Source: Marinobacter adhaerens HP15 (GTDB taxonomy: Bacteria > Pseudomonadota > Gammaproteobacteria > Pseudomonadales > Oleiphilaceae). From it: a DNA stretch of 64,000 bases. The position numbers and the translations under genes are program-made. This document shows, one piece after another, positions 1-64,000 of the stretch. Below the pieces are notes generated by a model. The model did not search any database. It was not told where the DNA came from and saw only the letters and a program-made list of their open reading frames with translations. The stretch spans positions 2,852,001 to 2,916,000 of the forward strand of contig NC_017506.1 in the NCBI RefSeq assembly GCF_000166295.1, written 5' to 3'. Position 1 is the stretch's first letter; each line of letters opens with the position of its first letter.

Positions 1-90
1 AAGCACGGCGAGCACACCGAACACCTCGGTTTCATCCTGGCAGAAATGCAGTTCCTGCAGAGGGCCTATCCCGATGCCACAACATGGTGA
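1..90 (+). CDS. paaC: PaaC, C-terminal end (partial)
   Basis: The first 90 bases read in frame as the last 29 residues of a protein that enters from the left and stops with TGA at 88-90. The tail contains HTEHLGFILAEMQFLQRAYP, which I recognise as the C-terminus of PaaC, the non-catalytic structural subunit that pairs with PaaA in the ring-1,2-phenylacetyl-CoA epoxidase. The stop overlaps the start of paaD, as expected inside a paa operon. Only the end is visible, so the call rests on this tail plus the following genes. Confidence 0.85.
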   Translation, partial: KHGEHTEHLGFILAEMQFLQRAYPDATTW

Positions 91-643
91 TTCAGACAGC
101 CGGTCAGCTGTCGACATTCTGATTGCCAGTGATCGGGTGCCGGCCAACGCCCGCCCCGATCTGCTGACAGAGGACGACATCTGGGCACTTCTTGAAGAGG
201 TCAAAGACCCTGAAGTGCCGGCAGTCAGTGTCGTGGAGCTCGGCATTGTCCGGGCAGTTCACTGGGACGGCAAAGAGCTGTCCATTGACGTGACCCCGAC
301 CTACTCCGGGTGCCCGGCCACCGAACTGATTGAGGAGCTGATCGCCGAGGCGCTACGCGCCGCTGGCTTCCGCGATCCGAAAATCAAACAGGTGCTGACC
401 CCTGCCTGGACCACCGACTGGATCACAGACGAAGGCAAAGAAAAGCTTCGGGCGTTCGGTATCGCGCCACCCGAGGGCAGCTCCAGCAAAATGAGCCTGC
501 TCGGAGAACCGGAAGTCATTGCCTGCCCTCATTGCGGCAGCAAAGACACCGAACGGGTCAGCGAGTTCGGATCCACCGCCTGCAAAGCCCTTTATCGTTG
601 CAAGGAATGCCTCGAGCCCTTCGACTATTTCAAATGCATCTAG
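74..643 (+). CDS. paaD: PaaD, phenylacetyl-CoA epoxidase maturation protein
   Basis: A 189-residue protein that begins inside the last codons of paaC, so the two are translationally coupled. Residues 30-125 form a DUF59/MIP18-type domain typical of iron-sulfur or metal cluster assembly proteins, with the TYSGCPATE motif. The C-terminus carries a CPHCGS knuckle, then CKALYRCKECLEPFDYFKCI, the cysteine-rich tail of PaaD. PaaD is needed for an active epoxidase, probably in maturing the PaaE cluster or the diiron centre. Length and order (paaC-D-E) match the family. Confidence 0.95.
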   Translation: MPQHGDSDSRSAVDILIASDRVPANARPDLLTEDDIWALLEEVKDPEVPAVSVVELGIVRAVHWDGKELSIDVTPTYSGCPATELIEELIAEALRAAGFRDPKIKQVLTPAWTTDWITDEGKEKLRAFGIAPPEGSSSKMSLLGEPEVIACPHCGSKDTERVSEFGSTACKALYRCKECLEPFDYFKCI

Positions 644-656
644 AGCCGATACGATC

Positions 657-1736
657 ATGAACAAATTTTACTCACTGACCCTCAAAGAGGTCAGACCTGA
701 AACAAGAAACGCCGTATCACTTGCTTTTGACGTGCCTGAAGATCTGGCAGACAAGTTTCACTACCAGCAGGGCCAGCACCTGATCGTGCGCACCAAGCTG
801 GATGGCGAGGAAGTTCGCCGCTCCTATTCGATTTGCCGCAGTGTCAACGACCAGGAGCTTCGCATCGCCGTCAAACAGGTTCCTGGCGGTCGCTTCTCCA
901 CCTTTGCCAACGAGCAACTCAAGCCTGGCCAGACTCTGGAAGTCATGCCGCCGCAGGGCCATTTCTCGGTCGATCTGGACCCCGAGCGTGAAGGCAACTA
1001 CCTGGCGGTAGCCGCCGGCAGTGGTATTACTCCGATCCTCTCGATCGTGAAGACCACCCTGGAAACCGAGCCCAAGAGCGAGGTCACCCTGTTCTACGGC
1101 AACAAGGCCACCAGCAGCACCATGTTCCGTGACGAGCTGCAGGACCTGAAAAACGAGTACATGTCCCGCCTTAACCTGGTGTACATCTTCACCCGTGAAG
1201 AACAGGACATCGACCTTTACAACGGTCGTATCGACCACGAGAAGTGCGACAAGCTGTTCGATCACTGGATCAATGCCAAGGAGCTCACGGCGGCCTTTAT
1301 CTGCGGCCCGCAGATGATGACCGAGACCGTGCGCGACTCGCTGCTGAACCACGGCATGGAAAAGAGCAGGATCCACTTCGAACTGTTTACCCCGGCTGGT
1401 GGTGTTCCCCAGGCCCGGAAAGACCGGGATCCGGCACACGTCGATCCCCAGTCAATCAGTGAAGTAACGGTGATCGCTGATGGCCGCTCGCTGACTTTCC
1501 CGCTGGTGCGCGACACCAAGAGCATTCTGGATGCCGGCAATGAAGAAGGCGCGGACCTGCCCTATTCCTGCAAGGCTGGCGTCTGCTCCACATGCCGAGC
1601 CAAGGTCGTGGAGGGCGAGGTAGAGATGGATCAGAACTTTGCTCTGGAAGACTACGAGGTGGAAGCCGGTTACGTGCTTTCCTGCCAGTGCTACCCGATC
1701 AGCGACAAGGTGGTTCTGGACTACGACGAAATGTAG
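657..1736 (+). CDS. paaE: PaaE, phenylacetyl-CoA epoxidase reductase subunit
   Basis: Reductase that passes electrons from NAD(P)H via FAD and a 2Fe-2S cluster to the PaaA diiron site. I choose ATG 657 (359 aa), 13 bases after the paaD stop; the frame is open upstream to 519, but that extension has no family resemblance and lies inside paaD. Domains: FAD-binding (RRSYSICRS near 58-66), NAD-binding (AAGSGITPI near 116-124, CGPQMM near 217), then a C-terminal plant-type ferredoxin with CKAGVCSTCRAKV and a later VLSCQC, giving the four cluster cysteines. Cytosolic; acts with PaaABCD. Confidence 0.96.
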   Translation: MNKFYSLTLKEVRPETRNAVSLAFDVPEDLADKFHYQQGQHLIVRTKLDGEEVRRSYSICRSVNDQELRIAVKQVPGGRFSTFANEQLKPGQTLEVMPPQGHFSVDLDPEREGNYLAVAAGSGITPILSIVKTTLETEPKSEVTLFYGNKATSSTMFRDELQDLKNEYMSRLNLVYIFTREEQDIDLYNGRIDHEKCDKLFDHWINAKELTAAFICGPQMMTETVRDSLLNHGMEKSRIHFELFTPAGGVPQARKDRDPAHVDPQSISEVTVIADGRSLTFPLVRDTKSILDAGNEEGADLPYSCKAGVCSTCRAKVVEGEVEMDQNFALEDYEVEAGYVLSCQCYPISDKVVLDYDEM

Positions 1737-1763
1737 TTTCCGCCCCCAAAACAAGACAAGAGC

Positions 1764-1795
1764 AAGGCAAGTCCCGCAGCAACGGGGCTTGCCTT
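1764..1795 (+). terminator. Hairpin between paaE and paaZ
   Basis: A 13-bp stem (1764-1776 with 1783-1795, one G-U pair) closes a six-base loop CAGCAA. The top strand after it is TTCGCGTTT, so a full U-tract is missing. It could be a leaky terminator or an mRNA stabiliser or processing site separating the epoxidase genes from the ring-cleavage gene. Seen directly; function inferred. Confidence 0.6.
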
Positions 1796-1823
1796 CGCGT
1801 TTCAGAAACGAATGGAGTTTCCC

Positions 1824-3869
1824 ATGTCAGTCCTGAAAAGTTTCATTGCCGGCCAGTGGGTCGGCGAAAAGCCCGCCAAGGCTCTGCCAAGCGCCGTTAA
1901 CGGCGAGATCGTCGCCCACACCCACGACGACACCCTCGATTTCAAGAACGCTGTTGAGTATGGCCGCAAGGTTGGCGGCAAAAACCTCATGGCGATGGAT
2001 TTCCAGGAGCGCGCCCTGGCCCTGAAGGCCATGGCCCTGTACCTCCAGGAGCACAAAAAAGAACTCTACGCCCTGTCGATGCATACCGGTTCCACCAAGG
2101 GCGATAACGGCATCGATATCGACGGTGGTTTCGGCACGCTGTTCTCCTACGCCAGCATGGGCCGCCGCGAACTTCCCTCGGGCAACGTGGTTCACGAAGG
2201 CCCGGTGACTCCGCTGGGCAAGAACAACCACTTTGCAGGCACCCATATCCTGGTTCCCCGCGGCGGCGTTGCGGTTCACATTGACGCCTACAACTTCCCG
2301 GTGTGGGGCATGCTCGAAAAGTTTGCACCCACCTTTCTGGCAGGCATGCCGTCCATCGTGAAGCCGGCCACCTCAACCTGCTACGTGACCGAACTCGCCG
2401 TCCGCCTGATGCAGGAATCCGGCGCGCTTCCGGAAGGCAGCCTGCAGTTGATCATTGGCAGCACCGGCGACCTGTTTGACCATCTGGAAGAGCAGGATGT
2501 GGTGACCTTTACAGGCTCGGCCGCAACGGCACGAAAGCTCAGGAACCACCCGAACATCATCAATCGTTCGATTCCGTTCAACGCCGAGGCCGATTCACTG
2601 AACAGTGCCATTCTGGCGCCGGACGTCACCCCGGAGCACGAAGAATTCGACGTCTTCGTGAAGGAAATCCGCCGCGAGATGACCGCCAAGGCCGGTCAGA
2701 AATGTACCGCCATTCGTCGTATCTTCGTACCGAAAGACCAGGTGAACGCGGTCTGCGACAAGCTGAAAGAGCAGCTCTCCAAGATCACCGTGGGTGACCC
2801 CTCTGTCGAGGGCGTTCGCATGGGTGCACTGGCCTCCATCGACCAGCTGGAAGATGTGAAAGCCAACATCCAGGAATTGCTCAAGACCAGTGAGCTGGTT
2901 GTGGGTGGCGAAGGCAACTTCAAGGCTACCGGCGATGGCACCGAGAAGGGCGCGTTCATCGAACCGCACCTGCTGCTCTGCCGGAACCCGGAGAATGGCT
3001 GCGGCGCCCACGATATTGAGGCTTTTGGCCCGGTTGCTACCGTAATCCCTTACGAGACCATCGATGATGCGGTTGAGTTGTGCTCCAGAGGTCGCGGTTC
3101 CCTGGTTACCACACTGACCACCCGTGATCCCGCCATTGCCGGCAGGATCGCCCCGCTGCTGGCCGCGTTCCATGGCCGCCTGCACCTGCTGGATGCCGAA
3201 GCCGCAAAGGAATCCACAGGCCACGGTTCGCCCCTGCCCATGCTGAAGCATGGCGGCCCCGGTCGTGCCGGTGGTGGTGAGGAACTGGGCGGTATCCGTG
3301 CGGTTCACCACTACCTGCAGCGCACCGCAATCCAGGGCTCACCCAGCATGCTGGCTGCGGTTACCCGCGAGTATGTACGCGGTGCCGATCTGATCGAAAC
3401 CGACGTGCACCCGTTCCGTCGCCACTTCGAAGACCTGCAGATCAACGAATCGCTGCTGACTCACCGACGCACCGTTACCGAAGCCGACATCGTCAACTTC
3501 GGCTGCCTGTCCGGTGATCACTTCTACATGCACTTTGATGAAATCGCAGCACGGGACTCCCAGTTCGGCAAGCGTATTGCCCACGGTTATTTCGTGCTTT
3601 CCGCTGCTGCCGGCCTGTTTGTCTATCCGGGCGAGGGCCCCGTGCTGGCTAACTATGGTCTGGACACACTGCGCTTCATTGAACCGGTTGCCCCGGGAGA
3701 CACCATCCGGGCACGACTGACCTGCAAGCGCAAGATTGATCAGGGTCGGACATCTCCGGACGGACATCCTCAGGGTGTGGTGGTCTGGGACGTCCAGGTT
3801 CACAACCAGAACGACGAAATGGTTGCGAGCTACGACATCCTGACACTGGTTGCCAAGAAGCCCGAGTAA
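1824..3869 (+). CDS. paaZ: PaaZ, bifunctional oxepin-CoA hydrolase / aldehyde dehydrogenase
   Basis: Opens the oxepin-CoA ring and oxidises the resulting semialdehyde to 3-oxo-5,6-dehydrosuberyl-CoA. I start at ATG 1824 (681 aa) because GGAG at 1815 fits it; an ATG at 1812 is in frame but poorly placed. The aldehyde dehydrogenase part covers about 1-520, with the catalytic cysteine in AGQKCTAIRR (about 294) and VTFTGSAAT. The MaoC-like hotdog hydratase covers about 530-681 with GDHFYMHFDE and AHGYFVLS, containing the expected Asp/His pair. Both halves look intact, and length matches E. coli PaaZ. Confidence 0.96.
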   Translation: MSVLKSFIAGQWVGEKPAKALPSAVNGEIVAHTHDDTLDFKNAVEYGRKVGGKNLMAMDFQERALALKAMALYLQEHKKELYALSMHTGSTKGDNGIDIDGGFGTLFSYASMGRRELPSGNVVHEGPVTPLGKNNHFAGTHILVPRGGVAVHIDAYNFPVWGMLEKFAPTFLAGMPSIVKPATSTCYVTELAVRLMQESGALPEGSLQLIIGSTGDLFDHLEEQDVVTFTGSAATARKLRNHPNIINRSIPFNAEADSLNSAILAPDVTPEHEEFDVFVKEIRREMTAKAGQKCTAIRRIFVPKDQVNAVCDKLKEQLSKITVGDPSVEGVRMGALASIDQLEDVKANIQELLKTSELVVGGEGNFKATGDGTEKGAFIEPHLLLCRNPENGCGAHDIEAFGPVATVIPYETIDDAVELCSRGRGSLVTTLTTRDPAIAGRIAPLLAAFHGRLHLLDAEAAKESTGHGSPLPMLKHGGPGRAGGGEELGGIRAVHHYLQRTAIQGSPSMLAAVTREYVRGADLIETDVHPFRRHFEDLQINESLLTHRRTVTEADIVNFGCLSGDHFYMHFDEIAARDSQFGKRIAHGYFVLSAAAGLFVYPGEGPVLANYGLDTLRFIEPVAPGDTIRARLTCKRKIDQGRTSPDGHPQGVVVWDVQVHNQNDEMVASYDILTLVAKKPE

Positions 3870-3925
3870 CACCGGGCTTTCCTGTTTTCTCCCTGTCCTG
3901 GACCCCAGGGAGAAAGCGTCAGGCA

Positions 3926-3967
3926 AATAAAAGGGGGACAGGTCGCAAGACCTGTCCCCCTTTTATT
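3926..3967. terminator. Perfect 19-bp palindromic bidirectional terminator
   Basis: Arms 3926-3944 and 3949-3967 are exact reverse complements around the tetraloop GCAA. Each arm has a GC-rich base-paired core flanked by A on one side and T on the other, so both strands end in TTTTATT. It sits between convergent paaZ and the liv operon and can stop transcription from both. The GGGGGACAGG core resembles a class of dispersed repeats in Proteobacteria, so it may also be a repeat copy. Confidence 0.9.
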
Positions 3968-3989
3968 GGTGCAAGAAAAACCCGGGCGC

Positions 3990-5354
3990 TTACATGCCCA
4001 GATAGGCTTCCCGCACCTTCTCATTGCTGAGCAGCTCACGGCCGGTCCCTTCGATCACTACCTTGCCGGTTTCCAGCACGTAGCCGCGATCTGCCAGAGC
4101 CAGCGCCTGGGAGGCATTCTGCTCTACCAGGAAGATGGTAATACCCTCTTCCTTGAGTTCCTTGACGATGTTGAAGATCTCCTCAATGATCAACGGCGCC
4201 AGACCCATGCTGGGCTCATCCAGCAGCAGCAGTCTTGGCTTGGCCATCAGGGCACGGCCCATAGCAAGCATCTGTTGCTGGCCACCGGAGAGCTCGCCTG
4301 CCAGGTTATGGCGCTTCTGTCGCAGAATCGGAAACTTGGTGTACATCCGTTCCAGATCGTCCATTACCTCGGGGGTTTTGCCACGGGTATAGGCGCCCAG
4401 AAGCAGGTTGTCATGAACGCTCAAGTCCTTGAACACCTGCCGGCCTTCAGGCACCTGGACGATGCCATCAGCTACCCTCTGATCGGCAGTGATCTTCGAG
4501 AGATCCTTGCCTTCAAAGGTGATGGCACCCCGGTCTGTGGGCTGAAGACCCGAGATAGTCATCAACAGTGTGGATTTGCCAGCACCATTGGCGCCTACCA
4601 GTGACACGATCTCACCACTGTTGATGTGGATGTCCACATCATGCAGCACTTCAATCTGGCCGTAGGACGTTACCAGTCCCTTGATGGACAGCATCTCTTC
4701 TTTGGCATGAGGCGCAGTCACCCGGTCTGCGTGCTTCAGGCCGAGACCACCGAATTTCTCGGGGGTATAACTGACAATCTGGTGCCGCAATTCCCGGAAT
4801 TCCTCCCGGACGCGCTCACCGAACAGAGGATCATTTTCCACGTCCCGCGCTTCAATGATCTGCTGCCAGTCTTCCTCGGTCAGGAGTTTACGGGCCCGTG
4901 GAATAACCACGCCCTCTTCCTTGCGAATGTGTTTGCGCAAGGCTTCCGTGAAACGGGCCAGAGCATGGCTGAACTCTTCGCGACCTTCCGGCCAGCCTTT
5001 TTCACACTCCGCCAACAACTGGCGCAACTCCACCAGCTTTTCATGACCGATGACATAGCCCTTCGCCAGCTTCTCCAGCAGAGGCGCTGTCTCGGGGGAC
5101 TTCTCACTGAGCCGTTTGTAGAGCTCAATGTCAGTGGGCGTGCTATGGACCCGCTGGGAGAAGTGCTGAATGTAATCAAAAATGGTCTTCAGCAGCCGCT
5201 CATCCGGGCGCTGATCGTTAAGGTTCATATCACTCAGCAACTGGTCCAGCAGATCCAGAATCCGCCACAGCGCCTGGTGTTCATGAACAATAATCCGTAC
5301 GGCCTGCTCACTGCGTGACTGGGCAGGCGCCATTTCAGTATTTTGCTCGCTCAT
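3990..5354 (-). CDS. Hemerythrin-like domain fused to LivF-type ABC ATPase
   Basis: One 454-residue open frame joins two domains. Residues about 15-160 form a hemerythrin/HHE-type four-helix bundle with candidate ligands H24 or H26, H64 or H70, H104, and the H142-x3-E146 pair; the second motif lacks the usual glutamate (HSTPTD). After a linker, residues 221-454 are a complete LivF: Walker A GANGAGKST (254-262), signature LSGGQ (355-359), Walker B LLLLDEP (375-381). LivF proteins are normally about 235 aa. The start has GGAG upstream; an internal ATG at M221 could give free LivF but has only an abutting GAAGAG. It lies 17 bases after livG. The N-terminal role is unknown; O2, redox or NO sensing is inference. 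Confidence 0.88.
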   Translation of the reverse strand: MSEQNTEMAPAQSRSEQAVRIIVHEHQALWRILDLLDQLLSDMNLNDQRPDERLLKTIFDYIQHFSQRVHSTPTDIELYKRLSEKSPETAPLLEKLAKGYVIGHEKLVELRQLLAECEKGWPEGREEFSHALARFTEALRKHIRKEEGVVIPRARKLLTEEDWQQIIEARDVENDPLFGERVREEFRELRHQIVSYTPEKFGGLGLKHADRVTAPHAKEEMLSIKGLVTSYGQIEVLHDVDIHINSGEIVSLVGANGAGKSTLLMTISGLQPTDRGAITFEGKDLSKITADQRVADGIVQVPEGRQVFKDLSVHDNLLLGAYTRGKTPEVMDDLERMYTKFPILRQKRHNLAGELSGGQQQMLAMGRALMAKPRLLLLDEPSMGLAPLIIEEIFNIVKELKEEGITIFLVEQNASQALALADRGYVLETGKVVIEGTGRELLSNEKVREAYLGM

Positions 5355-5371
5355 GTGAAATGTCTCCTTGC

Positions 5372-6130
5372 TCAGCCACCCAGATAGGCGGCGATAACAT
5401 CCGGGTTCTGGCGAATTTCCTCGGGGGTCCCTTCCGCCAGAACACGGCCATAGTTAAGCACCAGCAACCGATCGGATATCCCCATCACCAGTTTCATATC
5501 GTGCTCAACCAGCATTACCGTGGTGCCCTGATCCGCAATTTTCCGGATCAGATCCTCCAGGGCAGCGGTTTCAACCGCGTTCAAACCGGCGGCGGGCTCG
5601 TCCAGGAGGATTACCTTTGGTTCAGCGGCCAATGCCCGGGCAATCTCCAGGCGCTTCAGCGCGCCATAGGACATCGCCGATGCTTCGGCATCCAGGTAGT
5701 CACCGCATCCCACGTACTCCATCAGCTCGGCGGCGCGCTTGCGGGCCGCGGCCTCGTTGCGGCGCAAGGAAGGCAAACGGAACAGGGTCGTAAACAGGCT
5801 GCTTTTGAGCTGCAGATGCCGGCCCAGCATCACGTTTTCGATGGCGGTCATGTTCATGCAGATCTGCATCTGCTGGAACGTGCGGCACATGCCCCGCTCT
5901 GCCAGTTCATTGGGCTCCAGCTTGGCGGTGCTCTCACCATTCAGCAGGATCTCGCCTTTGGTCGGCGTATAGAGCCCTGTGATCAGGTTAAACAGCGTTG
6001 TCTTGCCGGCACCATTGGGGCCGATAACAGAATAGACCTGTCCGGCTTCAACCGAAAAGCTGACGCCTTCCACCGCATGGACACCACCAAAGGCTTTATC
6101 CAGCCCCTTTACTTCGACCAGTGCTGTCAT
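5372..6130 (-). CDS. livG: LivG-type ABC transporter ATPase
   Basis: 252-residue ATPase of the hydrophobic amino acid uptake (HAAT) ABC family. Walker A GPNGAGKTT (about 37-45), signature region MSYGALKRLEIARAL, Walker B VILLDEPAAGLN, switch histidine in LVEHDM. The signature LSYG type instead of LSGGQ is normal for LivG. It overlaps livM by four bases (ATGA), so the two are coupled. It should pair with the downstream LivF-type ATPase under LivH and LivM. The substrate is probably an aromatic or other carboxylic acid given the paa context; that is inference. Confidence 0.93.
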   Translation of the reverse strand: MTALVEVKGLDKAFGGVHAVEGVSFSVEAGQVYSVIGPNGAGKTTLFNLITGLYTPTKGEILLNGESTAKLEPNELAERGMCRTFQQMQICMNMTAIENVMLGRHLQLKSSLFTTLFRLPSLRRNEAAARKRAAELMEYVGCGDYLDAEASAMSYGALKRLEIARALAAEPKVILLDEPAAGLNAVETAALEDLIRKIADQGTTVMLVEHDMKLVMGISDRLLVLNYGRVLAEGTPEEIRQNPDVIAAYLGG

Positions 6131-7134
6131 GCCTCACCTCCCGCTTTCTTGCGCATTTTCTTGGAAACAAACGCGGTCAGTGTGGGCAGCAGCCCTTTTG
6201 GCATGAAAATCATGGTGAGCATCAGGATCAGGCCGAACATGACATGTTCCAGCTCCTGGAAATCTGCCAGAACCTGGGGCAAAAGCTTCAGCACCACGGC
6301 GCCAAGAATGACACCGAAGGTCGAGCCCATACCACCCAGAACAACCATGGTGATGAACAGGATGGAGAATTCGAAGCTTGCTACCGCAGGCGTAATGAAG
6401 CCCTGGAAGTGGGCATAAAGACTGCCCATCAGGCTGGCGTAGATCGCCGAGATCACGAACACCAGGCTTTTGTATTTCGCGGTGTTCACACCGACAACGC
6501 TGGCAGCCACTTCCGAGCCGTGAACCGAACGCAGCGCCCGGCCAATCGGCGATTCAATGAGGTTCAGAGCAAACCACACCGCTACCAGAAGCACCACGCT
6601 GGCGAAGATATACCAGGCCTGGAAGCCTTCGATCGTGATACCGAACAGCGAATAGCGACCAAACGCGCTCAGCTCCCAGCCAAATATTTCGAAAGCCGGC
6701 ACCGGCATACCGTCTGGCCCGCCGGTCAGTGCACGCTCGTTGTTCAGGATGATGGCAATAATAAAACCAACGGCAAGCGTCGCCATGGAAAGGTAGTGGC
6801 CTTTCAGACGCAGAATCGGACGGCCGACAATCCAGGCAATCGCGCCCACAACGATGGCTCCAACCACCAGAGCAGGTACCGATGACCAGCCATAAGTACC
6901 GGTTGCGATGCCGGTAAAATAAGCGCCGAGGCCAAAGAAGCCGGCATGTCCCAGGCTGATCTGGCCGGCAAAACCTACCAGAAGGTTCAGGCCAACAACC
7001 GTAGCGGCAATGATCGCCATCTGGGTAACCAGTTCGTAGTGAAACGGGTTGCCCAGAAACGCGGGCAGAATGACAAGAATGAGGGCGAGGATCACCAGTC
7101 CCCGCAGGCGCGACTGCATAAACGTGTTCAACAT
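6127..7134 (-). CDS. livM: LivM-type ABC transporter permease
   Basis: 335-residue inner membrane permease with about nine hydrophobic segments and the family's GHAGFFGLGAY and GRPILRLKGHYLSMATLA motifs near 60-130. A cytoplasmic basic tail (SKKMRKKAGGE) ends it. The start codon overlaps the livH stop by one base, and the end overlaps the livG start, so livH-M-G form a coupled unit. Forms the translocation pore with LivH. Confidence 0.93.
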   Translation of the reverse strand: MLNTFMQSRLRGLVILALILVILPAFLGNPFHYELVTQMAIIAATVVGLNLLVGFAGQISLGHAGFFGLGAYFTGIATGTYGWSSVPALVVGAIVVGAIAWIVGRPILRLKGHYLSMATLAVGFIIAIILNNERALTGGPDGMPVPAFEIFGWELSAFGRYSLFGITIEGFQAWYIFASVVLLVAVWFALNLIESPIGRALRSVHGSEVAASVVGVNTAKYKSLVFVISAIYASLMGSLYAHFQGFITPAVASFEFSILFITMVVLGGMGSTFGVILGAVVLKLLPQVLADFQELEHVMFGLILMLTMIFMPKGLLPTLTAFVSKKMRKKAGGEA

Positions 7135-8009
7135 CAGACGCGCTCCACTACCTTGGCACCGAACAATCCGCGGGGCATGAAGAACAGCACCAGCAGGATC
7201 ATGGAGAATGCAACGGCATCCTTGTAGTCCGATGAAATGTAGCCGGCCGCCATGGCTTCAACGATGCCTAGCGAGAGACCACCGACCACCGCGCCAACAC
7301 CGCTACCCAGGCCGCCAATGGCAGCCGCCACAAAGCCTTTCAGCCCCAGAATGATACCGATGTCGTAGGACGTGAACGTGATCGGGGCAACAACAATACC
7401 GGCCACGGAGCCCAGTAATGCCGAAACCATGAATGCCAGCATCAGAACCATCTGAGTCCGGATACCGACAAGACGCGCAGCCTCCTTGTTCATGGATGTC
7501 GCCAGGATAGCCTTGCCAATCAGTGTCTTGGTAAAGAAAAGCACCAGGCCGACCACCAGGATCGCGCCAATACCGAGAACCCAGAGGCTCTGGCTATTCA
7601 ATACCGCTCCGAAAACTTCAATAGGCTGGTCTGTGCTGAAATTCTGCATCACATGGTATTCCTTGCCCCAGACAACCTGGGCAATACCACGGATAAAGAT
7701 CGACGCCCCGATGGTGATAATGATCAGGGTAACAACATCGGCCTGCTTGGCAGGTGCAATCGCGAACCGCTGCAGGGCGACGCCAAGAATACCGGCCAGA
7801 ATGACCGCCAACACGACTGCCAGGATCATGGGCACGCCCATGGCCGTAAGCGAAACCGTAGCCATGCCTCCAATCATCAGAAACTCGCCCTGGGCGAAGT
7901 TGATGACGTGACTGGCGTTGTAGATGAGGGTAAAGCCGAGGGCTATCAGGGCGTAAGTCGCACCGATAGTAATCCCGGTGAACAGGTACTGTAAGAATTC
8001 TGCGAGCAT
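7134..8009 (-). CDS. livH: LivH-type ABC transporter permease
   Basis: 291-residue polytopic permease. The N-terminal GITIGATYALIALGFTLIYN and the following HVINFAQGEFLMIGG are hallmark LivH sequences, and IGGLGSGVGAVVGGLSLGI near 235 is the coupling-region signature. It follows livK after an 82-base spacer holding a strong hairpin, consistent with livK being made in excess. Inner membrane; partner of LivM. Confidence 0.94.
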   Translation of the reverse strand: MLAEFLQYLFTGITIGATYALIALGFTLIYNASHVINFAQGEFLMIGGMATVSLTAMGVPMILAVVLAVILAGILGVALQRFAIAPAKQADVVTLIIITIGASIFIRGIAQVVWGKEYHVMQNFSTDQPIEVFGAVLNSQSLWVLGIGAILVVGLVLFFTKTLIGKAILATSMNKEAARLVGIRTQMVLMLAFMVSALLGSVAGIVVAPITFTSYDIGIILGLKGFVAAAIGGLGSGVGAVVGGLSLGIVEAMAAGYISSDYKDAVAFSMILLVLFFMPRGLFGAKVVERV

Positions 8010-8031
8010 AGCGGTGGTTCCGGTCGAACAT

Positions 8032-8071
8032 CGGCTGGCGACTTACCCTGAATAGGGGGCGTCGCCAGCCG
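8032..8071 (-). terminator. Hairpin between livK and livH
   Basis: Arms CGGCTGGCGAC (8032-8042) and GTCGCCAGCCG (8061-8071) pair perfectly, with an inner ACCCT/AGGGG pairing in the loop. No U-tract follows in the direction of transcription. Such stems after binding-protein genes commonly act as partial terminators or 3' stabilisers that raise binding-protein levels over permease levels; that role is inferred. Confidence 0.65.
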
Positions 8072-8091
8072 CGAGACAGGTTAAAGGGGTA

Positions 8092-9249
8092 TCAGTCGAT
8101 CAGTTTCCATTCGCCATTCTGGACTTCCAGAATGCGGAAGGAGTCTGGATCAAGGCCGTTGTGGTCTTCCGGTGACATGTTGAATACACCGGTTACGCCG
8201 ACATAGCCCTGGATATTCTCCAGTGCGTTACGAACGGCTTCCGGATCGGTCGAGCCGGCTTCTTCCATAGCGCGGACCGCCAGCATCAGGCCATCGTAGG
8301 CGTAGGCACCGAAGGTGGACACCTTGGAATCCCAACGGGCTTCGTATTCAGCCTTGTAGTTCTGAACCACTTCTTTCTGGGGATCGTCGTTCGGCAGGGA
8401 ATCCGGCACCAGCAGCGGAGACGCTGGCAGGCGAAGGCCTTCTGCAGACGAACCGGCGAGCTCGAGGAAGCTGTCGGATGCAACACCGTGGGACTGATAG
8501 AACGGGAGTTCCATGCCCAACTGAGCATAGTTGCGGGTTACGATGGCCGGGCCCTGACCGAAACCGAAGTTCAGCACCGCTTCCACACCACTTGTGTTAC
8601 GGATATTGGTCAGCTGGGCGGTCATGTCTGTATCAGATCCGCTGTAGGTAACATCTGCCACAACTTCCATGCCCATCTGCTCGGCGACTTCCAGAGTCTG
8701 TGTGCGACCGGAGCTTCCGAAACCACCCGTGCCTGAGATCAGGCCGAACTTGGTGATACCGCGGTCTTTCATATCGCTCAGGATACGTTCCGCCGCCATG
8801 CGATCAGTCTGCGGAGTCTTGAACACCCACTTCTTGACCGGGTTGGTAATAACGACCGCACCGGCCAGGGAAATAAACGGCACCTGGGCCTGTTCAATCA
8901 GAGGAACCGCCGCCATGGTGGCGCCGGTGGTACTGCCGCCAACGATGATGTCAACCCGGTCCGAACGGATCAGGCGACTGGCAAAGTTGCGTGCAGAGGA
9001 GGCGTTGCCAACGTCGTCGTAGTGGATCAGCTCCAGCTGACGACCAAGTACACCACCTTCTTCGTTGATTTTTTCGACGTACATCTCGAGCGTTTTCAGC
9101 TCGGGATCGCCGAGAAAGGATGCCGGACCTGTGACAGACAGGAAGGAACCGATCTTGATGGGTTCAGCGGCCTGTGCGCTCATCATCATGAGGCCGGCGG
9201 CTGCGACGGCTGCGCATTTTCCTGCGCGACGAATCACTGTTTTAAACAT
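8092..9249 (-). CDS. livK: LivK-type periplasmic substrate-binding protein
   Basis: 385 residues from ATG 9249, chosen because GGAG lies nine bases upstream and a signal peptide follows at once (basic MFKTVIRRAGK, hydrophobic core, AQA-AE cleavage site). The frame is open up to 9321, but that extension would cover the inverted repeats upstream. The mature part is a two-lobed Peripla_BP_6 receptor: IKIGSFLSVTGPASFLGDPE, YVEKINEEGGVLGRQLEL, and VGGSTTGATMAAVPL. Family ligands include amino acids, aromatic acids and amides. Its position between paa genes and paaX suggests phenylacetate or a related acid. Confidence 0.92.
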   Translation of the reverse strand: MFKTVIRRAGKCAAVAAAGLMMMSAQAAEPIKIGSFLSVTGPASFLGDPELKTLEMYVEKINEEGGVLGRQLELIHYDDVGNASSARNFASRLIRSDRVDIIVGGSTTGATMAAVPLIEQAQVPFISLAGAVVITNPVKKWVFKTPQTDRMAAERILSDMKDRGITKFGLISGTGGFGSSGRTQTLEVAEQMGMEVVADVTYSGSDTDMTAQLTNIRNTSGVEAVLNFGFGQGPAIVTRNYAQLGMELPFYQSHGVASDSFLELAGSSAEGLRLPASPLLVPDSLPNDDPQKEVVQNYKAEYEARWDSKVSTFGAYAYDGLMLAVRAMEEAGSTDPEAVRNALENIQGYVGVTGVFNMSPEDHNGLDPDSFRILEVQNGEWKLID

Positions 9250-9303
9250 TGTTTTTGTTCTCCCGTTTTTTGCAGGGGCTTGAGTTTTTGTTTCTTCGCT
9301 CCC

Positions 9304-9355
9304 GGTATGATTCGATACCATTGACGAATATCAAATGAAGTTATTGTATCATAAC
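9304..9355. promoter_or_regulatory. Two inverted repeats, candidate PaaX operators
   Basis: GGTAT-N6-ATACC (9304-9319) and GTTAT-N6-ATAAC (9340-9355) lie 36 bases apart, centre to centre, upstream of livK and divergent paaX. The first contains TATGATTCG, the core of the E. coli PaaX consensus WWTRTGATTCGYGWT (10 of 15 positions as I align it). The second carries TATGATAC on the minus strand. A weaker TTGATTC match lies at 9494-9508, just before paaX. Binding is inferred. Confidence 0.55.
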
Positions 9356-9522
9356 GCTCGTGTCAACTGATTTCCGGGAGTGCCAACGCGGCTCTTTCAG
9401 TAAAGCCGACACTGGCAGAACACGCCAGCACCGCTGATCGAAAGACAAACCTTTACCTGACACGTAAGAACCGCATAATACGTGGAACATGTTTCATTGA
9501 TTCTTATTTGCGAACTCAGGCC

Positions 9523-10491
9523 ATGACTGCAAAAAGCCAGCTAGAACTGCTCGTCAAAAACTTCCAGAAGAAGCGACCCCTCCGGGCCGGCTCTCTCATC
9601 ATCACCATCTACGGTGATGCCATCGTTCCCCGCGGCGGCAATGTATGGCTGGGCAGCCTGATGAAGCTGGTTGAACCCATGGGTATCAGCCAGCGACTGG
9701 TCCGCACCTCGGTGTATCGACTGGTCCAGGAGTCCTGGCTGCAGACCGAGAAGGTGGGCCGTTGCAGTTATTACAGCCTGACCGGCCCTGGACTGCGTCG
9801 GTTCGAGCAGGCGTTTCAGCACGTTTACAATCTGGATACCGAAGAATGGAGCGGCAGCTGGTGCCTGGTTTACCTGAACCAACTGTCACCGGAGCTCAGA
9901 CAGAAAGTCCGTGAAGAGTTGAAATGGCTCAGTTTTGGCAGCATGGCTCCCGGGTTGATGGAACATCCGCGGTTTACGCGTAGCGAACTGATCCCGATGC
10001 TTCAGGAGTGGGGCGCTCTGGACGACACCATCGTGATGCAGACCATGCCCATGGAGCAGAAGAGTCCAAGAGCCCTCAGGCTGCAAGTTCGCGAAAGCTG
10101 GAACCTCGAGGAGCTGGGCGGTCGCTACAGGCGCTTCCTGAGCCAGTTCCGCCCCTTGTGGCGAGAACTGCAGACAGAAGATACCCTCAGCCCCGAGGAG
10201 TGCCTGATTCTCCGGATCCTGCTGATCCACGAATACCGAAAGATCCTTTTGAGGGATCCACTGCTGCCGGATGAACTGTTACCCGGTGACTGGGAAGGCC
10301 GCAGCGCCAAACAGCTTTGCCGCAACCTTTATCGGCAGATCTATGCGCGCGCCGAGCAGTGGCTGGACGCGAACCTCGAGAACGCTTCTGGTCCGCTTCC
10401 GGGGCCCGGTGAGAAGTTCTACAAACGCTTTGGCGGCCTGAGAGATACCGCTGCCCAGACTGACCTGAGGACGGAACCGGAGGTGCTGTAA
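9523..10491 (+). CDS. paaX: PaaX family transcriptional repressor
   Basis: 322 residues from ATG 9523 with a short CAGG ahead; a TTG at 9508 is in frame but less likely. The N-terminal winged helix (about 15-95) has the PaaX signature GSLIITIYGDAIVPRGGNVW, LGSLMKLVEPMGISQRLVRT and GRCSYYSLT; the remainder is the PaaX C-terminal ligand and dimer domains. PaaX represses paa promoters and is released by phenylacetyl-CoA. Here it is divergent from the liv operon and separated from paaZ by it, so it may control both transport and its own expression. Confidence 0.93.
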   Translation: MTAKSQLELLVKNFQKKRPLRAGSLIITIYGDAIVPRGGNVWLGSLMKLVEPMGISQRLVRTSVYRLVQESWLQTEKVGRCSYYSLTGPGLRRFEQAFQHVYNLDTEEWSGSWCLVYLNQLSPELRQKVREELKWLSFGSMAPGLMEHPRFTRSELIPMLQEWGALDDTIVMQTMPMEQKSPRALRLQVRESWNLEELGGRYRRFLSQFRPLWRELQTEDTLSPEECLILRILLIHEYRKILLRDPLLPDELLPGDWEGRSAKQLCRNLYRQIYARAEQWLDANLENASGPLPGPGEKFYKRFGGLRDTAAQTDLRTEPEVL

Positions 10492-10498
10492 CCGACGG

Positions 10499-11008
10499 TC
10501 AGTCAGGTGATTTGCCGTCAGCGGAAGAGAGCTGCTTTCTGGTTGCCAGGCGCCCCTCCCGACGGATCTGTGCGTTTTTGAATCGGCGCCGCTGCTCCTC
10601 CGTCTCCGGAACCACATCCGGTACCTCCACAGGGCTGTCATGCTCGTCCAGCGCAACAAAGGTGAAGAAGGCCGAGAGAATATGCCGGGTATCGCCGGTA
10701 TAGCTGTTCTCCGCCTCTACCCTGGCCCCGATCTCCATGGACGAGCCCCAACTGCGGTTCAGCGACAGGCTGAACAACAGCGTATCATTTCCCTTCGCCG
10801 GCGCCCTGAAATGGATTGAATCCACGGCAGCCGTCACACAGACATGGGCAGAATGTCGTTCTGCCACAACCAACGCTAACCGGTCGCATTTGGCCATGAT
10901 CATCCCGCCGAACACCGTGTCGTGGGAGTTCATGTCGTTCGGAAATACCTTGTAAACGTGCTTCTCAATTGCAGATGCTGAGACGGGCTTTGAAGGCTTG
11001 TCAGCCAT
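10499..11008 (-). CDS. Acyl-CoA thioesterase, hotdog fold (YciA/BACH type)
   Basis: 169 residues. The hotdog core covers about 15-130, with NDMNSHDTVFGGMIMAKCDR (the Asn/Gly-Gly region of acyl-CoA thioesterases) and VDSIHFRAPAKGND. It should hydrolyse acyl-CoAs in the cytosol; chain preference cannot be read. The tail (about 130-169) is charged and probably disordered. The start overlaps the stop of the upstream dehydrogenase by one base (TAATG), so they are coupled, and its end converges on paaX with a seven-base gap. Confidence 0.85.
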   Translation of the reverse strand: MADKPSKPVSASAIEKHVYKVFPNDMNSHDTVFGGMIMAKCDRLALVVAERHSAHVCVTAAVDSIHFRAPAKGNDTLLFSLSLNRSWGSSMEIGARVEAENSYTGDTRHILSAFFTFVALDEHDSPVEVPDVVPETEEQRRRFKNAQIRREGRLATRKQLSSADGKSPD

Positions 11009-11931
11009 TAATGATCCTCTTTTTCCGGTGCCGATGAAGCAATTACCTCTCTGACGACATTCGCACTGTGCAAAAACGCCGCCTGCTCCTTTTCATCCAA
11101 CCGCGGATGCAGGACTCGCTCAATGCCATTACGGCCAACAACCGCAGGCAGGCTCAGGCAAACATCATCCACGCCGAGAAAGCCGTCAACGCGAAGACTG
11201 ACCGGTAGCGTGTGCTTCGAATCATTTGCAATGCATTCAATGATCTCTGCCGCCGCCAGGGCAACGGCATAATTGGTACAGCCCTTGTGCTTCAGAACCT
11301 CAAAACCCGCACGGGACGCTCTCTCGAACAAAGCATACCGGCCGGGCGTAGCATCGAGTGTTTCGCCACCAACATCCGCGCAACTCATTGCGGGAAACTG
11401 GCTGTCTCCGTGCTCGCCCAGAATGTAGGCGCGAATATCCTCACTGTGGATGCGAAGCTCTTCTGCCAGTAATTGGCGAAACCTGCTCGAATCCACCAAT
11501 GTGCCGGTTCCGATAACCTGATTCGGACGAAAACCGCCAAACTCCAGAGCATAATGCACCAGAACGTCCACCGGATTCGACACCATCACGATCTTGCAGT
11601 CGGGCGACATCCTTGCCAACTCTGGCATCAGCTCCTTCATCAACTGGACATTCCCCTGCGCCAGTTCCAGACGACTGCTCATGTTTTTCGGTGTAGGAAC
11701 GGATGCGCAGACGGCAATCACATCCGAGCCGGCGGTATCGGAAATCGTACCGGCAGTAACCTGTGCAGGCGTATTTACAAACAACTGACCGTGCCGCAGA
11801 TCAAGCACATCACCCAGCACGGATTGTTTGCTTCGGCCAACCAGAACCAGTTCATCGATGATGTTTTTCAACGTCAGCACGAAAGCCAGCGTTGACCCGA
11901 CATTCCCCGTGCCAATGACCGAAACTTTCAT
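11008..11931 (-). CDS. L-lactate/malate-type dehydrogenase
   Basis: 307 residues with the NAD motif GTGNVGS at 7-13, the catalytic histidine region GEHGDSQFPAM near 174, and the substrate arginine region TGTLVDSSRFR. The mobile loop that sets specificity reads CASVPTPKNMSSRLEL: the place that is Gln in lactate and Arg in malate dehydrogenases seems to be Thr or Pro, so the substrate is open, perhaps another 2-hydroxy acid. Cytosolic NAD-dependent oxidoreductase. Paired with a thioesterase by an overlapping stop/start. Confidence 0.85.
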   Translation of the reverse strand: MKVSVIGTGNVGSTLAFVLTLKNIIDELVLVGRSKQSVLGDVLDLRHGQLFVNTPAQVTAGTISDTAGSDVIAVCASVPTPKNMSSRLELAQGNVQLMKELMPELARMSPDCKIVMVSNPVDVLVHYALEFGGFRPNQVIGTGTLVDSSRFRQLLAEELRIHSEDIRAYILGEHGDSQFPAMSCADVGGETLDATPGRYALFERASRAGFEVLKHKGCTNYAVALAAAEIIECIANDSKHTLPVSLRVDGFLGVDDVCLSLPAVVGRNGIERVLHPRLDEKEQAAFLHSANVVREVIASSAPEKEDH

Positions 11932-12043
11932 ACCCCTTTTCTCCCACTGTGGAACTGCGCAAAGAACGGACCTGAAATACTGGTTTACCTGAAATCATGT
12001 ATTAAGATGGCCCCTGACTTACTGACTCAGGGATGATCAAGGT

Positions 12044-13197
12044 ATGGTGAAGCGACATTTCCGCTATTCCGCCAGCATTTTAAAAACAGGCCAGCTACTG
12101 GGCGCGCTAGGTGCACTAATGGCCTTCATGCTGGGCAGCCTCCTCCTGCTGGAACTGCCAAACCTCAGCGAAATGAACCCGGCACAGATCTACAGGGATG
12201 ATCGTGGCAACGTCCACTTCGAATTACAGATACTGGCTATCGTTTCGCTGATCGGCGCGCTGGTTGCGGCAGCCAACCGCAAAGTGAAAGTGACCCTGGA
12301 CAGCGAGACCCTGAGCATCAAAATCCCCAAACTGACCGGGCTTGGGTTGATGGGACTGACCACAGGCGAGCATAGAATCCCGCTGCACACCATACGGAAG
12401 ATCGAGCTTACGCCGGTGACGGGATTCCGGAATATGGCCCAGGCTATTCAGCAATCGCGGCTCAGTCTCGTTACTGACAGTAAAACCTACCTGCTTCAAC
12501 CCTACAACTTTTTGAGGGTCGGCGGCCCCGATCATAGGATGGGCCTTGCGGGAGCTTTCGGAAAACCGAAGGCAAGGGTCGAAACCATGATCAGCGAAGC
12601 GCCCCTCGTGAGAGCACTGTCGGAAGCGGCAATTGAAGCACATGTTACCTCGACGCCTGTCGACCGCACCGGCCCTCTCGCCAAACACTTCAATCTGCTC
12701 AAGCACCGGGGCATGGTGGTTCAACTATCGTTACTGGCCGGCCTGGGCCTCTATGCACTGACCGACTACCTGTTGCTCACCAATTACCTGATTCTCGGAG
12801 ATTTGCCCATGTGGCCATTTGTCTCGGTGTGGCTGCTTGCCAGCGCGATGGGAATCAGGCTTGGCCGAGGCGCCCCCGGCGCTGAAAACTGGGGGTTGCC
12901 GCCATGCTTTGCATCGTGGCAGTAGCAGCAACTTACCCCGGCATACAACGCTACACCCTGATCGTTTCACCGGAGCCTGCGCCCGTTGCCTACAAGATGA
13001 CTGAAACGGCTCACTTCGAGCATTCGAGCTACCCTGCGATCGATCAGCGAAGCAGCAACATTGAGGAATACTGGCAGAGCCTGGAACCAGGAACGGACGT
13101 CGTTTTCCCAGTTCACAAACCGGCATTGGGCTTCGCTCTGGTTGACATGTCCCCTGTTTACGAAAAGAGCCGTGCATTTTACCGGGCCAGGAAATAA
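12044..13197 (+). pseudogene. Multi-TM protein of unknown family, broken by a -1 frameshift
   Basis: A first frame runs from 12044 to a stop at 12925 (293 codons), a second from about 12892 to 13197. Read with a one-base slip at the G run 12891-12895, the protein continues smoothly (NWG then VAAMLCIVAVAATYPG), restoring a last membrane segment and a soluble tail, about 384 residues. Segments at about 15-37, 62-78, 225-247, 250-275 and the restored one look membrane-spanning, with soluble loops between. I do not recognise the family. The break may be a sequencing error in a homopolymer, a true mutation or programmed slippage. Confidence 0.7.
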
Positions 13198-13226
13198 CGG
13201 GATTCCCGCAGGCACTGCAGCGAAAC

Positions 13227-14410
13227 TCAAGGGGAAAGAGCAGGTTCGGCCTCTCTTTCCTTCGCCCGTCTTGCCAGGTGAAGCATCAAAACCCCCAACG
13301 CCATCACCACCAGGGTCAGCCAGAGACCGTTGGTATAGTTACCTTCGACATCGGCCAGATAGCCGACCACGGCGGGTGCCATCATCTGTGCAATGCCATA
13401 GCTGAAAGTCAGCCTGCTCATGGGCCGCGAGGGATTCTCCGGGAAAGCCCGCCCCACCATCGCCAGCATCATGCTGACGATACCGATGAAGCTGACACCA
13501 TAGATCACCGAGCTGACCATCACACTGGCCAGGCTGGTATTTACAATCAGCATCAGGATGCTGACGGAGTTCAGAGTGTAGGCCAGGTATAGCGCCAGCC
13601 ACTGCCCCCACCGACGGGAGAACACATCCCACAACCAGCAGGCCGGGGTAGCGGAAAGGCCAGCAATCAGCCAGACCAGCCAGCCCTGCCCCTGAAGCTC
13701 GGGCATGGATTCAGCAATAGCCACCAGAAAGGTAGCCGTGACCACATAGCCAACGCCGGCGCAGAAGTACGCCAGTTGCAGGATACGTATGAATCGACTG
13801 CGCTCGTCGCCACCAGCGGTTGTCCCCGTTTTGGCAAGGCACAGGCGCGGTAATCGGGCATCCAGCGCCAGGCGGGGATCAGCAACGCCAGGGCCACCAG
13901 ACCATAGATCACCCATTGCTGGTCCCAGGTAAACGGATCCTTGATCAGTTCCGCGGTAACAGCGGTCAGAACAATCCCGAGCCCGATGCCGGAAAAGAAA
14001 ACGCCAAGCTCGGACTTCTGGTTGTTCTTGATCAACCAGCTCATCAGCAGACCCGCGCCAAGCAACATGCCCGCTGAGGTGCTCAGCCCTGAGATGAAAC
14101 GCAGGATGAACCAGAGCCAAACGTTGGTGGTGTACCCCATGAGAACCGTCGAAACCACAGCGACCACCAGCCCGAGCTGGTAAAGCCTGACCTTGAGACC
14201 TAGATCGCTGATGCGGGTAATCAGCACTGCACCAGTCAGATAGCCGGCGTAGTTAACCGTCGCCAGCATGCCGACAACGGATTTGCTCAGCCCCAGTGCA
14301 GCCACCATCTCCGGGATCATGGGCGTGTAGGAAAACCGGGCAATCCCCACCATGACCACAACAGCAATCACGCTGGCGACCAGCACCTTTATCGTTTCTA
14401 TTGGCTTCAC
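13227..14410 (-). pseudogene. YbfB/YjiJ-type MFS transporter, frameshifted
   Basis: The start at 14410 opens a frame with the family's GIARFSYTPMIPEM and ATVNYAGYLTGAVL motifs and good membrane helices up to PAWRWMP; after that it becomes nonsense and stops at 13667. A second frame continues sensibly from TAGGDERSRFIRILQLAYF to the stop at 13227. Joining them at the A run (T run 13829-13832 on the plus strand, CCAAAACGGGG on the coding strand) by adding one base restores a 12-helix carrier of about 394 residues. A one-base loss in a homopolymer, as in the neighbouring broken gene. Confidence 0.8.
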
Positions 14411-14440
14411 AGGGTTTCCTTACTTCGGAACGGCTTCAGA

Positions 14441-15007
14441 TCAGGCGCGACCCAGGAACTTGCGCTCCTCCACGTTGATGCGAATGCGATCGCCGGTGGA
14501 GATGTGCTCGGGAACCTGAACAACCAATCCCGTGGCAAAACGGGCGGGCTTGGTTCGGGCCGTCGCAGAGCCACCCTTCACAGACGGGTCCGTCTCCTCG
14601 ATTACCAGCTCAACCGTGGGCGGAAGAGCCAGCGAAACCGGCGAATCTTTCAACAGGATGACCATGACGCCCTGAGTATCTTCGGAAATGAACAGCAGCT
14701 CGTCGGCAATGGCCTCGCGGTTCAGGCTGTACTGGGTGAAATCCTCGGTATCCATGAACACGTATTCATCGCCATCGGCGTAAGAAAAGGTGGCTTCACG
14801 GCGAGTGAGATCGGCCAGGTTAAGCATGTCCGAATCCTTGAAGGTCTCGTCCAGCTTCTGACCAGTCACCACATCGTACATACGCATGCGGTAGAGACTG
14901 CCGCCGGCCCGGCCCTGGGGCACTGAACGCTCGATGTCCTTTACAAAATACACCCGACCATCGTATTCAACGGCGGAGTTCTTTTTGATTTCACTGGCTC
15001 TGGGCAT
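14441..15007 (-). CDS. efpL: EfpL (YeiP), elongation factor P-like protein
   Basis: 188 residues from ATG 15007, whose [20 protein letters not shown] matches the YeiP/EfpL N-terminus; an upstream in-frame start at 15058 adds an unmatched 17 residues. Three OB/KOW-type domains as in EF-P. Domain I loop reads GRAGGSLYR, with no lysine at the tip, as is usual for EfpL rather than EF-P. YVDG-like [20 protein letters not shown] and the C-terminal [15 protein letters not shown] are characteristic. It relieves ribosome stalling at particular proline motifs. Stands alone between the MFS gene and threonine aldolase. Confidence 0.93.
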
Positions 15008-15083
15008 GTCTTCTGTTTCCGTAAAATAATTGGGGTTTTGGGGCTGCTGATATATCACGACTTCGCCCCGGAATCGATAGCTC

Positions 15084-16115
15084 TTAGCTTACTAGAGCTC
15101 TCACATCAGATAGAAAGCGGTCAACCTGTTCATTGGTCGTTGCCCAGGAACACATCAGGCGGGCACTGCCTCCAATAAAGTTGTAGAAGCGCCAGCCTTT
15201 GGCCCGCAGTGCTGCCTGCAACGGCTCCGGCATCTCCACGAAAACACCGTTGACCTGTCTCGGGTACCTTAGCTGGATACCGGGAAGGCCTTCCAGCCCC
15301 GCGGCAAGACGCTGGGCGCAGGCGTTGGCGTGGCGGGCGTTCTGCAACCACACATCGCCTTCGAGAAGCCCGCACCAGGGTGCAGAAATATAGCGCATCT
15401 TGGAGGCCAGCTGACCAGCCTGCTTACAACGCCACTCAAAGTCCTCCGCCAGAGACCGGTTGAAGAACACCACCGCCTCGCCGAGCGCCAGGCCGTTCTT
15501 GGTACCGGAAAAGCATAAGACATCGACACCGGCCTTCCAGGTAATCTCCGCTGGATGCACATCCAGCGCAGCCACCGCATTGGCGAAGCGGGCACCGTCC
15601 ATATGAATATTGAGCTTGTGGCGATCGGCGACCGACCGGATAACCTTCAGCTCCTCCGGTGTATAGACCGTGCCAACCTCTGTGGCCTGGGTCAGGCTGA
15701 GCGCCTTGGGCTTTGGGTAGTGAATATCGGTTCGTTTGGTTACCAGATGCTCGATACTCTCCGGTGTCAGCTTGCCGTTCTCGCCCTGCCCCAAGAGCAG
15801 CTTGGCACCATTGGAGGCATACTCCGGGCCGCCGCACTCGTCCGTTTCTATGTGGGCCAGCTCGTGGCAGATCACGCTGTGAAACGACTGACCGATGGAC
15901 GCCAGAGCCAGCGAGTTGGCAGCGGTGCCGTTGAACACGAAGTAAACGTCGCAGTCGGTATCGAACAGCGTTCTAAGACCATCCGCTGCTTTTTGCGTCC
16001 AGCTGTCCTCGCCATAGGCCGGCTCATCCATCCGGTTGGCCGCTTCCATGGCTTTCCAGGCCTGTGGGCAAACACCGCTGTAGTTGTCGCTGGCAAACTG
16101 TTCGGACTGGGACAC
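15084..16115 (-). CDS. ltaE: Low-specificity L-threonine aldolase
   Basis: 343 residues from a GTG start at 16115 with AGGAG five bases upstream. PLP enzyme of fold type I: the PLP lysine is in [14 protein letters not shown] (about 207), with [10 protein letters not shown] and the AYGEDSWT substrate region. Cleaves L-threonine or allo-threonine to glycine and acetaldehyde in the cytosol. The N-terminal [12 protein letters not shown] is typical of the bacterial branch. Divergent from the GIDE-LemA gene with about 160 bases between. Confidence 0.93.
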
Positions 16116-16276
16116 AATCGCTCCTGAAAACTGAAAGGAAAGCCTTTAACGTTATAGGAACCGCCAGCCGTTGCCAACTTGCCAATCACCCGGTTGCCAC
16201 CGGATCGGCGGAATGGCGAAGCCCGATACTTTATACTCGTGCCCCTGGAAGCCATCATCATAAGGACCCTCTTGCC

Positions 16277-18478
16277 ATGAGGCGTTTCAATATCGCCAGC
16301 ATTCCCGGCCGGATTATTACCGCCATTATTGCAGTCGCCTGCCTGGCCGGCAGCTATTACGCAATGACAACAGGTCTCGGCAAGCTCACCGAGGCCCGGC
16401 AACTGGAACGACTCCCGGATACGCCCGTCGGGGCCCTGACCACCGGGCCTTATGTGATCGCGGGAGAAATCACGGATCAGCTGGGAACTCTGGAAACGCC
16501 CTATTCCAAAACCGAAGCGGTCTACTACCGGTACAAACTGGAAGAGGAGTATCGCGACTCCGACGGTGATCTGCGTATCCGCACGCTGGATTCTGGAGCT
16601 CGGGGTCGCAATTTCCTGCTCAGGGACCAGACCGGCTCCGTCACTGTGGCAGCGGGCGGCAATCCTGACGCAGCGGAATGGATACTGGACCGAACCTATC
16701 GCCAACAGTCCGGCCGGCGAATCTATTCTGAGTGGGCGCTGGTTCCCGGCCACACAGCTCGGGTGATCGGCCAATACAGCAGCGAAAGCACATCGCTTAA
16801 CTTTGCTGGCCTCGAGGACTTCAGCCTGCCAGCCATGGTATCCAGGAACACCCTGGCCGCGGACAGTGGCGACCGGTTCTTCGAAGCTGCCATCCGCATT
16901 TCCATAGCAACGGGTCTGCTGGCCCTGGGCATCGCCCTGATACTTCCCCTTATCAGGATTCACCGGTTCTGGGTTTATGTGTTGGTGATGACTTTTGCGG
17001 TCTCTGGAACACTTTCGGTACTGGGCATCAACAAACTCCGGCAGGAATGGTCTGCCATCGCCAACTTGTATGAGGCCCGCTATCAAAAAATCGAGGAAAC
17101 AAGCGCCCGCTCACTGGTGCTAGCCGACGTCGCTGCTTTACAGCAACTGATCCGCCAGAGCACCAGTGGCTGGCTGGACCGTTGGATGTTCCGGAGCGTG
17201 GTCCAGAATCGCCTGCCAGTCCCCGAGCTTGACGAGCAGACCGCCAGTATTGCCCGATCCATTGTGGCCAGCCAGCCTGTTGGCCGATACCAGCATGCCT
17301 GGACCAGCCGAGGACTTGCAGTGGCAAGCATTATTGCCGCCCTGCTGCTGTTGTGGCTATCCATCCGCACCGTCAAGTTCAAGCGCCTGATCGAAGCGGT
17401 GCCCACCAGCAGCACCCGGGGACTCAGTTTTGGTCTATCGGAGCTCAAGGCGATGGTGGATGTCGATGATGAGCACCCTCCTCTCCGGGATCCACTGAAA
17501 AACGAGAAATGCGTGGCCTTCGATTACAAGGTGGAGGAAAAGCGTGGCTCCGGAAAAAACGAGAAATGGCGAGTCATTGAGCATCGGGAAGAACGAGCGC
17601 CTTTCTGGCTGGAGGACAGCGAGGGAAAGGTTCTGGTCCAGCCAGACGGTGCGAAGATCGAATATCCTCAGTACCATTCAGAGCGCCAGGGCGACAGGCG
17701 TTACACCGTTCGATTCCTCGATACCTTCGTGAACGTTTACTGCCTGGGCTTTGCCGGCCTGGATCGCGATCAGCCGGACCGGCTCACCATCCAGAAGGAC
17801 GAAGCCTCACCCTTCCTGATCAGCGGTAATGAAGAGGAAGACATTGTGCTGGACCGAGGGGCGCGGGGTTTCGCGGGCATCGCCCTGACACTCGGATTGT
17901 TCCTGTTCTCCACCACCGCACTGTTTGCTGCAGACGGTGGTTTCAGCCCGGACAACCTGATTCTGTCGGCTCTTACGGTACCGATCATCTTGCTCATCTA
18001 CACCGGAATACTGCACTACAACGACATTGTGTTCCTGAAAAACCGCGTGGATCGGGCAGCCGCCAATATCGACACCATTCTCCAGCAACGCCATGAGCTC
18101 TGGCCCAACCTGGAGAAAGTCGTCAAGGCGTCTCTGGCCCATGAAAAGCAACTGCTGAAGGCCATTGCCCAGTTACGCAGCGCAGACCCTGTCGAAATGA
18201 GCTCGAACGGGCAGGCAGACAAGTTGATGCAGTTTGAAAAGAAGGTAACAAATGCGCTTCAGGCCCGAATCGAGGGATACCCGGACCTGAAGAACAATGA
18301 GGTGATTCAGAAATTCATGTCGATCATGGCAGAGACGGAAAACTACCTGTCACTGCTGCGAAACAGCTTTACCGAGAGTGCCATGATCTACAACACGCGG
18401 ATCCAGTCGTTCCCGGACGTGATCCTGGCCAAGCTGTTCCGTTTTCGTGAAGCACCGCAGTTCAGTTCGGAAACCTGA
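16277..18478 (+). CDS. Membrane protein with two GIDE-like domains and a C-terminal LemA domain
   Basis: 733 residues from ATG 16277 (AAGGA ten bases upstream; a longer frame from 16064 overlaps ltaE and is rejected). Layout: TM helix 11-30, GIDE-like domain about 50-170, TM helices about 206-250, coiled region, TM helix about 345-363, second GIDE-like domain about 385-500, TM helices about 530-580, LemA domain 581-733 (NRVDRAAANIDTILQQRHE). GIDE is the intermembrane domain of eukaryotic MUL1/MAPL ligases; no RING finger is present here. LemA folds into a helical bundle. Function unknown; envelope stress is a guess. Confidence 0.8.
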   Translation: MRRFNIASIPGRIITAIIAVACLAGSYYAMTTGLGKLTEARQLERLPDTPVGALTTGPYVIAGEITDQLGTLETPYSKTEAVYYRYKLEEEYRDSDGDLRIRTLDSGARGRNFLLRDQTGSVTVAAGGNPDAAEWILDRTYRQQSGRRIYSEWALVPGHTARVIGQYSSESTSLNFAGLEDFSLPAMVSRNTLAADSGDRFFEAAIRISIATGLLALGIALILPLIRIHRFWVYVLVMTFAVSGTLSVLGINKLRQEWSAIANLYEARYQKIEETSARSLVLADVAALQQLIRQSTSGWLDRWMFRSVVQNRLPVPELDEQTASIARSIVASQPVGRYQHAWTSRGLAVASIIAALLLLWLSIRTVKFKRLIEAVPTSSTRGLSFGLSELKAMVDVDDEHPPLRDPLKNEKCVAFDYKVEEKRGSGKNEKWRVIEHREERAPFWLEDSEGKVLVQPDGAKIEYPQYHSERQGDRRYTVRFLDTFVNVYCLGFAGLDRDQPDRLTIQKDEASPFLISGNEEEDIVLDRGARGFAGIALTLGLFLFSTTALFAADGGFSPDNLILSALTVPIILLIYTGILHYNDIVFLKNRVDRAAANIDTILQQRHELWPNLEKVVKASLAHEKQLLKAIAQLRSADPVEMSSNGQADKLMQFEKKVTNALQARIEGYPDLKNNEVIQKFMSIMAETENYLSLLRNSFTESAMIYNTRIQSFPDVILAKLFRFREAPQFSSET

Positions 18479-18479
18479 A

Positions 18480-19178
18480 CTAGCCATTCAGGCCAAGGTG
18501 CTCGGCGTCCTGCTCGATGCAACGATCCAGCAGCGCCAGATAGTCCGCCTTGGCCTTCACCTTGGTTTCACGATGGGCGCGCATGTTCAGGGTTTTGAAA
18601 TGGAGCGCCAGTTCGGTAGCCCGCTCAACCAGCTTGTCCTGGGCAACCACCTCATCCAGGAAGCCCGCCTCTACGGCGCCTTCCGGATTGTATATTTCGG
18701 CATTCACTACGGAACGGTAGAAGTGAGCCGGCGCCAGCCGATGGCGGGCAATTTCAATCCCGGCATGGTGCATGGTCATGCCGATGGCCACTTCATTCAG
18801 GCCCAGTTTGAAGGGCCCCTCAATACCAATACGGTGATCCACTGACAGCAGAATAAACGCGCCCTTGGCAATGGCATGACCGCTACAGGCACCGATAATC
18901 GGCAACGGGAACGCCGCCAGACGGCGGGTAAAGGTGGAGCCGGTCTTGACCAGCGCAGCTGCCTCTTTCGGCCCCTTCTGCATTTCTTTCAGGTCATATC
19001 CGGCAGAGAACACGCCTGGCTGGCCGGTCAGGATCACAACGGCCTTATCCTGCTCTGCCTGATCCAGCGCGGCATTGAGCCCCTCGAAAACTTCCTGGCT
19101 CAGGGCATTGGCCTTGCCATTGCTGATGGCAATCGTCGCAACACCGTCTTTCAAATCATAACTTACCAGATCAGTCAC
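18480..19178 (-). CDS. Crotonase (enoyl-CoA hydratase/isomerase) family protein
   Basis: 232 residues, slightly shorter than a typical hydratase. The oxyanion-hole strand FSAGYDLKEM (about 57-66) and GHAIAKGAFILLSVDHRIG are present, but the second glycine-rich loop is changed (AIAKGAF), and the usual PGxGG after the NEVAIGM strand reads TMHHAGI. The exact reaction cannot be assigned; isomerase or hydrolase are as likely as hydratase. It converges on the GIDE-LemA gene with a single base between. The 219 bases upstream, up to the next gene, show no gene. Confidence 0.85.
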   Translation of the reverse strand: MTDLVSYDLKDGVATIAISNGKANALSQEVFEGLNAALDQAEQDKAVVILTGQPGVFSAGYDLKEMQKGPKEAAALVKTGSTFTRRLAAFPLPIIGACSGHAIAKGAFILLSVDHRIGIEGPFKLGLNEVAIGMTMHHAGIEIARHRLAPAHFYRSVVNAEIYNPEGAVEAGFLDEVVAQDKLVERATELALHFKTLNMRAHRETKVKAKADYLALLDRCIEQDAEHLGLNG

Positions 19179-19397
19179 CTGTTCTACCTCTCTACCGGAA
19201 TTAAAGTGAGCGTTTGTTTACTTCAGTGGGCCTGATTGTGTGTTACGCGGGGCCGAGTTTCAATATCAGATGGTCATGTCGCTATGACAGGACCGGGAAT
19301 GGACTCAATACATTGGCCGGTACGGTCGCAAAGCGAACATTCGATGGCATGCCCTAGCGAAAGCGATTCCCGTCGACTTTCTCGGCGTAACAGTCCG

Positions 19398-20297
19398 TCA
19401 AAGACTTCGCCAACGGTGAGTAAAGAAATCCAGGAACACTTGAATACGTGACGCCAACGTGGTGTTTCGGTAGTAAACCGCGTTGACCAACTCTCTCGGG
19501 TTTGGGCGGGCAACGTAATCATCTAGCATTTCCACCAAGCTTCCCTTCCCGAGATCCTCGGCAATCATGAAACGAGAGAGATAGGCTATGCCGTTGCCTT
19601 GCAGGCAAAGTTGGCGAACAGCTTCACCACTACTCGCTCGAATCGTCGGTCTCACCCTCATTCCCTCGCCCAGATGCCAAAAATTCAACGACTCGGGAGC
19701 GGTAAAACCAATGATGTCGTGTTCTTGGAGGTCGGCAGGCGAGTCACAATCACCTTTACGTTTCAGATACTCCGGTGATGCAACCACTGACAGTGGGGAA
19801 CGACCGAGTACCCGGGCGTGCAGAGTTGAGTCATCCAGGGGGCCGATCCGTATTGCAATGTCGATCCGGCGTTCCAGAAGATCCACGATCTGGTCACTGG
19901 CCGTCAGTTCGAGCTCAATGTCCGGATAGGCCGCCCTGAATTCCCTCACGTGCGGAACGATCTGATGCAACAGGAACGGATTTGCGGCATCTACCCTTAA
20001 CCGTCCGGCTGGCCGTTGCTTGCGAATGGCTAGCTGCTCCTCAGCTTCCTCAAGCGCCGCCAAACCACCCCGCACCGTCTCTACAAACAAATGCCCTTCC
20101 TCTGTCAGCGCCACCTTACGAGTCGTTCGATTCAAAAGTGTGGTGTTCAAGGACGCCTCTAAACGAGTAACAGCTCGGGAAACCCGAGTCACGGACACCT
20201 CCAGCTGCTCCGCCGCGCCACTGAAGCTGCCACTGTCCACCACAGAGAGCAGGAAATGGAGATCGTCCGAACGGCTTTTCATTTTCATTTTCCGCAA
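19398..20297 (-). CDS. LysR family transcriptional regulator
   Basis: About 299 residues; starts at M1, M4 or M6 cannot be separated. Winged helix near 10-68 (SVVDSGSFSGAAEQLEVSVT, RLEASLNTTLLNRTTRKVAL), then a periplasmic-binding-type effector domain with DIAIRIGPLDDS and SPLSVVASPEYL. It belongs to the large CrgA-like group that often controls a divergent efflux or oxidoreductase gene. Here it is divergent from an MFS carrier 85 bases away, the likely target. Confidence 0.9.
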   Translation of the reverse strand: MRKMKMKSRSDDLHFLLSVVDSGSFSGAAEQLEVSVTRVSRAVTRLEASLNTTLLNRTTRKVALTEEGHLFVETVRGGLAALEEAEEQLAIRKQRPAGRLRVDAANPFLLHQIVPHVREFRAAYPDIELELTASDQIVDLLERRIDIAIRIGPLDDSTLHARVLGRSPLSVVASPEYLKRKGDCDSPADLQEHDIIGFTAPESLNFWHLGEGMRVRPTIRASSGEAVRQLCLQGNGIAYLSRFMIAEDLGKGSLVEMLDDYVARPNPRELVNAVYYRNTTLASRIQVFLDFFTHRWRSL

Positions 20298-20382
20298 AAG
20301 TTATTTTCAGAAAGCACTGTTTATCGCAAAAGTATGAAAGACCACACTAGGCAGCGTCAATCAACTCCAATGGAGATACGTT

Positions 20383-21555
20383 ATGCCTATTGCATTATTT
20401 GCGCTGACATTAAGCGCCTTTGCAATCGGGACCACCGAATTCGTGATTGTCGGTCTGGTCCCGACCATCGCCCAAGATTTGGGCGTTACCCTGCCTTCAG
20501 CCGGCCTCTTGGTCAGCTTGTATGCCCTTGGTGTCGCCGTTGGCGCGCCTGTCCTTACTGCACTAACAGGACGCTGGAATCGGAAGTGGGTTCTGCTGTC
20601 CCTTATGAGTCTTTTCATCATCGGTAATGTGCTTGCCTGGATGGCCCCGAATTACGCCTCTCTGATGACCGCTCGAATCCTGACGGGGCTCGCCCACGGT
20701 GTGTTCTTCTCGATTGGCTCAACGATTGCGACCAGTCTTGTTTCAAAAGACAAGGAGGCCAGCGCAATAGCCATCATGTTTACCGGTCTGACGGTGGCTC
20801 TGGTTACAGGCGTTCCTCTGGGCACGTTTATTGGGCAAACGTTTGGCTGGCGCGCAACCTTCCTGACCGTGGCTGCGCTTGGCGCAATCGCTCTGGTCGG
20901 CAGCGCCTTGCTTGTGCCCAAAAACCTGAAGCAATCTGCTCCAGCGACACTGCGCCAACAGCTTGAGGTTATTACACATCCCAGACTGCTGCTCGTGTAC
21001 GCAATGACCGCAGTCGGCTATGGCGGCACCTTCACGGCATTCACCTACCTCACGCCAATTCTGCAGGATGTCACCGGGTTTGCTTCTGGCGTCGTCAGTA
21101 TCTTGCTGCTGGTTTATGGCGTGTCCGTAGCAACCGGCAACATCTGGGGAGGCAAGTTGGCAGACCGCCTTGGGCCAACCTCAGCCCTGTACATCATCTT
21201 TGGCGGCCTCGCAGCGATCCTGTTTGCGCTCACATTCAGCGCCTACAACCCCATTGCAGCCGTCATCACGTTACTGGTTTGGGGCGCCTTTGCGTTCGGT
21301 AATGTGCCTGGGTTGCAGGTCTATGTCGTGCAGTTGGCCGAGCGATTCACCCCACATTCGGTAGACGTAGCATCGGGCTTGAATATCGCGGCCTTCAACA
21401 TCGGCATCGCAGGTGGCGCGTGGCTTGGCGGCTACGTAGTCGAGGGCATGGGCTTGATGAATACGCCCTGGATCGGCGGCGTCATCGTTCTCAGTGCGCT
21501 TCTCCTGACACGGTTTTCCGCCTCGCTGGACAACCGTCAAACAGCAACAGCATAA
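20383..21555 (+). CDS. MFS transporter, YdhP/AraJ-like
   Basis: 390 residues, 12 predicted helices. The N-terminus ALTLSAFAIGTTEFVIVGLV and the loop TGRWNRKWVL are typical of the DHA1 group with YdhP, AraJ and chloramphenicol or sugar exporters. Likely a proton-driven efflux pump in the inner membrane; the substrate is unknown. The ATG is the first of the frame with GGAGATACGTT ahead. Likely regulated by the divergent LysR protein. A hairpin lies ten bases after the stop. Confidence 0.9.
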   Translation: MPIALFALTLSAFAIGTTEFVIVGLVPTIAQDLGVTLPSAGLLVSLYALGVAVGAPVLTALTGRWNRKWVLLSLMSLFIIGNVLAWMAPNYASLMTARILTGLAHGVFFSIGSTIATSLVSKDKEASAIAIMFTGLTVALVTGVPLGTFIGQTFGWRATFLTVAALGAIALVGSALLVPKNLKQSAPATLRQQLEVITHPRLLLVYAMTAVGYGGTFTAFTYLTPILQDVTGFASGVVSILLLVYGVSVATGNIWGGKLADRLGPTSALYIIFGGLAAILFALTFSAYNPIAAVITLLVWGAFAFGNVPGLQVYVVQLAERFTPHSVDVASGLNIAAFNIGIAGGAWLGGYVVEGMGLMNTPWIGGVIVLSALLLTRFSASLDNRQTATA

Positions 21556-21564
21556 GATGTGAGA

Positions 21565-21584
21565 GGCCTCCCGAGAGGGAGGCC
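21565..21584 (+). terminator. Hairpin after the MFS gene
   Basis: GGCCTCCC (21565-21572) pairs with GGGAGGCC (21577-21584) around a GAGA tetraloop. The downstream GGTTCTTC is only moderately U-rich. It lies between convergent genes and probably ends the MFS transcript; a termination role is inferred. Confidence 0.65.
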
Positions 21585-21613
21585 CAGGTTCTTCAAACCT
21601 GGCGCTAACTCTC

Positions 21614-22189
21614 TCAGTTTGGAAGATGCTTTTTTCTCTGTCTCAACATGTACATGTAAATCTTGATTGCGGGAATCGAGTAACAGGCCAAGAAAGCCAG
21701 GAACAGCCAGACTGGAGACTCTGAGTATCTCAGTAAAATTTTCCAGACAATGATGTTCTCAAGAGACATGCCCAATGGGTAAAGCACAATGAAAGAGTTG
21801 TAGCGCAACCAAGCAAGCAGCTTGCTCGCTTTTCTGATGTAGTAGAGATAGCGTATTCCGTCTGCTAACGCCCATACCATTGCCAGGAAAACCGCTATCC
21901 AAAGAGGCCCAACGGACATAAACACAAACAAAGCAAAAGTGACTGCCAGCCTTGCGCTTACCTGAGCAACGCTCGCTGCCACTTGTGAGCTAATCCCGCG
22001 TTTGATTGCCGATAAGACTTCAGTAATTGCTCCGAACTGGGATAGAGCAACCACATAAATCAGTTGAGTGACAGAGAGGTGGCCCAGGGCAACGGTCAGG
22101 CCAACAAACAGAATGGAAACCTGCAAACACAATTGAATGAGGTTGTATTGGGAACTCAATGAATTGTGCCCGACACTTTGTACGCCCAC
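21614..22189 (-). CDS. HACD/PTPLA-like 3-hydroxyacyl-CoA dehydratase homologue
   Basis: 191 residues from a GTG start with GGGAAAAGG just upstream. Six predicted helices and the signature of the eukaryotic very-long-chain 3-hydroxyacyl-CoA dehydratases (yeast Phs1, human HACD1-4): YNLIQ near the start, then RYLYY, WLRYNSFIVLYPLGMSLE. Tyr137 and Glu144 have the same seven-residue spacing as the catalytic Tyr149/Glu156 of Phs1. The reaction would be dehydration of 3-hydroxyacyl thioesters in the membrane. The DNA is more AT-rich (about 40-52% GC in sampled lines) than its neighbours, which suggests transfer. Convergent with the MFS gene, divergent from nothing; rsgA lies upstream. Confidence 0.82.
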   Translation of the reverse strand: MGVQSVGHNSLSSQYNLIQLCLQVSILFVGLTVALGHLSVTQLIYVVALSQFGAITEVLSAIKRGISSQVAASVAQVSARLAVTFALFVFMSVGPLWIAVFLAMVWALADGIRYLYYIRKASKLLAWLRYNSFIVLYPLGMSLENIIVWKILLRYSESPVWLFLAFLACYSIPAIKIYMYMLRQRKKHLPN

Positions 22190-22278
22190 CCTTTTCCCTT
22201 CTCGATTGCAGATACTCAGCCTGTAAAAAAGACCTCAGGATAATACATGTCCAAGTCGCATGTGCCGTAGGTGGGTCG

Positions 22279-23328
22279 TTATCGGTGCTTTCGTTTTATA
22301 TCTATTCCACTTTTTACGGCTTTCGCGAAAGCTCTTCCTTGCGCACGTTTCTCTGCCAAGGTTGCCGTCGCCAGATTATTCTCACGCTGTAATTTTTTAT
22401 AGTTAGCCAGCCGGCGAGGGTCGAGTTTATTTTCCTCTATTGCTTGAAGTACGGCGCAACCGGGTTCCGTCTCGTGTTGGCAGTCAGCGAACCGGCATTC
22501 CTCTGCCATTTTTGCAATATCCTCAAAAACGGCTCCGATTGACTGATCAATATCCGCTACCCGGAGTTCTCGCATTCCGGGAACATCAACAAGAAGCCCT
22601 CCGGACGGCAGAATGTGCAATTCACGATGAGTTGTCGTGTGGCGACCTTTTTTATCGTCCTCGCGAATGTCATTCGTGGCAGTGAGCATTTGCTCTGCCA
22701 AGGTATTCACGAGCGTCGACTTACCAACGCCGGAAGAGCCAACAAGTGCCACAGTAGAGTGCTTATCAATCCACGAACGAACGCCATCGAGAGTTGAGGC
22801 ATCCAGGGTGTTCGCCGTTTCAACAGGTATTCCCGCCTGTGTGTTGCGGGCTCGACGAACGTAGTCGTCCACATCGTCAACGAGGTCGGCTTTTGTAAGA
22901 ACGATAACGGGCATTGCCCCGGCTTCCGCACACAAGGTGAGATATCGTTCCAGGCGGGATTCCTTAAACTCCTCATTGCAGGAGCTAACGATAAAAAGCA
23001 CATCAATGTTCGCAGCAATGGGCTGAATCTCATGATTGGTGCCCGCCCCAATGCGCTTGAACAGAGTTTTGCGCTCAAGGACTTGCTCTATCCGCGAAAG
23101 TGACTCATCCAGGATTACCCAGTCGCCGACTGTCGGTCTATCAAGAGCTGATGACTGCCGTAAACCAGACGCGATTTCCACCCTCCCCTCACCGGAACCG
23201 GTGAAAACCGTATAGTTGGAACGCTGAACTGATGTCACGCGGCCGAGGCGGTGCTGCAGCAGACCGAGGTCGGGCAGTTGTTGGATGAAGAAAGGAACGA
23301 GCCCCAAGCTCTCTAAAAGGTCACTCAT
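22279..23328 (-). CDS. rsgA: RsgA, small-subunit ribosome biogenesis GTPase
   Basis: 349 residues. Circularly permuted GTPase order: OB domain (about 30-95), G4 TKAD (about 155), G1 GSSGVGKST (about 205-213), G3 DVPGMRE, then a zinc-binding tail with ECRFADCQHETEPGC. It releases from the 30S subunit after GTP hydrolysis during maturation. AGGA precedes the start. It has no usual partner (orn or psd) beside it, and the local base composition is lower in GC than in the flanks, so it may be a second, YjeQ-like copy rather than the housekeeping one. Confidence 0.9.
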   Translation of the reverse strand: MSDLLESLGLVPFFIQQLPDLGLLQHRLGRVTSVQRSNYTVFTGSGEGRVEIASGLRQSSALDRPTVGDWVILDESLSRIEQVLERKTLFKRIGAGTNHEIQPIAANIDVLFIVSSCNEEFKESRLERYLTLCAEAGAMPVIVLTKADLVDDVDDYVRRARNTQAGIPVETANTLDASTLDGVRSWIDKHSTVALVGSSGVGKSTLVNTLAEQMLTATNDIREDDKKGRHTTTHRELHILPSGGLLVDVPGMRELRVADIDQSIGAVFEDIAKMAEECRFADCQHETEPGCAVLQAIEENKLDPRRLANYKKLQRENNLATATLAEKRAQGRAFAKAVKSGIDIKRKHR

Positions 23329-23433
23329 AGTAATTGTCCTGGATGCGGTTCGATCCCAATGCGGACCCTCCGCTACAACGATTGGCGTACCGCTTCAGTG
23401 CCTCGCGTATGGACAAATCCACCGTCAATCTCT

Positions 23434-24150
23434 TCAACGATCCGGCCGCGGCAATTTGGGTAGCATGGCTTCTACGTCAATCGTGTAGGTAGAGAAAAAA
23501 GCTTCCGCCGCTTCAATTAAAGCAGTCTCGTTGTTGAGTATCCCGAGATAGACCGGCCACTCGGCGTCTACCAGTTCCGTGCGGTAAAGCTCCGGATCGA
23601 CGTCCCCCAGCTGTGCAAGAAACCGGAACTCCGTTTCGTTCATGACAATGTAATCGCAGCGTTTGTGCAGAAACATTTGCAGCATCTGCTCGGCGTTGTA
23701 CGCGTCATGGCGCACCAGCTGGCTCCCGATCCGCCGCTCGAGCCGATCACTGTAGACAAACCATCTGCGAAGACAAATGCCTCCCTTGAGGTCATTGAAG
23801 GAGTCCGGTTGCCGGCCAGGTTGCGCGAAGACGCGATCACGCCAGGTCAACAGTGGCCCTACGGCGTGCATTCGATCCGGCAATGGCATCCATAACGGGT
23901 TGGCGAAAACCGCGTTGGCTAGCCCTCGCTCCAGAGCCCAGGGCTGGCGTTTGCGCGCCATCGGGAGGAAATCGGCGGCGACACCGGTCTGAAGGGTGAA
24001 TTCATTGATCACCTCGACCAGAATGCCCTCGTTGAGGTCGTTGCCGTAATAAAACGGCAGAAAGCCTTCGTCCGACCCCATAATCTTGAGCGTTTGGGAA
24101 GAAGCTGGGAGGAGCCAGAATGCCACGATGATAAACAGGACTACTCTCAT
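23434..24150 (-). CDS. Periplasmic solute-binding protein, family 3-like
   Basis: 238 residues with a signal peptide (MRVVLFIIVAFWLLPASSQ, cleavage near 19). The rest resembles the SBP_bac_3 fold seen in orphan amino-acid-binding or sensor proteins: LKIMGSDEGFLPFYYGND, an N-lobe with GILVEVINEF, and a late YIVMNETEFRFL. No transporter genes adjoin it, so it may be an orphan binding protein feeding a sensor. The ligand is unknown. Confidence 0.75.
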   Translation of the reverse strand: MRVVLFIIVAFWLLPASSQTLKIMGSDEGFLPFYYGNDLNEGILVEVINEFTLQTGVAADFLPMARKRQPWALERGLANAVFANPLWMPLPDRMHAVGPLLTWRDRVFAQPGRQPDSFNDLKGGICLRRWFVYSDRLERRIGSQLVRHDAYNAEQMLQMFLHKRCDYIVMNETEFRFLAQLGDVDPELYRTELVDAEWPVYLGILNNETALIEAAEAFFSTYTIDVEAMLPKLPRPDR

Positions 24151-24283
24151 TCGGTCCTCGGTGGAGTGATCACTCGGATAAAGCGGTCGCTTGCCCGACT
24201 ATGCCTTGCTCGGTACAGACAGTTTGGCTTGAATTCTGGCCACACGCCAAGAAAAAGTCGACATCGCTGCAACGTCAGCTTTA

Positions 24284-24312
24284 CCCACAAAAACTGTGGA
24301 TAACTTTGTGGG
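24284..24312. repeat. Inverted repeat around a perfect DnaA box
   Basis: CCCACAAA (24284-24291) and TTTGTGGG (24305-24312) are exact inverted repeats. Between them TGTGGATAA (24295-24303) is the complement of the DnaA box TTATCCACA. A second exact TTATCCACA lies at 24784-24792 inside trxC. Two boxes do not make an origin; chance or a DnaA-titration site are both possible. The rest of 24151-24407 holds only weak stems (such as 24337-24352) and no gene. Confidence 0.5.
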
Positions 24313-24407
24313 AACAGCTCGGATAGGTGTCTTCAGCCCTGCAATGGCAGGGCCTCAGCAATTGTGGCGTTTTAATGACCGGCCAGCGAATAAATGGCCT
24401 TATCAGG

Positions 24408-24848
24408 CTAGCGAATACCCTTGGACTGCAGCCACTGACTGATCTGCGCCTGATTCATGGCGCCGCTCTGGCGGGCGACTTCCCGGCCATTCTGAAACAG
24501 GATCATGGTAGGGATGCTGCGAATGCCAAACTGGCCGGCCGGGCCCTGGGCCTGTTCGGTATTGAGCTTGGCAAAGCGTACCTTGCCCCGCCAGTCTTTA
24601 GCAGCCTGCTCGAACTGGGGCGCCATCATTTTGCAGGGGCCACACCAGCTTGCCCAGAAGTCCACCAATACCGGCACATCACTGCGCCCTGTATGGGCAG
24701 CAAAGCTCTGGTCCGTAAGTTCCAGGACCTGATCCGGCCACAATGGCTGTTTGCAGGCACCGCAATTGCCGCCCGCTGACAGTTTATCCACAGGTACGCG
24801 ATTAACCTTGTGACAGTGGGGACAGACCAGGTGTCGGATGTCAGTCAT
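24408..24848 (-). CDS. trxC: Thioredoxin 2 (TrxC)
   Basis: 146 residues. An N-terminal zinc ribbon (CPHC at about 9-12, CGAC at about 29-32) precedes a thioredoxin fold with the redox site WCGPC (about 68-72) and cis-proline in SIPTM. This zinc-ribbon plus thioredoxin layout defines TrxC, a cytosolic disulfide reductase linked to oxidative stress. No OxyR site is evident. A GGCCA/TGGCC stem just after the stop (about 24379-24397 region) may end the transcript. Confidence 0.95.
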   Translation of the reverse strand: MTDIRHLVCPHCHKVNRVPVDKLSAGGNCGACKQPLWPDQVLELTDQSFAAHTGRSDVPVLVDFWASWCGPCKMMAPQFEQAAKDWRGKVRFAKLNTEQAQGPAGQFGIRSIPTMILFQNGREVARQSGAMNQAQISQWLQSKGIR

Positions 24849-24922
24849 GATTAATTACCTTCAGGTTGTATACTGAAATAGATGATCTGGGCAGACGAAA
24901 AGAAATCAAGCTGGGGTTCAGG

Positions 24923-25726
24923 ATGAAAAGACTCGATGGCAAGACCGCTTTGATCACCGGCGCGGCCCGCGGCATTGGTGAAGCAATCGCCATTCAGTTC
25001 GCTGAGCAGGGAGCAACGGTCATCGTATCGGATATTGATGACCAAATGGGACAGGCACTGGTTGATAGCTCAAAACTGGACATGCACTATCTTCACCTGG
25101 ACGTCAGCGATGAGTCCCAGTGGATAACCTGCGCCAAGTCTATCGAAGATCAGTTCGGTGGGCTGGACATTCTGGTGAACAACGCCGGGATTACCGGTTT
25201 CCTGGAAAGTGCAGGACCTCACGATCCGGAGCACCTCGACCTTGCTTCCTGGGAGACAGTCCACGCCACGAACCTGAATGGCGTTGCCCTGGGCTGTAAA
25301 TATGGAATCAAATTGATGAAGTCCTCCAGGTCCGCAAGCATCGTCAACATTTCCTCCAGATCAGGACTTGTGGGCATTCCAGGGGCGGCGGCCTATGCGT
25401 CCAGTAAGGCCGGCGTCCGCAATCACACCAAGTCAGTCGCCTTGCACTGCGCTGAAAAAGGCTATCCGATCCGGTGTAATTCCATCCATCCCGGCGCCAT
25501 CATGAGCCCCATGTGGGAAGCGATGCTTGGAGAGGGAGAAGCAAGAGAGGCCGCGATAGCCGAGGTAGAGGCTGGCGTTCCAATCGGACGGATGGGAAAA
25601 CCCGAAGATGTTGCCTATGCGGCCCTTTACCTCGCCTCTGACGAATCAAACTACGTGACCGGCATTGAGCTGAACATCGACGGGGGCATACTGGCCGGAA
25701 GCGCCTCTGCTCCGGCCAGACGATAA
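24923..25726 (+). CDS. Short-chain dehydrogenase/reductase
   Basis: 267 residues from ATG 24923, where the family N-terminus begins (MKRLDGKTALITGAARGIGE). A longer in-frame start at 24866 lies in the trxC promoter region and lacks similarity. Cofactor motif TGAARGIG (about 11-18), NNAG, catalytic Ser with YASSK (Tyr/Lys), and the C-terminal NIDGG typical of classical SDRs. The Asp after the second strand (SDID) suggests NAD(H). Substrate unknown; 3-hydroxyacyl or cyclic alcohols are possible. Confidence 0.88.
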   Translation: MKRLDGKTALITGAARGIGEAIAIQFAEQGATVIVSDIDDQMGQALVDSSKLDMHYLHLDVSDESQWITCAKSIEDQFGGLDILVNNAGITGFLESAGPHDPEHLDLASWETVHATNLNGVALGCKYGIKLMKSSRSASIVNISSRSGLVGIPGAAAYASSKAGVRNHTKSVALHCAEKGYPIRCNSIHPGAIMSPMWEAMLGEGEAREAAIAEVEAGVPIGRMGKPEDVAYAALYLASDESNYVTGIELNIDGGILAGSASAPARR

Positions 25727-25735
25727 AAGCCGTCT

Positions 25736-26119
25736 TCAGAAATCGGACATTACGTCCTGAAGATCCTGCTTGAGCTCTGCAGGTTCGGTGATCCATACCG
25801 TTTTATCGAGGCCGGGAAACACGCCCACATCAAGGCCATCCCTTGTTAGGCCTGGAACCCATTTCCGGAAAAAGTCTGGCAGTGAAATACTCCGGGGCGT
25901 CAGCTCCTCGCCGCCGTTGGCGTATTCGGCGGCAAATCCCGAAGCCGGCCACACGGGCAGATATTCCACGTCGCCATCGTCCGAGGCGATCTTGAGGAAC
26001 TGGCTCTCGCCGTTCACCAGAATCCATATTTCCCGCTCTTCGGCCACCTGGCTCAGGAAGTAGTCGTACCGCTCTTCACCATCCATTTCCATTACTTGAT
26101 TGAGGTCTTCACCGCTCAT
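25736..26119 (-). CDS. DUF2750 family protein
   Basis: About 127 residues from ATG 26119, where family similarity begins (MSGEDLNQVM, then ERYDYFLSQVAEEREIWIL). A longer frame starts at 26206 but would overlap the upstream protease gene. The family pattern continues with LPVWPASGFAAEYANG, LPDFFRKWVPGL and VFPGL. Function unknown. The short gap to the SDR stop and the tight spacing to the protease suggest it follows that gene. Confidence 0.75.
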   Translation of the reverse strand: MSGEDLNQVMEMDGEERYDYFLSQVAEEREIWILVNGESQFLKIASDDGDVEYLPVWPASGFAAEYANGGEELTPRSISLPDFFRKWVPGLTRDGLDVGVFPGLDKTVWITEPAELKQDLQDVMSDF

Positions 26120-26166
26120 GTCAGGTACGCCACTCCAGTCGTTTGCTTTTGGGTATTTGCCGGAGA

Positions 26167-26991
26167 CTAACACGTATTTGGCAGAGACTGGCGGCCGCTT
26201 TTCCAAAACATGACCAGCAGCGCTGCAAGGGCCAAGTTGCCGAAGAGCATGAAGGGGTACATTTCAGGGGAAATTCGCAACCATTCACCGGTGAAGTTCA
26301 TCATGGCGTGGAAAATCAGGACCGCCAGAATGCTTCGACCAGTGCGGTTATAAACGAGCACAATCAACAACGTATGGCAGATGATCATCGGCATCCACCA
26401 GTAAAGCTCGGGGTGAAACGTGGTGTTGGCGTAATACCCGGGGAAAAAGACGAAGGGTGCGTGCCACAGCGCCCAGACCACCCCGTTCACCAGGCCCCCT
26501 ACAAGGGGACTGAAGCGCTGTTGCAGGGCCTCCAGATAAAAGCCGCGTAACCCCACTTCTTCCACTGCCGGGAACACAAAGGAAAGAACCAACAAGAACA
26601 GCAAGGGCCCGGGATTAACAAACAACTGCCAGTTGGTATCCAGGGGCTCGCCAGCAACGCCCAGAAGCATTGCCAGGCCCGCCATGGCAAGATCGTAAGC
26701 AAGCCAGAACAACACGATGATGAGCCACCAGCGGCCGGGGATACGACGCCAGTCCGTCAGGCGCCGCCAAAGGTCTTCCAGTTGCTCTTTTCCACCGTTC
26801 GCCGCTGCAAGGCCAAGACCGGCAACGACAGGGCTGGCCCCGCCAATCAAAAACCAGATCAGGTTTGGAAATGCCCAAACCGAGGAATCCGAGAGCAGCA
26901 CCGGTATCCAGAGGATATACGCCCAACCCAGGTAAACCAGAGGAAAGGCCACCAACGGTTGCTTTTTCAATAGCACTACCCCCGTCTCCAC
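26167..26991 (-). CDS. CPBP family intramembrane metalloprotease
   Basis: 274 residues, about eight membrane helices. The catalytic motifs of the Rce1/CPBP family are present: PAVEEVGLRGF (EExxxR, about 151), HAPF on the next helix, and a late IFHAMMN. CPBP proteins are prenyl-protein or bacteriocin-immunity type proteases; the substrate here is unknown. The gene overlaps the longest possible frame of the DUF2750 gene. Confidence 0.85.
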   Translation of the reverse strand: METGVVLLKKQPLVAFPLVYLGWAYILWIPVLLSDSSVWAFPNLIWFLIGGASPVVAGLGLAAANGGKEQLEDLWRRLTDWRRIPGRWWLIIVLFWLAYDLAMAGLAMLLGVAGEPLDTNWQLFVNPGPLLFLLVLSFVFPAVEEVGLRGFYLEALQQRFSPLVGGLVNGVVWALWHAPFVFFPGYYANTTFHPELYWWMPMIICHTLLIVLVYNRTGRSILAVLIFHAMMNFTGEWLRISPEMYPFMLFGNLALAALLVMFWKSGRQSLPNTC

Positions 26992-27275
26992 TTAACTGCG
27001 TATTATCACTGTGTGTTGGAACCGGCCTACCCCGCATTCGGCCACAAACGGGACGCCAGTGAATGCCTTCAGAAGATCACACCACACAACCCGATTCCAT
27101 TCCCTTTCGCTCGTTAAACCTGTTTCTGTTGCTGAGTTTCGACATTGCTCGGTGGGAGCCCTGGCTGCAGTCATCGTCTGGCTGAACCGCGAAACAATGT
27201 TTACACGTAAATACTGCATCATTGAGGTCGTACCCCAGAAAACCGCGCCCAATCCACCATAATCGGAGCTTCCGA

Positions 27276-28232
27276 ATGAAAAAGCACCTTGCCCTCCCGG
27301 CTCTGTTCATCGCGATGCCTGTCTTCGCGCAACCGGCGCCTCCTCAAAAGGGGTTCAGCGGTGAAGTCTCGCTGAATGCAGGGATCATCTCTTCCACGTC
27401 CAACTTTAACGTCGATGGCAACCGAACCATCAGTTCCCTCGAGAACAAGGCAGACAGCGAGTCAGAGGGCCTGATCGCGCCCCTTGGCAACATTGCCTAC
27501 ACCTTCGGCGATGGACTGAATCAGCAGATTTACTTTGGTACCACCAGGGAAGATATTGCGGTCGGCACCCTGGCCGTGCAACTCGGGTATAAATACAGTC
27601 TCAGCTCGGGAACCGTGGTGGATGTTTCCTTTTTGCCCACGGTGATTTCGGGAGAAACCTGGCAAAATCCTTATCAGCTCAACACGCCGAGGAAAGAAAC
27701 AGACGTCTCAGGCAACGCCTACCGTCTGCAACTTAACAGCATCTCCGGCTCCGGCTTTAGCCTGGATCTCGCCTTTGCAACAACGGATGTCGAAGATGAT
27801 CTGACGGCGGGTACAGACCTGGCCCGGGATGCAGACAGTTACTACACGAAAGGTAGCTACCGCTTTACCGTCTCGCCGACCAGCTTTGTCTCACCCTCTG
27901 TTGTTTACATCCAGCACGATGCCGATGGCAGTGCCAGCAGCTTCGACGCCTATGGAGCCGAAGTCAGCTGGTTCAATATTCTGGACCGGCACAGACTGGT
28001 TTTGACCGCAGGATTCACAAGACGGGATTACGACAGCGCCAGCACCCTGTTCAACAGGACGCGTTCGGATGATGAGTTCAGTCTGTTCGCAGCCTACGAG
28101 TACCCACAGTTCATGGGCTGGAAGGATTGGTCGTTTATTTCGTTTGCAGGCTACGGCGACACCCAGTCCAACCTGACCTTCTACGATGAATCCTCGTATC
28201 TGCTTGCAGTGGGGCTGAACTACAAGTTCTGA
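27276..28232 (+). CDS. DUF2860 family outer membrane protein
   Basis: 318 residues from ATG 27276 with GGAG ahead. Signal peptide MKKHLALPALFIAMPVFA-QP. The body has alternating beta strands such as GFSGEVSLNAGI, AYRLQLNSISGSGFSLDLAF, and ends in a C-terminal phenylalanine (LLAVGLNYKF), as expected for a Bam-inserted barrel. DUF2860 proteins are known mainly in marine bacteria; their role is unknown. The 284 bases upstream contain no gene that I can support. A short TCAGCC/GGCTGA stem at 28233-28256 follows the stop. Confidence 0.8.
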   Translation: MKKHLALPALFIAMPVFAQPAPPQKGFSGEVSLNAGIISSTSNFNVDGNRTISSLENKADSESEGLIAPLGNIAYTFGDGLNQQIYFGTTREDIAVGTLAVQLGYKYSLSSGTVVDVSFLPTVISGETWQNPYQLNTPRKETDVSGNAYRLQLNSISGSGFSLDLAFATTDVEDDLTAGTDLARDADSYYTKGSYRFTVSPTSFVSPSVVYIQHDADGSASSFDAYGAEVSWFNILDRHRLVLTAGFTRRDYDSASTLFNRTRSDDEFSLFAAYEYPQFMGWKDWSFISFAGYGDTQSNLTFYDESSYLLAVGLNYKF

Positions 28233-28259
28233 TCAGCCCCGGCTTTAATCGGCTGAACC

Positions 28260-29057
28260 CTAGGATCGAGCCCTCGCCATACGGAACAGGGCCTCTGGCG
28301 AGATTCGCTTGATCCAGAGGGCAGCCATTTCCTTGCCCTTACCCACCGGGATTTCGCGCTTCTTTGCCTCGAGACCTTTGAACACCACCTCGGCGCACTC
28401 GGTCACGTCCATGCCGCCAGCAATGTCCTCATCTTCCTTGCCGTAGGCTGAGCCGTCACCGGCAAGGGCATTGCGGGAAATATCCGTGCGAATGAAACCG
28501 GGGGTGATGGTCGAGACGCTCACGCCCTGGCCTTCAACCTCGGCCCGTAACGCATCGAAGAATCCCATAACGGCATGCTTCGCGGCACAATAGCCGGTAC
28601 GCATGGGGGCGCCGACTTTACCGGCGACGCTGGAGGTCACGGCGAGGTGGCCGGAGCCACGCTCGAGCATATGGGGAAGCACCGCTTTGGTCAGGGCAAT
28701 CTGACCCATGACATCCACATCCATCAGTTTCTGGTAGACCGACATGTCTGTGTCCTTGCACAGGGACCGTTGCGAAACGCCGGCGTTGTTCACCAGCAGA
28801 TCGATGGTACCGAACTGAGCCAGGACCGCCTCAACCTTGCCCGGAAGTGAATCCCAGTCGGTAACGTCCAGTGGGAGTACCAGTACCTGCCCGGTTCCTG
28901 TCCCGGCGGCAGCCCGGCAACGTTCGGCAACACGCTCCAACTCATCTTCCCGACGAGCGGAAAGCACCAGACGGTCGCCATTCTTTGCAAACTGCAAGGC
29001 AAGTGCTTCACCGATGCCAGAGGAAGCACCGGTTATCCAGACGGTTTTGGCAGACAT
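28260..29057 (-). CDS. Short-chain dehydrogenase/reductase, DHRS7-like
   Basis: 265 residues. Classical SDR: TGASSGIG (about 10-17), NNAG, Ser/Tyr/Lys in VTSSVAGKVGAP and YCAAKHA. LSARRE after the second strand suggests NADP(H). The C-terminal part (LEAKKREIPVGKGKEMAALW) matches the group of membrane-associated dehydrogenases that carry an extra tail. Substrate unknown. Upstream MscS gene ends 19 bases away. Confidence 0.87.
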   Translation of the reverse strand: MSAKTVWITGASSGIGEALALQFAKNGDRLVLSARREDELERVAERCRAAAGTGTGQVLVLPLDVTDWDSLPGKVEAVLAQFGTIDLLVNNAGVSQRSLCKDTDMSVYQKLMDVDVMGQIALTKAVLPHMLERGSGHLAVTSSVAGKVGAPMRTGYCAAKHAVMGFFDALRAEVEGQGVSVSTITPGFIRTDISRNALAGDGSAYGKEDEDIAGGMDVTECAEVVFKGLEAKKREIPVGKGKEMAALWIKRISPEALFRMARARS

Positions 29058-29076
29058 GCAGGGTCCTCGAGAAATC

Positions 29077-30126
29077 TCAGTTTTCCACCATCCGGGCCCG
29101 AAGCCTGGGTAGCTGAGCCGGGTAGTGTTCCTGAATGAAGGTTACCATGCCCTCCCGGACCGCACATCTCAGGTCCCAGTTCTTGCTGGAGTTGGCGGCG
29201 CTCATCAAAAAACGCACCTGGATGGCCTGATCACTGGAATCGGTCACCTGCACTGAGGAAAATTCGCCATCCCAGAGCCCCGATTCATTGAGCAGACGAG
29301 TGAATTCCTGCCGGAGCGGTTCAACCGGCATGGTGTAGTCGACCCAGATAAACACTGTTCCCAGCAGCTCTGCGGTATTCCTGGACCAGTTCTGGAACGG
29401 ATTCTCGATAAACCATTGCAGTGGCACTACGAGGCGGCGCAGATCCCAGACCCGTAAGACCACATAGGTGGCTGTTACTTCTTCCACCCAGCACCACTCA
29501 CCCTGCACATACAGCACGTCGTCTATACGGAAGGGTTGGGTCAGGGCAATCTGCATGCCGGCCAGCAGGTTGCTCAACACAGGACGGGCCGCGAAACCGA
29601 GAATCAGGCCACCGACACCCGCGGAGGCGAGAAGGCTGGCGCCCATGTGCTGAACCGATTCAAAGGTCATCAGGGCAGCGCCAAGACCGATGATCACGAT
29701 GAGGATGTTAAGTGCGCGGACCAGGAATCGGGTCTGGGTTTCGACCTTGCGGGCTCGCTTCCACTGCCCTTCCAGCACCGGATTGAGCGCAACAATGACT
29801 TCGCCAATAGCCGAAGTCAGTCTGACTGCCGCCCATGTGATGGCAAGGATGAGCAGCAGGGTGGCGACCTGCTGAATGGCTGAGATCAGGGGCAGATCCG
29901 CTGGCGCGGCGGCCAGGGAACCGACCAGGGTAAGCAGGCAGAAAACGACACCCAAAGCCCGGGCAGCGGCATCCAGGAACAGCCGGATGACCGTTCTGGA
30001 CTCTGAGAAATGCCGGAACACAGCGAGGGCCAGACGGTAAACGATGTAAGTAACCGCAACCGCAAGAATCGCCGAAGACCCCGGCCACAACCAAGCCGTG
30101 AAACCGGCTTCAAACGATTCCAGCAT
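29077..30126 (-). CDS. Mechanosensitive channel, MscS family
   Basis: 349 residues. Five or so membrane helices, then the pore helix and beta domain: ASAGVGGLILGFAARPVLSN (the Gly/Ala-rich TM3), LAGMQIALTQPFRIDD, VTATYVVLRVWDLRRLVVPL, PFQNWSR. The C-terminal domain lies in the cytoplasm. Opens under membrane tension to release solutes; it sits beside a BCCT carrier that may import osmolytes, a plausible pairing. Confidence 0.92.
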   Translation of the reverse strand: MLESFEAGFTAWLWPGSSAILAVAVTYIVYRLALAVFRHFSESRTVIRLFLDAAARALGVVFCLLTLVGSLAAAPADLPLISAIQQVATLLLILAITWAAVRLTSAIGEVIVALNPVLEGQWKRARKVETQTRFLVRALNILIVIIGLGAALMTFESVQHMGASLLASAGVGGLILGFAARPVLSNLLAGMQIALTQPFRIDDVLYVQGEWCWVEEVTATYVVLRVWDLRRLVVPLQWFIENPFQNWSRNTAELLGTVFIWVDYTMPVEPLRQEFTRLLNESGLWDGEFSSVQVTDSSDQAIQVRFLMSAANSSKNWDLRCAVREGMVTFIQEHYPAQLPRLRARMVEN

Positions 30127-30200
30127 CAGCCCTCCAGGAGCTTTCGATCATAGGAGTCCGCGAGGAAGTACGTCCCTGTCCCGCTGTGTTCCATAAAAGC

Positions 30201-31757
30201 CTAGACCAGCCCTTGCTCACGCGCCATTGCCAAGGCCGCTTTCGGCCCGGTCCAGAGCGAGGGAAGGATGATCAGTGAAACCGGAATCGCCGTCAGCACA
30301 ATAAACTGCTGGAGCACGCCGATCTGGCCCGCCCCCATGTACAGAAGAATCGCTGCCATCAATGCCATGGCACCCCCCCAGAAGACACGGATCCACGGGT
30401 TCGGTTCGTCATGGCCTGCCCCGACCATGGCAATGGAATAGCTCATGGAGTCGCCGGTGGTGGCCACGAAAATGGTTGTCAGCAAAAGAATCGCAGCCGC
30501 CATCCAGGTGCCGCCGGGCAGGGCCTGCGCCACGGTCAGTGTGGCCACATCAAAGCGGAAGTTGTTCAGTGCTTCGGTCAGGTCGAAGGTACCGGCAAGC
30601 TGGTGATAAATGCCGGAACCACCGAGCAGTGTGAACCAGATGGTGGTCGCGATGGGCGCCAGAACGGCAACCGCCAGAACCATTTCCCGAACCGTCCGGC
30701 CCCGGGAAATTCTGGCGACGAAGACCGCCATCAACGGCGTGTAACCAATGAACCAGGCAAAGAAGAACACCGTCCACCATTTCATCCACCAGGCAGGGGC
30801 AGTTTCAGCGGTCATGGTTGCCATGGCAAAGAACGAGGTCACGTATTCGCCCATCGACTGGGTGTAGGTATTGGCCAGGAACAGCGTTGGCCCGAAGACA
30901 AAGATAACCCCGGCAATGACGAGCGCCAGAATCACGTTGAAACGGCTCAGCAACTGAATGCCCTTGTGCAGTCCGGTCATGGCAGAGGTCATGTAGACGC
31001 CGGCCAGCACCACCAATACGGTCAACTGGGTGCCATATCCATCCGGTACGCCAAACAGCTCATGCAATCCAAAACTCATCTGAGTGGCCAGAAATCCGAT
31101 GGGGCCAACCGTCCCTGCTACCACGGCAATCACACAGAAGGCATCGATAACACCGCCAAGGCGCCCTTGAATGACCTTCTCACCAAACACCGGGTATAAC
31201 AGGGTTCTCGGCTGCAGGGGTTTGCCCTGGCCGTAATGGGCACGGGTCAGAACCAGCGCTGTAAGGGAGCCCAACACGGCCCAGGCCAGGAAACCCCAGT
31301 GCGTGAACGACTGGGCCATTGCAGGAGCAACGGCCGAGGCTGAGCCAGCTTCGGTATCAAAGGCCGGCGGTGTGACAACGAAGTGGTAAACCGGTTCCCC
31401 GGCCGCGAAAAACACTCCGCCCCCGGCCAGCAGGGTGCACATAATCATCGACAACCAGCGAAACCGACCAATCTCCGGCCGATCCAGTCCGCCGATTCTG
31501 GCAGTGCCGGCCCGGCTCAGGGCTGTTCCCATAGCGATGAAAAACGTGAGTAGCAGCAGCACCTGGAAAAAAGAGCCCAGATAGGTTGCAGTCCACGCAA
31601 ACCCGGCTCCGATCAGGTCGGCCACGTATCCGCTGTCGACGATCGAGGCACCCACGAACAGAAGTATGAAGCCGATCGTGAGCACGAGAACAACGGGATC
31701 ACTGTCTGCAAGCGGCCCGCTTCGGGCTCGCGGGAGAGATTGGGATTGAGCGGTCAT
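30201..31757 (-). CDS. BCCT family betaine/carnitine/choline-type transporter
   Basis: 518 residues with about 12 helices. The family's loop is present as ARISRGRTVREMVLAVAVLAP, and GxGxxFF-like GGGVFFAAGEPVYHF in an early helix. The tryptophan-rich TM8 consensus is less complete (WMKWWTVFFFAWFIGYTPLM), so the ligand is not certain; betaine-type quaternary amines are typical. Sodium- or proton-coupled in the inner membrane. Divergent from the Bcr/CflA gene 138 bases upstream. Confidence 0.88.
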   Translation of the reverse strand: MTAQSQSLPRARSGPLADSDPVVLVLTIGFILLFVGASIVDSGYVADLIGAGFAWTATYLGSFFQVLLLLTFFIAMGTALSRAGTARIGGLDRPEIGRFRWLSMIMCTLLAGGGVFFAAGEPVYHFVVTPPAFDTEAGSASAVAPAMAQSFTHWGFLAWAVLGSLTALVLTRAHYGQGKPLQPRTLLYPVFGEKVIQGRLGGVIDAFCVIAVVAGTVGPIGFLATQMSFGLHELFGVPDGYGTQLTVLVVLAGVYMTSAMTGLHKGIQLLSRFNVILALVIAGVIFVFGPTLFLANTYTQSMGEYVTSFFAMATMTAETAPAWWMKWWTVFFFAWFIGYTPLMAVFVARISRGRTVREMVLAVAVLAPIATTIWFTLLGGSGIYHQLAGTFDLTEALNNFRFDVATLTVAQALPGGTWMAAAILLLTTIFVATTGDSMSYSIAMVGAGHDEPNPWIRVFWGGAMALMAAILLYMGAGQIGVLQQFIVLTAIPVSLIILPSLWTGPKAALAMAREQGLV

Positions 31758-31895
31758 AAGGTCTGCCTCCGGAAGAAAAAGCCGCGCAGGCTACAGGAAG
31801 TGAATGGATCATGCACGGGGATTTCTGAAAATACGCATGGTCTGATGAAATATGCCACCGTATTGTTAGGATTCTACCTTTCAAGGAGATCAGTC

Positions 31896-33089
31896 TTGTC
31901 GCATCTGCACCTGGCCATCCTGCTGGGCATGACCGTGGCGCTCGGGCCATTGGCACTTGATGCCTACCTGCCCGCTTTCCCGGACATTGCCGACGGTTTG
32001 GGCGTTGATCACGGGCACGTGGGGCTCACGCTCAGCGCCTATGTCACCACCCTGGGGCTTGCCCAGCTGGTGGGCGGCCCCCTGTCTGACCGATACGGTC
32101 GCAAACCGGTGCTTTTCGGTGGATTGCTGATTTTTATGGCAGGTGCAGTCATGGTATCGCTGGCTGACACTCTGTCCGACATGGTGTTCTGGCGGATCGC
32201 GCAGGGCATTGGTGGCGCTTTCTGTGCGGTGTCGGTTCCTGCGATTGTTCGCGACGAAGTCAGTGGACAGGACGCTGCCCGGCTGTTCGGGCTCATTGGC
32301 CTGATCATGTTCATAGCGCCCGCTGCGGCGCCGTCGCTGGGTTCACTGATGCTTGCACTGGGTGAGTGGCACTGGATATTCCTGATGCTGGCCGGCTATG
32401 CCGCGTTTCTTGTGCTAACTCTCCAACTGGCGCTTTTCCCAAGGCTTCAACCGCGCACACCGACAACCACGCCCATTCGCTCCCTGGTGACCAATTACCT
32501 GCTGGTGCTCAAACACAAAACCACCATGCGTTTTATCGGCATTCAGGTTCTGTGTTTCAGCACTATGCTCCTGTTCATCACCCACTCCTCATTTATCTAT
32601 CAGGAATGGTACGGGCTCTCCAACAGCACCTTCGCCCTTCTGTTCGCCGCCAACATTGCGTTCATGGCTGCCCTGAATCTGACTAATCGTCCGCTGCTGA
32701 GGCGATTTTCCTCGGTGCAGTTGGTGCGTGCCCAGGTTATTGCACAATGCCTGGCTCTTGTGGCTCTGGTTGCCAGCGTGCAGTTCCAGGGGCCCCTCTG
32801 GCTGGTGGCAGGGTGCATCATCGTTGCCATCGGCTGCCAGGGCGGCATCGTGCCCAATAACATGGCCAACGCCATGGAGTTCTTTCCGAATCTCAGCGGC
32901 ACTGCGGCGGCTCTTCTGGGCGCATCGCAGTTCACCATTGCCGGGGCAGTCAGCACCCTATCCTCTGTCTCTGGAGGCCAGACACTCCTGAGCATCGCAG
33001 TTTCAATGCTTGCCTGTTCATCGGGTGCCGTTCTTCTTGCACTGGGCGCGCCCCGAGCGGTAGCTTTGGCCAAAGAATCCGGCTTGTAA
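31896..33089 (+). CDS. Bcr/CflA family multidrug MFS exporter
   Basis: 397 residues from a TTG start at 31896, chosen because AAGGAG (31883-31888) lies seven bases upstream and the family N-terminus begins there (LSHLHLAILLGMTVALGPLA, LDAYLPAFPDIA). Other features: QLVGGPLSDRYGRKPVL loop, about 12 helices, AAPSLGS. Bcr/CflA proteins export drugs or peptides; the substrate here is unknown. The gene upstream frame to 31740 has no RBS. Confidence 0.88.
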   Translation: MSHLHLAILLGMTVALGPLALDAYLPAFPDIADGLGVDHGHVGLTLSAYVTTLGLAQLVGGPLSDRYGRKPVLFGGLLIFMAGAVMVSLADTLSDMVFWRIAQGIGGAFCAVSVPAIVRDEVSGQDAARLFGLIGLIMFIAPAAAPSLGSLMLALGEWHWIFLMLAGYAAFLVLTLQLALFPRLQPRTPTTTPIRSLVTNYLLVLKHKTTMRFIGIQVLCFSTMLLFITHSSFIYQEWYGLSNSTFALLFAANIAFMAALNLTNRPLLRRFSSVQLVRAQVIAQCLALVALVASVQFQGPLWLVAGCIIVAIGCQGGIVPNNMANAMEFFPNLSGTAAALLGASQFTIAGAVSTLSSVSGGQTLLSIAVSMLACSSGAVLLALGAPRAVALAKESGL

Positions 33090-33196
33090 CAATTTCGGCA
33101 AAGGAATCGTCTGAACAGTTTTAGGGGGAAATTGAACCATCCCCCACCCACAAGACGTATTGCTGTTAGCAAACACAACAAAGGACGTGTCCATAA

Positions 33197-35350
33197 ATGA
33201 CAATGCCAATACCGGAAGTGCAGTCCCCCAGCCGAGCCCTCAAACCCGGAGTCGGCCTGCTTAGAACGCCGGATCTGAGTGTTGGGTCTGTGGAGGACAA
33301 ACGCGCCGAAATTGCTTCCTACTTCACCAACACCTTTGATACCTACACGCGCCTCTTCGACTGCCTCGCCGGTGATTCGGGCTATTTCCAGAAATCGATT
33401 CCTCTGAGACACCCCCTCATTTTTTACCTCGGCCACACCGCAACTTTTTTCGTCAATAAACTGGTGCTGGCCAAACTCCTTCCAGAGCGCATCGACCCTC
33501 ACATGGAGTCGATTTTCGCGGTGGGCGTTGATGAGATGAGCTGGGACGATCTGGACGAAGATCATTACGACTGGCCCACCGTTGCCGAGGTGCTGGATTA
33601 CCGCGCTAAAGTTCGCGCAACTGTTCTGGACCTGATTGAAACACTCCCGCTCAGCCTGCCGATCAACTGGGAGAATCCCTGGTGGCCGATCGTTATGGGT
33701 GTTGAGCACGAACGCATCCACCTTGAGACCTCGTCCGTGCTGATCCGCCAGCACGACCTCTCAAAGGTGCGGCCGCAGCCAGAATGGGCACCGATTCGCG
33801 AGACCGGCGAAGCACCGGAAAACGAACTGTTCACCGTACCGGCTGGCACAGTTTCCATCGGCAAATCCTACGACGACGCCTTCTACGGCTGGGACAATGA
33901 GTACGGCGAACACGAGGCCCAGGTTGATGAGTTCAGGGCCAGTCAGTATCTCGTCAGCAACCAGGAATTCCTGGAGTTTGTTGAAGCCGGTGGTTACCAG
34001 GAGGATCGATTCTGGAGTGAGGAGGGTTGTGCCTGGCGGCAATTTGCCATGGCGAAGCATCCGACTTTCTGGCGCTGGCAGAACGGTTGGCATCTGCGCC
34101 TTATGACTGAAGAGGTCGAGATGCCCTGGGACTGGCCCGTCGAGGTGAACTACCACGAGGCCAAAGCCTTTTGTGAGTGGAAACGGGAGCAAACCGGCCA
34201 GCCAATCCGCCTGCCAACCGAGGACGAGTGGTACCGCCTGTGCGCCGAGGCCGGCATCGAAGAAGTGGGCCATGATCCCGCAAAGGCCAACCTGCATCTC
34301 GACCATGGAGCATCTTCTTGCCCGGTTACCCGGTTCCGGCATGGTCAGTGGTTCGACGTTGTTGGCAACGTCTGGCAATGGACGGAAACACCGACCTATC
34401 CGTTCGATAATTTCAAGGTTCATCCGCTGTACGACGATTTCACAACGCCGACGTTCGACGGGCAACACAACCTGATCAAGGGCGGTTCCTGGATTTCCTG
34501 CGGCAACGAAGCCCGAATGTCGGCTCGTTATGCGTTCCGCAGGCACTTCTTCCAGCATGCCGGCTTCCGCTACATCGCCTCCGAAAACGAGGCCGTGCAA
34601 CCGAACGCCTACTATGAAAGCGACCGGTTGCTGACTGAATACGCGGAATTCCACTTCGGTGACACCTGGTTTGGTGTTGAGAACTTCCCCAAAGCCCTGG
34701 CGGATCTTGCCCTGGATGCGATGACGGGCAAGCCAACCGGAAAAGCCCTGGATCTGGGCTGTGCCTGCGGTCGGTCCAGTTTTGAATTGGCAAGGCGCTT
34801 TGACGAGGTGGAAGGTGTCGATTTCTCGGCCAACTTTATCAGGCTGGGCGTGGAGATGGCCGAGCAGGGCTCCATTCGCTATGCGCTGGCAGAGGAAGGT
34901 GAACTGGTCAGCTATCACACCCGGACACTCAAAGAGCTGGGTCTTGAGGAATGCTCAGATCGGGTAAGCTTCTACCAGGGCGATGCCTGTAACCTGAAAC
35001 CGCAGTACTCGGGCTACGACCTTGTTCTGGCGGCCAACCTCATTGATCGCCTTTACCGCCCAAGGCGCTTCCTGGACAGCATTCACGAGCGCATTAACGA
35101 CGGTGGCCTGTTGGTTATTGCCTCTCCCTACACCTGGCTGGAAGAACATACGCCCAAAGAAGAGTGGATTGGCGGTTTCAAGAAGGATGGTGAGAATCAC
35201 ACCACGCTGGATGGCCTGAAAGAACACCTCTCACAGCATTTCCGGTTAGTCAGTGAGCCGAAAAAGGTGCCTTTCGTTATCCGCGAAACCCAACACAAGT
35301 TCCAGCATACCCTGTCTGAAGTGACTATCTGGGAGCGCTTGCCGCGCTGA
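33197..35350 (+). CDS. ovoA: OvoA, 5-histidylcysteine sulfoxide synthase / mercaptohistidine N-methyltransferase
   Basis: 717 residues. Three domains: DinB-like (about 35-200), FGE-sulfatase-like (about 210-465), class I methyltransferase (about 500-717). The iron site comes from H171-x3-H175-x-E177 (VEHERIHLE) plus an earlier His such as H80. The SAM motif is ALDLGCACGRSS near 517-528. OvoA joins cysteine to histidine with O2 and, through its C-terminal domain, methylates to ovothiol A; the lyase OvoB is not adjacent. A second ATG lies two codons later. It overlaps the convergent downstream gene by 26 bases. Confidence 0.95.
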   Translation: MTMPIPEVQSPSRALKPGVGLLRTPDLSVGSVEDKRAEIASYFTNTFDTYTRLFDCLAGDSGYFQKSIPLRHPLIFYLGHTATFFVNKLVLAKLLPERIDPHMESIFAVGVDEMSWDDLDEDHYDWPTVAEVLDYRAKVRATVLDLIETLPLSLPINWENPWWPIVMGVEHERIHLETSSVLIRQHDLSKVRPQPEWAPIRETGEAPENELFTVPAGTVSIGKSYDDAFYGWDNEYGEHEAQVDEFRASQYLVSNQEFLEFVEAGGYQEDRFWSEEGCAWRQFAMAKHPTFWRWQNGWHLRLMTEEVEMPWDWPVEVNYHEAKAFCEWKREQTGQPIRLPTEDEWYRLCAEAGIEEVGHDPAKANLHLDHGASSCPVTRFRHGQWFDVVGNVWQWTETPTYPFDNFKVHPLYDDFTTPTFDGQHNLIKGGSWISCGNEARMSARYAFRRHFFQHAGFRYIASENEAVQPNAYYESDRLLTEYAEFHFGDTWFGVENFPKALADLALDAMTGKPTGKALDLGCACGRSSFELARRFDEVEGVDFSANFIRLGVEMAEQGSIRYALAEEGELVSYHTRTLKELGLEECSDRVSFYQGDACNLKPQYSGYDLVLAANLIDRLYRPRRFLDSIHERINDGGLLVIASPYTWLEEHTPKEEWIGGFKKDGENHTTLDGLKEHLSQHFRLVSEPKKVPFVIRETQHKFQHTLSEVTIWERLPR

Positions 35351-36434
35351 TCAGCGCGGTGATCTCCTCACTGATCGCCTCGTGGGCCACCAACTGATCG
35401 AACCAGTTGGTGGCCACTTGACCAGTCGTCAGCCCCAACAGCGCCCCCAGCACGATGCCTCTGTGAACGTTATCGCCACCGAGGTTGGTGTTCATGCGAA
35501 GCGCCAGCCACGGATCGTTCCGGTACTTGTAGGCCAGGTAAAGAACGACCGGCCAGGAGTCTGAGATATAACACGCTGGCGAATACATCCGGCCCACGAC
35601 CTGGTTGTCGGGCAGGTTCCGCTTGACCAATCCGGCGACATCCAGCCCGCCAGCACCCTTGCCAGCCTCTGAAAGCAGCGCCTTGATACCCTCGTCATCG
35701 GGACCTTCGAGCAGACCACAGAGCAGTTTCACGTAGCGGTCGCATACCCTCATCAAGCTCTCATCCGGATGGGTCAGCGCAAGATGGTCCCGACAATGGG
35801 CCTGAATACCGGTTACGTCCCTGCCACGGAGTCGCTCTGCAAACACCAGTGCAGCAATCGTCACCAGGCCACCGATAGACGGCGTATCGTGGGTAACCAT
35901 GGCACACTGCTGCGCCGGTAAACCCTTCGCATAATTGGCGAAAAACCCTCGGTGGTAGGATTCAGCATAGGTATCCGGATGCGCCGGTGGATCGGCGGTC
36001 ATAAAGCCGATGTACGCCGAAAGAAACGCCTGAGAACTGTATTCACCTTTCCCGTCCGCCAGGCAACGCATGAGCACGCGGCTGCAATGGGCATTCAGGG
36101 TGTTCTCTCCCGCACCCATGCCATGATGATAATGAACGTTCGGCACATTCCAGAACTGGTCGCGGCCCTTGAGGATAACCTCGCCCACAATTTGCGGCTC
36201 CGCCTCAGCATTATGACCATAACGGCGACCACCACGGCGGGTAGAGTGCAAAGACATGATCGACGAAGGATGGAACTCCGGTGCGGCCTCGAATTTCTGG
36301 ACTCCGCCGGGAAAAGCCTTTTCAATGTCCATGGGGTTGTAATACCAGTGGACGGGCATGGCGAGGGCATCAGCAACGAACTGTGTTTTCAGTGCGTTCG
36401 TGACTCGAGAATTACGCACCGGATCAATGCTCAC
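35325..36434 (-). CDS. ADP-ribosylglycohydrolase family protein
   Basis: 369 residues from GTG 36434 (GGAGGT six bases upstream; another GTG at 36440 has no spacing). The signature near the C-terminus is MNTNLGGDNVHRGIVLGAL, the Mg-binding GGDN/D of the ARH family. The N-terminal conserved DALAMPVHW carries the other metal region. Members remove ADP-ribose from proteins or small molecules, or hydrolyse dinitrogenase or other conjugates; the substrate here is unknown. Its 3' end overlaps ovoA by 26 bases on the opposite strand. Confidence 0.85.
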   Translation of the reverse strand: MSIDPVRNSRVTNALKTQFVADALAMPVHWYYNPMDIEKAFPGGVQKFEAAPEFHPSSIMSLHSTRRGGRRYGHNAEAEPQIVGEVILKGRDQFWNVPNVHYHHGMGAGENTLNAHCSRVLMRCLADGKGEYSSQAFLSAYIGFMTADPPAHPDTYAESYHRGFFANYAKGLPAQQCAMVTHDTPSIGGLVTIAALVFAERLRGRDVTGIQAHCRDHLALTHPDESLMRVCDRYVKLLCGLLEGPDDEGIKALLSEAGKGAGGLDVAGLVKRNLPDNQVVGRMYSPACYISDSWPVVLYLAYKYRNDPWLALRMNTNLGGDNVHRGIVLGALLGLTTGQVATNWFDQLVAHEAISEEITALISAASAPR

Positions 36435-36600
36435 AATCACACCTCCTGAAACAACGGGATCACCCCGAAGACTGGCAAGCACCAAAAGCGGTATTTTTGA
36501 TGCGGGGACTGGTTTATCTTAACCATAGGAAACCACGTTCCTTTTACGTTCATCACCCAGAAACAGAGCTGCTCTGGCTCGGTAATCGGAGAAAAATGCA

Positions 36601-37539
36601 TTGAGTGACAACCCCGCTGGACTGGTTGAAGATAGCTCTGTTTACAGAACCTTATTGGAATCAACCAGAGCGATTCCCTGGAAAATCAACTGGCGAACCA
36701 TGCAATTCGAATACATAGGGCCTCAGATTGAAGCCTTGCTCGGCTGGCCCCAGGACAGCTGGCTAACCGTAGACGATTGGGCCACCCGCATGCACCCCGA
36801 GGATCGGGAGCGGGTTGTCAATTTCTGCGTATCGCAATCCGAGGCCGGAGTCGATCATGAGGCGGACTATCGGGCCCTCACGGAGGGAGGGGAATACGTC
36901 TGGTTGCGGGATGTGGTGCATGTACTGCGTGACGATAACGGCGATGTCGAGGCTCTTATCGGCTTTATGTTCGACATCAGCGAGCGCAAGAAAACCGAGG
37001 ACGAATTGGTCGCACTGCAGAAGAAACTGGAAGAGTACTCTTACAAGGATGGACTTACCGGCGTCGCAAACCGCCGAATGTTTGATACCGTCATGAACGA
37101 GAACTGGAACCACGCCATCCGACACCAGTCCTCTCTGTCAGTCATACTGCTCGATATCGACAATTTCAAAGCGTACAACGATCTGAACGGCCATTTGCAG
37201 GGCGATGAGTGTCTCAAACGAATCGCTACGCTACTGGAGAACGCGGCCCAACGTCCCCGCGACTTCGTGGCAAGGTTCGGTGGTGAGGAATTCGTAATCG
37301 TCTTGCCCGAAACGGACGCGTCAGCTGCCATCAGTGTGGCTGAACGTTGCCGTCAGTTACTCCTTGAGGAACAGATTCCCCAGGGGGACAGCCCGAACAG
37401 TAAAAAGGTTACGATCAGCATGGGAATAGGCACTGTGGTTCCCTCACGCGACGACTGCATCGCCGATTTCCTGGATCTGGTCGACCAGCGACTCTACAAA
37501 GCGAAGCGGGACGGCCGTAATCGCATTGTCTTCGATTAA
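36601..37539 (+). CDS. Diguanylate cyclase with PAS domain
   Basis: 312 residues from a TTG start with GGAG about ten bases upstream. A PAS/PAC domain covers about 15-130 (PQIEALLGW, WATRMHPEDRERV, IGFMFDISERK). After a coiled-coil link, the GGDEF domain covers about 150-312 with an intact GGEEF active site, and RPRD five residues before it fits the c-di-GMP inhibitory site. So it likely makes c-di-GMP and is feedback controlled. No signal peptide; cytosolic. Confidence 0.9.
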   Translation: MSDNPAGLVEDSSVYRTLLESTRAIPWKINWRTMQFEYIGPQIEALLGWPQDSWLTVDDWATRMHPEDRERVVNFCVSQSEAGVDHEADYRALTEGGEYVWLRDVVHVLRDDNGDVEALIGFMFDISERKKTEDELVALQKKLEEYSYKDGLTGVANRRMFDTVMNENWNHAIRHQSSLSVILLDIDNFKAYNDLNGHLQGDECLKRIATLLENAAQRPRDFVARFGGEEFVIVLPETDASAAISVAERCRQLLLEEQIPQGDSPNSKKVTISMGIGTVVPSRDDCIADFLDLVDQRLYKAKRDGRNRIVFD

Positions 37540-37545
37540 AAGAGA

Positions 37546-37575
37546 AAAGGCCGCGCAGTAATTTGAGCGGCCTTT
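37546..37575. terminator. Bidirectional terminator between cyclase and pseudoazurin
   Basis: AAAGGCCGC (37546-37554) pairs with GCGGCCTTT (37567-37575) over a 12-base loop. A-rich and T-rich ends flank the stem on both strands, so it can serve both convergent genes. Confidence 0.85.
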
Positions 37576-37587
37576 AGCCCGATTAAC

Positions 37588-38037
37588 TTACTTCTGGACT
37601 TTTTCAAAGTAACCGGTCAGACGGTCCTTGTTCGTTGCAGCGGCTGCAGTGAGCTTATCCACGGCGGCTTTCGCAGAGTCGTAATTGACCGCTTCGCCTA
37701 CCTGAATGACACCGGCCATGTTCAGCGCAGCGTGGGGAGTGCATTTGTACACATATACCCCTTCTTCGTTGAGCGTTACCGTAATGCCTTCGTTGATAGC
37801 ACTCTGCCAGCCTTCAGCACCCTCAGGCACCTCTACGGACACGGAGTTATGTGCTGGATCGACAAGAACAAATTTGACGGTATCGCCAGGCTCGGCCTTC
37901 ACAAATCCCGGTTCAAAAACCATGGCGCCGTCAGCGCCGGAATTCTTCATTTCAACGACGTGTTCCGCCGCCATCGCAACGCCGGAAATCAGAGCGAGCG
38001 CGACTGCAGCAACGGTGTGTTTAAGCGTTAATTTCAT
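37588..38037 (-). CDS. Pseudoazurin (type I copper protein)
   Basis: 149 residues: signal peptide ending AMA-AE, then a cupredoxin fold. Copper ligands are visible: His in DPAHNSVSVE, then Cys-x2-His-x4-Met in YKCTPHAALNM. The helical tail after about 110 is pseudoazurin-like. In denitrifiers it donates electrons to nitrite and nitrous oxide reductases; no such gene is in this window. AGGTG lies before the start. The 187 bases upstream show a small TAAGG/CCTTA repeat (38117-38132) and no gene. Confidence 0.93.
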   Translation of the reverse strand: MKLTLKHTVAAVALALISGVAMAAEHVVEMKNSGADGAMVFEPGFVKAEPGDTVKFVLVDPAHNSVSVEVPEGAEGWQSAINEGITVTLNEEGVYVYKCTPHAALNMAGVIQVGEAVNYDSAKAAVDKLTAAAATNKDRLTGYFEKVQK

Positions 38038-38224
38038 AGTGACTTCACCTCATTGGTTGGTCATCGAAAGCACTAAGCACTACGCATCCTACCCACATCA
38101 GGATCCCTTTCGACTCTAAGGGCATATCCTTATGGGAATGACACCACTCGTTCGCCAAGGATCGGTCCTGAGAACCAATGAGGGTCTGTTTCGTACAAAC
38201 TGCCATCGTGTCTGCGGATATTGA

Positions 38225-38803
38225 ATGATGGCGGAACTACAGATCGACGGCATACACCACCAGCAGCTCTCCCAGGTTGGAGTAAGCCGGCAGTTCGAGC
38301 AGGAGCTGCGCTGCAGTCATGCGGGAGAAACCGGTGCCGTGTGGATTTACCGGGGAATTCTGGCGACGCGACCCCAAAAAGAGCTGCTGGATTTCGCGAC
38401 GGAGCACCTGGCCTCGGAGAGCGAGCATCTGCGCTTCTTTAACCAGCTTCAGTGCTGCTATCGCCCGAGCCTGCTGCTGCCACTGTGGCGCCTGGCCGGC
38501 TTTTTGACGGGGCTTATCCCGGCATTGATGGGAAAACAGGCGGTTTTCGCCACGATCGAAGCCGTGGAAACCTTTGTTGACCTGCACTACCAGGAGCAGA
38601 TCAAAACGCTTTCTCCGCATGCATGGCGCGAGTCGGAGCGGGCTATACTTGCAGGATTCGAGACATGCCGGCTCGACGAAGTCCACCATCGTGACGAAGC
38701 CGGGCAATATCGATCCGCTGAGGCGAGTCTTGTTCTGAGGCTATGGACAGGGCTCGTGGGGGCCGGTTCCAAAGCGGCTGTCCAGTTTGCCCGACTGATT
38801 TGA
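38225..38803 (+). CDS. Coq7-like diiron hydroxylase (demethoxyubiquinone hydroxylase family)
   Basis: 192 residues (ATG 38225 or 38228). Diiron ligands of the Coq7 family appear in order: E in SHAGETGAVWIYRG, E-x-x-H in LASESEHLRF, E in IEAVETFVDL, and E-x-x-H in CRLDEVHHRDEA. It lacks the long N-terminal part of typical Coq7 and differs from Pseudomonas Coq7 in several places, so it may be a paralogue acting on another quinone or lipid. Followed closely by three genes in the same direction. Confidence 0.82.
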   Translation: MMAELQIDGIHHQQLSQVGVSRQFEQELRCSHAGETGAVWIYRGILATRPQKELLDFATEHLASESEHLRFFNQLQCCYRPSLLLPLWRLAGFLTGLIPALMGKQAVFATIEAVETFVDLHYQEQIKTLSPHAWRESERAILAGFETCRLDEVHHRDEAGQYRSAEASLVLRLWTGLVGAGSKAAVQFARLI

Positions 38804-38813
38804 GAGTCATTCC

Positions 38814-39332
38814 ATGAGCCTGATATCCAAACCCTTTGATGACAGCGGCGTTGAAATGGTGGATGAGATCGCCCAGTACGGTACGGCCATCTCGAAACGG
38901 CTCGAACAATTCCGATCGAAACGCCAGCTTCGCCACGACGCACCCGGAGGCTACTCGGGCATCGTGATTGCGGCTTCCATCTGCAGTGCGATGGGAAACA
39001 TCATAGAACGCTCGAACCAGGAGCCTTTTCGTGACGGGTACGCCCGAGCGGCCCAAACGTTTTTCTTTGAACATGTCTCCCCGGATGCACCATCAATTGC
39101 TGCAACTGTTGAGGATTGCCGCTCTTCGCCCGAGCTCCTGAAAGCCATCAACGCCTTATTGGCAGACGACCAGATACTGCCCGCGGATGGCAGCGTTTCA
39201 CTCCAGACTGTCATGATGGCTCTGGTCTGGTCGGCACTGACCTTTGCAATGGAGTCTCTACCGCCGGAGCAAGCTCGCTCCTATGTGCAACAGCAGATTC
39301 TGAACGGAGACCGGGAATCGGCTCGCCATTAG
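38814..39332 (+). CDS. Unknown protein in Coq7-like/AlkA-like gene run
   Basis: 172 residues, no signal peptide or membrane helix, acidic and probably cytosolic. Starts at an ATG 10 bases after the Coq7-like gene with GAGAG-type RBS (gagagtcattcc). I do not recognise the family: conserved-looking blocks include GYSGIVIAASICSAMG, and the C-terminal half is helical. The tight spacing on both sides argues that it is co-transcribed with them. Confidence 0.6.
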   Translation: MSLISKPFDDSGVEMVDEIAQYGTAISKRLEQFRSKRQLRHDAPGGYSGIVIAASICSAMGNIIERSNQEPFRDGYARAAQTFFFEHVSPDAPSIAATVEDCRSSPELLKAINALLADDQILPADGSVSLQTVMMALVWSALTFAMESLPPEQARSYVQQQILNGDRESARH

Positions 39333-39345
39333 GCAAAAGGGGGTT

Positions 39346-39975
39346 ATGCAACAAAAGACGATCACTGACGAAACCTTGCGGATGGGCGTTGACGTCCTGT
39401 CTGAGAGAGATCCCGACCTTTACGAGGTGCGAGCCCGACTTGGATACCCGCCAACCTGGATTCGCGAACCCGGGTTTGCATCATTGGTCCACATCATTCT
39501 TGAACAACAGGTCTCGATCAAAGCCGCCGCCACCATGTTCCAGCGGCTAGAGTCCCACCTTGAAATGGTAACGCCTGATTCTGTGAGGCGCGCCGGCGAG
39601 TCCGGGCTCAGGAATGTCGGGCTCACACGGCAGAAATCCCGGTATTGTGTTGAGCTGGCCAATCGGATAGCGAGTGGTGAGCTGGACCTCTCCCGCCTCG
39701 CAACACTTGACGATGCCGAGGGCCGAAGCCACCTTTTGGATATACCCGGTTTGGGGCCCTGGACCGTCGACATCTATTACATGATGGCCTTGGGCAGGCC
39801 GGACGTCTGGCCCCAGGGCGATCTGGCACTGGCATCCGCAATACAGGACATCAAAAAGCTCGATGCCCGCCCGACAAAGAATGAGCAGCTGGCCTTTGCC
39901 GAACAATGGGGGCCGTGGCGCGCGGTAGCGGCTCGTATGCTCTGGATGCATTACCTGGACGCCCGAGGTCAGTGA
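39346..39975 (+). CDS. DNA-3-methyladenine glycosylase 2 family (HhH-GPD)
   Basis: 209 residues. Helix-hairpin-helix motif LLDIPGLGPWTVDIYYM (about 132-148) followed by the catalytic Asp in WPQGDLALAS (about 164) and helices typical of AlkA. Lacks the N-terminal TATA-like extension of E. coli AlkA, so it is of the short AlkA form. Removes alkylated bases. Starts just after the unknown gene with GGGGG ahead. Confidence 0.9.
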   Translation: MQQKTITDETLRMGVDVLSERDPDLYEVRARLGYPPTWIREPGFASLVHIILEQQVSIKAAATMFQRLESHLEMVTPDSVRRAGESGLRNVGLTRQKSRYCVELANRIASGELDLSRLATLDDAEGRSHLLDIPGLGPWTVDIYYMMALGRPDVWPQGDLALASAIQDIKKLDARPTKNEQLAFAEQWGPWRAVAARMLWMHYLDARGQ

Positions 39976-39985
39976 AGGAGGAATT

Positions 39986-40477
39986 GTGATCTACGAAACT
40001 GAAATGAAACATCTTGCCCGCTGCGTGGAACTGGCTTCAATGGCCGTTGATAGCGGGAACCCGCCGTTTGGCTCTGTGCTGGTGGATGAGACCGGTGCCG
40101 TCAGGTACGAAGGACACAACGAAACCGCTGGCGGTGATGAGACCCGCCACCCGGAGTTTGAGATAGCCCGTTGGGCGGCTGCCAACATGACCCCGGACGA
40201 GCGAGCAGCTTCAACGGTCTATACCTCTGGCGAACACTGCCCGATGTGTGCGGCTGCCCATGGTTGGGTGGGGCTCGGCCGCATCGTCTACGCAAGCTCT
40301 TCAGAGCAGCTTTCAACCTGGCTGGATGAACTGCACGTGGCGCCACCGCCCGTTGCAACCCTGCCAATCAACCAAGTGGTTCCGGGCGTTCCCACCGAGG
40401 GCCCCTTCCCCGCGCTGGCAGACGCAGTGCGCGAGCTACACCAGCGTTATGCTTTGGCCGATCGAAACAAAACATAA
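39986..40477 (+). CDS. Nucleoside deaminase, cytidine/deoxycytidylate-like family
   Basis: 163 residues from a GTG start with GGAGGAA eight bases upstream. Zinc site: HPE (HPEFEIARWA, about 52) and the C-x2-C motif HCPMCAAAHG (about 88). The family includes guanine deaminase and tRNA adenosine deaminase; the TxxHPE plus EHCPMC spacing suits guanine deaminase best, but this is not proved. The 3' end overlaps the convergent EamA gene by 31 bases. Confidence 0.82.
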   Translation: MIYETEMKHLARCVELASMAVDSGNPPFGSVLVDETGAVRYEGHNETAGGDETRHPEFEIARWAAANMTPDERAASTVYTSGEHCPMCAAAHGWVGLGRIVYASSSEQLSTWLDELHVAPPPVATLPINQVVPGVPTEGPFPALADAVRELHQRYALADRNKT

Positions 40478-41313
40478 TTTCCAAGCAGGGCCAGGGATGC
40501 GCCCAGCACCGCGGTTGCTGTCCATTCAAAACCCTCGAGCCAGGTCGACACGCTCAGGGCGACCACCGGGAAGAGCACGGTGGCGTAGCCAGCCTTGTCG
40601 GCCCCGAGAGTCTGGATAACGGTGATGTAGCAATAAAAGGCAATGATGGAGCCGGGCACCGCCAGGAAGACGGTTGCCCCCCAGAATGTCGCCGCAGTGG
40701 GGACCACCCATTCCACACCCTGAATCAGGCACCAGATGCCAAGAATCACCGCGCCGTAAACCATGGCCCACGCGTTTGCCAGGAAGAGCGGCACCTTTGA
40801 CATTCGCACCTTGATGCTGACCAGGTTACCCATGGAAAACCAGAAGGTTCCGGCAATTGCGAACAGAATGCTGGTCGCCGTGGCATTGCCAAGCTGCAGA
40901 TCATGCCAGAACAGAAGGGCCACGCCCGTGATACCCAGAGAAATTGCCGGATAGAGCCGGGCAGTCGGTCTCAGGCGCAACCAGAGCCAGCCATTCAGGG
41001 CGTTAAACAGAGCGGCCAAAGAAAACACCACCGCCAGCAAACCGCTTGTCATGGATTCAGCCGCACGATAAATCAGCAGGAAGTTGATGCTGTACAGGGT
41101 TGCCCCCTGCAGCACCAGCCAGCCGTGCTGTTTGAGGGTCAGTTTTTCCAGCCTGCGCACCAGAGCTACCACCAGCAATGCGACGGCAGAGGCCATGACG
41201 AATCGGTAGAAAACGGATAGATCGACCGGCGCCGCTTCAACCTGCAAACGAATCGCTGTCCAGGTGAGCCCCCAGATCAGTACCGTCAAACCATAGTGAA
41301 CAGAGATGGGCAT
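40447..41313 (-). CDS. EamA family (DMT) transporter
   Basis: 288 residues from ATG 41313, with GGAA nine bases upstream; a longer frame reaches 41373. Ten helices in two EamA repeats, with the second repeat seen in LGADKAGYATVLFPVVAL. Likely an amino acid or metabolite exporter; the substrate is unknown. Divergent from an AraC regulator 119 bases upstream, a likely regulator. Confidence 0.88.
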   Translation of the reverse strand: MPISVHYGLTVLIWGLTWTAIRLQVEAAPVDLSVFYRFVMASAVALLVVALVRRLEKLTLKQHGWLVLQGATLYSINFLLIYRAAESMTSGLLAVVFSLAALFNALNGWLWLRLRPTARLYPAISLGITGVALLFWHDLQLGNATATSILFAIAGTFWFSMGNLVSIKVRMSKVPLFLANAWAMVYGAVILGIWCLIQGVEWVVPTAATFWGATVFLAVPGSIIAFYCYITVIQTLGADKAGYATVLFPVVALSVSTWLEGFEWTATAVLGASLALLGNYVLFRSAKA

Positions 41314-41432
41314 GGCGTTGATTCCTGTTGCTATCGGGAACAATCGTTGAGCAGGCACGAGCATAGGGCACAAGCCACACCAAAACTTGTCAGATCCTGC
41401 TGAACCATGGATGATTCTTGCGGAGGCTCCCT

Positions 41433-42359
41433 ATGCAGACTGATTCCGAACCCATGCCCGAATGCCCAAAGCAATTGCAGCCGGCCAATCGCGACATTGT
41501 CGATACCCTGAGAACGGCTGGCGTCGCTCCGCAGCGAATGCTTGAACTGGATCAGGGGCGGGCTCTGGCGCAATGGCAGAATCGTCAGGGCGAAGTGCGT
41601 TACGAGCGGCCCAGACACCATGCTTTGAGCATCTACATAGACAAGGGCGAGCAGGCCCGAAGGGTATTGAACGGAAAGGTTGTAAGCCAGGGCTTTCCGG
41701 GCGCCGTCTGCCTGTTCCCGGCAGGTAGCCGCTCAAGTTGGCAAATCAGCGGACAGTTCGAATTTTTTCATCTCTATTTCAATGATCTGGACGTCGCTCG
41801 ATGCGCCGAACAGACCTGGAATGCCGATCCGGACAAGCGTCAGCTTTCCGAGCTGTACCACGCCGAGGATCCAGTTCTCGCCCAGGCCGGCAAGCTACTG
41901 GCACTCAGCGACTGGCAGGCTCCCGGCCAGACCATGGCCATGGACCACCTCGCACAATGGCTCCTTCTCCAGGTTGTCAGTCGCCATTCCGGCGTCCGAC
42001 AGACACTGCCGGAAGTCACGGGGCAGTTGTCATTTCGGTACCGCAGAATGCTGCAGGAACGCATCCACGCTCATCTGGATCAGTCATTAACGCTTGCCGA
42101 CATGGCCAGTTGGGTCAACCTGAGCCCCTATCATTTTGCCCGGCTTTTCAGGGCTACCTTCGGTTGTGCGCCGTATCAATATGTCCAGGAGCAACGATTA
42201 ATCCTGGCCCGAGACCGGCTCCGGAACAGCCGAGACAAAATCACCGCCATTGCGCTCTCGTGCGGCTTCAATGATTCCAGTCAGTTCAGCCGGGCGTTCA
42301 AGTCCAGGTTCGGAGTCAGCCCTTCAGGCTATCGATCCCACTCAGGATCCGATCAATGA
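41433..42359 (+). CDS. AraC family transcriptional regulator
   Basis: 308 residues from ATG 41433 (GGAGG nine bases upstream). N-terminal cupin-like sensor domain, then a C-terminal double helix-turn-helix (about 205-305): ADMASWVNLSPYHFARLFRA, FGCAPYQYVQEQRL, AIALSCGFNDSSQFSRAF. Divergent from EamA, so regulation of that exporter is likely. Confidence 0.9.
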   Translation: MQTDSEPMPECPKQLQPANRDIVDTLRTAGVAPQRMLELDQGRALAQWQNRQGEVRYERPRHHALSIYIDKGEQARRVLNGKVVSQGFPGAVCLFPAGSRSSWQISGQFEFFHLYFNDLDVARCAEQTWNADPDKRQLSELYHAEDPVLAQAGKLLALSDWQAPGQTMAMDHLAQWLLLQVVSRHSGVRQTLPEVTGQLSFRYRRMLQERIHAHLDQSLTLADMASWVNLSPYHFARLFRATFGCAPYQYVQEQRLILARDRLRNSRDKITAIALSCGFNDSSQFSRAFKSRFGVSPSGYRSHSGSDQ

Positions 42360-42431
42360 AGCAACATGGATCCGCTTCAGACTTCATGAAATAATGCTTT
42401 GTTTATCAAAGCCTTCAGACGAGCACTATCC

Positions 42432-42965
42432 ATGGCCATCGCAACTCGCCCCGAAAAACAGCCGAATGCAGACGGGTTTACGCTGATCGAACTGGTTCTC
42501 GTCGTTGTCATTCTTGGAGTTCTGGCCGCCTTTGCACTGCCACGATTTTCGGACCTCTCAACCGATGCCCGCCTGGCGGCATTGGATTCACTGGAAGGCA
42601 CGATGAAAAGCACAATAGGAATAGTGAGAAGCAAAGCCTATGCACAGGGGCTGTCCCCAGCAGCCAGCAATCCCGGCGGAATACAGACCAACTATGTAAT
42701 AGAAACTGAAGCGGGCCGCTCGGAAGTCGACTGGCGCAACCTGTGCCCAGAAAGCCGCGCCGAGGCGGATGATACGCTAACAATGCTTGATTACATCTCG
42801 GTGGACGCCAACGATTCCTCCCTGGAGACCTTCGTCGACAACCAGTACACCCGTGTAGGGTTTTCTTTGCCTGCAGGATCTGGCGCGGGCCCCGGCTGCT
42901 ATGTCGAATACGATTCCTTCGGCGATCCGGAATGCACGGTGACCCAGATAACCTCGGAATGCTGA
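42432..42965 (+). CDS. MSHA/type II-like pseudopilin, orphan
   Basis: 177 residues from ATG 42432 (the in-frame TTG at 42399 is also possible). Short leader then the prepilin peptidase site ADG-FTLIELVLVVVILG with Glu at +5, so a class III signal and an N-terminal helix. The globular part has a cysteine pair at the C-terminus (GPGCYVEY and TSEC). Resembles MshA-type or GspG-type minor pilins. No assembly ATPase, secretin or peptidase gene is near, so it must use machinery encoded elsewhere. Confidence 0.8.
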   Translation: MAIATRPEKQPNADGFTLIELVLVVVILGVLAAFALPRFSDLSTDARLAALDSLEGTMKSTIGIVRSKAYAQGLSPAASNPGGIQTNYVIETEAGRSEVDWRNLCPESRAEADDTLTMLDYISVDANDSSLETFVDNQYTRVGFSLPAGSGAGPGCYVEYDSFGDPECTVTQITSEC

Positions 42966-42999
42966 CACACGTCTTATCCAAAAATCGGTTGAATGCAGC

Positions 43000-43374
43000 C
43001 TACTTTACCAAGCCTGAACGGGGCACAAGGCACGCCATCGCCGTGAGCGAAACATCCCGGAAAGTCGCCTCTGAAGCAACAACACTCGGGAATCGATCAT
43101 AAAGCATCCGGCGGCAAGTAGAGGTTCTTGCCTCGGCTTTTTCGACGCAATCAGCGTGAACCTTCGTGCCACTGCCCTCGCCCGTGGCGTCTGAACAGAA
43201 GTCCGGAATCTGGGTGAAAATCCAGTCGACTGCGGCACTGAGTTCCACAGGATTGGCCCGGAGATTGGTCAGGCGGTTTGCATCGATGGGGTCGGGCTGT
43301 TCACGGGTCTGGTCCCATAGAACAAACAGCAGGGCGGCAGATACCAGTACAACAGTGACCGTGGGAAACTTCAT
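43000..43374 (-). CDS. Unknown membrane-anchored protein
   Basis: 124 residues from ATG 43374 (AAAAGG seven bases upstream); an upstream ATG at 43413 has no RBS. One N-terminal hydrophobic segment (FPTVTVVLVSAALLFVLW), then a soluble domain with several cysteines (DFCSD, ADCVEK, STCRRM, AMACLV) that could pair. Export by this segment, probably to the periplasm, is inferred. No family recognised. Convergent with the pseudopilin. Confidence 0.55.
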   Translation of the reverse strand: MKFPTVTVVLVSAALLFVLWDQTREQPDPIDANRLTNLRANPVELSAAVDWIFTQIPDFCSDATGEGSGTKVHADCVEKAEARTSTCRRMLYDRFPSVVASEATFRDVSLTAMACLVPRSGLVK

Positions 43375-43538
43375 GGGCGCCTTTTCAATCCGGTGAATCA
43401 GATCGCCGATCATAAACGCTCAGGCATCTGCTGTCCCGGTTTCCTATACTTATCTGGATTTCAACCAAATGGGCTTTCCAAGGAAAGCGCCCTGCCAATC
43501 AGACAACCCTGTCGCTCAAGCCAAAAGGAGTTTTGCAA

Positions 43539-44108
43539 ATGACCACACTGATCGTTGGTCTCATTCTGTTTCTGGGCGTGCATTCGCTTTCAATCATAAA
43601 CGAGCCCCTGCGCAACCGACTGAACGCGTCCATGGGCGAAGGAGCCTTCAAAGGACTGTATTCCGTGGTGTCCCTCGTCGGTCTGGTTCTGATCGTCTGG
43701 GGTTACGGCGCCGCCCGGATGGATCCGACGCTGATCTACATGCCGCCCGCCTGGCTCAAGCATGTGGCCTTCCTGCTTCTGGTGCCTGTGTTCCCTTTGC
43801 TGTTTGCCACCTACCTCCCGGGAAAGATCAAGGCAAAACTGAAGCACCCCATGCTCATTGCCGTCAAACTTTGGGCTCTGGCTCACCTTCTGGCGAACGG
43901 GATGCTCCACGACCTTCTGCTGTTCGGCTCCTTCCTTGCCTGGGCGGTAGCCGACCGGATATCCATGAAGCGCAGAACCCAGCGCGCCATCACCACGTTG
44001 CCAGCCACCAAAGCTAATGACGTCATTGCGATCGTTGGCGGCCTTGCCGTGTATGTGGTTATGGTGGTGTGGGCCCACCAGTGGCTCTTTGGCGTGTCGC
44101 CGGCCTGA
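43539..44108 (+). CDS. nnrU: NnrU family membrane protein
   Basis: 189 residues from ATG 43539 with AAGGAG ahead. Five to six helices with GVHSLSIINEPLRNRL, GEGAFKGLYSVVSLVGLVLI, GYGAAR and HLLANG: the NnrU signature. NnrU is required for nitrite or nitric oxide reduction in some denitrifiers, though its biochemical role is unknown; Marinobacter and relatives carry it also outside nnr clusters. The 3' end lies 20 bases from a convergent gene. Confidence 0.88.
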   Translation: MTTLIVGLILFLGVHSLSIINEPLRNRLNASMGEGAFKGLYSVVSLVGLVLIVWGYGAARMDPTLIYMPPAWLKHVAFLLLVPVFPLLFATYLPGKIKAKLKHPMLIAVKLWALAHLLANGMLHDLLLFGSFLAWAVADRISMKRRTQRAITTLPATKANDVIAIVGGLAVYVVMVVWAHQWLFGVSPA

Positions 44109-44128
44109 TTGACCGGCGCTCACCTGGA

Positions 44129-45094
44129 CTAGAGGCCCTGGGCCCCGCGGCGCAACCAGTCGTGCACGAACGCAAGCTTGCGCTGCGCCGTTTCGGACAG
44201 GACAAACGGATACAGGTCAGACAGTCCCATGGAGCGGTTCACATGGTTAACCCGGATGGCCAGTGACGCAGCAACATTGATCAGCATGGCCGTGTCGGGC
44301 TCCGAGTAGGGATCCCACCCCTGTCTCGGCACCTCGGGCGAGGTCAGACCGGATGACACCAGGCTGTCGGTGATGTCCGTCAGGTGCAGCAGGTGTGCCG
44401 CAGTCTCCGCCCAGTCCTCGTGCGGGTGTGCCGAGGCGTAGCTGGTGAGATAGAACAGCCTCCAGTCTTCCGGCGGACCTTTGTGATAGTGATGTTCAAG
44501 GGCCGCCGGATAATCGGCGCGTTCATCACCAAACATCTCCCGGAACGCATCCAGAAAGTCTTCACGCAAGCTCAGGCGCCACCAGAGCATATGGGCGATT
44601 TCATGGCGCATATGGCCGACCATGGTTCGATAGGGTTCGTCCAGGGCCTGCCGTCGGGTGGCACGAACCACGGGATCCGCCTCTGCGACGCTGATGGTTA
44701 CCACGCCGTTCGCGTGCCCCATGGCAACCGGGGTCAGCCCCTCGGCCAACATGTGGAAAACCGGGCGCGTGCCCGGATCCTCAGGGCGAAACCAGTGCCA
44801 ACGGCCGAGGTTGTCCAGCACCCAGCGCTTGGAGGCTTCTGTCTCGGCCCAATTGGGCATGGCGTTAGGAATATTGGGGTCGGGCGCCAGAGCAGTCATC
44901 GCGCAGGAACGACAGAAGGCCCCCTGTTCAGGCGCAATCCAGTTGCAGCCGATGATGTCCCGGTTCGCGCAAAAGGGCGGCATCGGAACGAAAGACCTGG
45001 CCTGTGGATCGTACGCGACCGGTGTGCCCTGTGCCGTGGTGAGATTGTCAAACCACAGATTTCCGGAACCAACCGGGTTGGAAAAAACCTTCAT
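44129..45094 (-). CDS. Putative zinc-binding metallopeptidase (Peptidase_Mx-like)
   Basis: 321 residues. Early part has four cysteines that can bind metal (FCANRDIIGCNW, AFCRSCAM). The middle has GHMRHEIAHMLWWRL, an HExxH metallopeptidase motif, with a second block ASAHPHEDWAETAAHLLH giving the third ligand. This matches the putative zinc peptidase family PF15887. No signal peptide. Substrate unknown. Confidence 0.85.
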   Translation of the reverse strand: MKVFSNPVGSGNLWFDNLTTAQGTPVAYDPQARSFVPMPPFCANRDIIGCNWIAPEQGAFCRSCAMTALAPDPNIPNAMPNWAETEASKRWVLDNLGRWHWFRPEDPGTRPVFHMLAEGLTPVAMGHANGVVTISVAEADPVVRATRRQALDEPYRTMVGHMRHEIAHMLWWRLSLREDFLDAFREMFGDERADYPAALEHHYHKGPPEDWRLFYLTSYASAHPHEDWAETAAHLLHLTDITDSLVSSGLTSPEVPRQGWDPYSEPDTAMLINVAASLAIRVNHVNRSMGLSDLYPFVLSETAQRKLAFVHDWLRRGAQGL

Positions 45095-45209
45095 AGAGCT
45101 GGTGCTCCTCTTGAACGGCAGTAAGCTCGAAAATGTGTTGCCGTTCTTCCGAACCTATACCCTATAGACAAGGAACACCAGCCAGACTACCAAATCGACC
45201 GGGTATCAC

Positions 45210-45836
45210 TTACACGCTGATCACCATATCGCCGTAATCAAAGCGCACTTTCGGTAAGCCTGAACTTCGGTCACGGGCACTGCGGTAACCCAAAGCAACG
45301 ATGGCAGTAGTCTCAAGGCCCAGTTTTGCCAGTCCAAGTACGTCATCGTAGGCTTGGTGATCGAAACCGGTCATCGGGCAGCTATCTACTCGCATTGAAG
45401 CTGCCGCAGTGAGCAGGGTCCCCAGGGCAATATAGGCCTGCTGGTGCGCCCACACCCGCTTTTCTTCTCGGGATTTGGCTGCAAGCGCCTCTTTCATGTG
45501 CGCCACATAGCCGGAGATATCCTGGGCAGGTACGTCGCGGGTTTTCACAAACTGCGTGACATACCTGTCGACCGTGTGGTCACCAATATCCGTTTGCGCC
45601 GCAAAAACAATCAAGTGAGAGCAGTCCAACACTTTCTGTTGGCCAAAAGAGTAGGCCAGCAAATCCTGCCGAACCGACTTGCTCTCGACAACCAGAATTT
45701 TATAGGGCTGCAGTCCATAAGAAGAGGCGCTCTTGCGAGCCGCATCAACCAGTGTTTCCACCGTATGGGCACCAAGCTTCTCGGGCGAAAATTCGCGGAC
45801 GGCGTAACGCCAGTCCAGGGCTTCGTGAATGTTCAT
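45210..45836 (-). CDS. Nitroreductase family protein (NfsB-like)
   Basis: 208 residues. FMN-binding RYAVREFSPEKLG at the N-terminus, then RKSASSYGLQPYKILVVES and the C-terminal GYRSARD region, as in NfsB. An NAD(P)H-dependent oxidoreductase acting on nitroaromatics or quinones; the natural substrate is unknown. Ends and starts are close to the downstream cyclase gene (35 bases), so they probably form one unit with the regulator beyond. Confidence 0.9.
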   Translation of the reverse strand: MNIHEALDWRYAVREFSPEKLGAHTVETLVDAARKSASSYGLQPYKILVVESKSVRQDLLAYSFGQQKVLDCSHLIVFAAQTDIGDHTVDRYVTQFVKTRDVPAQDISGYVAHMKEALAAKSREEKRVWAHQQAYIALGTLLTAAASMRVDSCPMTGFDHQAYDDVLGLAKLGLETTAIVALGYRSARDRSSGLPKVRFDYGDMVISV

Positions 45837-45871
45837 AGTGAAATCTCCAGTAAAGAATCAAAGACCGGCGA

Positions 45872-46861
45872 TTAACGAGTAGAGGTATAGGGTATTGCAA
45901 TGGGCCGCAACGGCGCGGCGTCTCCGCCACGAATCTTTAGGGGTGTTCCAATAAACGCGAACTCGTACACCTTGTCTTCTGCCAGCTGCTCCAGGTTGAC
46001 CAGTTCCATAATCGTTACTCCTTGCTGTGCCAGCAGGTAGGTGTGCACGGGCACGTAGTTTTCGCTGTCTTCGGAAGGAAATGCCTCAAAGCTGAGATTG
46101 TCAGCACCCAGCGACAATGCCTGTCTGTCTCCGGCCAAATAGCGCGCCGCATCCATTCCCAGCCCGGGCGCATTGGTCATAAAGCGGCTTCCATCGCTGT
46201 AATGCCGCATGCGGCCGGTGCGAATCAGCACCACGTCTCCCGGGGCAATATCGGTCCCCTGAACGGTCAACGTGTATTTGATATCTTCCCGCGTAATTCG
46301 ATAGCCGGGCGAAAGCTCGTCAAGGCCTTTTGCCGCCGGAATATCCAGCAGCACGCCCCGGGCAATAATCGGCGGCAGTTTCTCAACGCCTGTCCGATTC
46401 CAACCCCGGTCGCCCAAATGCTCATCAGCGGAAAAATGATTCCAGACTTTGCCGTTCAGGCCGAAATGATTGAGCGCGTCAATATGGGTACCGGTATGCG
46501 CATACATGGAAAACGCTGAGCCGGTATAACTGACATGCGCGTTCATCTTGTCGCCTACCGACATAGGGTCGTCCACCTGGGTGCCTTTAGGGGTATGGGT
46601 CATCCACATCTGGAAATGTGGATCCCCTGCTGCCTGCCAACTGGGCATCCCGATGTAATACTCGACACTCAGGTCATAGGTTTTCTCTGGGTTCAGGTTA
46701 TCGAGCGCCGCTTTTCGCGATTCCGGGGTGATCATGTTCAGGCGGCCAATTTCATCATTCGGCCCCCAGGGGCTCGAAGCCACATCAGCGCCCAACACAA
46801 TGGCCGGTGCCAGAATAGTGGCAAGAAAGGTGGATTGGAAAATTGCAGTGCGATGGTTCAT
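45872..46861 (-). CDS. Cyclase family protein (kynurenine formamidase-like), exported
   Basis: 329 residues from ATG 46861 (GGAGG ten bases upstream). A signal peptide precedes the cyclase fold, which has the metal motif MYAHTGTHIDALNHF. Members hydrolyse amides or esters such as N-formylkynurenine; export to the periplasm is unusual but present here. Together with the nitroreductase and the LysR gene upstream it may form a detoxification unit. Confidence 0.85.
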   Translation of the reverse strand: MNHRTAIFQSTFLATILAPAIVLGADVASSPWGPNDEIGRLNMITPESRKAALDNLNPEKTYDLSVEYYIGMPSWQAAGDPHFQMWMTHTPKGTQVDDPMSVGDKMNAHVSYTGSAFSMYAHTGTHIDALNHFGLNGKVWNHFSADEHLGDRGWNRTGVEKLPPIIARGVLLDIPAAKGLDELSPGYRITREDIKYTLTVQGTDIAPGDVVLIRTGRMRHYSDGSRFMTNAPGLGMDAARYLAGDRQALSLGADNLSFEAFPSEDSENYVPVHTYLLAQQGVTIMELVNLEQLAEDKVYEFAFIGTPLKIRGGDAAPLRPIAIPYTSTR

Positions 46862-46995
46862 AGAGTTGCCTCCTTCAGGTTGAAGTAGCAACTCTAGGGG
46901 TGCGTAAACGCCCAAAAAACAGACTGAACAGAACTATATATTTTCCAAAACGGAAACAATAAAGGAAAGAAAGAAGATTAGCCGCGAGATTGCCG

Positions 46996-47892
46996 CTATT
47001 CCCAGTACGGCTTCTCTCCCAGATGCTGATCGAGGTGATCAAGTAGCAGACGGACTTTCGTGGGTTGCTTACGCCCGGGTGGGAAAAGGGCAAATACAGT
47101 GTAGGGTTCGGGTGGATAGTCGGGAAGCAGAGGAATCAAGGAGCCTGATTCAATATCTTCCTGCACCAAAAAGCGTGGGAGGTAACCGATACCAGCCCCA
47201 CTCAAAAGACTCTGGCGGATTGCCAGACTGCTGTCTGTTCGAAAGTTGCCACTGACCATAACTTCCTGATCACCGAGCTTCCAAACCCTCGGCCTGTCAT
47301 GGAGAGTAAACGTCAAGCAATTATGCCCGGCCAGATCCGATGGGGCATGAACCTCCGGGACATCCTTCAGATACTCTGGTGATGCACAAACGATGTTCCT
47401 GGACTTTCTGAGTGGTCTGGCCATCAGGCTCGAATCCGCCAGGGAACTGCGAACCCGGATGGCGATATCAACGCCCTGCTCCACCAGATCGACCATCCGA
47501 TCGCTGAGCTGCAAATCGATATCGATCTCGGGAAAGCGGTTCAGAAAACTGTCGATAGCCTCTGAGATGTGGGTCAGCCCGAAAGACATTGGCACATTCA
47601 GCCTTATTGTCCCCTTTGGCTCCGCCTGAAACCCTCTTGCCTCCAGTTCTGCGTCTTCCAGTTCATCCAAAAGGGCTTGGGTACGCTTGAGAAAGGCAAA
47701 CCCCGCATCGGTCAGGTTCATTCGGCGAGTGGTTCGGTTGATCAGCCTCGTATCCAGATCCCGCTCCAGAAAGGCAATGTGTTTGCTGACCGTCGCCGCA
47801 GTGATCTCCAGGTCATCCGCAGCCCGGGTAAAACTGCCCAGCTCCGCCACGCGCCTGAAGATGTTCATCGCTACCAGCTTGTCGGTGGCCAC
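46996..47892 (-). CDS. LysR family transcriptional regulator
   Basis: 298 residues. Winged helix about 5-64 (RVAELGSFTRAADDLEITAA, HIAFLERDLDTRLINRTTRR), CrgA-like effector domain with DIAIRVRSSLADS and CASPEYL. Upstream and divergent is an EamA carrier; downstream are the cyclase and nitroreductase, its likely targets. Confidence 0.9.
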   Translation of the reverse strand: MATDKLVAMNIFRRVAELGSFTRAADDLEITAATVSKHIAFLERDLDTRLINRTTRRMNLTDAGFAFLKRTQALLDELEDAELEARGFQAEPKGTIRLNVPMSFGLTHISEAIDSFLNRFPEIDIDLQLSDRMVDLVEQGVDIAIRVRSSLADSSLMARPLRKSRNIVCASPEYLKDVPEVHAPSDLAGHNCLTFTLHDRPRVWKLGDQEVMVSGNFRTDSSLAIRQSLLSGAGIGYLPRFLVQEDIESGSLIPLLPDYPPEPYTVFALFPPGRKQPTKVRLLLDHLDQHLGEKPYWE

Positions 47893-48014
47893 TGAACGCT
47901 CCTGATTATTTCCGATTTGGAAGAAGTATTGTTCGAATGCGCCCAGTTATCAACTTAATCAATTACGGCAAACTGGCTCACGTTAATGCCCCTCACAACC
48001 CGGAGCACTTAGTG

Positions 48015-48932
48015 ATGATAGCCTCTATGCAGCGTTCGCTTTTCCCGCCCCAGGCCGCAGTTTGGGGCCTCCTGCTGGCCAATGGATTCCTGATCGCCTT
48101 GATGCTGGCGCTGGCAAAAGCCGCAACATCCCAGGGTATGCCGGCCGTCACTTATGCTTTCTGGCAAACGCTTATTGCAGGATCCGTTCTGCTGGTATTC
48201 TCCCAGAAACGCCGCTCTCTGTTGGAACGTCGCCTGAGCCGCTATTTTCTTATCAGCGGTCTGACCGGCATCGCGGTCCCGAATGTCATCGGGTTTTATC
48301 TGGTGACAAAACTGGGGGCAGGATTCACGGGCATCATGTATGCCCTGCCACCAATATTTACGTTTCTGATCGCCACTGGCATGGGGCTCGAAAAACGCAG
48401 CTGGATCAAACTGGCCGGGCTATCGATTGCGGTCATTGCCTGCGCCTGGATCGTGCTGCAACGTCATTCTGAGATCAGCAGCCCGAACCTTCTCTGGTTC
48501 GCCATGGGCCTGATCATCCCAGCCATGCTGTCTATCGGTAACGTCTACCGTTCAGTGGCATGGCCTGATGCAGTAAAGCCCATGGTCCTCGCAGCAGGCA
48601 CATTGCTGGCTTCAGCTATGACACTTGGTCTGTTTGCAGGTCTGGCAGGGACGCCCATTTTTCCCGTAGGCACAGGATCTTACCTTCTTGGTATTGTCAT
48701 TCTGCAGGGCCTTTTAACTGCGCTGACCTACCTCTGCGCCTTTGAACTACAGCGTCGCTCCAATCCGGTTTTCTACAGTCAGCTCGGCGCAGTCGCCGCC
48801 ATGTTCGGGTTACTGATTGGCGTAATCTGGTTCAACGAGCGCTACTCAGTTGGCATCTGGCTTGGCGCCCTCGTGGTTATCCTGGGGCTCCGGATAAGCA
48901 ACAGAACGAAACCAACGAGCCCTGAAACCTGA
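48015..48932 (+). CDS. EamA family (DMT) transporter
   Basis: 305 residues from ATG 48015, with GGAG at 48002-48005; the frame extends back to 47937 but that start lacks an RBS. Ten helices, two EamA repeats, ending FNERYSVGIWLGALVVILG. Likely an exporter controlled by the divergent LysR gene. Substrate unknown. Confidence 0.85.
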   Translation: MIASMQRSLFPPQAAVWGLLLANGFLIALMLALAKAATSQGMPAVTYAFWQTLIAGSVLLVFSQKRRSLLERRLSRYFLISGLTGIAVPNVIGFYLVTKLGAGFTGIMYALPPIFTFLIATGMGLEKRSWIKLAGLSIAVIACAWIVLQRHSEISSPNLLWFAMGLIIPAMLSIGNVYRSVAWPDAVKPMVLAAGTLLASAMTLGLFAGLAGTPIFPVGTGSYLLGIVILQGLLTALTYLCAFELQRRSNPVFYSQLGAVAAMFGLLIGVIWFNERYSVGIWLGALVVILGLRISNRTKPTSPET

Positions 48933-49053
48933 GTCATCAAGCGCATTCATAACCAACCCTCAAACAAATTCATTTGCCTGATCCGGATGCCGTTTCTAGG
49001 ATGGTGGCTTCTGTCGCCCAAAATAAAAATCACACCCCGGGGAACAAGGCACC

Positions 49054-52000
49054 ATGACTTTTCGCTCCGTACTGATTGCCAATCGCGGCGAAATCGCGAT
49101 CCGCATTGCCCGAGCCTGCAGCGAACTGGGATTGCGGTCTGTGGCCGTATTCTCTGAAGACGACGACGCCAGCCTGCATACCCGTATGGCCGATGAGGCG
49201 GTGGCTTTAACGGGCCATGGCGTAAAGGCTTACCTGGATGGAGCGCAACTGATAGACGTCGCAAAGGCCCATGGCTGCGAGGCGATCCATCCTGGCTACG
49301 GATTCCTGGCGGAAAACGCCGGTTTTGCCCGCTCATGCGAACAGGCCGGGCTGATCTTTATTGGCCCTTCGCCCGACGTGTTGGAGGGGTTTGGTGACAA
49401 GTCGGCTGCCAGGGCCCTGGCAGAGCGCTGCGAGGTTCCCCTGATAAAGGGAATCAACAGATCGGTGAACCTCACCGAGGCCCGCGCCTTCCTGGACGAG
49501 CACGGGCCTCTGATGATCAAAGCGATTGCCGGTGGCGGCGGCCGCGGCATGCGGGCGGTTCACGCCGCAACAGAGCTCGATCAGGCCTTTCAGCGCTGCC
49601 AGTCCGAGGCTCAGGCGGCGTTTGGCAACGGCTCACTTTACGTTGAGCAGTTGATCGCTCGGGCAAGGCACATCGAAATCCAGATAGTCGGCGACGGTAC
49701 CGGAGCCGTCAGTCACCTCTGGGAGCGCGACTGCAGCCTGCAACGGCGAAATCAGAAGCTGATCGAGATTGCACCGAGTCCTTTACTGGACGCCTCGATT
49801 CGGGATGCCATGATCGACAGCGCCCTGAAACTGGCCGGCGCCGTTAACTACCGTGGTCTCGGCACCTTTGAGTTTCTGGTGGACGAGGATCACCCCGGCC
49901 ATTTCTATTTCATGGAAGCCAATCCCCGCATCCAGGTAGAGCACACCATCACCGAGGAGATCACCGGCGTTGATCTCGTTCAAACCCAGCTGCAATTGTT
50001 TGGCGGCCTAAGCCTCACTGATCTGGCTCTTGAGTCGGCCCCGCACGTGCGGGGCTTTGCGATTCAGGCGCGAATCAACAGCGAAACGCTCCACGCCGAT
50101 GGTCATGCCACCGCCGCTACCGGCACATTGAGCACCTACGAGCCACCGTCTGGCCCGGGTTTAAGGGTCGATGGCTACGGTTACGCCGGTTACACCATCA
50201 GCCCCTCGTTTGACTCTCTGCTCGCCAAGCTGGTTGCCCATGGTAGCGATTACCCTTCAACACTTCGGCGGCTTTATCGCGCCCTGTGCGAGTTCCGGCT
50301 AACCGGTGTCAGCAGCAATATTGGTCTGCTGCAAAATTTGGTCCGCCATTCCGGCGTGGAAACTTGGGCTGTTACCACCCGCTTTGTCGAAGACAACCTG
50401 AAACACTTGATCCCGGAAGCGACCAAAACCGCTCACCCGCACCTGCACTTTGGCAATGCATCTGCCTCAGCGGTCGAGGAAAGTCCCGGCGCCACCGCCG
50501 CGCCTGCGGGCACCATCGGTATTGAAGCGCCCAGTTCAGGCACGGTTGTCAGTATCGATGTGACACCAGGAGATTCCGTCGCCATCGGCGACCCGATTGC
50601 GGTGCTTGAAGCCATGAAAATGGAGTTTGTGGTCACGGCAACCAACTCCGGCATCATCCACACCGTTGTCGCAGAACCAGGGACAATGGTGAACGACGGG
50701 CAGGCACTGGTCTATCTGGAACCAGCCGACGTCGAGGCCGGCGGCATTCAGAATGAAGAGACGGTTGATCTGGAGTACATCCGGGCCGATCTCGCCGAGG
50801 TTCTGGAGCGTCATAACCTGCTGACTGACCAGCGCCGACCGGGCGCGGTCGCAAAGCGGCGTAAAACTGCTCAGCGAACCGCTCGTGAGAACGTTGAAGA
50901 CTTGCTCGACCCGGACAGCTTCAATGAATACGGAGCTCTTGCACTGGCGGCACAGCGACGCAGACGTTCGGCGGACAAACTGGCAGAAATGAGCCCGGCG
51001 GATGGCCTGATTACCGCCATTGGCACCGTAAACGCGCCCGAATTTGGCCCCGAAACCGGGCGTTGCGCCACCATGGCCTACGATTACACGGTGTTCGCAG
51101 GCACACAGGGGCTGACGAATCACCGCAAGGCAGACCGAATTCTCGCTCTGGCCGAGCAATGGCGAATCCCACTGGTTCTATTCGCGGAGGGCGGCGGGGG
51201 TCGCCCATCCGACACCGACGCCAACGGCGTTTCATTTCTGGACTGTCATACCTTTGTCGGCATGGCACGGCTCTCCGGCGTCGTGCCCACGCTCGGTATT
51301 GTGTCCGGCCGTTGCTATGCGGGCAACGCGGCGCTGCTTGGCTGCTGCGACACCATCATTGCCACCAGAGACGCCAATCTGGGGATGGCGGGACCCGCCA
51401 TGATCGAAGGCGGCGGCCTTGGGCGGTTCAGCCCGGAACAAGTGGGGCCGGTTTCCGTCATGGGGCCCAACGGTGTGATAGATGTCCTGGTCGAGGACGA
51501 AACTGAAGCGGTCAGTGTGGCGAAGAAATATCTGTCGTACTTTCAGGGCACGTTGGAAGACTGGCAGTGCGACGATCAACGACGGCTACGCCACCTGATT
51601 CCGGAAAACCGCATGCGGGTCTACGATATCCGTCAGGTTATCGAAACCCTGGCCGATCAGGACAGTGTCCTGGAACTCCGCAGCCAGTTTGCGCCAGGCC
51701 TGATCACGGCGCTGGTCCGTATTGAAGGTCGTCCCATGGGCCTGATCGCCAACAACCCGGCCCACCTGGGCGGAGCGGTCGATGCCAGCGCAGGCGACAA
51801 GGCTGCCCGCTTTATGCAGCTCTGTAACGCCCACGGCCTTCCGATCCTGTCACTGTGTGACACACCGGGCTTCATGGTGGGGCCTGACGCCGAAAAACAA
51901 GCCACCATTCGCCACATCTCGCGTATGTTCGTGGCGGCAGCCAAGCTCAATGTGCCTTTCTTCACCGTGATCCTGCGTAAGGCGTACGGTCTTGGCGCCC

Positions 52001-52329
52001 AGGCCATGGCAGCGGGCAGCATGCTCACCCCCTTCTTTACGGCCGCCTGGCCAAGCGGTGAGTTCGGGCCCATGGGCTGGGAAGGCGCCGTGCGCCTGGG
52101 CTTTGCCAAAGAACTGGCCGCCCAGCCTGATGAGGAATCAAGGCAGACGATGTTCGATACCCTGGTCGCCAAAGCCTATGAGCAGGGCAAGGCACTCAAC
52201 GTGGCCAGTTATCTGGAGATTGATGCGGTGATCGACCCGCAGGAAACGCGGGCGTGGTTGATACGCGGACTTAATTCCACTTCCGGCATTCAGTCTGGGG
52301 AAGGCGGGAAATTCGTCGATACCTGGTGA
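49054..52329 (+). CDS. Single-chain multidomain acyl-CoA carboxylase (LCC-type)
   Basis: 1091 residues carrying all parts of a biotin carboxylase in one chain. Biotin carboxylase about 1-450 (LIANRGEIAIRI, KAIAGGGGRGMR, EANPRIQVEHT); linker or BT domain; biotin carrier about 500-570 with the biotinylated lysine K522 in LEAMKME; carboxyltransferase about 600-1091 with AGTQGLTNHRKADRI and SLCDTPGFMVGPDAEKQ. The order BC-BCCP-CT in one chain fits the long-chain acyl-CoA carboxylase described from Mycobacterium avium; most bacteria split it. Substrate (acetyl-, propionyl- or longer acyl-CoA) is not decided by sequence here. Confidence 0.92.
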   Translation: MTFRSVLIANRGEIAIRIARACSELGLRSVAVFSEDDDASLHTRMADEAVALTGHGVKAYLDGAQLIDVAKAHGCEAIHPGYGFLAENAGFARSCEQAGLIFIGPSPDVLEGFGDKSAARALAERCEVPLIKGINRSVNLTEARAFLDEHGPLMIKAIAGGGGRGMRAVHAATELDQAFQRCQSEAQAAFGNGSLYVEQLIARARHIEIQIVGDGTGAVSHLWERDCSLQRRNQKLIEIAPSPLLDASIRDAMIDSALKLAGAVNYRGLGTFEFLVDEDHPGHFYFMEANPRIQVEHTITEEITGVDLVQTQLQLFGGLSLTDLALESAPHVRGFAIQARINSETLHADGHATAATGTLSTYEPPSGPGLRVDGYGYAGYTISPSFDSLLAKLVAHGSDYPSTLRRLYRALCEFRLTGVSSNIGLLQNLVRHSGVETWAVTTRFVEDNLKHLIPEATKTAHPHLHFGNASASAVEESPGATAAPAGTIGIEAPSSGTVVSIDVTPGDSVAIGDPIAVLEAMKMEFVVTATNSGIIHTVVAEPGTMVNDGQALVYLEPADVEAGGIQNEETVDLEYIRADLAEVLERHNLLTDQRRPGAVAKRRKTAQRTARENVEDLLDPDSFNEYGALALAAQRRRRSADKLAEMSPADGLITAIGTVNAPEFGPETGRCATMAYDYTVFAGTQGLTNHRKADRILALAEQWRIPLVLFAEGGGGRPSDTDANGVSFLDCHTFVGMARLSGVVPTLGIVSGRCYAGNAALLGCCDTIIATRDANLGMAGPAMIEGGGLGRFSPEQVGPVSVMGPNGVIDVLVEDETEAVSVAKKYLSYFQGTLEDWQCDDQRRLRHLIPENRMRVYDIRQVIETLADQDSVLELRSQFAPGLITALVRIEGRPMGLIANNPAHLGGAVDASAGDKAARFMQLCNAHGLPILSLCDTPGFMVGPDAEKQATIRHISRMFVAAAKLNVPFFTVILRKAYGLGAQAMAAGSMLTPFFTAAWPSGEFGPMGWEGAVRLGFAKELAAQPDEESRQTMFDTLVAKAYEQGKALNVASYLEIDAVIDPQETRAWLIRGLNSTSGIQSGEGGKFVDTW

Positions 52330-52338
52330 GCGGGGGCT

Positions 52339-54039
52339 CTAGAATTGGCTTCTGCCCCGCAACAGAACCTGAAAATCATCAATACTGTCGTCGCCATCCA
52401 GGGGAAAGGCGAAGTCGAGGTGCAGCATGCGCTGCACCTCAATGCGGCTGGACGCCAGCCGCATGCCGAAGCCAACATCCTTCAGAACACCTTCGTCCGG
52501 CCCACTGTTCCGGTCGTCAGTGAACCAGGCCCGACCAACGTCGGTGAAGATTACACCACCAACCCGAAACAGCTTGAACGGATGCCAGTCCGGGAAATAG
52601 CGCCGCTCCAGGGTCCATAGCAGCCTGCGGTTACCCTGCTGGTATTCGCTGGGATAGCCACGCAGGCCGTTCTCCCCGCCAATCAGCAGTTGCTGATCGG
52701 CTGTCAGATTGTGCGCTGCGGTGAACGCGAGATTGGTGTACCAACTGTTCCAGCGCTCTGAGCCGCCATGGAAGTACTGAACGCTCACTGTGCCCAGCAG
52801 GTTTTCCACCCGATCCTCGTCGAGACGGTAGGTGCCGCTCTGGCTGAGGGAATAGCTGGCGTAGTTGGTCTCCGAGGCATGCAGCGCATCCTGGAAATCC
52901 ATATTCAGAACCACCCGGTCTTCCGTGGCACCCAACCCGCTGCCCGAGTAGCCCAGCTCGGTCCGCCAAACGAAACCGTCCCGCACATCTTCCACCCGCT
53001 GGAGCCGGGTCAGGTTGGTCATTTCACGGAAACGGTTCTGGCGGTAATCAAAGCCAATCCAGGGGTAACTCAGGGTCCTGTCGTCCGGAAAGATGTCGAG
53101 ATCGGGTTGGTTGGGCAAACGGTCGAACATGAGTGCATTGTAGCGGTAGCCGGCGAGCAACCTCAGTTGCCGGCTGTCCCTTTCCGCCAGGCGCCAGCCT
53201 CCATCGATACTGAAGAACTCCTGGCTGCGCCGATAATCGGCAATAGCCTCTGCGCCGACATAGCGGGATTCTTCCCTTACGTCATCGATGCCGCTCAACC
53301 CAAAACGCCAGTTGGTGGTCTCGCTGAAGAAAGGCCTCTCAAGGTAGGCGCCTCGGCCCCGGCCATCGCTTCTCTCGTCGAACGAGAACCCCGCCTGCCA
53401 ATGCGAACCCAGTACGTTCGGGTCATCAAAATACAGACTGGTTTCGGTGCGGTCCGGGTCCTTCGCATAGCCAATGCCGAGGCTCTTGCCTGATCCGGCA
53501 AAGTTGGGGTCAGACAACCCGAAGTTGGTGGTATTTTCGCCCCCGGATCGGGATACCCCCACGCTCGGGAACAGTGTCCAGGTATCCCTGGTAAGCACGC
53601 TTACCTCAACCTCGTTGCCACAAACCCGGGTTACGCCTACCCAGGCAGCGGTCAAATACTCACGCTGGCGCAGCACCCGCTCGGACTCGGAGATAAGCTC
53701 GGGCTCGTAGACATCTCCTTCTTCAAACACCAACTGGGCCCGCAAGGCGGACTCCCAGGTAGGCGTGTTGAGCGCGTTCAGAGTTCGATAGAGCGCGTTG
53801 TCCTGCTCAGGGTCGGTGGTATCAAAGATGGGACGGCGAAGAACTCGGATGCTGGCGATGCGCGCATCCTCGGGAATCATCAGATCGTTCTGGCGGGCGA
53901 GCTGATCTCTCGGCTTGTCCAGATCAATGGCTTCCGGCTGGATACTGCTGGCAATACAATCGCCCTGGCCCGATTCGGCGGCCAGGCAGGATCCGGCAAA
54001 AACCATTCCCGAGACAACAAGCGTTTTCCTGGAAACCAT
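52339..54039 (-). CDS. Omp85-type outer membrane protein (POTRA plus BamA/TamA-like barrel)
   Basis: 566 residues with a signal peptide (about 1-20, SCLA-AES). One POTRA-like domain near 55-125 (ARIASIRVLRRPIFDTTD), then a 16-strand type barrel. The conserved lid sequence IGGENGLRGYPSEYQQG (LRGY) and the C-terminal phenylalanine are visible. Shorter than BamA and TamA, so a separate Omp85 paralogue, perhaps for lipid or protein export. The 3' end is 9 bases from the carboxylase gene on the other strand. Confidence 0.85.
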   Translation of the reverse strand: MVSRKTLVVSGMVFAGSCLAAESGQGDCIASSIQPEAIDLDKPRDQLARQNDLMIPEDARIASIRVLRRPIFDTTDPEQDNALYRTLNALNTPTWESALRAQLVFEEGDVYEPELISESERVLRQREYLTAAWVGVTRVCGNEVEVSVLTRDTWTLFPSVGVSRSGGENTTNFGLSDPNFAGSGKSLGIGYAKDPDRTETSLYFDDPNVLGSHWQAGFSFDERSDGRGRGAYLERPFFSETTNWRFGLSGIDDVREESRYVGAEAIADYRRSQEFFSIDGGWRLAERDSRQLRLLAGYRYNALMFDRLPNQPDLDIFPDDRTLSYPWIGFDYRQNRFREMTNLTRLQRVEDVRDGFVWRTELGYSGSGLGATEDRVVLNMDFQDALHASETNYASYSLSQSGTYRLDEDRVENLLGTVSVQYFHGGSERWNSWYTNLAFTAAHNLTADQQLLIGGENGLRGYPSEYQQGNRRLLWTLERRYFPDWHPFKLFRVGGVIFTDVGRAWFTDDRNSGPDEGVLKDVGFGMRLASSRIEVQRMLHLDFAFPLDGDDSIDDFQVLLRGRSQF

Positions 54040-54091
54040 ACTGACCTCTCGAGGCGCCCAGACAATAATTTAGCCCAGCGATGCCTCCATG

Positions 54092-55975
54092 TCAGCGTTC
54101 AGGCGGTCTCCAGACAGGGACATCCTCCTGCTTCGGCTCATCCCAATCACTCTGCATGGCACTGCTGAGTGCTTCTTCCAGCTTCATGAATAACTCACCG
54201 TAGCGGGGGCTGAACCGGATGCCCTCCTCGATTTCCTTCCAGGCGTCGAACAGCTCATCCTCGTGGGCTTTTTCATTGTCGAGGAAGGCCCAGGTCATCT
54301 GACGGGCACGCATCGGGTGCACACCCATGGCGGTCAGGGCATGACCACCGAGTTCAAGTGCCGAATGATAGGTTTCACTCACCACATCATCGGCCCCGGC
54401 CTCGCGCAGTCGGTATCCGTGGCCTCTGTCGAAAGCGCGGGCCAGCACCCAGACACCGGGGAAGAACTGCTTCACATGCTCCACCATCTGCACTGAACGG
54501 TCACGGTCGTCGATCGCCACGACCAGCAGCCGGGCCTGTTCGATGCCTGCGGTTTCCAGCAAATCCGGGCGACTCGCATCCCCGAAAAAACTTTTGATAT
54601 TGATCTGCCGGAGGTTCTCGATCTGTTCGATCTCATGGTCCAATGCAACGATGGGAACATTATTGGCCCGCAATAGCCGGCAGACAATCTGGCCAAAGCG
54701 ACCAACACCAGCGACGATAACCGGCGCCTGTTCATCGATGGTATCCGCCTCGCGCTCGTCGTTTTGTGAACGACGATAACGGGGCAACACAATCCGGTCA
54801 TACACGATAAACAGCAACGGCGTCAGGAACATCGACAGCGCCACCACCAGTGAGAGGACCTGTGACGTTTCCATGGGAATCACGTTGTTCTGGACACTGT
54901 AGGTCAGAAGCACAAAGCCAAACTCACCGGCCTGTGCCAGGGACAACGTAAACAGCCAGCCATTACTGCCATGAACCCGGAACAGCAACGCCAGGCCGAG
55001 CAAAATCGCGGCCTTGACTGCGATCACCGCAACCGCAAGTGACACCACCGTACTCCATTGCTCGGACAACACATCGAAGTTGATGCCCGCGCCAACGGTG
55101 ATGAAGAACAGGCCCAGCAACAGTCCCTTGAACGGTTCGATGTTCGCTTCCAGCTCATGCCGGAATTCACTGTTAGCCAGAACGACACCAGCCAGGAAGG
55201 CCCCAAGAGCCGGGGACAGATTTACCAGACTCATCAGGGCCGCAATCCCGATGACCAGCATCAGCGCCGTGGCGGTGAATACTTCACGCAAGCCCGACTG
55301 CACCACATAACGAAACAGGGGCCGGCTCAGATAATGGCCGCCAACAATCACGGCACCAACGGCCGCCACCACAACCAGCCCATGAGCCCATCCCGAGAGA
55401 CTATCCACCAGGCTGAGGTGACCTTGCTTGGCGTCGGAACCTGCCGTGGCGTCCATGAGCTCCGGCAGTGCCAGCAAGGGGATGAGGGCGAGCATCGGAA
55501 TAACAGCGATGTCCTGAAACAGCAGGACGGAGAACGCACTGCGACCGCCTTCGGTTTTGACCAATCCCTTTTCGTTGAGGGTTTGAAGAACAATCGCCGT
55601 GGACGACAGGGCAAAGATCAGACCGACTGCAATGGCTGTCTGCCACTGCAGTCCCAACCATGCGGCCACTGCCATGCCTGCAGCCGCCGTCAGCACCACC
55701 TGAAGCCCACCCAGTCCGACCAGGCGCACACGCATGGCCCAGAGCGCCCTGGGGTCGAGTTCCATACCCACCAGGAAGAGCATCATGACCACACCAAACT
55801 CGGCAAAATGCTGAATGGTATTGGCTTCCTGCCCTACCAGCCCCGTGACTGGCCCAATAACCACACCGGCCACGAGATACCCGAGGACAGAGCCCAGCCC
55901 CAGACGTTTTGCAAGGGGCACAGCGATGACCGCTGCCACCAGGTAGATAAAGGCCTGGACGAAATAAACTGTCAT
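54092..55975 (-). CDS. KefB/KefC-type K+/H+ antiporter with RCK domain
   Basis: 627 residues from ATG 55975 (TTG before it also fits). About 12 helices of the CPA2 exchanger (LGYLVAGVVIGPVTGLVG, ALSSTAIVLQTLNEKG), then a cytosolic TrkA-N domain from about 405 (VIVAGVGRFGQIVCRLL) with nucleotide-binding GVGRFG. Kef systems are gated by glutathione conjugates and protect against electrophiles; no KefF or KefG ancillary gene is beside it. Tail is acidic. Confidence 0.9.
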   Translation of the reverse strand: MTVYFVQAFIYLVAAVIAVPLAKRLGLGSVLGYLVAGVVIGPVTGLVGQEANTIQHFAEFGVVMMLFLVGMELDPRALWAMRVRLVGLGGLQVVLTAAAGMAVAAWLGLQWQTAIAVGLIFALSSTAIVLQTLNEKGLVKTEGGRSAFSVLLFQDIAVIPMLALIPLLALPELMDATAGSDAKQGHLSLVDSLSGWAHGLVVVAAVGAVIVGGHYLSRPLFRYVVQSGLREVFTATALMLVIGIAALMSLVNLSPALGAFLAGVVLANSEFRHELEANIEPFKGLLLGLFFITVGAGINFDVLSEQWSTVVSLAVAVIAVKAAILLGLALLFRVHGSNGWLFTLSLAQAGEFGFVLLTYSVQNNVIPMETSQVLSLVVALSMFLTPLLFIVYDRIVLPRYRRSQNDEREADTIDEQAPVIVAGVGRFGQIVCRLLRANNVPIVALDHEIEQIENLRQINIKSFFGDASRPDLLETAGIEQARLLVVAIDDRDRSVQMVEHVKQFFPGVWVLARAFDRGHGYRLREAGADDVVSETYHSALELGGHALTAMGVHPMRARQMTWAFLDNEKAHEDELFDAWKEIEEGIRFSPRYGELFMKLEEALSSAMQSDWDEPKQEDVPVWRPPER

Positions 55976-56043
55976 CAATGATTTCCTTGATTCAAAGTCG
56001 GGAGGCTAGAGGATATGCGCAATACGATTACCTGCAGCTCCGT

Positions 56044-56904
56044 TTAGCGTAGACCGAGGAATGCCTCTTTGACATGCGAGGCAAGCGCATCATTAAGGGG
56101 ATTTGAACCCCGGCGTACCAACGCCAGCTGATAGAAGCCGATTTCCGGCAGGCTATCACCGGCAACCTCTTTCAGAGGCGGACGAATCAGGCTTTGCGGA
56201 AACGGGGCCACGGCGAGATCCGCCAGCATAGCGGCCTCCTGACCGGAACAATGCTCACAGGTGTAGGCAATCCTGTAAGGTATACCCGCTTTGTCCAGTG
56301 TTCGGAGGGTCATACGCCGCCAGGCACATCCCTCATGGGCCATGGCAATCGGCAGCGGGGAACGCTGATAGGCCGATGAGCCCTCTCGCCCGGCCCAGAC
56401 CAGCGGTTCCTCGTGCACCACCTCACCGCGGGGAATACGCCCCTCATCGGCCACAGTTACCAGGGTCATATCCAGTTCCCCGGCGTCCAGGCGAGCGAGA
56501 TTCTGTTTGCTCGAACCAACCACGACATCCACCAGCACGGCGGGATAGGATCTGGCAAATTCTGCCAGAACTTCCGGCAGAATCCGGGTACCCACATCGT
56601 CAGACGTGCCAATACCCACTTTCCCCTCAAGGGTTGGCGAAACGAAATACTGTACGGCCTCTTCATTCAGGCGTAGCAATCGGCGCCCATAATCAAGAAG
56701 AACCTCACCTTCTGCGGTCAACGTGACGCGCCTGGGTTCGCGAACGAACAGGGTTTTCCCGAGGTTCCGCTCAAGCTGTTTGATCTGCATGCTCAGGGCG
56801 GAAGGTGTTCGGTGAACGGCTTTGGCGGCACTGGTAAACGTGCCATGTTCCGCAATGGCAACAAAACTCCGGAGCACATCGTTATCAAGCAGAGGCATGT
56901 TCAT
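56044..56904 (-). CDS. LysR family transcriptional regulator (LrhA/HexA-like)
   Basis: 286 residues, with MNM at the start (either ATG possible). Winged helix near 6-65 (IAEHGTFTSAAKAVHRTPSA, LERNLGKTLFVREPRRV), then an effector domain. Resembles LrhA/HexA-type regulators of motility or secretion, but the targets here are unknown. The 191 bases beyond contain only weak signals. Confidence 0.85.
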   Translation of the reverse strand: MNMPLLDNDVLRSFVAIAEHGTFTSAAKAVHRTPSALSMQIKQLERNLGKTLFVREPRRVTLTAEGEVLLDYGRRLLRLNEEAVQYFVSPTLEGKVGIGTSDDVGTRILPEVLAEFARSYPAVLVDVVVGSSKQNLARLDAGELDMTLVTVADEGRIPRGEVVHEEPLVWAGREGSSAYQRSPLPIAMAHEGCAWRRMTLRTLDKAGIPYRIAYTCEHCSGQEAAMLADLAVAPFPQSLIRPPLKEVAGDSLPEIGFYQLALVRRGSNPLNDALASHVKEAFLGLR

Positions 56905-57095
56905 GGGCGGACCCTACGGATAAATTTATGGCCGGCAATTGCCTTAAGCATAACTGAACAAGATCTTAAATTCTTTTCGTTTGATTGAAGGCAGAGAGAA
57001 TACCAGAATAGCGGCTGTAGGCACCCGTAAGCGAGTTACAAGACGTCTCCAAACGAGCTGCTGCAAGTCATTCACCAACAGTCGGGGCCGTAGAC

Positions 57096-57371
57096 ATGTT
57101 GAAGAGCACAGAGCATCAGGCACACTCCGCAATGCAGCCGATCACCTCCTGGATTGAGGGATATTCCAGACGCCAGCAATTCCGCCGTATGGCAGAGTCA
57201 TTGCTGAAAGAAAAAGATGATACGCTTTCGGATCTTGGCTACGACCGCCATGATCTGGAAGGCGCCTTGCACCTTCCCATCCGGAACGATGCAATGCAAT
57301 ACATTGAGGCACGTCGTTCCAGACGTGCTGTGGAAGCGCGCAGAGCCAAAGCTCCTCGGCTCGCCGGCTAA
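57096..57371 (+). CDS. Small basic protein, DUF1127-like
   Basis: 91 residues. The middle (RRQQFRRMAESLLKEKDD, then TLSDLGYDRHDLEGAL) recalls the DUF1127/YjiS pattern of arginine-rich helix and LxDIGxxR. Ends in an Arg/Ala-rich tail. Function unknown; family members are linked to RNA or phosphate metabolism in alphaproteobacteria. The stop overlaps the convergent mmuM-like gene by four bases. Confidence 0.6.
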   Translation: MLKSTEHQAHSAMQPITSWIEGYSRRQQFRRMAESLLKEKDDTLSDLGYDRHDLEGALHLPIRNDAMQYIEARRSRRAVEARRAKAPRLAG

Positions 57372-58273
57372 CCGCGCGGCAATTCCGAGAACCGTATCAG
57401 GTTATACTCGCCTGTCAGCACATCGGCCAGGTGGCTGATGTGCTCGGGCGTGATTTCACAGCAGCCGCCAACAACACCTGCGCCGTCATCCAACCACTGT
57501 TTCACCTGAAGCCCATACACCCCGGGTGACACGTCCTGCCTGGCTTCCAGTTCATCCACCAGCGCTCCGCCGGCCATTGGTTCAACTGTTTTGAACGCGT
57601 TTGCGTAGCCACCCGTGCAGGGGTAAAGGCCGGCCAGTTCAGGCATTGCCTGCGAAATCACTTCCGGATCGCAGCAATTGAGCATAATCGCCGTTGGCCC
57701 TGACGCCCTCACCGCTTCAACAGCCTCGGCGAGGGTCTCCCCTGACCGGAGCTTGCCATCGGCTTCCAGTCTGAATGCCACTCCGAAGGGTTTGCCTGAT
57801 TCACTGGCGGCAGCACAGGCGGCTTTCGCCTCCAGCGAGTTGGTCATGGTTTCGATGAGGAAGACGTCCGCCCCACTCTGCAGTTTAACGAGGATGTCGA
57901 ATTCCGATTTCAGATCCTCGAACGTACGGTCAGGCTGGCTCCGATAGCTTCCGACCAGGGGCGGCAGGCAGCCGGCGATATCAACGTCGGCACCCGTTAA
58001 CGCGATGGCGCGCTCCAACACCTCGAAAGCCCGTTGATGAATTGTACCAATCTCGTCACCAAGGCCTTCTCTGGCCAGTCGCGTGGGCGTTGCAGCATAG
58101 GTGTTTAGTGTCAGGGTACGGGCGCCCGCCCTGATAAAGTCAGCATGGACTTCGGTAACCACGTCCGGCTGCTCCCGCATTACCGCCACTGACCAGAGCA
58201 GTGACGTAACATTCATGGCCCTGCGGTAGATTTCCTGGCCCAGGCCGCCATCGAGAAGTGCAACAGATTTCAT
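57368..58273 (-). CDS. Homocysteine S-methyltransferase family protein
   Basis: 301 residues. Zinc-binding cysteines are in LNCCDPEV (about 200) and VVGGCCEITPEHI (about 270), as in MmuM/BHMT. Start LLDGGLGQEIYRR matches the family DGGxGxxL. Transfers a methyl group from S-methylmethionine or a betaine to homocysteine. In a marine organism S-methylmethionine or dimethylsulfonium compounds are plausible donors. Confidence 0.88.
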   Translation of the reverse strand: MKSVALLDGGLGQEIYRRAMNVTSLLWSVAVMREQPDVVTEVHADFIRAGARTLTLNTYAATPTRLAREGLGDEIGTIHQRAFEVLERAIALTGADVDIAGCLPPLVGSYRSQPDRTFEDLKSEFDILVKLQSGADVFLIETMTNSLEAKAACAAASESGKPFGVAFRLEADGKLRSGETLAEAVEAVRASGPTAIMLNCCDPEVISQAMPELAGLYPCTGGYANAFKTVEPMAGGALVDELEARQDVSPGVYGLQVKQWLDDGAGVVGGCCEITPEHISHLADVLTGEYNLIRFSELPRG

Positions 58274-58283
58274 AAAGTACTCA

Positions 58284-60314
58284 TCAGGGTGTAACGATAT
58301 TGAACCGGCCCTGAGGCTTGTCCAGCATGCTGAAAAAGCCTATCAGGTCGAGCCGGCTTCCCTCAAAGCTGATCTCGTCGCTGAACAGAAGTTCCTTCAG
58401 CCCCGCACGGCCGATCAACAGATCCACAAACAAAGACCGCGTCAGATTCAATGTGGCGTCAGCGGGAGTGTCCTCATTCACCAGACGGTTGTGAAGCACG
58501 GAATGTTTCAGAGTCAGCAGATAACTTTCCTTGAGATCCGTGAAGGTAATCTTGATGACGGCGCTCTCCCCTTCTGCGTCTTCGGCCTTCAGCCGCACCG
58601 CCATGCTGTCAAAGAACAGGGATACCGGCGTGTTCAGCAGCACTTCTCTCATCATCGCCGGTTTGATGCCCTCTTCCGGCGAGCCGTGGCGCAGCTCGTA
58701 TGCCCCCGTCAGGTAGAAGTCCCGCCAGGGGGCGGATTCCGCCTGATAGCCAAGCTGGTCATAGACGTTGGCCAGAAGCTGTTTTGCATCGTCATTCCCC
58801 GGCTCGGCAAAGACCACCTGATTGAGCAATTCCGCCAGCCACCGGTAGGTGTCGCGCCCTTCGCTAGCCCCCATGGCAGAGGCCGCCTCGAAATCCTCGC
58901 GGGCTCTTTCCAGAACCTTTTCAGCGCCACCCATCATCTGGACATAACGCTGGGCCGAATCACTTTCCGGAAGTGGGTCTAGCTGAGCCGGGTTCGCTGT
59001 AAACCACCCCAGGTAGTGCTGATACACCGCTTTGGCGTTGTGAGACACGGTGCCGTAGTACCCCTGGTTATGGAACGCCTGATTCAACTCCGGCGGCAGC
59101 TTGAGCTGATCGGCGATCTCCCGCGGTGTCGCACCCTGGTTCATCAAACGCACCGTCTGATCGTGAATGAACTTGTAGGTATCCCGCTGAACAGCCAGGA
59201 AGTCCTGGATATTCTCTTGCCCCCACAGCGGCCAGTGGTGGCTGCCGAAGTAGATATCGGCGTCGGCAAACAGAGTCTTTGCTTCGTCGATAAAGCTGCT
59301 CCATAGACGGGCATCCCGAACCTTCGCGCCCCTCAGGGTGTAGATGTTGTGCATATTGCGGCTGACCAGCTCGGCACCGCAAAAGGCCTTTTGTTCGGGG
59401 AGGTAGAAGGTGAACTCTGCAGGCGCTTCGGAACCGGAGACAATCTGGAAAATCATCGGCACGCCGTCCACCTCCAGCTCCGTACCGGTTTCGCTGATCA
59501 GATCCGTCGCCGGGGCAAAGCCAAAGGTGCCAAAAGCCGGGCCTTTGCCCAGACCAGTGCCAACATGGCCGCGTTCGTCTCGATCCAGACGCTTGCCATA
59601 CATGAACATGGCCCGGCGTGTCATGGCGGGGCCGGCGATGATGTTCTCGCTGGTTGCCTCCTCCTCAAAGCCCTCTGGCGCGATAATCCGCAGGTTGGCT
59701 TTTTCCTCGTCCGAAAGGTGCTGGAGAATGCCCTGCACGCCGCCAAAGTGATCAATGTGGCTGTGGGTAAAGAGAATCGCCCGCACCGGCTTTTCGCCCA
59801 GATGTTCTCGAGCAAACAGGAAGGCTTTGCTGGCGGTCTCCCGGGCGGTCAGAGGATCCACCAGGATCCACCCGGTTTCGCCTTCGATGATCGACATGTT
59901 CGCCAGGTCGTAACCCCGGATCTGGTAGAGCCCGTCGGTGACCTTGAACAACCCGTGAATGTTGTTGAGGGCAGCCTGGCGCCAGAGGCTTGGATTGACC
60001 GAGGCCGGGGCGCTTTCTCCATCCTCGTCGATAAATCCGTAGGCCGGCATGTTCCAGACTTCACCGCCTTCCAGATGATCAATGACCAGTTCAGGGTCCT
60101 GGGCAATCAGTCCGCGTCGCGCGTTCTCGAAATCGTCACGGTTATCGAAGGGTCGCTGGTCCAACACATCCCGATTGGCCTGCTCGGTCGTGGCGGTCGG
60201 CGCAATGTGTCCGGCGCTGTTGGCTGCGGAAGAATCAGGACTGGAATCGCAACCCGTCATGACCAGGGCAATGCCCAGCAAAGGAGCGAAAAGAAGCTTT
60301 CGGGATAGCGGCAT
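58284..60314 (-). CDS. SdsA1-like alkylsulfatase, lipoprotein
   Basis: 676 residues. Lipobox LVMTGC at about 17-22, so it is probably a lipoprotein of the envelope. Metallo-beta-lactamase fold about 125-400 with the metal motif THSHIDHFGG, then a dimerization domain, and a C-terminal SCP2-like part (about 560-676). SdsA1 cleaves sodium dodecyl sulfate and other alkyl sulfates; the usual SdsA1 is soluble and periplasmic. The gene is close to the homocysteine methyltransferase gene (10 bases). Confidence 0.9.
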   Translation of the reverse strand: MPLSRKLLFAPLLGIALVMTGCDSSPDSSAANSAGHIAPTATTEQANRDVLDQRPFDNRDDFENARRGLIAQDPELVIDHLEGGEVWNMPAYGFIDEDGESAPASVNPSLWRQAALNNIHGLFKVTDGLYQIRGYDLANMSIIEGETGWILVDPLTARETASKAFLFAREHLGEKPVRAILFTHSHIDHFGGVQGILQHLSDEEKANLRIIAPEGFEEEATSENIIAGPAMTRRAMFMYGKRLDRDERGHVGTGLGKGPAFGTFGFAPATDLISETGTELEVDGVPMIFQIVSGSEAPAEFTFYLPEQKAFCGAELVSRNMHNIYTLRGAKVRDARLWSSFIDEAKTLFADADIYFGSHHWPLWGQENIQDFLAVQRDTYKFIHDQTVRLMNQGATPREIADQLKLPPELNQAFHNQGYYGTVSHNAKAVYQHYLGWFTANPAQLDPLPESDSAQRYVQMMGGAEKVLERAREDFEAASAMGASEGRDTYRWLAELLNQVVFAEPGNDDAKQLLANVYDQLGYQAESAPWRDFYLTGAYELRHGSPEEGIKPAMMREVLLNTPVSLFFDSMAVRLKAEDAEGESAVIKITFTDLKESYLLTLKHSVLHNRLVNEDTPADATLNLTRSLFVDLLIGRAGLKELLFSDEISFEGSRLDLIGFFSMLDKPQGRFNIVTP

Positions 60315-60388
60315 ATGGGGAAACCTTTTCGGTCTATTGTTATTGGTTACCCCAAGTTTACTTCAGGGTGGGCCAAGATCTGTGCAAA

Positions 60389-60712
60389 TTAGCCAAAATA
60401 CTCCTGAATCCACTCGAACAGTTTGGTGGTTGTCATGTCGTTGAGCGCCATCTGCTGAAAGTCGTTCCCCACTTCGTCTTCAATGGTCACGAACTGGTAC
60501 AGAAGAGTGCCCGGCTGTTCGTCGTGAAGGATCAGCGTAATCCTTCGGCGGGTACGCAGACAGTCAATGGTCATCACATCCGCCGGTATACCGGCATCGC
60601 GCATACCACGGCGCACCTCTACCACCGGATTGATGTGCTGATGGGTTGCCTGGATGCGGGCATGGGCATCGCTGGCAAGGTCGGACAGGGTTTTCAGGCG
60701 ATCTTCAGACAT
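60389..60712 (-). CDS. Small conserved protein of unknown function
   Basis: 107 residues, no signal or membrane segment. Helical N-terminus (RLKTLSDLASDAHARIQATH), then beta-rich part (RITLILHDEQPGTLLYQF) and a helical end (TTTKLFEWIQEYFG). I do not recognise the family. It follows, in the same direction, no obvious partner; 74 bases lie between it and the alkylsulfatase. Confidence 0.65.
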   Translation of the reverse strand: MSEDRLKTLSDLASDAHARIQATHQHINPVVEVRRGMRDAGIPADVMTIDCLRTRRRITLILHDEQPGTLLYQFVTIEDEVGNDFQQMALNDMTTTKLFEWIQEYFG

Positions 60713-60845
60713 TGGGCTCGAGTCGCTCCGGGGGTCGTCAGGATTGACCCATCAGATTACCAGAGAATGAGCAATCCTTAAGCGAAATCAACGGCTCTTG
60801 TCAGTAGCCTGCGTCTGACTTGATCAACGCTGGGGGTTATACACT

Positions 60846-61310
60846 ATGGTCAACATGCTGGCCGCAATTCCGGTCAGGGCACTATTCGCCCGATTATTTT
60901 CGCTGGTTTTCTTCGTGCTCGCTTTCACTCTGGTCAGTGCCACCGTTTTGGAAGTGATCGCCGCCCTCCAGTCTGGCCAGCAACTTATGCAGGCCCTGAT
61001 CAAGGGCGTTAATGGCAGCATTATCGCTCTCGCAGTTTACGAACTGGCCATGGTGATACGTTCCGAGTACAGCGGGCGCTCGGAATCCCACGACGTCATA
61101 ACCATGATGAGACGCACACTGCCGCGTTTTATTGGAACAGTGTGCGTTGCCATGTCGCTTGAAGGGCTGATCATGATCATCAAATACAGTCAGTTGGAAC
61201 TCGCCGGCAACCTCTATTATCCCGTTGCCATCATCGTCAGTACCGCCCTGCTGCTGGCATCCCTGGGCCTGTTTTTGAAGATGGCTCCCAGAGACCAGGC
61301 TGGCCCTTGA
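60846..61310 (+). CDS. Small membrane protein with four helices, unknown
   Basis: 154 residues with about four membrane helices (RLFSLVFFVLAFTLVSATVL, IALAVYELAMVI, FIGTVCVAMSLEGLIMII, IIVSTALLLASLGLFL). A charged loop (SEYSGRSESHDVITMMRR) lies between helices two and three. No family recognised. The stop lies 8 bases from the convergent oxidase gene. Confidence 0.65.
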   Translation: MVNMLAAIPVRALFARLFSLVFFVLAFTLVSATVLEVIAALQSGQQLMQALIKGVNGSIIALAVYELAMVIRSEYSGRSESHDVITMMRRTLPRFIGTVCVAMSLEGLIMIIKYSQLELAGNLYYPVAIIVSTALLLASLGLFLKMAPRDQAGP

Positions 61311-61317
61311 GGTATCT

Positions 61318-61920
61318 TTAAACACCGGTAGGTATCAATCCGTGCCACACGGGCAGAGTCATATCTTCGGGATCATCATTCGGGCCACCAGTCCGGCTTT
61401 TGAAGGCTCCTTCATCAATTGGGATCCGGAACAGCGCCGTTGCCTTTCTTTCCTTGTTGTTCGGCGCCCTTACCTGCTCCCACCGCCCCGGCTCGATCTG
61501 GTTGATGATGGCACGGAACGCGGCATCAAAGGCGGCATGGTCCGTGACCGGCACAGCATGGCCATACAACACCAATGACTCGTAGTTGGCGCTGTGGTTG
61601 AACGCCGATTTTGTCATCACCCATTCATTTGTCACGGCGAAGGAAATGCAGAGCAATACGCCCGATTCAAGACGCCGGGACAATCGTCCACCATTGAGCG
61701 TGTGCACATAGAGGTCGTCGCCCAGTCGCCAGGCCGTGATCGGAATGATGCGAGGCTCGCCATCTTCCACAAATCCTAGATGCGCCGTTTTGAGCCGATC
61801 AATCAGCCGGTAGGCTGTTTCCCTGTCATAGCTGGCTCGCTTTACCGCCCTCTGCACCCTGCTGCGTGGACAAGAAGTCAGCGGGGAGGCGCTGGGCCCG
61901 GCCAAATCAGTCGTTGTCAT
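61318..61920 (-). CDS. Pyridoxamine 5'-phosphate oxidase-like flavoprotein
   Basis: 200 residues from ATG 61920 (GGAG eight bases upstream); an earlier in-frame start at 61950 overlaps the operator repeats. Split-barrel fold of the PNPOx family (RLKTAHLGFVEDGEPRIIPI, VLYGHAVPVTD). Binds FMN or other flavins. Divergent from the MocR gene, the usual arrangement when a MocR controls a neighbouring gene, although PdxH activity is not shown. Confidence 0.85.
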   Translation of the reverse strand: MTTTDLAGPSASPLTSCPRSRVQRAVKRASYDRETAYRLIDRLKTAHLGFVEDGEPRIIPITAWRLGDDLYVHTLNGGRLSRRLESGVLLCISFAVTNEWVMTKSAFNHSANYESLVLYGHAVPVTDHAAFDAAFRAIINQIEPGRWEQVRAPNNKERKATALFRIPIDEGAFKSRTGGPNDDPEDMTLPVWHGLIPTGV

Positions 61921-61943
61921 CAGAAGCTCCTTTCCGGTCTTGC

Positions 61944-61979
61944 ACTTCACAAAAATGTACTTCTATTGAAAGGCACTTC
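61944..61979. promoter_or_regulatory. Three ACTTC direct repeats, candidate MocR operator
   Basis: ACTTC occurs at 61944-61948, 61959-61963 and 61975-61979, 15 and 16 bases apart, in the gap between the divergent oxidase and MocR genes. MocR/PdxR proteins bind direct repeats in such gaps. Seen directly; binding inferred. Confidence 0.5.
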
Positions 61980-62028
61980 TGATACCATCGAAAGATCCAG
62001 ATTGTGACTTTTGATAGGACCAGTTGAT

Positions 62029-63462
62029 GTGATTGATGATATCCGCCTGGACAGCGCGCATCCTCTGCAGCATCAGCTGTATCAACGGTTGTCCGAACGG
62101 ATACTCGACCAGCGCTACCCACCCGGGCGCCAGCTTCCGCCCAGCCGCCAGATGGCGAAGGATCTTGGCATCAGCCGCAATACGGTGAACGCCGTTTATG
62201 AGCAGCTCAAGGCGGAGGGCTTTCTTCAAAGCAGAGCGGGCAAGGGTATCTTTGTCCATGAAGACATCAAATCAGCGATAACCCCCTCAGGGCCGGGCCT
62301 GGAGAAATCCGGTGGCGTTTCCATGAACTTGCCACCGCTGCCGCCACTTCCAGCGGGAATACCGAAGCCTGTTGAAGACGCCAGTTTGCCATTCCAGCCG
62401 GGCTTGCCAGACCTGGATGCATTCCCCATCCGCAGCTGGAACCGGATCCTGCACCACCAGGAAAGCCGGCGAACACTGAGAGGGTATGACAGCATCCAGG
62501 GATTCCAGCCCCTGCGACGCGCCATCGCCGCTTACGTCAGAACGTCCCGAGGGGTTCGCTGCGAAGAACACCAAGTCATAATCACCAATGGCGCGCAGCA
62601 AGCGCTCTCGCTTATTGCCGACGTTTTCCTGCAACGGGACGACAGTATCCTGTGTGAAAATCCGGGATACCGCGGCGCCCGGAACGCGCTGGGCCGGTTG
62701 GGCAATCCCGTGATTCCAATCCCCCTCAGGAACCACGTCCTGGATGTGGAAGCGTTGCCGGGCCTTGAACCTGCAGGGGCCAAGCTCCTGTTCTGCACGC
62801 CCACTCACCAATACCCCATGGGCGGCATCCTCGACCTTTCCCAGCGAATGGCTCTGGTGCAATGGGCCCAGCAAAACGGATGCTGGATCATCGAGGACGA
62901 CTACGACAGCGAGTTCCACTTCTACAACAAACCCTTCGCTGCCATTCAAGGCCTGTACGAGAATTCACCCGTGCTCTACATGGGCAGCTTCAGCAAAACG
63001 TTACTACCAGCATTGCGCATCGGCTATCTGGTGGTCCCGGAAGCGGTTGTCGACCCCTTGCTCTGGGCCAAGCAGATCAGTGGTGGAGAGACCCCTCTTC
63101 TTGTCCAGGCAACCATCGCCGAATTCATTGAGAGTGGTCAGTTCACACGCCATCTGCGGCGAATGCGTCAGCTGTACCGGGACAAGTGGCAACTCTTCCA
63201 GAGCGAGGTTACGAATAAGCTCGGCGGACTTGCTCAACCGGTGGCGGAAAGCGCGGGGATGCACCTGGTACTTGAAGGAGATTTTGACGACCTGGCGCTC
63301 AGCCAATGGTTGAAAGCCAAGGGATTTGGCAGTACACCGCTAAGCGCGCACTTTCTGGGAGATTCCTCCAGAACCGGCCTCGTAATGGGATTTGCGAGCG
63401 CCAACGAGCGCGAGATCAGAGAATGCGTCAACACCCTGCAATCGGGGCTCACCAAACCATGA
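62029..63462 (+). CDS. MocR/PdxR-type GntR regulator with aminotransferase domain
   Basis: 477 residues from GTG 62029 (AGGA nine bases upstream); a TTG at 62011 is also in frame. GntR winged helix about 10-75 (RLSERILDQRYPPGRQLPPS, KDLGISRNTVNAVYEQL), linker, then a fold-type I aminotransferase-like domain about 110-475 with the PLP lysine in MGSFSKTLLPALRIGY. MocR proteins often activate pdx genes or amine genes. The stop overlaps the next gene's start by four bases (ATGA). Confidence 0.92.
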   Translation: MIDDIRLDSAHPLQHQLYQRLSERILDQRYPPGRQLPPSRQMAKDLGISRNTVNAVYEQLKAEGFLQSRAGKGIFVHEDIKSAITPSGPGLEKSGGVSMNLPPLPPLPAGIPKPVEDASLPFQPGLPDLDAFPIRSWNRILHHQESRRTLRGYDSIQGFQPLRRAIAAYVRTSRGVRCEEHQVIITNGAQQALSLIADVFLQRDDSILCENPGYRGARNALGRLGNPVIPIPLRNHVLDVEALPGLEPAGAKLLFCTPTHQYPMGGILDLSQRMALVQWAQQNGCWIIEDDYDSEFHFYNKPFAAIQGLYENSPVLYMGSFSKTLLPALRIGYLVVPEAVVDPLLWAKQISGGETPLLVQATIAEFIESGQFTRHLRRMRQLYRDKWQLFQSEVTNKLGGLAQPVAESAGMHLVLEGDFDDLALSQWLKAKGFGSTPLSAHFLGDSSRTGLVMGFASANEREIRECVNTLQSGLTKP

Positions 63463-64000
63463 CATCAAAGTACGAAAAACAGATTCTTACCGCATGGAAC
63501 TCAAATGCCTCGCCCTGGATCAGGGCCGTGGAACAAGCGGGCATTCGAGCGCCGGGGAACCTCTCCAGCAGCAGTGTTTTAAGAGTGATTGAAGATTACG
63601 CCCCCTCGGGTGGCTCAATTCTCGACGCAGGATGTGGCGAGGGCTGGTTGATCAGAGAAGTAACGCGCCTTGGCTACCGAGGCACCGGAACAGATGCCGT
63701 GCCGGAATTGATCGAATACGCCCGGCAACAGGGAGAGGAAGACTTCAGGGTCCTCAACTACGAACAACTGGAAAATGCCGATCTGGGCACGTTTGATCTT
63801 GTTGTGAACAACTTTGCCTTGCTGGGAGACACCTCGGTGAACGCTTTTCTCAAGGCCCTGCCCAAACTTCTCAATCCCGGTGGTGCGTGCGTCATCCAGA
63901 CTCTCCACCCTGTCGCCTTTTTCCATGAAGGAGAATACGCCACTGGCTGGAAGCCCGGAACCTGGGCTGGCCTTCCTGGCGATTTCGGCGATCCGGCTCC
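63459..64000 (+). CDS. Class I SAM-dependent methyltransferase (partial, runs off window)
   Basis: Starts at ATG 63459, inside the MocR stop (ATGA), and stays open to the window end. About 180 residues are visible. The SAM motif SILDAGCGEGWLIREV (about 55-70) and a later NPGG region identify a Rossmann-type methyltransferase. Substrate unknown; coupling to MocR suggests one transcript. Confidence 0.88.
   Translation, partial: MTSKYEKQILTAWNSNASPWIRAVEQAGIRAPGNLSSSSVLRVIEDYAPSGGSILDAGCGEGWLIREVTRLGYRGTGTDAVPELIEYARQQGEEDFRVLNYEQLENADLGTFDLVVNNFALLGDTSVNAFLKALPKLLNPGGACVIQTLHPVAFFHEGEYATGWKPGTWAGLPGDFGDPA

Follow-up and report, generated by a model that had tools for sequence, protein, structure and literature searches.

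A hemerythrin-type HHE domain fused in frame to a LivF-type ABC ATPase in the phenylacetate gene cluster of Marinobacter adhaerens HP15

In a stretch of 64,000 nucleotides from Marinobacter adhaerens HP15 (contig NC_017506.1, positions 2,852,001 to 2,916,000; hereafter the window), an HHE domain is fused to a complete LivF in one frame. The minus strand from 5354 to 3990 is a single uninterrupted frame of 454 codons with an ATG start. The gene closes a livKHMGF operon within a paa cluster; the operon is divergent from paaX, and the fused gene is convergent with paaZ. The reading that we prefer, at about even odds, makes the protein the LivF of a paa-regulon HAAT importer of the aryl-acid type; its N-terminal HHE module would serve regulation or docking, and a diiron site in its ancestors would have changed in the window's branch. 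The parts of the gene are as follows.

3990..5354, minus strand: HHE-LivF fused open reading frame, 454 aa (ORF list, Pfam, NCBIfam, protein search)
4893..5303, minus strand: HHE/hemerythrin domain, residues 18-154 (Pfam and alignment)
4737..4892, minus strand: conserved extension, residues 155-206, with a DPLFG motif and GGLG at its end (alignment, dN/dS)
4698..4736, minus strand: variable linker, residues 207-219 (alignment, dN/dS)
3993..4697, minus strand: LivF ATPase domain, residues 220-454 (Pfam, NCBIfam, PDB match)
5363..5369, minus strand: Shine-Dalgarno-like AAGGAGA, 8 nt ahead of the ATG of the fused gene (by eye)
3929..3967, no strand assigned: inverted repeat between the convergent fused gene and paaZ, a probable two-way terminator (by eye)

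Pfam places both domains: Hemerythrin (PF01814) matches residues 18-154 with 39 bits against a cut-off of 25.3, and ABC_tran matches residues 237-382 with 109 bits, over its cut-off. The best NCBIfam model is a LivF equivalog, whose whole length aligns to residues 219-453 at 280 bits against a 441-bit cut-off, and the best PDB match of this part is 1ji0, an ABC transporter ATPase. From its similarity and its operon, we take the fused ATPase to be of LivF type and not an equivalog of E. coli LivF. Walker A (GANGAGKST), the signature (LSGGQQQ) and Walker B (LLLLDEP) are conserved in alignment A1 and make a complete nucleotide-binding domain. The fused protein is the only protein of its own genome with a PF01814 match over the cut-off; 82 other ABC matches in that genome start at residue 188 at least, and none covers the N-terminal module, whose extension (residues 155-206) is common to many stand-alone HHE relatives. 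When residues 1-225 were used as query, 96 proteins were found at E ≤ 1e-3, of which 93 have both domains; PF01814 is absent from two, and the remaining one joins LivG to LivF. The first-pass annotation of the window had described a single open frame with a good ribosome-binding site and a complete LivF behind an HHE-type bundle, and both descriptions stand. That the fusion is real and unusual is likewise borne out, by these database matches and by the selection on the HHE part described below.

The start of the fused gene lies 17 nt past the stop codon of livG, and its neighbours in the window are the following.

5372..6130, minus strand: livG, partner ATPase (conserved beside the fused gene; name by similarity)
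6127..7134, minus strand: livM permease (name by eye)
7134..8009, minus strand: livH permease (LivH model at 146 bits, under cut-off)
8092..9321, minus strand: livK, periplasmic substrate-binding protein (PDB relatives)
9508..10491, plus strand: paaX repressor gene, divergent from livK (TIGR02277 over cut-off)
1812..3869, plus strand: paaZ, convergent with the fused gene (TIGR02278 over cut-off)
657..1736, plus strand: paaE (TIGR02160 over cut-off)
74..643, plus strand: paaD (TIGR02159 over cut-off)

Directly upstream of the window sit paaG-H-I-J-K-A-B and the beginning of paaC. PaaX, PaaA, PaaD, PaaE, PaaZ, PaaK, PaaH, PaaI and PaaB score over curated cut-offs, PaaJ matches a 3-oxoadipyl-CoA thiolase model, and PaaG and PaaC were named by eye. 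LivK matched no NCBIfam model at E 1e-30; its closest PDB relatives include 3sg0, 4dqd and 3tx6/4f8j/4fb4, which we take to be binders of aromatic acids. The substrate of the importer would most likely be phenylacetate or a related aryl acid, with phenylacetate as the putative ligand of LivK, and the operon is named here as a candidate phenylacetate importer for paa clusters. The accessible text of a 2009 study of paa clusters names paaL and paaM as the transport genes (PMC2653477), and in that of a systems study on Aromatoleum most aromatic substrates are inferred to enter through ABC transporters (PMC9765128). Elsewhere in the window, two overlapping frames on the minus strand (13667-14410 and 13227-14120, together 13227-14410) resemble, by eye, the halves of one MFS transporter and suggest a frameshift, and a 717-aa ORF on the plus strand (33197-35350) was recognised by eye as OvoA-like (ovothiol biosynthesis).

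The association of the fusion with phenylacetate genes is close within the genus. Among 37 genomes, our own included, the fused gene was found in 24 and PaaX in the same 24, the PaaX match running across stop codons in three of them; the other 13 have neither and are also without PaaA. At the 24 loci, PaaX and livKHMG are present in every case and a PaaZ match falls inside the fetched stretch in 23. Being related, these genomes do not count as independent trials. In the species-genome collection, a scan found 69 loci, 66 of which have an ORF with both parts (the exceptions are L116-L118), and PaaX lies inside the fetched stretch at 54 of the 66. The remaining 12 are L073, L094 and Mangrovitalea L097 (contig ends), Nitrincola L104, where paaGHIJK lies alongside the fused gene, and eight loci of Ectothiorhodospiraceae. 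The latter keep the fusion without nearby paa genes, seven of the eight within a liv operon, and PaaA was found in none of the eight Ectothiorhodospiraceae genomes searched.

Fused genes are also present in further lineages, so that a family confined to Marinobacter is ruled out. A second query, P0104, found 612 proteins at E ≤ 1e-10; among the 120 matches listed, 119 have both domains, most are of 438 aa, and the named organisms are mainly Dechloromonas and Azonexus. At the deeper loci, the fused gene is adjoined by paaX and paaABCDE (L150, L178, L180), by paaX (L152), by paaGHIJK (L220) or by paaK (L223), has paaGHIJK nearby (L216, L217, L219) or paaABCDE further along (L218), or has liv genes only (L181, L182, L221, L222 and, at a contig end, L179); the stretches of L151 and L215 are too short for their context to be judged. 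The first-pass annotation had asked if the architecture is confined to paa-linked liv operons. The tie to paa genes holds in most lineages, in 24 of the 37 genus genomes and at the deep loci with paa genes listed above, but the confinement does not, because Ectothiorhodospiraceae keep the fusion without paa genes or PaaA. Conversely, no liv genes were found within 10 kb of two paaX clusters from outside the genus (L242, L243), which therefore offer no unfused control and indicate that paa clusters do not need the HHE-LivF importer.

Three atypical genes were met in these surveys. P0097, a 512-aa protein of a Marinobacter metagenome-assembled genome (MAG), has LivG joined to LivF with almost all of the HHE part missing, and is either a natural deletion of the HHE part or an assembly artefact. 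P0098, encoded on a contig of 206,708 bp, has 234 aa with an HHE part of the window type and no ABC domain; it is perhaps a broken fused gene. In Thiorhodospira sibirica (L108:10001-11341), the fused gene has no livKHMG within 10 kb and its ORF begins late in the HHE part; it is perhaps decaying or has moved.

To compare the metal ligands, we aligned 229 fused rows (226 distinct) in four groups: A, Marinobacter, Marinospirillum and kin, with 95 rows; E, Ectothiorhodospiraceae, with 11; B, the P0104 type, with 117; and C, other deep lineages, with 6. The counts leave out one of P0001-P0094, which has no DPLFG, and three of the 120 group B entries, which have no LSGGQQQ. The window protein keeps H26, H70, H142 and E146, has T74 and Y100 at the two other ligand columns, and so departs from the full H-HxxxE-H-HxxxE set. 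The helix-1 His is found in every row save one truncated row, and the helix-4 His and Glu in all 229. The helix-2 His is kept in 94 rows of group A (Gln in one) and in all 123 of B and C, and is Gln in all 11 of E. The helix-2 Glu column holds 122 Glu and 1 Asp in B and C; 62 Thr, 15 Glu, 5 Ser, 4 Asp, 3 Gln, 3 Lys, 2 Ala and 1 Arg in A; and 8 Asn, 2 Asp and 1 Arg in E. At position 75, adjacent to the lost Glu, every one of the 229 rows has an acidic residue. All 123 rows of B and C have His in the helix-3 column, and all 106 rows of A and E have Tyr (Tyr100 of the window protein).

Of 90 non-fused HHE relatives, 84 have His in the helix-3 column and 83 have the helix-2 Glu; nine likely fragments and P0097 were excluded from both groups of this alignment, and the fragments P0095 and P0096 were kept in the fused group. 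It is this alignment that rules out H104 as the helix-3 ligand and places Tyr100 in the ligand column. In the HHE tree, A and E are joined at 100/99 and adjoin B at 94/86. Since full sets occur outside A and E, the ligand loss is derived on the A and E branch. The first-pass annotation had called the ligands only partly conserved, with H142-x3-E146 intact and the second motif, H70-x3-T74, without its Glu; this is correct as far as it goes, and the third change, at Tyr100, had been missed.

The structure models point in the same direction. AlphaFold2 gave the window protein a mean pLDDT of 80.6 and a pTM of 0.58, with predicted helices at 14-45, 52-69, 77-85, 87-119 and 125-157 that form a four-helix bundle whose helix 2 is interrupted (52-69 plus 77-85), residues 70-74 having a pLDDT under 50. 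In the model of P0201, a full-ligand protein from Dechloromonas (mean 80.2), an unbroken helix at 36-69 spans the HHxKED motif, its block 51-60 averaging just 66. Pro73, found in 91 of 95 rows of A and 11 of 11 of E, with Lys in 123 of 123 of B and C, fits the predicted break in helix 2. PDB fold searches with the two whole models returned ABC proteins only among the best 50 listed, and because ABC proteins occupy these lists no HHE fold match was seen; a PDB profile search with the HHE module found YtfE and NMB1532 as its only relatives (5 distinct sequences, E 7e-7 to 4e-4). Because the helix-3 His is fixed as Tyr, the helix-2 Glu is mostly lost and helix 2 is broken in the model, a canonical diiron centre, and with it the canonical diiron or O2 sensor that had been considered for this protein, is unlikely in the window's branch. 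Diiron chemistry or O2 sensing is plausible in those family members whose sequences have the full ligand set, and an O2, iron or redox switch in them is plausible by analogy with the hemerythrin-domain sensors treated in the accessible part of a review (PMC9388753).

Coupling of an HHE domain to a HAAT ATPase seems to have arisen more than once. Genome G1139 encodes a protein of 464 aa in the reverse order, LivF-HHE (L230:9741-11132, minus strand; ABC 25-167, HHE 274-410), in its own livKHMG operon. Its parts group with unfused LivF (99/94, the ABC row being long-branched) and with stand-alone HHE (100/99), so that it is a separate fusion event. In the same genome, a stand-alone HHE gene lies 13 nt downstream of livF on one strand (L234:9855-10439 and 10453-11154, minus strand). 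Judged from these sequences, the reverse-order fusion and the adjacent pair support a functional coupling of HHE and HAAT ATPase. Two further arrangements were observed: in a Thiotrichaceae MAG (L117:198-1664), a stand-alone HHE gene sits between a UrtE-like HAAT ATPase and urease-like genes (names by eye), and in a box (benzoyl-CoA epoxidase) cluster (L232:3357-10410), a stand-alone HHE gene comes last, behind BoxC and BoxB (TIGRFAM), an ORF that resembles BoxA by eye, and a thiolase. As for the N-terminal fusion itself, the outgroup branches of a first LivF tree (37 rows) were very long, and its fused rows needed two changes, which spoke against one fused group. After rebuilding with 34 rows (G_LivG_win, U_L241_own, U_L240_own and U_L234_adj removed, L235 added), the fused rows are all on one side of a branch with support 85/93, below our mark. 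In the HHE tree, the N-fused rows need two changes, and one change in 20% of the bootstrap trees. By these trees, the N-terminal fusion may have had one origin or several.

By the Nei-Gojobori method, with the window compared to the 66 loci and the median taken over unsaturated pairs only, dN/dS is 0.073 for the HHE domain (42 pairs), 0.060 for the extension (29), 0.18 for the linker (30) and 0.057 for the ABC part (52), values that are rough, as synonymous sites are near saturation in many pairs. Both the HHE and the ABC parts are under purifying selection, and the HHE part is plainly maintained. The earlier suggestion that the domain may be degenerate is right in part: its partial degeneracy is larger than was claimed, yet with a dN/dS of about 0.07 the domain is not decaying. 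The same selection speaks against the notion that LivF is translated from the internal M221 behind a meaningless HHE leader, or that the fusion is a sequencing artefact, which we regard as very improbable. M221 is present in the window, and its position is Met in 80 of 95 rows of group A; another residue takes its place in 15 of 95 rows of A, 7 of 11 of E, 103 of 117 of B and 6 of 6 of C, and no well-spaced Shine-Dalgarno sequence was seen ahead of it by eye in the window sequence. The same frame, moreover, was found again in separate assemblies, at 66 of 69 loci. Separate production of LivF from an internal ATG, which the first-pass annotation had set out as its alternative, is disfavoured accordingly. 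A possibility we take more seriously, and still doubt, is that in the window's branch the HHE domain has lost diiron binding and, as a structural part without metal, now only helps to dimerise LivF/LivG, to stabilise the transporter or to bind another paa protein. The invariant Tyr and the mostly missing helix-2 Glu of groups A and E, the helix 2 that is broken in the window model and unbroken in P0201, the additional loss of the helix-2 His in Ectothiorhodospiraceae and the purifying selection that is still strong would all agree with such a part. A purely structural role, however, has no need of H26, H142 and E146, which are kept wherever the residue is present, or of H70, kept in 94 of 95 rows of A; this objection is not decisive, as the same fold may carry ligands left by descent.

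It is rather unlikely that the HHE part acts instead as a store, buffer or scavenger of O2, iron or reactive species close to the membrane, the fusion fixing its location or dosage without control of the ATPase. In the accessible part of a study of Rhodocyclales benzoate clusters, a role as O2 store or scavenger, or a protective one, is proposed for the stand-alone HHE (COG3945) of these clusters (PMC6449761), and the HHE gene behind BoxC, BoxB and the thiolase at L232 would be in keeping with it. Two separate fusions, in both orders and to the same ATPase type, however, point to the transporter over general scavenging, and the site of the window's branch looks unfit for canonical O2 chemistry. 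We tentatively entertain a more specific idea, to which we give less than even credence: the HHE-LivF proteins may belong to directly gated aromatic-acid ABC transporters, in which a diiron domain in the motor would read O2, iron or redox state and switch the uptake of substrates that are broken down with the help of an O2-activating diiron oxygenase, the site being altered around the Tyr (H26, H70, Y100, H142, E146) in the Marinobacter-Ectothiorhodospiraceae branch. The distribution of PaaA bears on the O2 link. All 10 group A genomes searched outside Marinobacter have PaaA and, as noted, none of the 8 Ectothiorhodospiraceae do. Of a further 17 N-fused genomes, six gave a PaaA match (G258, G446, G830, G832, G1047, G1015) and eleven did not; these eleven comprise nine from groups B and C and two of the Halorhodospira type, of which G840 duplicates the record L111. 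In all, 9 of the 15 deeper N-fused genomes tested are thus without it. As Ectothiorhodospiraceae and nine deeper genomes have no PaaA, a strict O2 link fails; that ligand loss follows PaaA loss is ruled out too, since nine full-ligand genomes are also without PaaA. By gene content, the fusion tracks phenylacetate metabolism better than any single oxygenase, and we offer the oxygen idea, like the response to iron, redox state or NO that the first-pass annotation had also raised, as a hypothesis.

In connection with these genomes, we would like to point out the protein P0313 (L216:5026-6159), which is AurF-like and ferritin-like (Pfam AurF at E 5.7e-4, under cut-off), has DEQNH and DEGRH motifs and is paired with its own Fer2/FAD reductase (L216:6267-7313). 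Genes of this type are also found at L217, L218, L247, L249 and L260-L264, and in 9 of 10 loci (the exception is L260) they adjoin paaN or sit between paaK and paaA. They occur in 11 of 35 genomes, six being N-fused genomes without PaaA; these are six of the nine PaaA-less B and C genomes, the other three (G141, G264, G966) having neither. From its motifs and neighbours, P0313 is a candidate for a second phenylacetyl-CoA oxygenase.

We return to the reading of a regulated or docked LivF in an aryl-acid importer. The HHE module would be a built-in cytoplasmic regulatory or docking domain of LivF, regulation being suggested by analogy. In the full-ligand relatives, its metal or redox state may modulate ATP hydrolysis or assembly, and this modulation could match uptake to a pathway that requires iron and O2. 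In the window's branch, with an invariant Tyr for the helix-3 His and the helix-2 Glu mostly lost, the module would act through an altered site or metal-free; that the other ligands are retained beside the invariant Tyr points to such an altered site or to a specific structural role. If the HHE domain controls the ATPase, a nutrient ABC importer would contain its own post-translational switch, responsive to O2, iron or redox state, and uptake would be linked to O2-dependent catabolism without a separate sensor. A natural series is at hand in the full-ligand Dechloromonas proteins, the altered Marinobacter and further altered Ectothiorhodospiraceae proteins, the reverse-order fusion and the unfused pair. 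The family also suggests a HAAT transporter as the partner for the HHE proteins of benzoate clusters, whose role is unclear.

A literature search, made mostly in journals open without subscription, turned up no account of an ABC ATPase that carries a hemerythrin-type domain. A 2016 survey of hemerythrin-domain proteins counts 56 architectures, and in its main text the terms 'ABC' and 'ATP-binding' are absent (PMC4919030). The accessible part of the review cited above names the P1B-5 type as the transport-ATPase case among characterised hemerythrin-domain sensors (PMC9388753). Like the window protein, the P1B-5-type ATPases have a hemerythrin-type domain with non-canonical ligands on a transport ATPase; as described there, they are P-type metal pumps with a C-terminal domain and another ligand motif, whereas the window encodes an ABC importer. 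Compared with the LivF of HAAT (branched-chain amino acid type) importers, to which the ABC part aligns end to end and whose livKHMGF operon is alike, the window protein adds an N-terminal HHE module of about 206 residues. The COG3945 HHE of Rhodocyclales, whose gene accompanies those of a putative ABC transporter for benzoate and of an aryl-CoA pathway, is a separate protein, likened to that of the window by its description in the accessible text (PMC6449761); the HHE of the L232 box cluster is a 31% homologue. YtfE and NMB1532 match in three ligand motifs of the aligned stretch and differ in having no ABC domain, in their weak similarity and in two aligned ligands that are missing in the window protein. 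Finally, HHE-UspA fusions (e.g. P0109 and P0112) have an HHE part of the same subfamily as the window protein, but joined to a universal stress domain; in P0109 and P0112 it lies at the C-terminal end.
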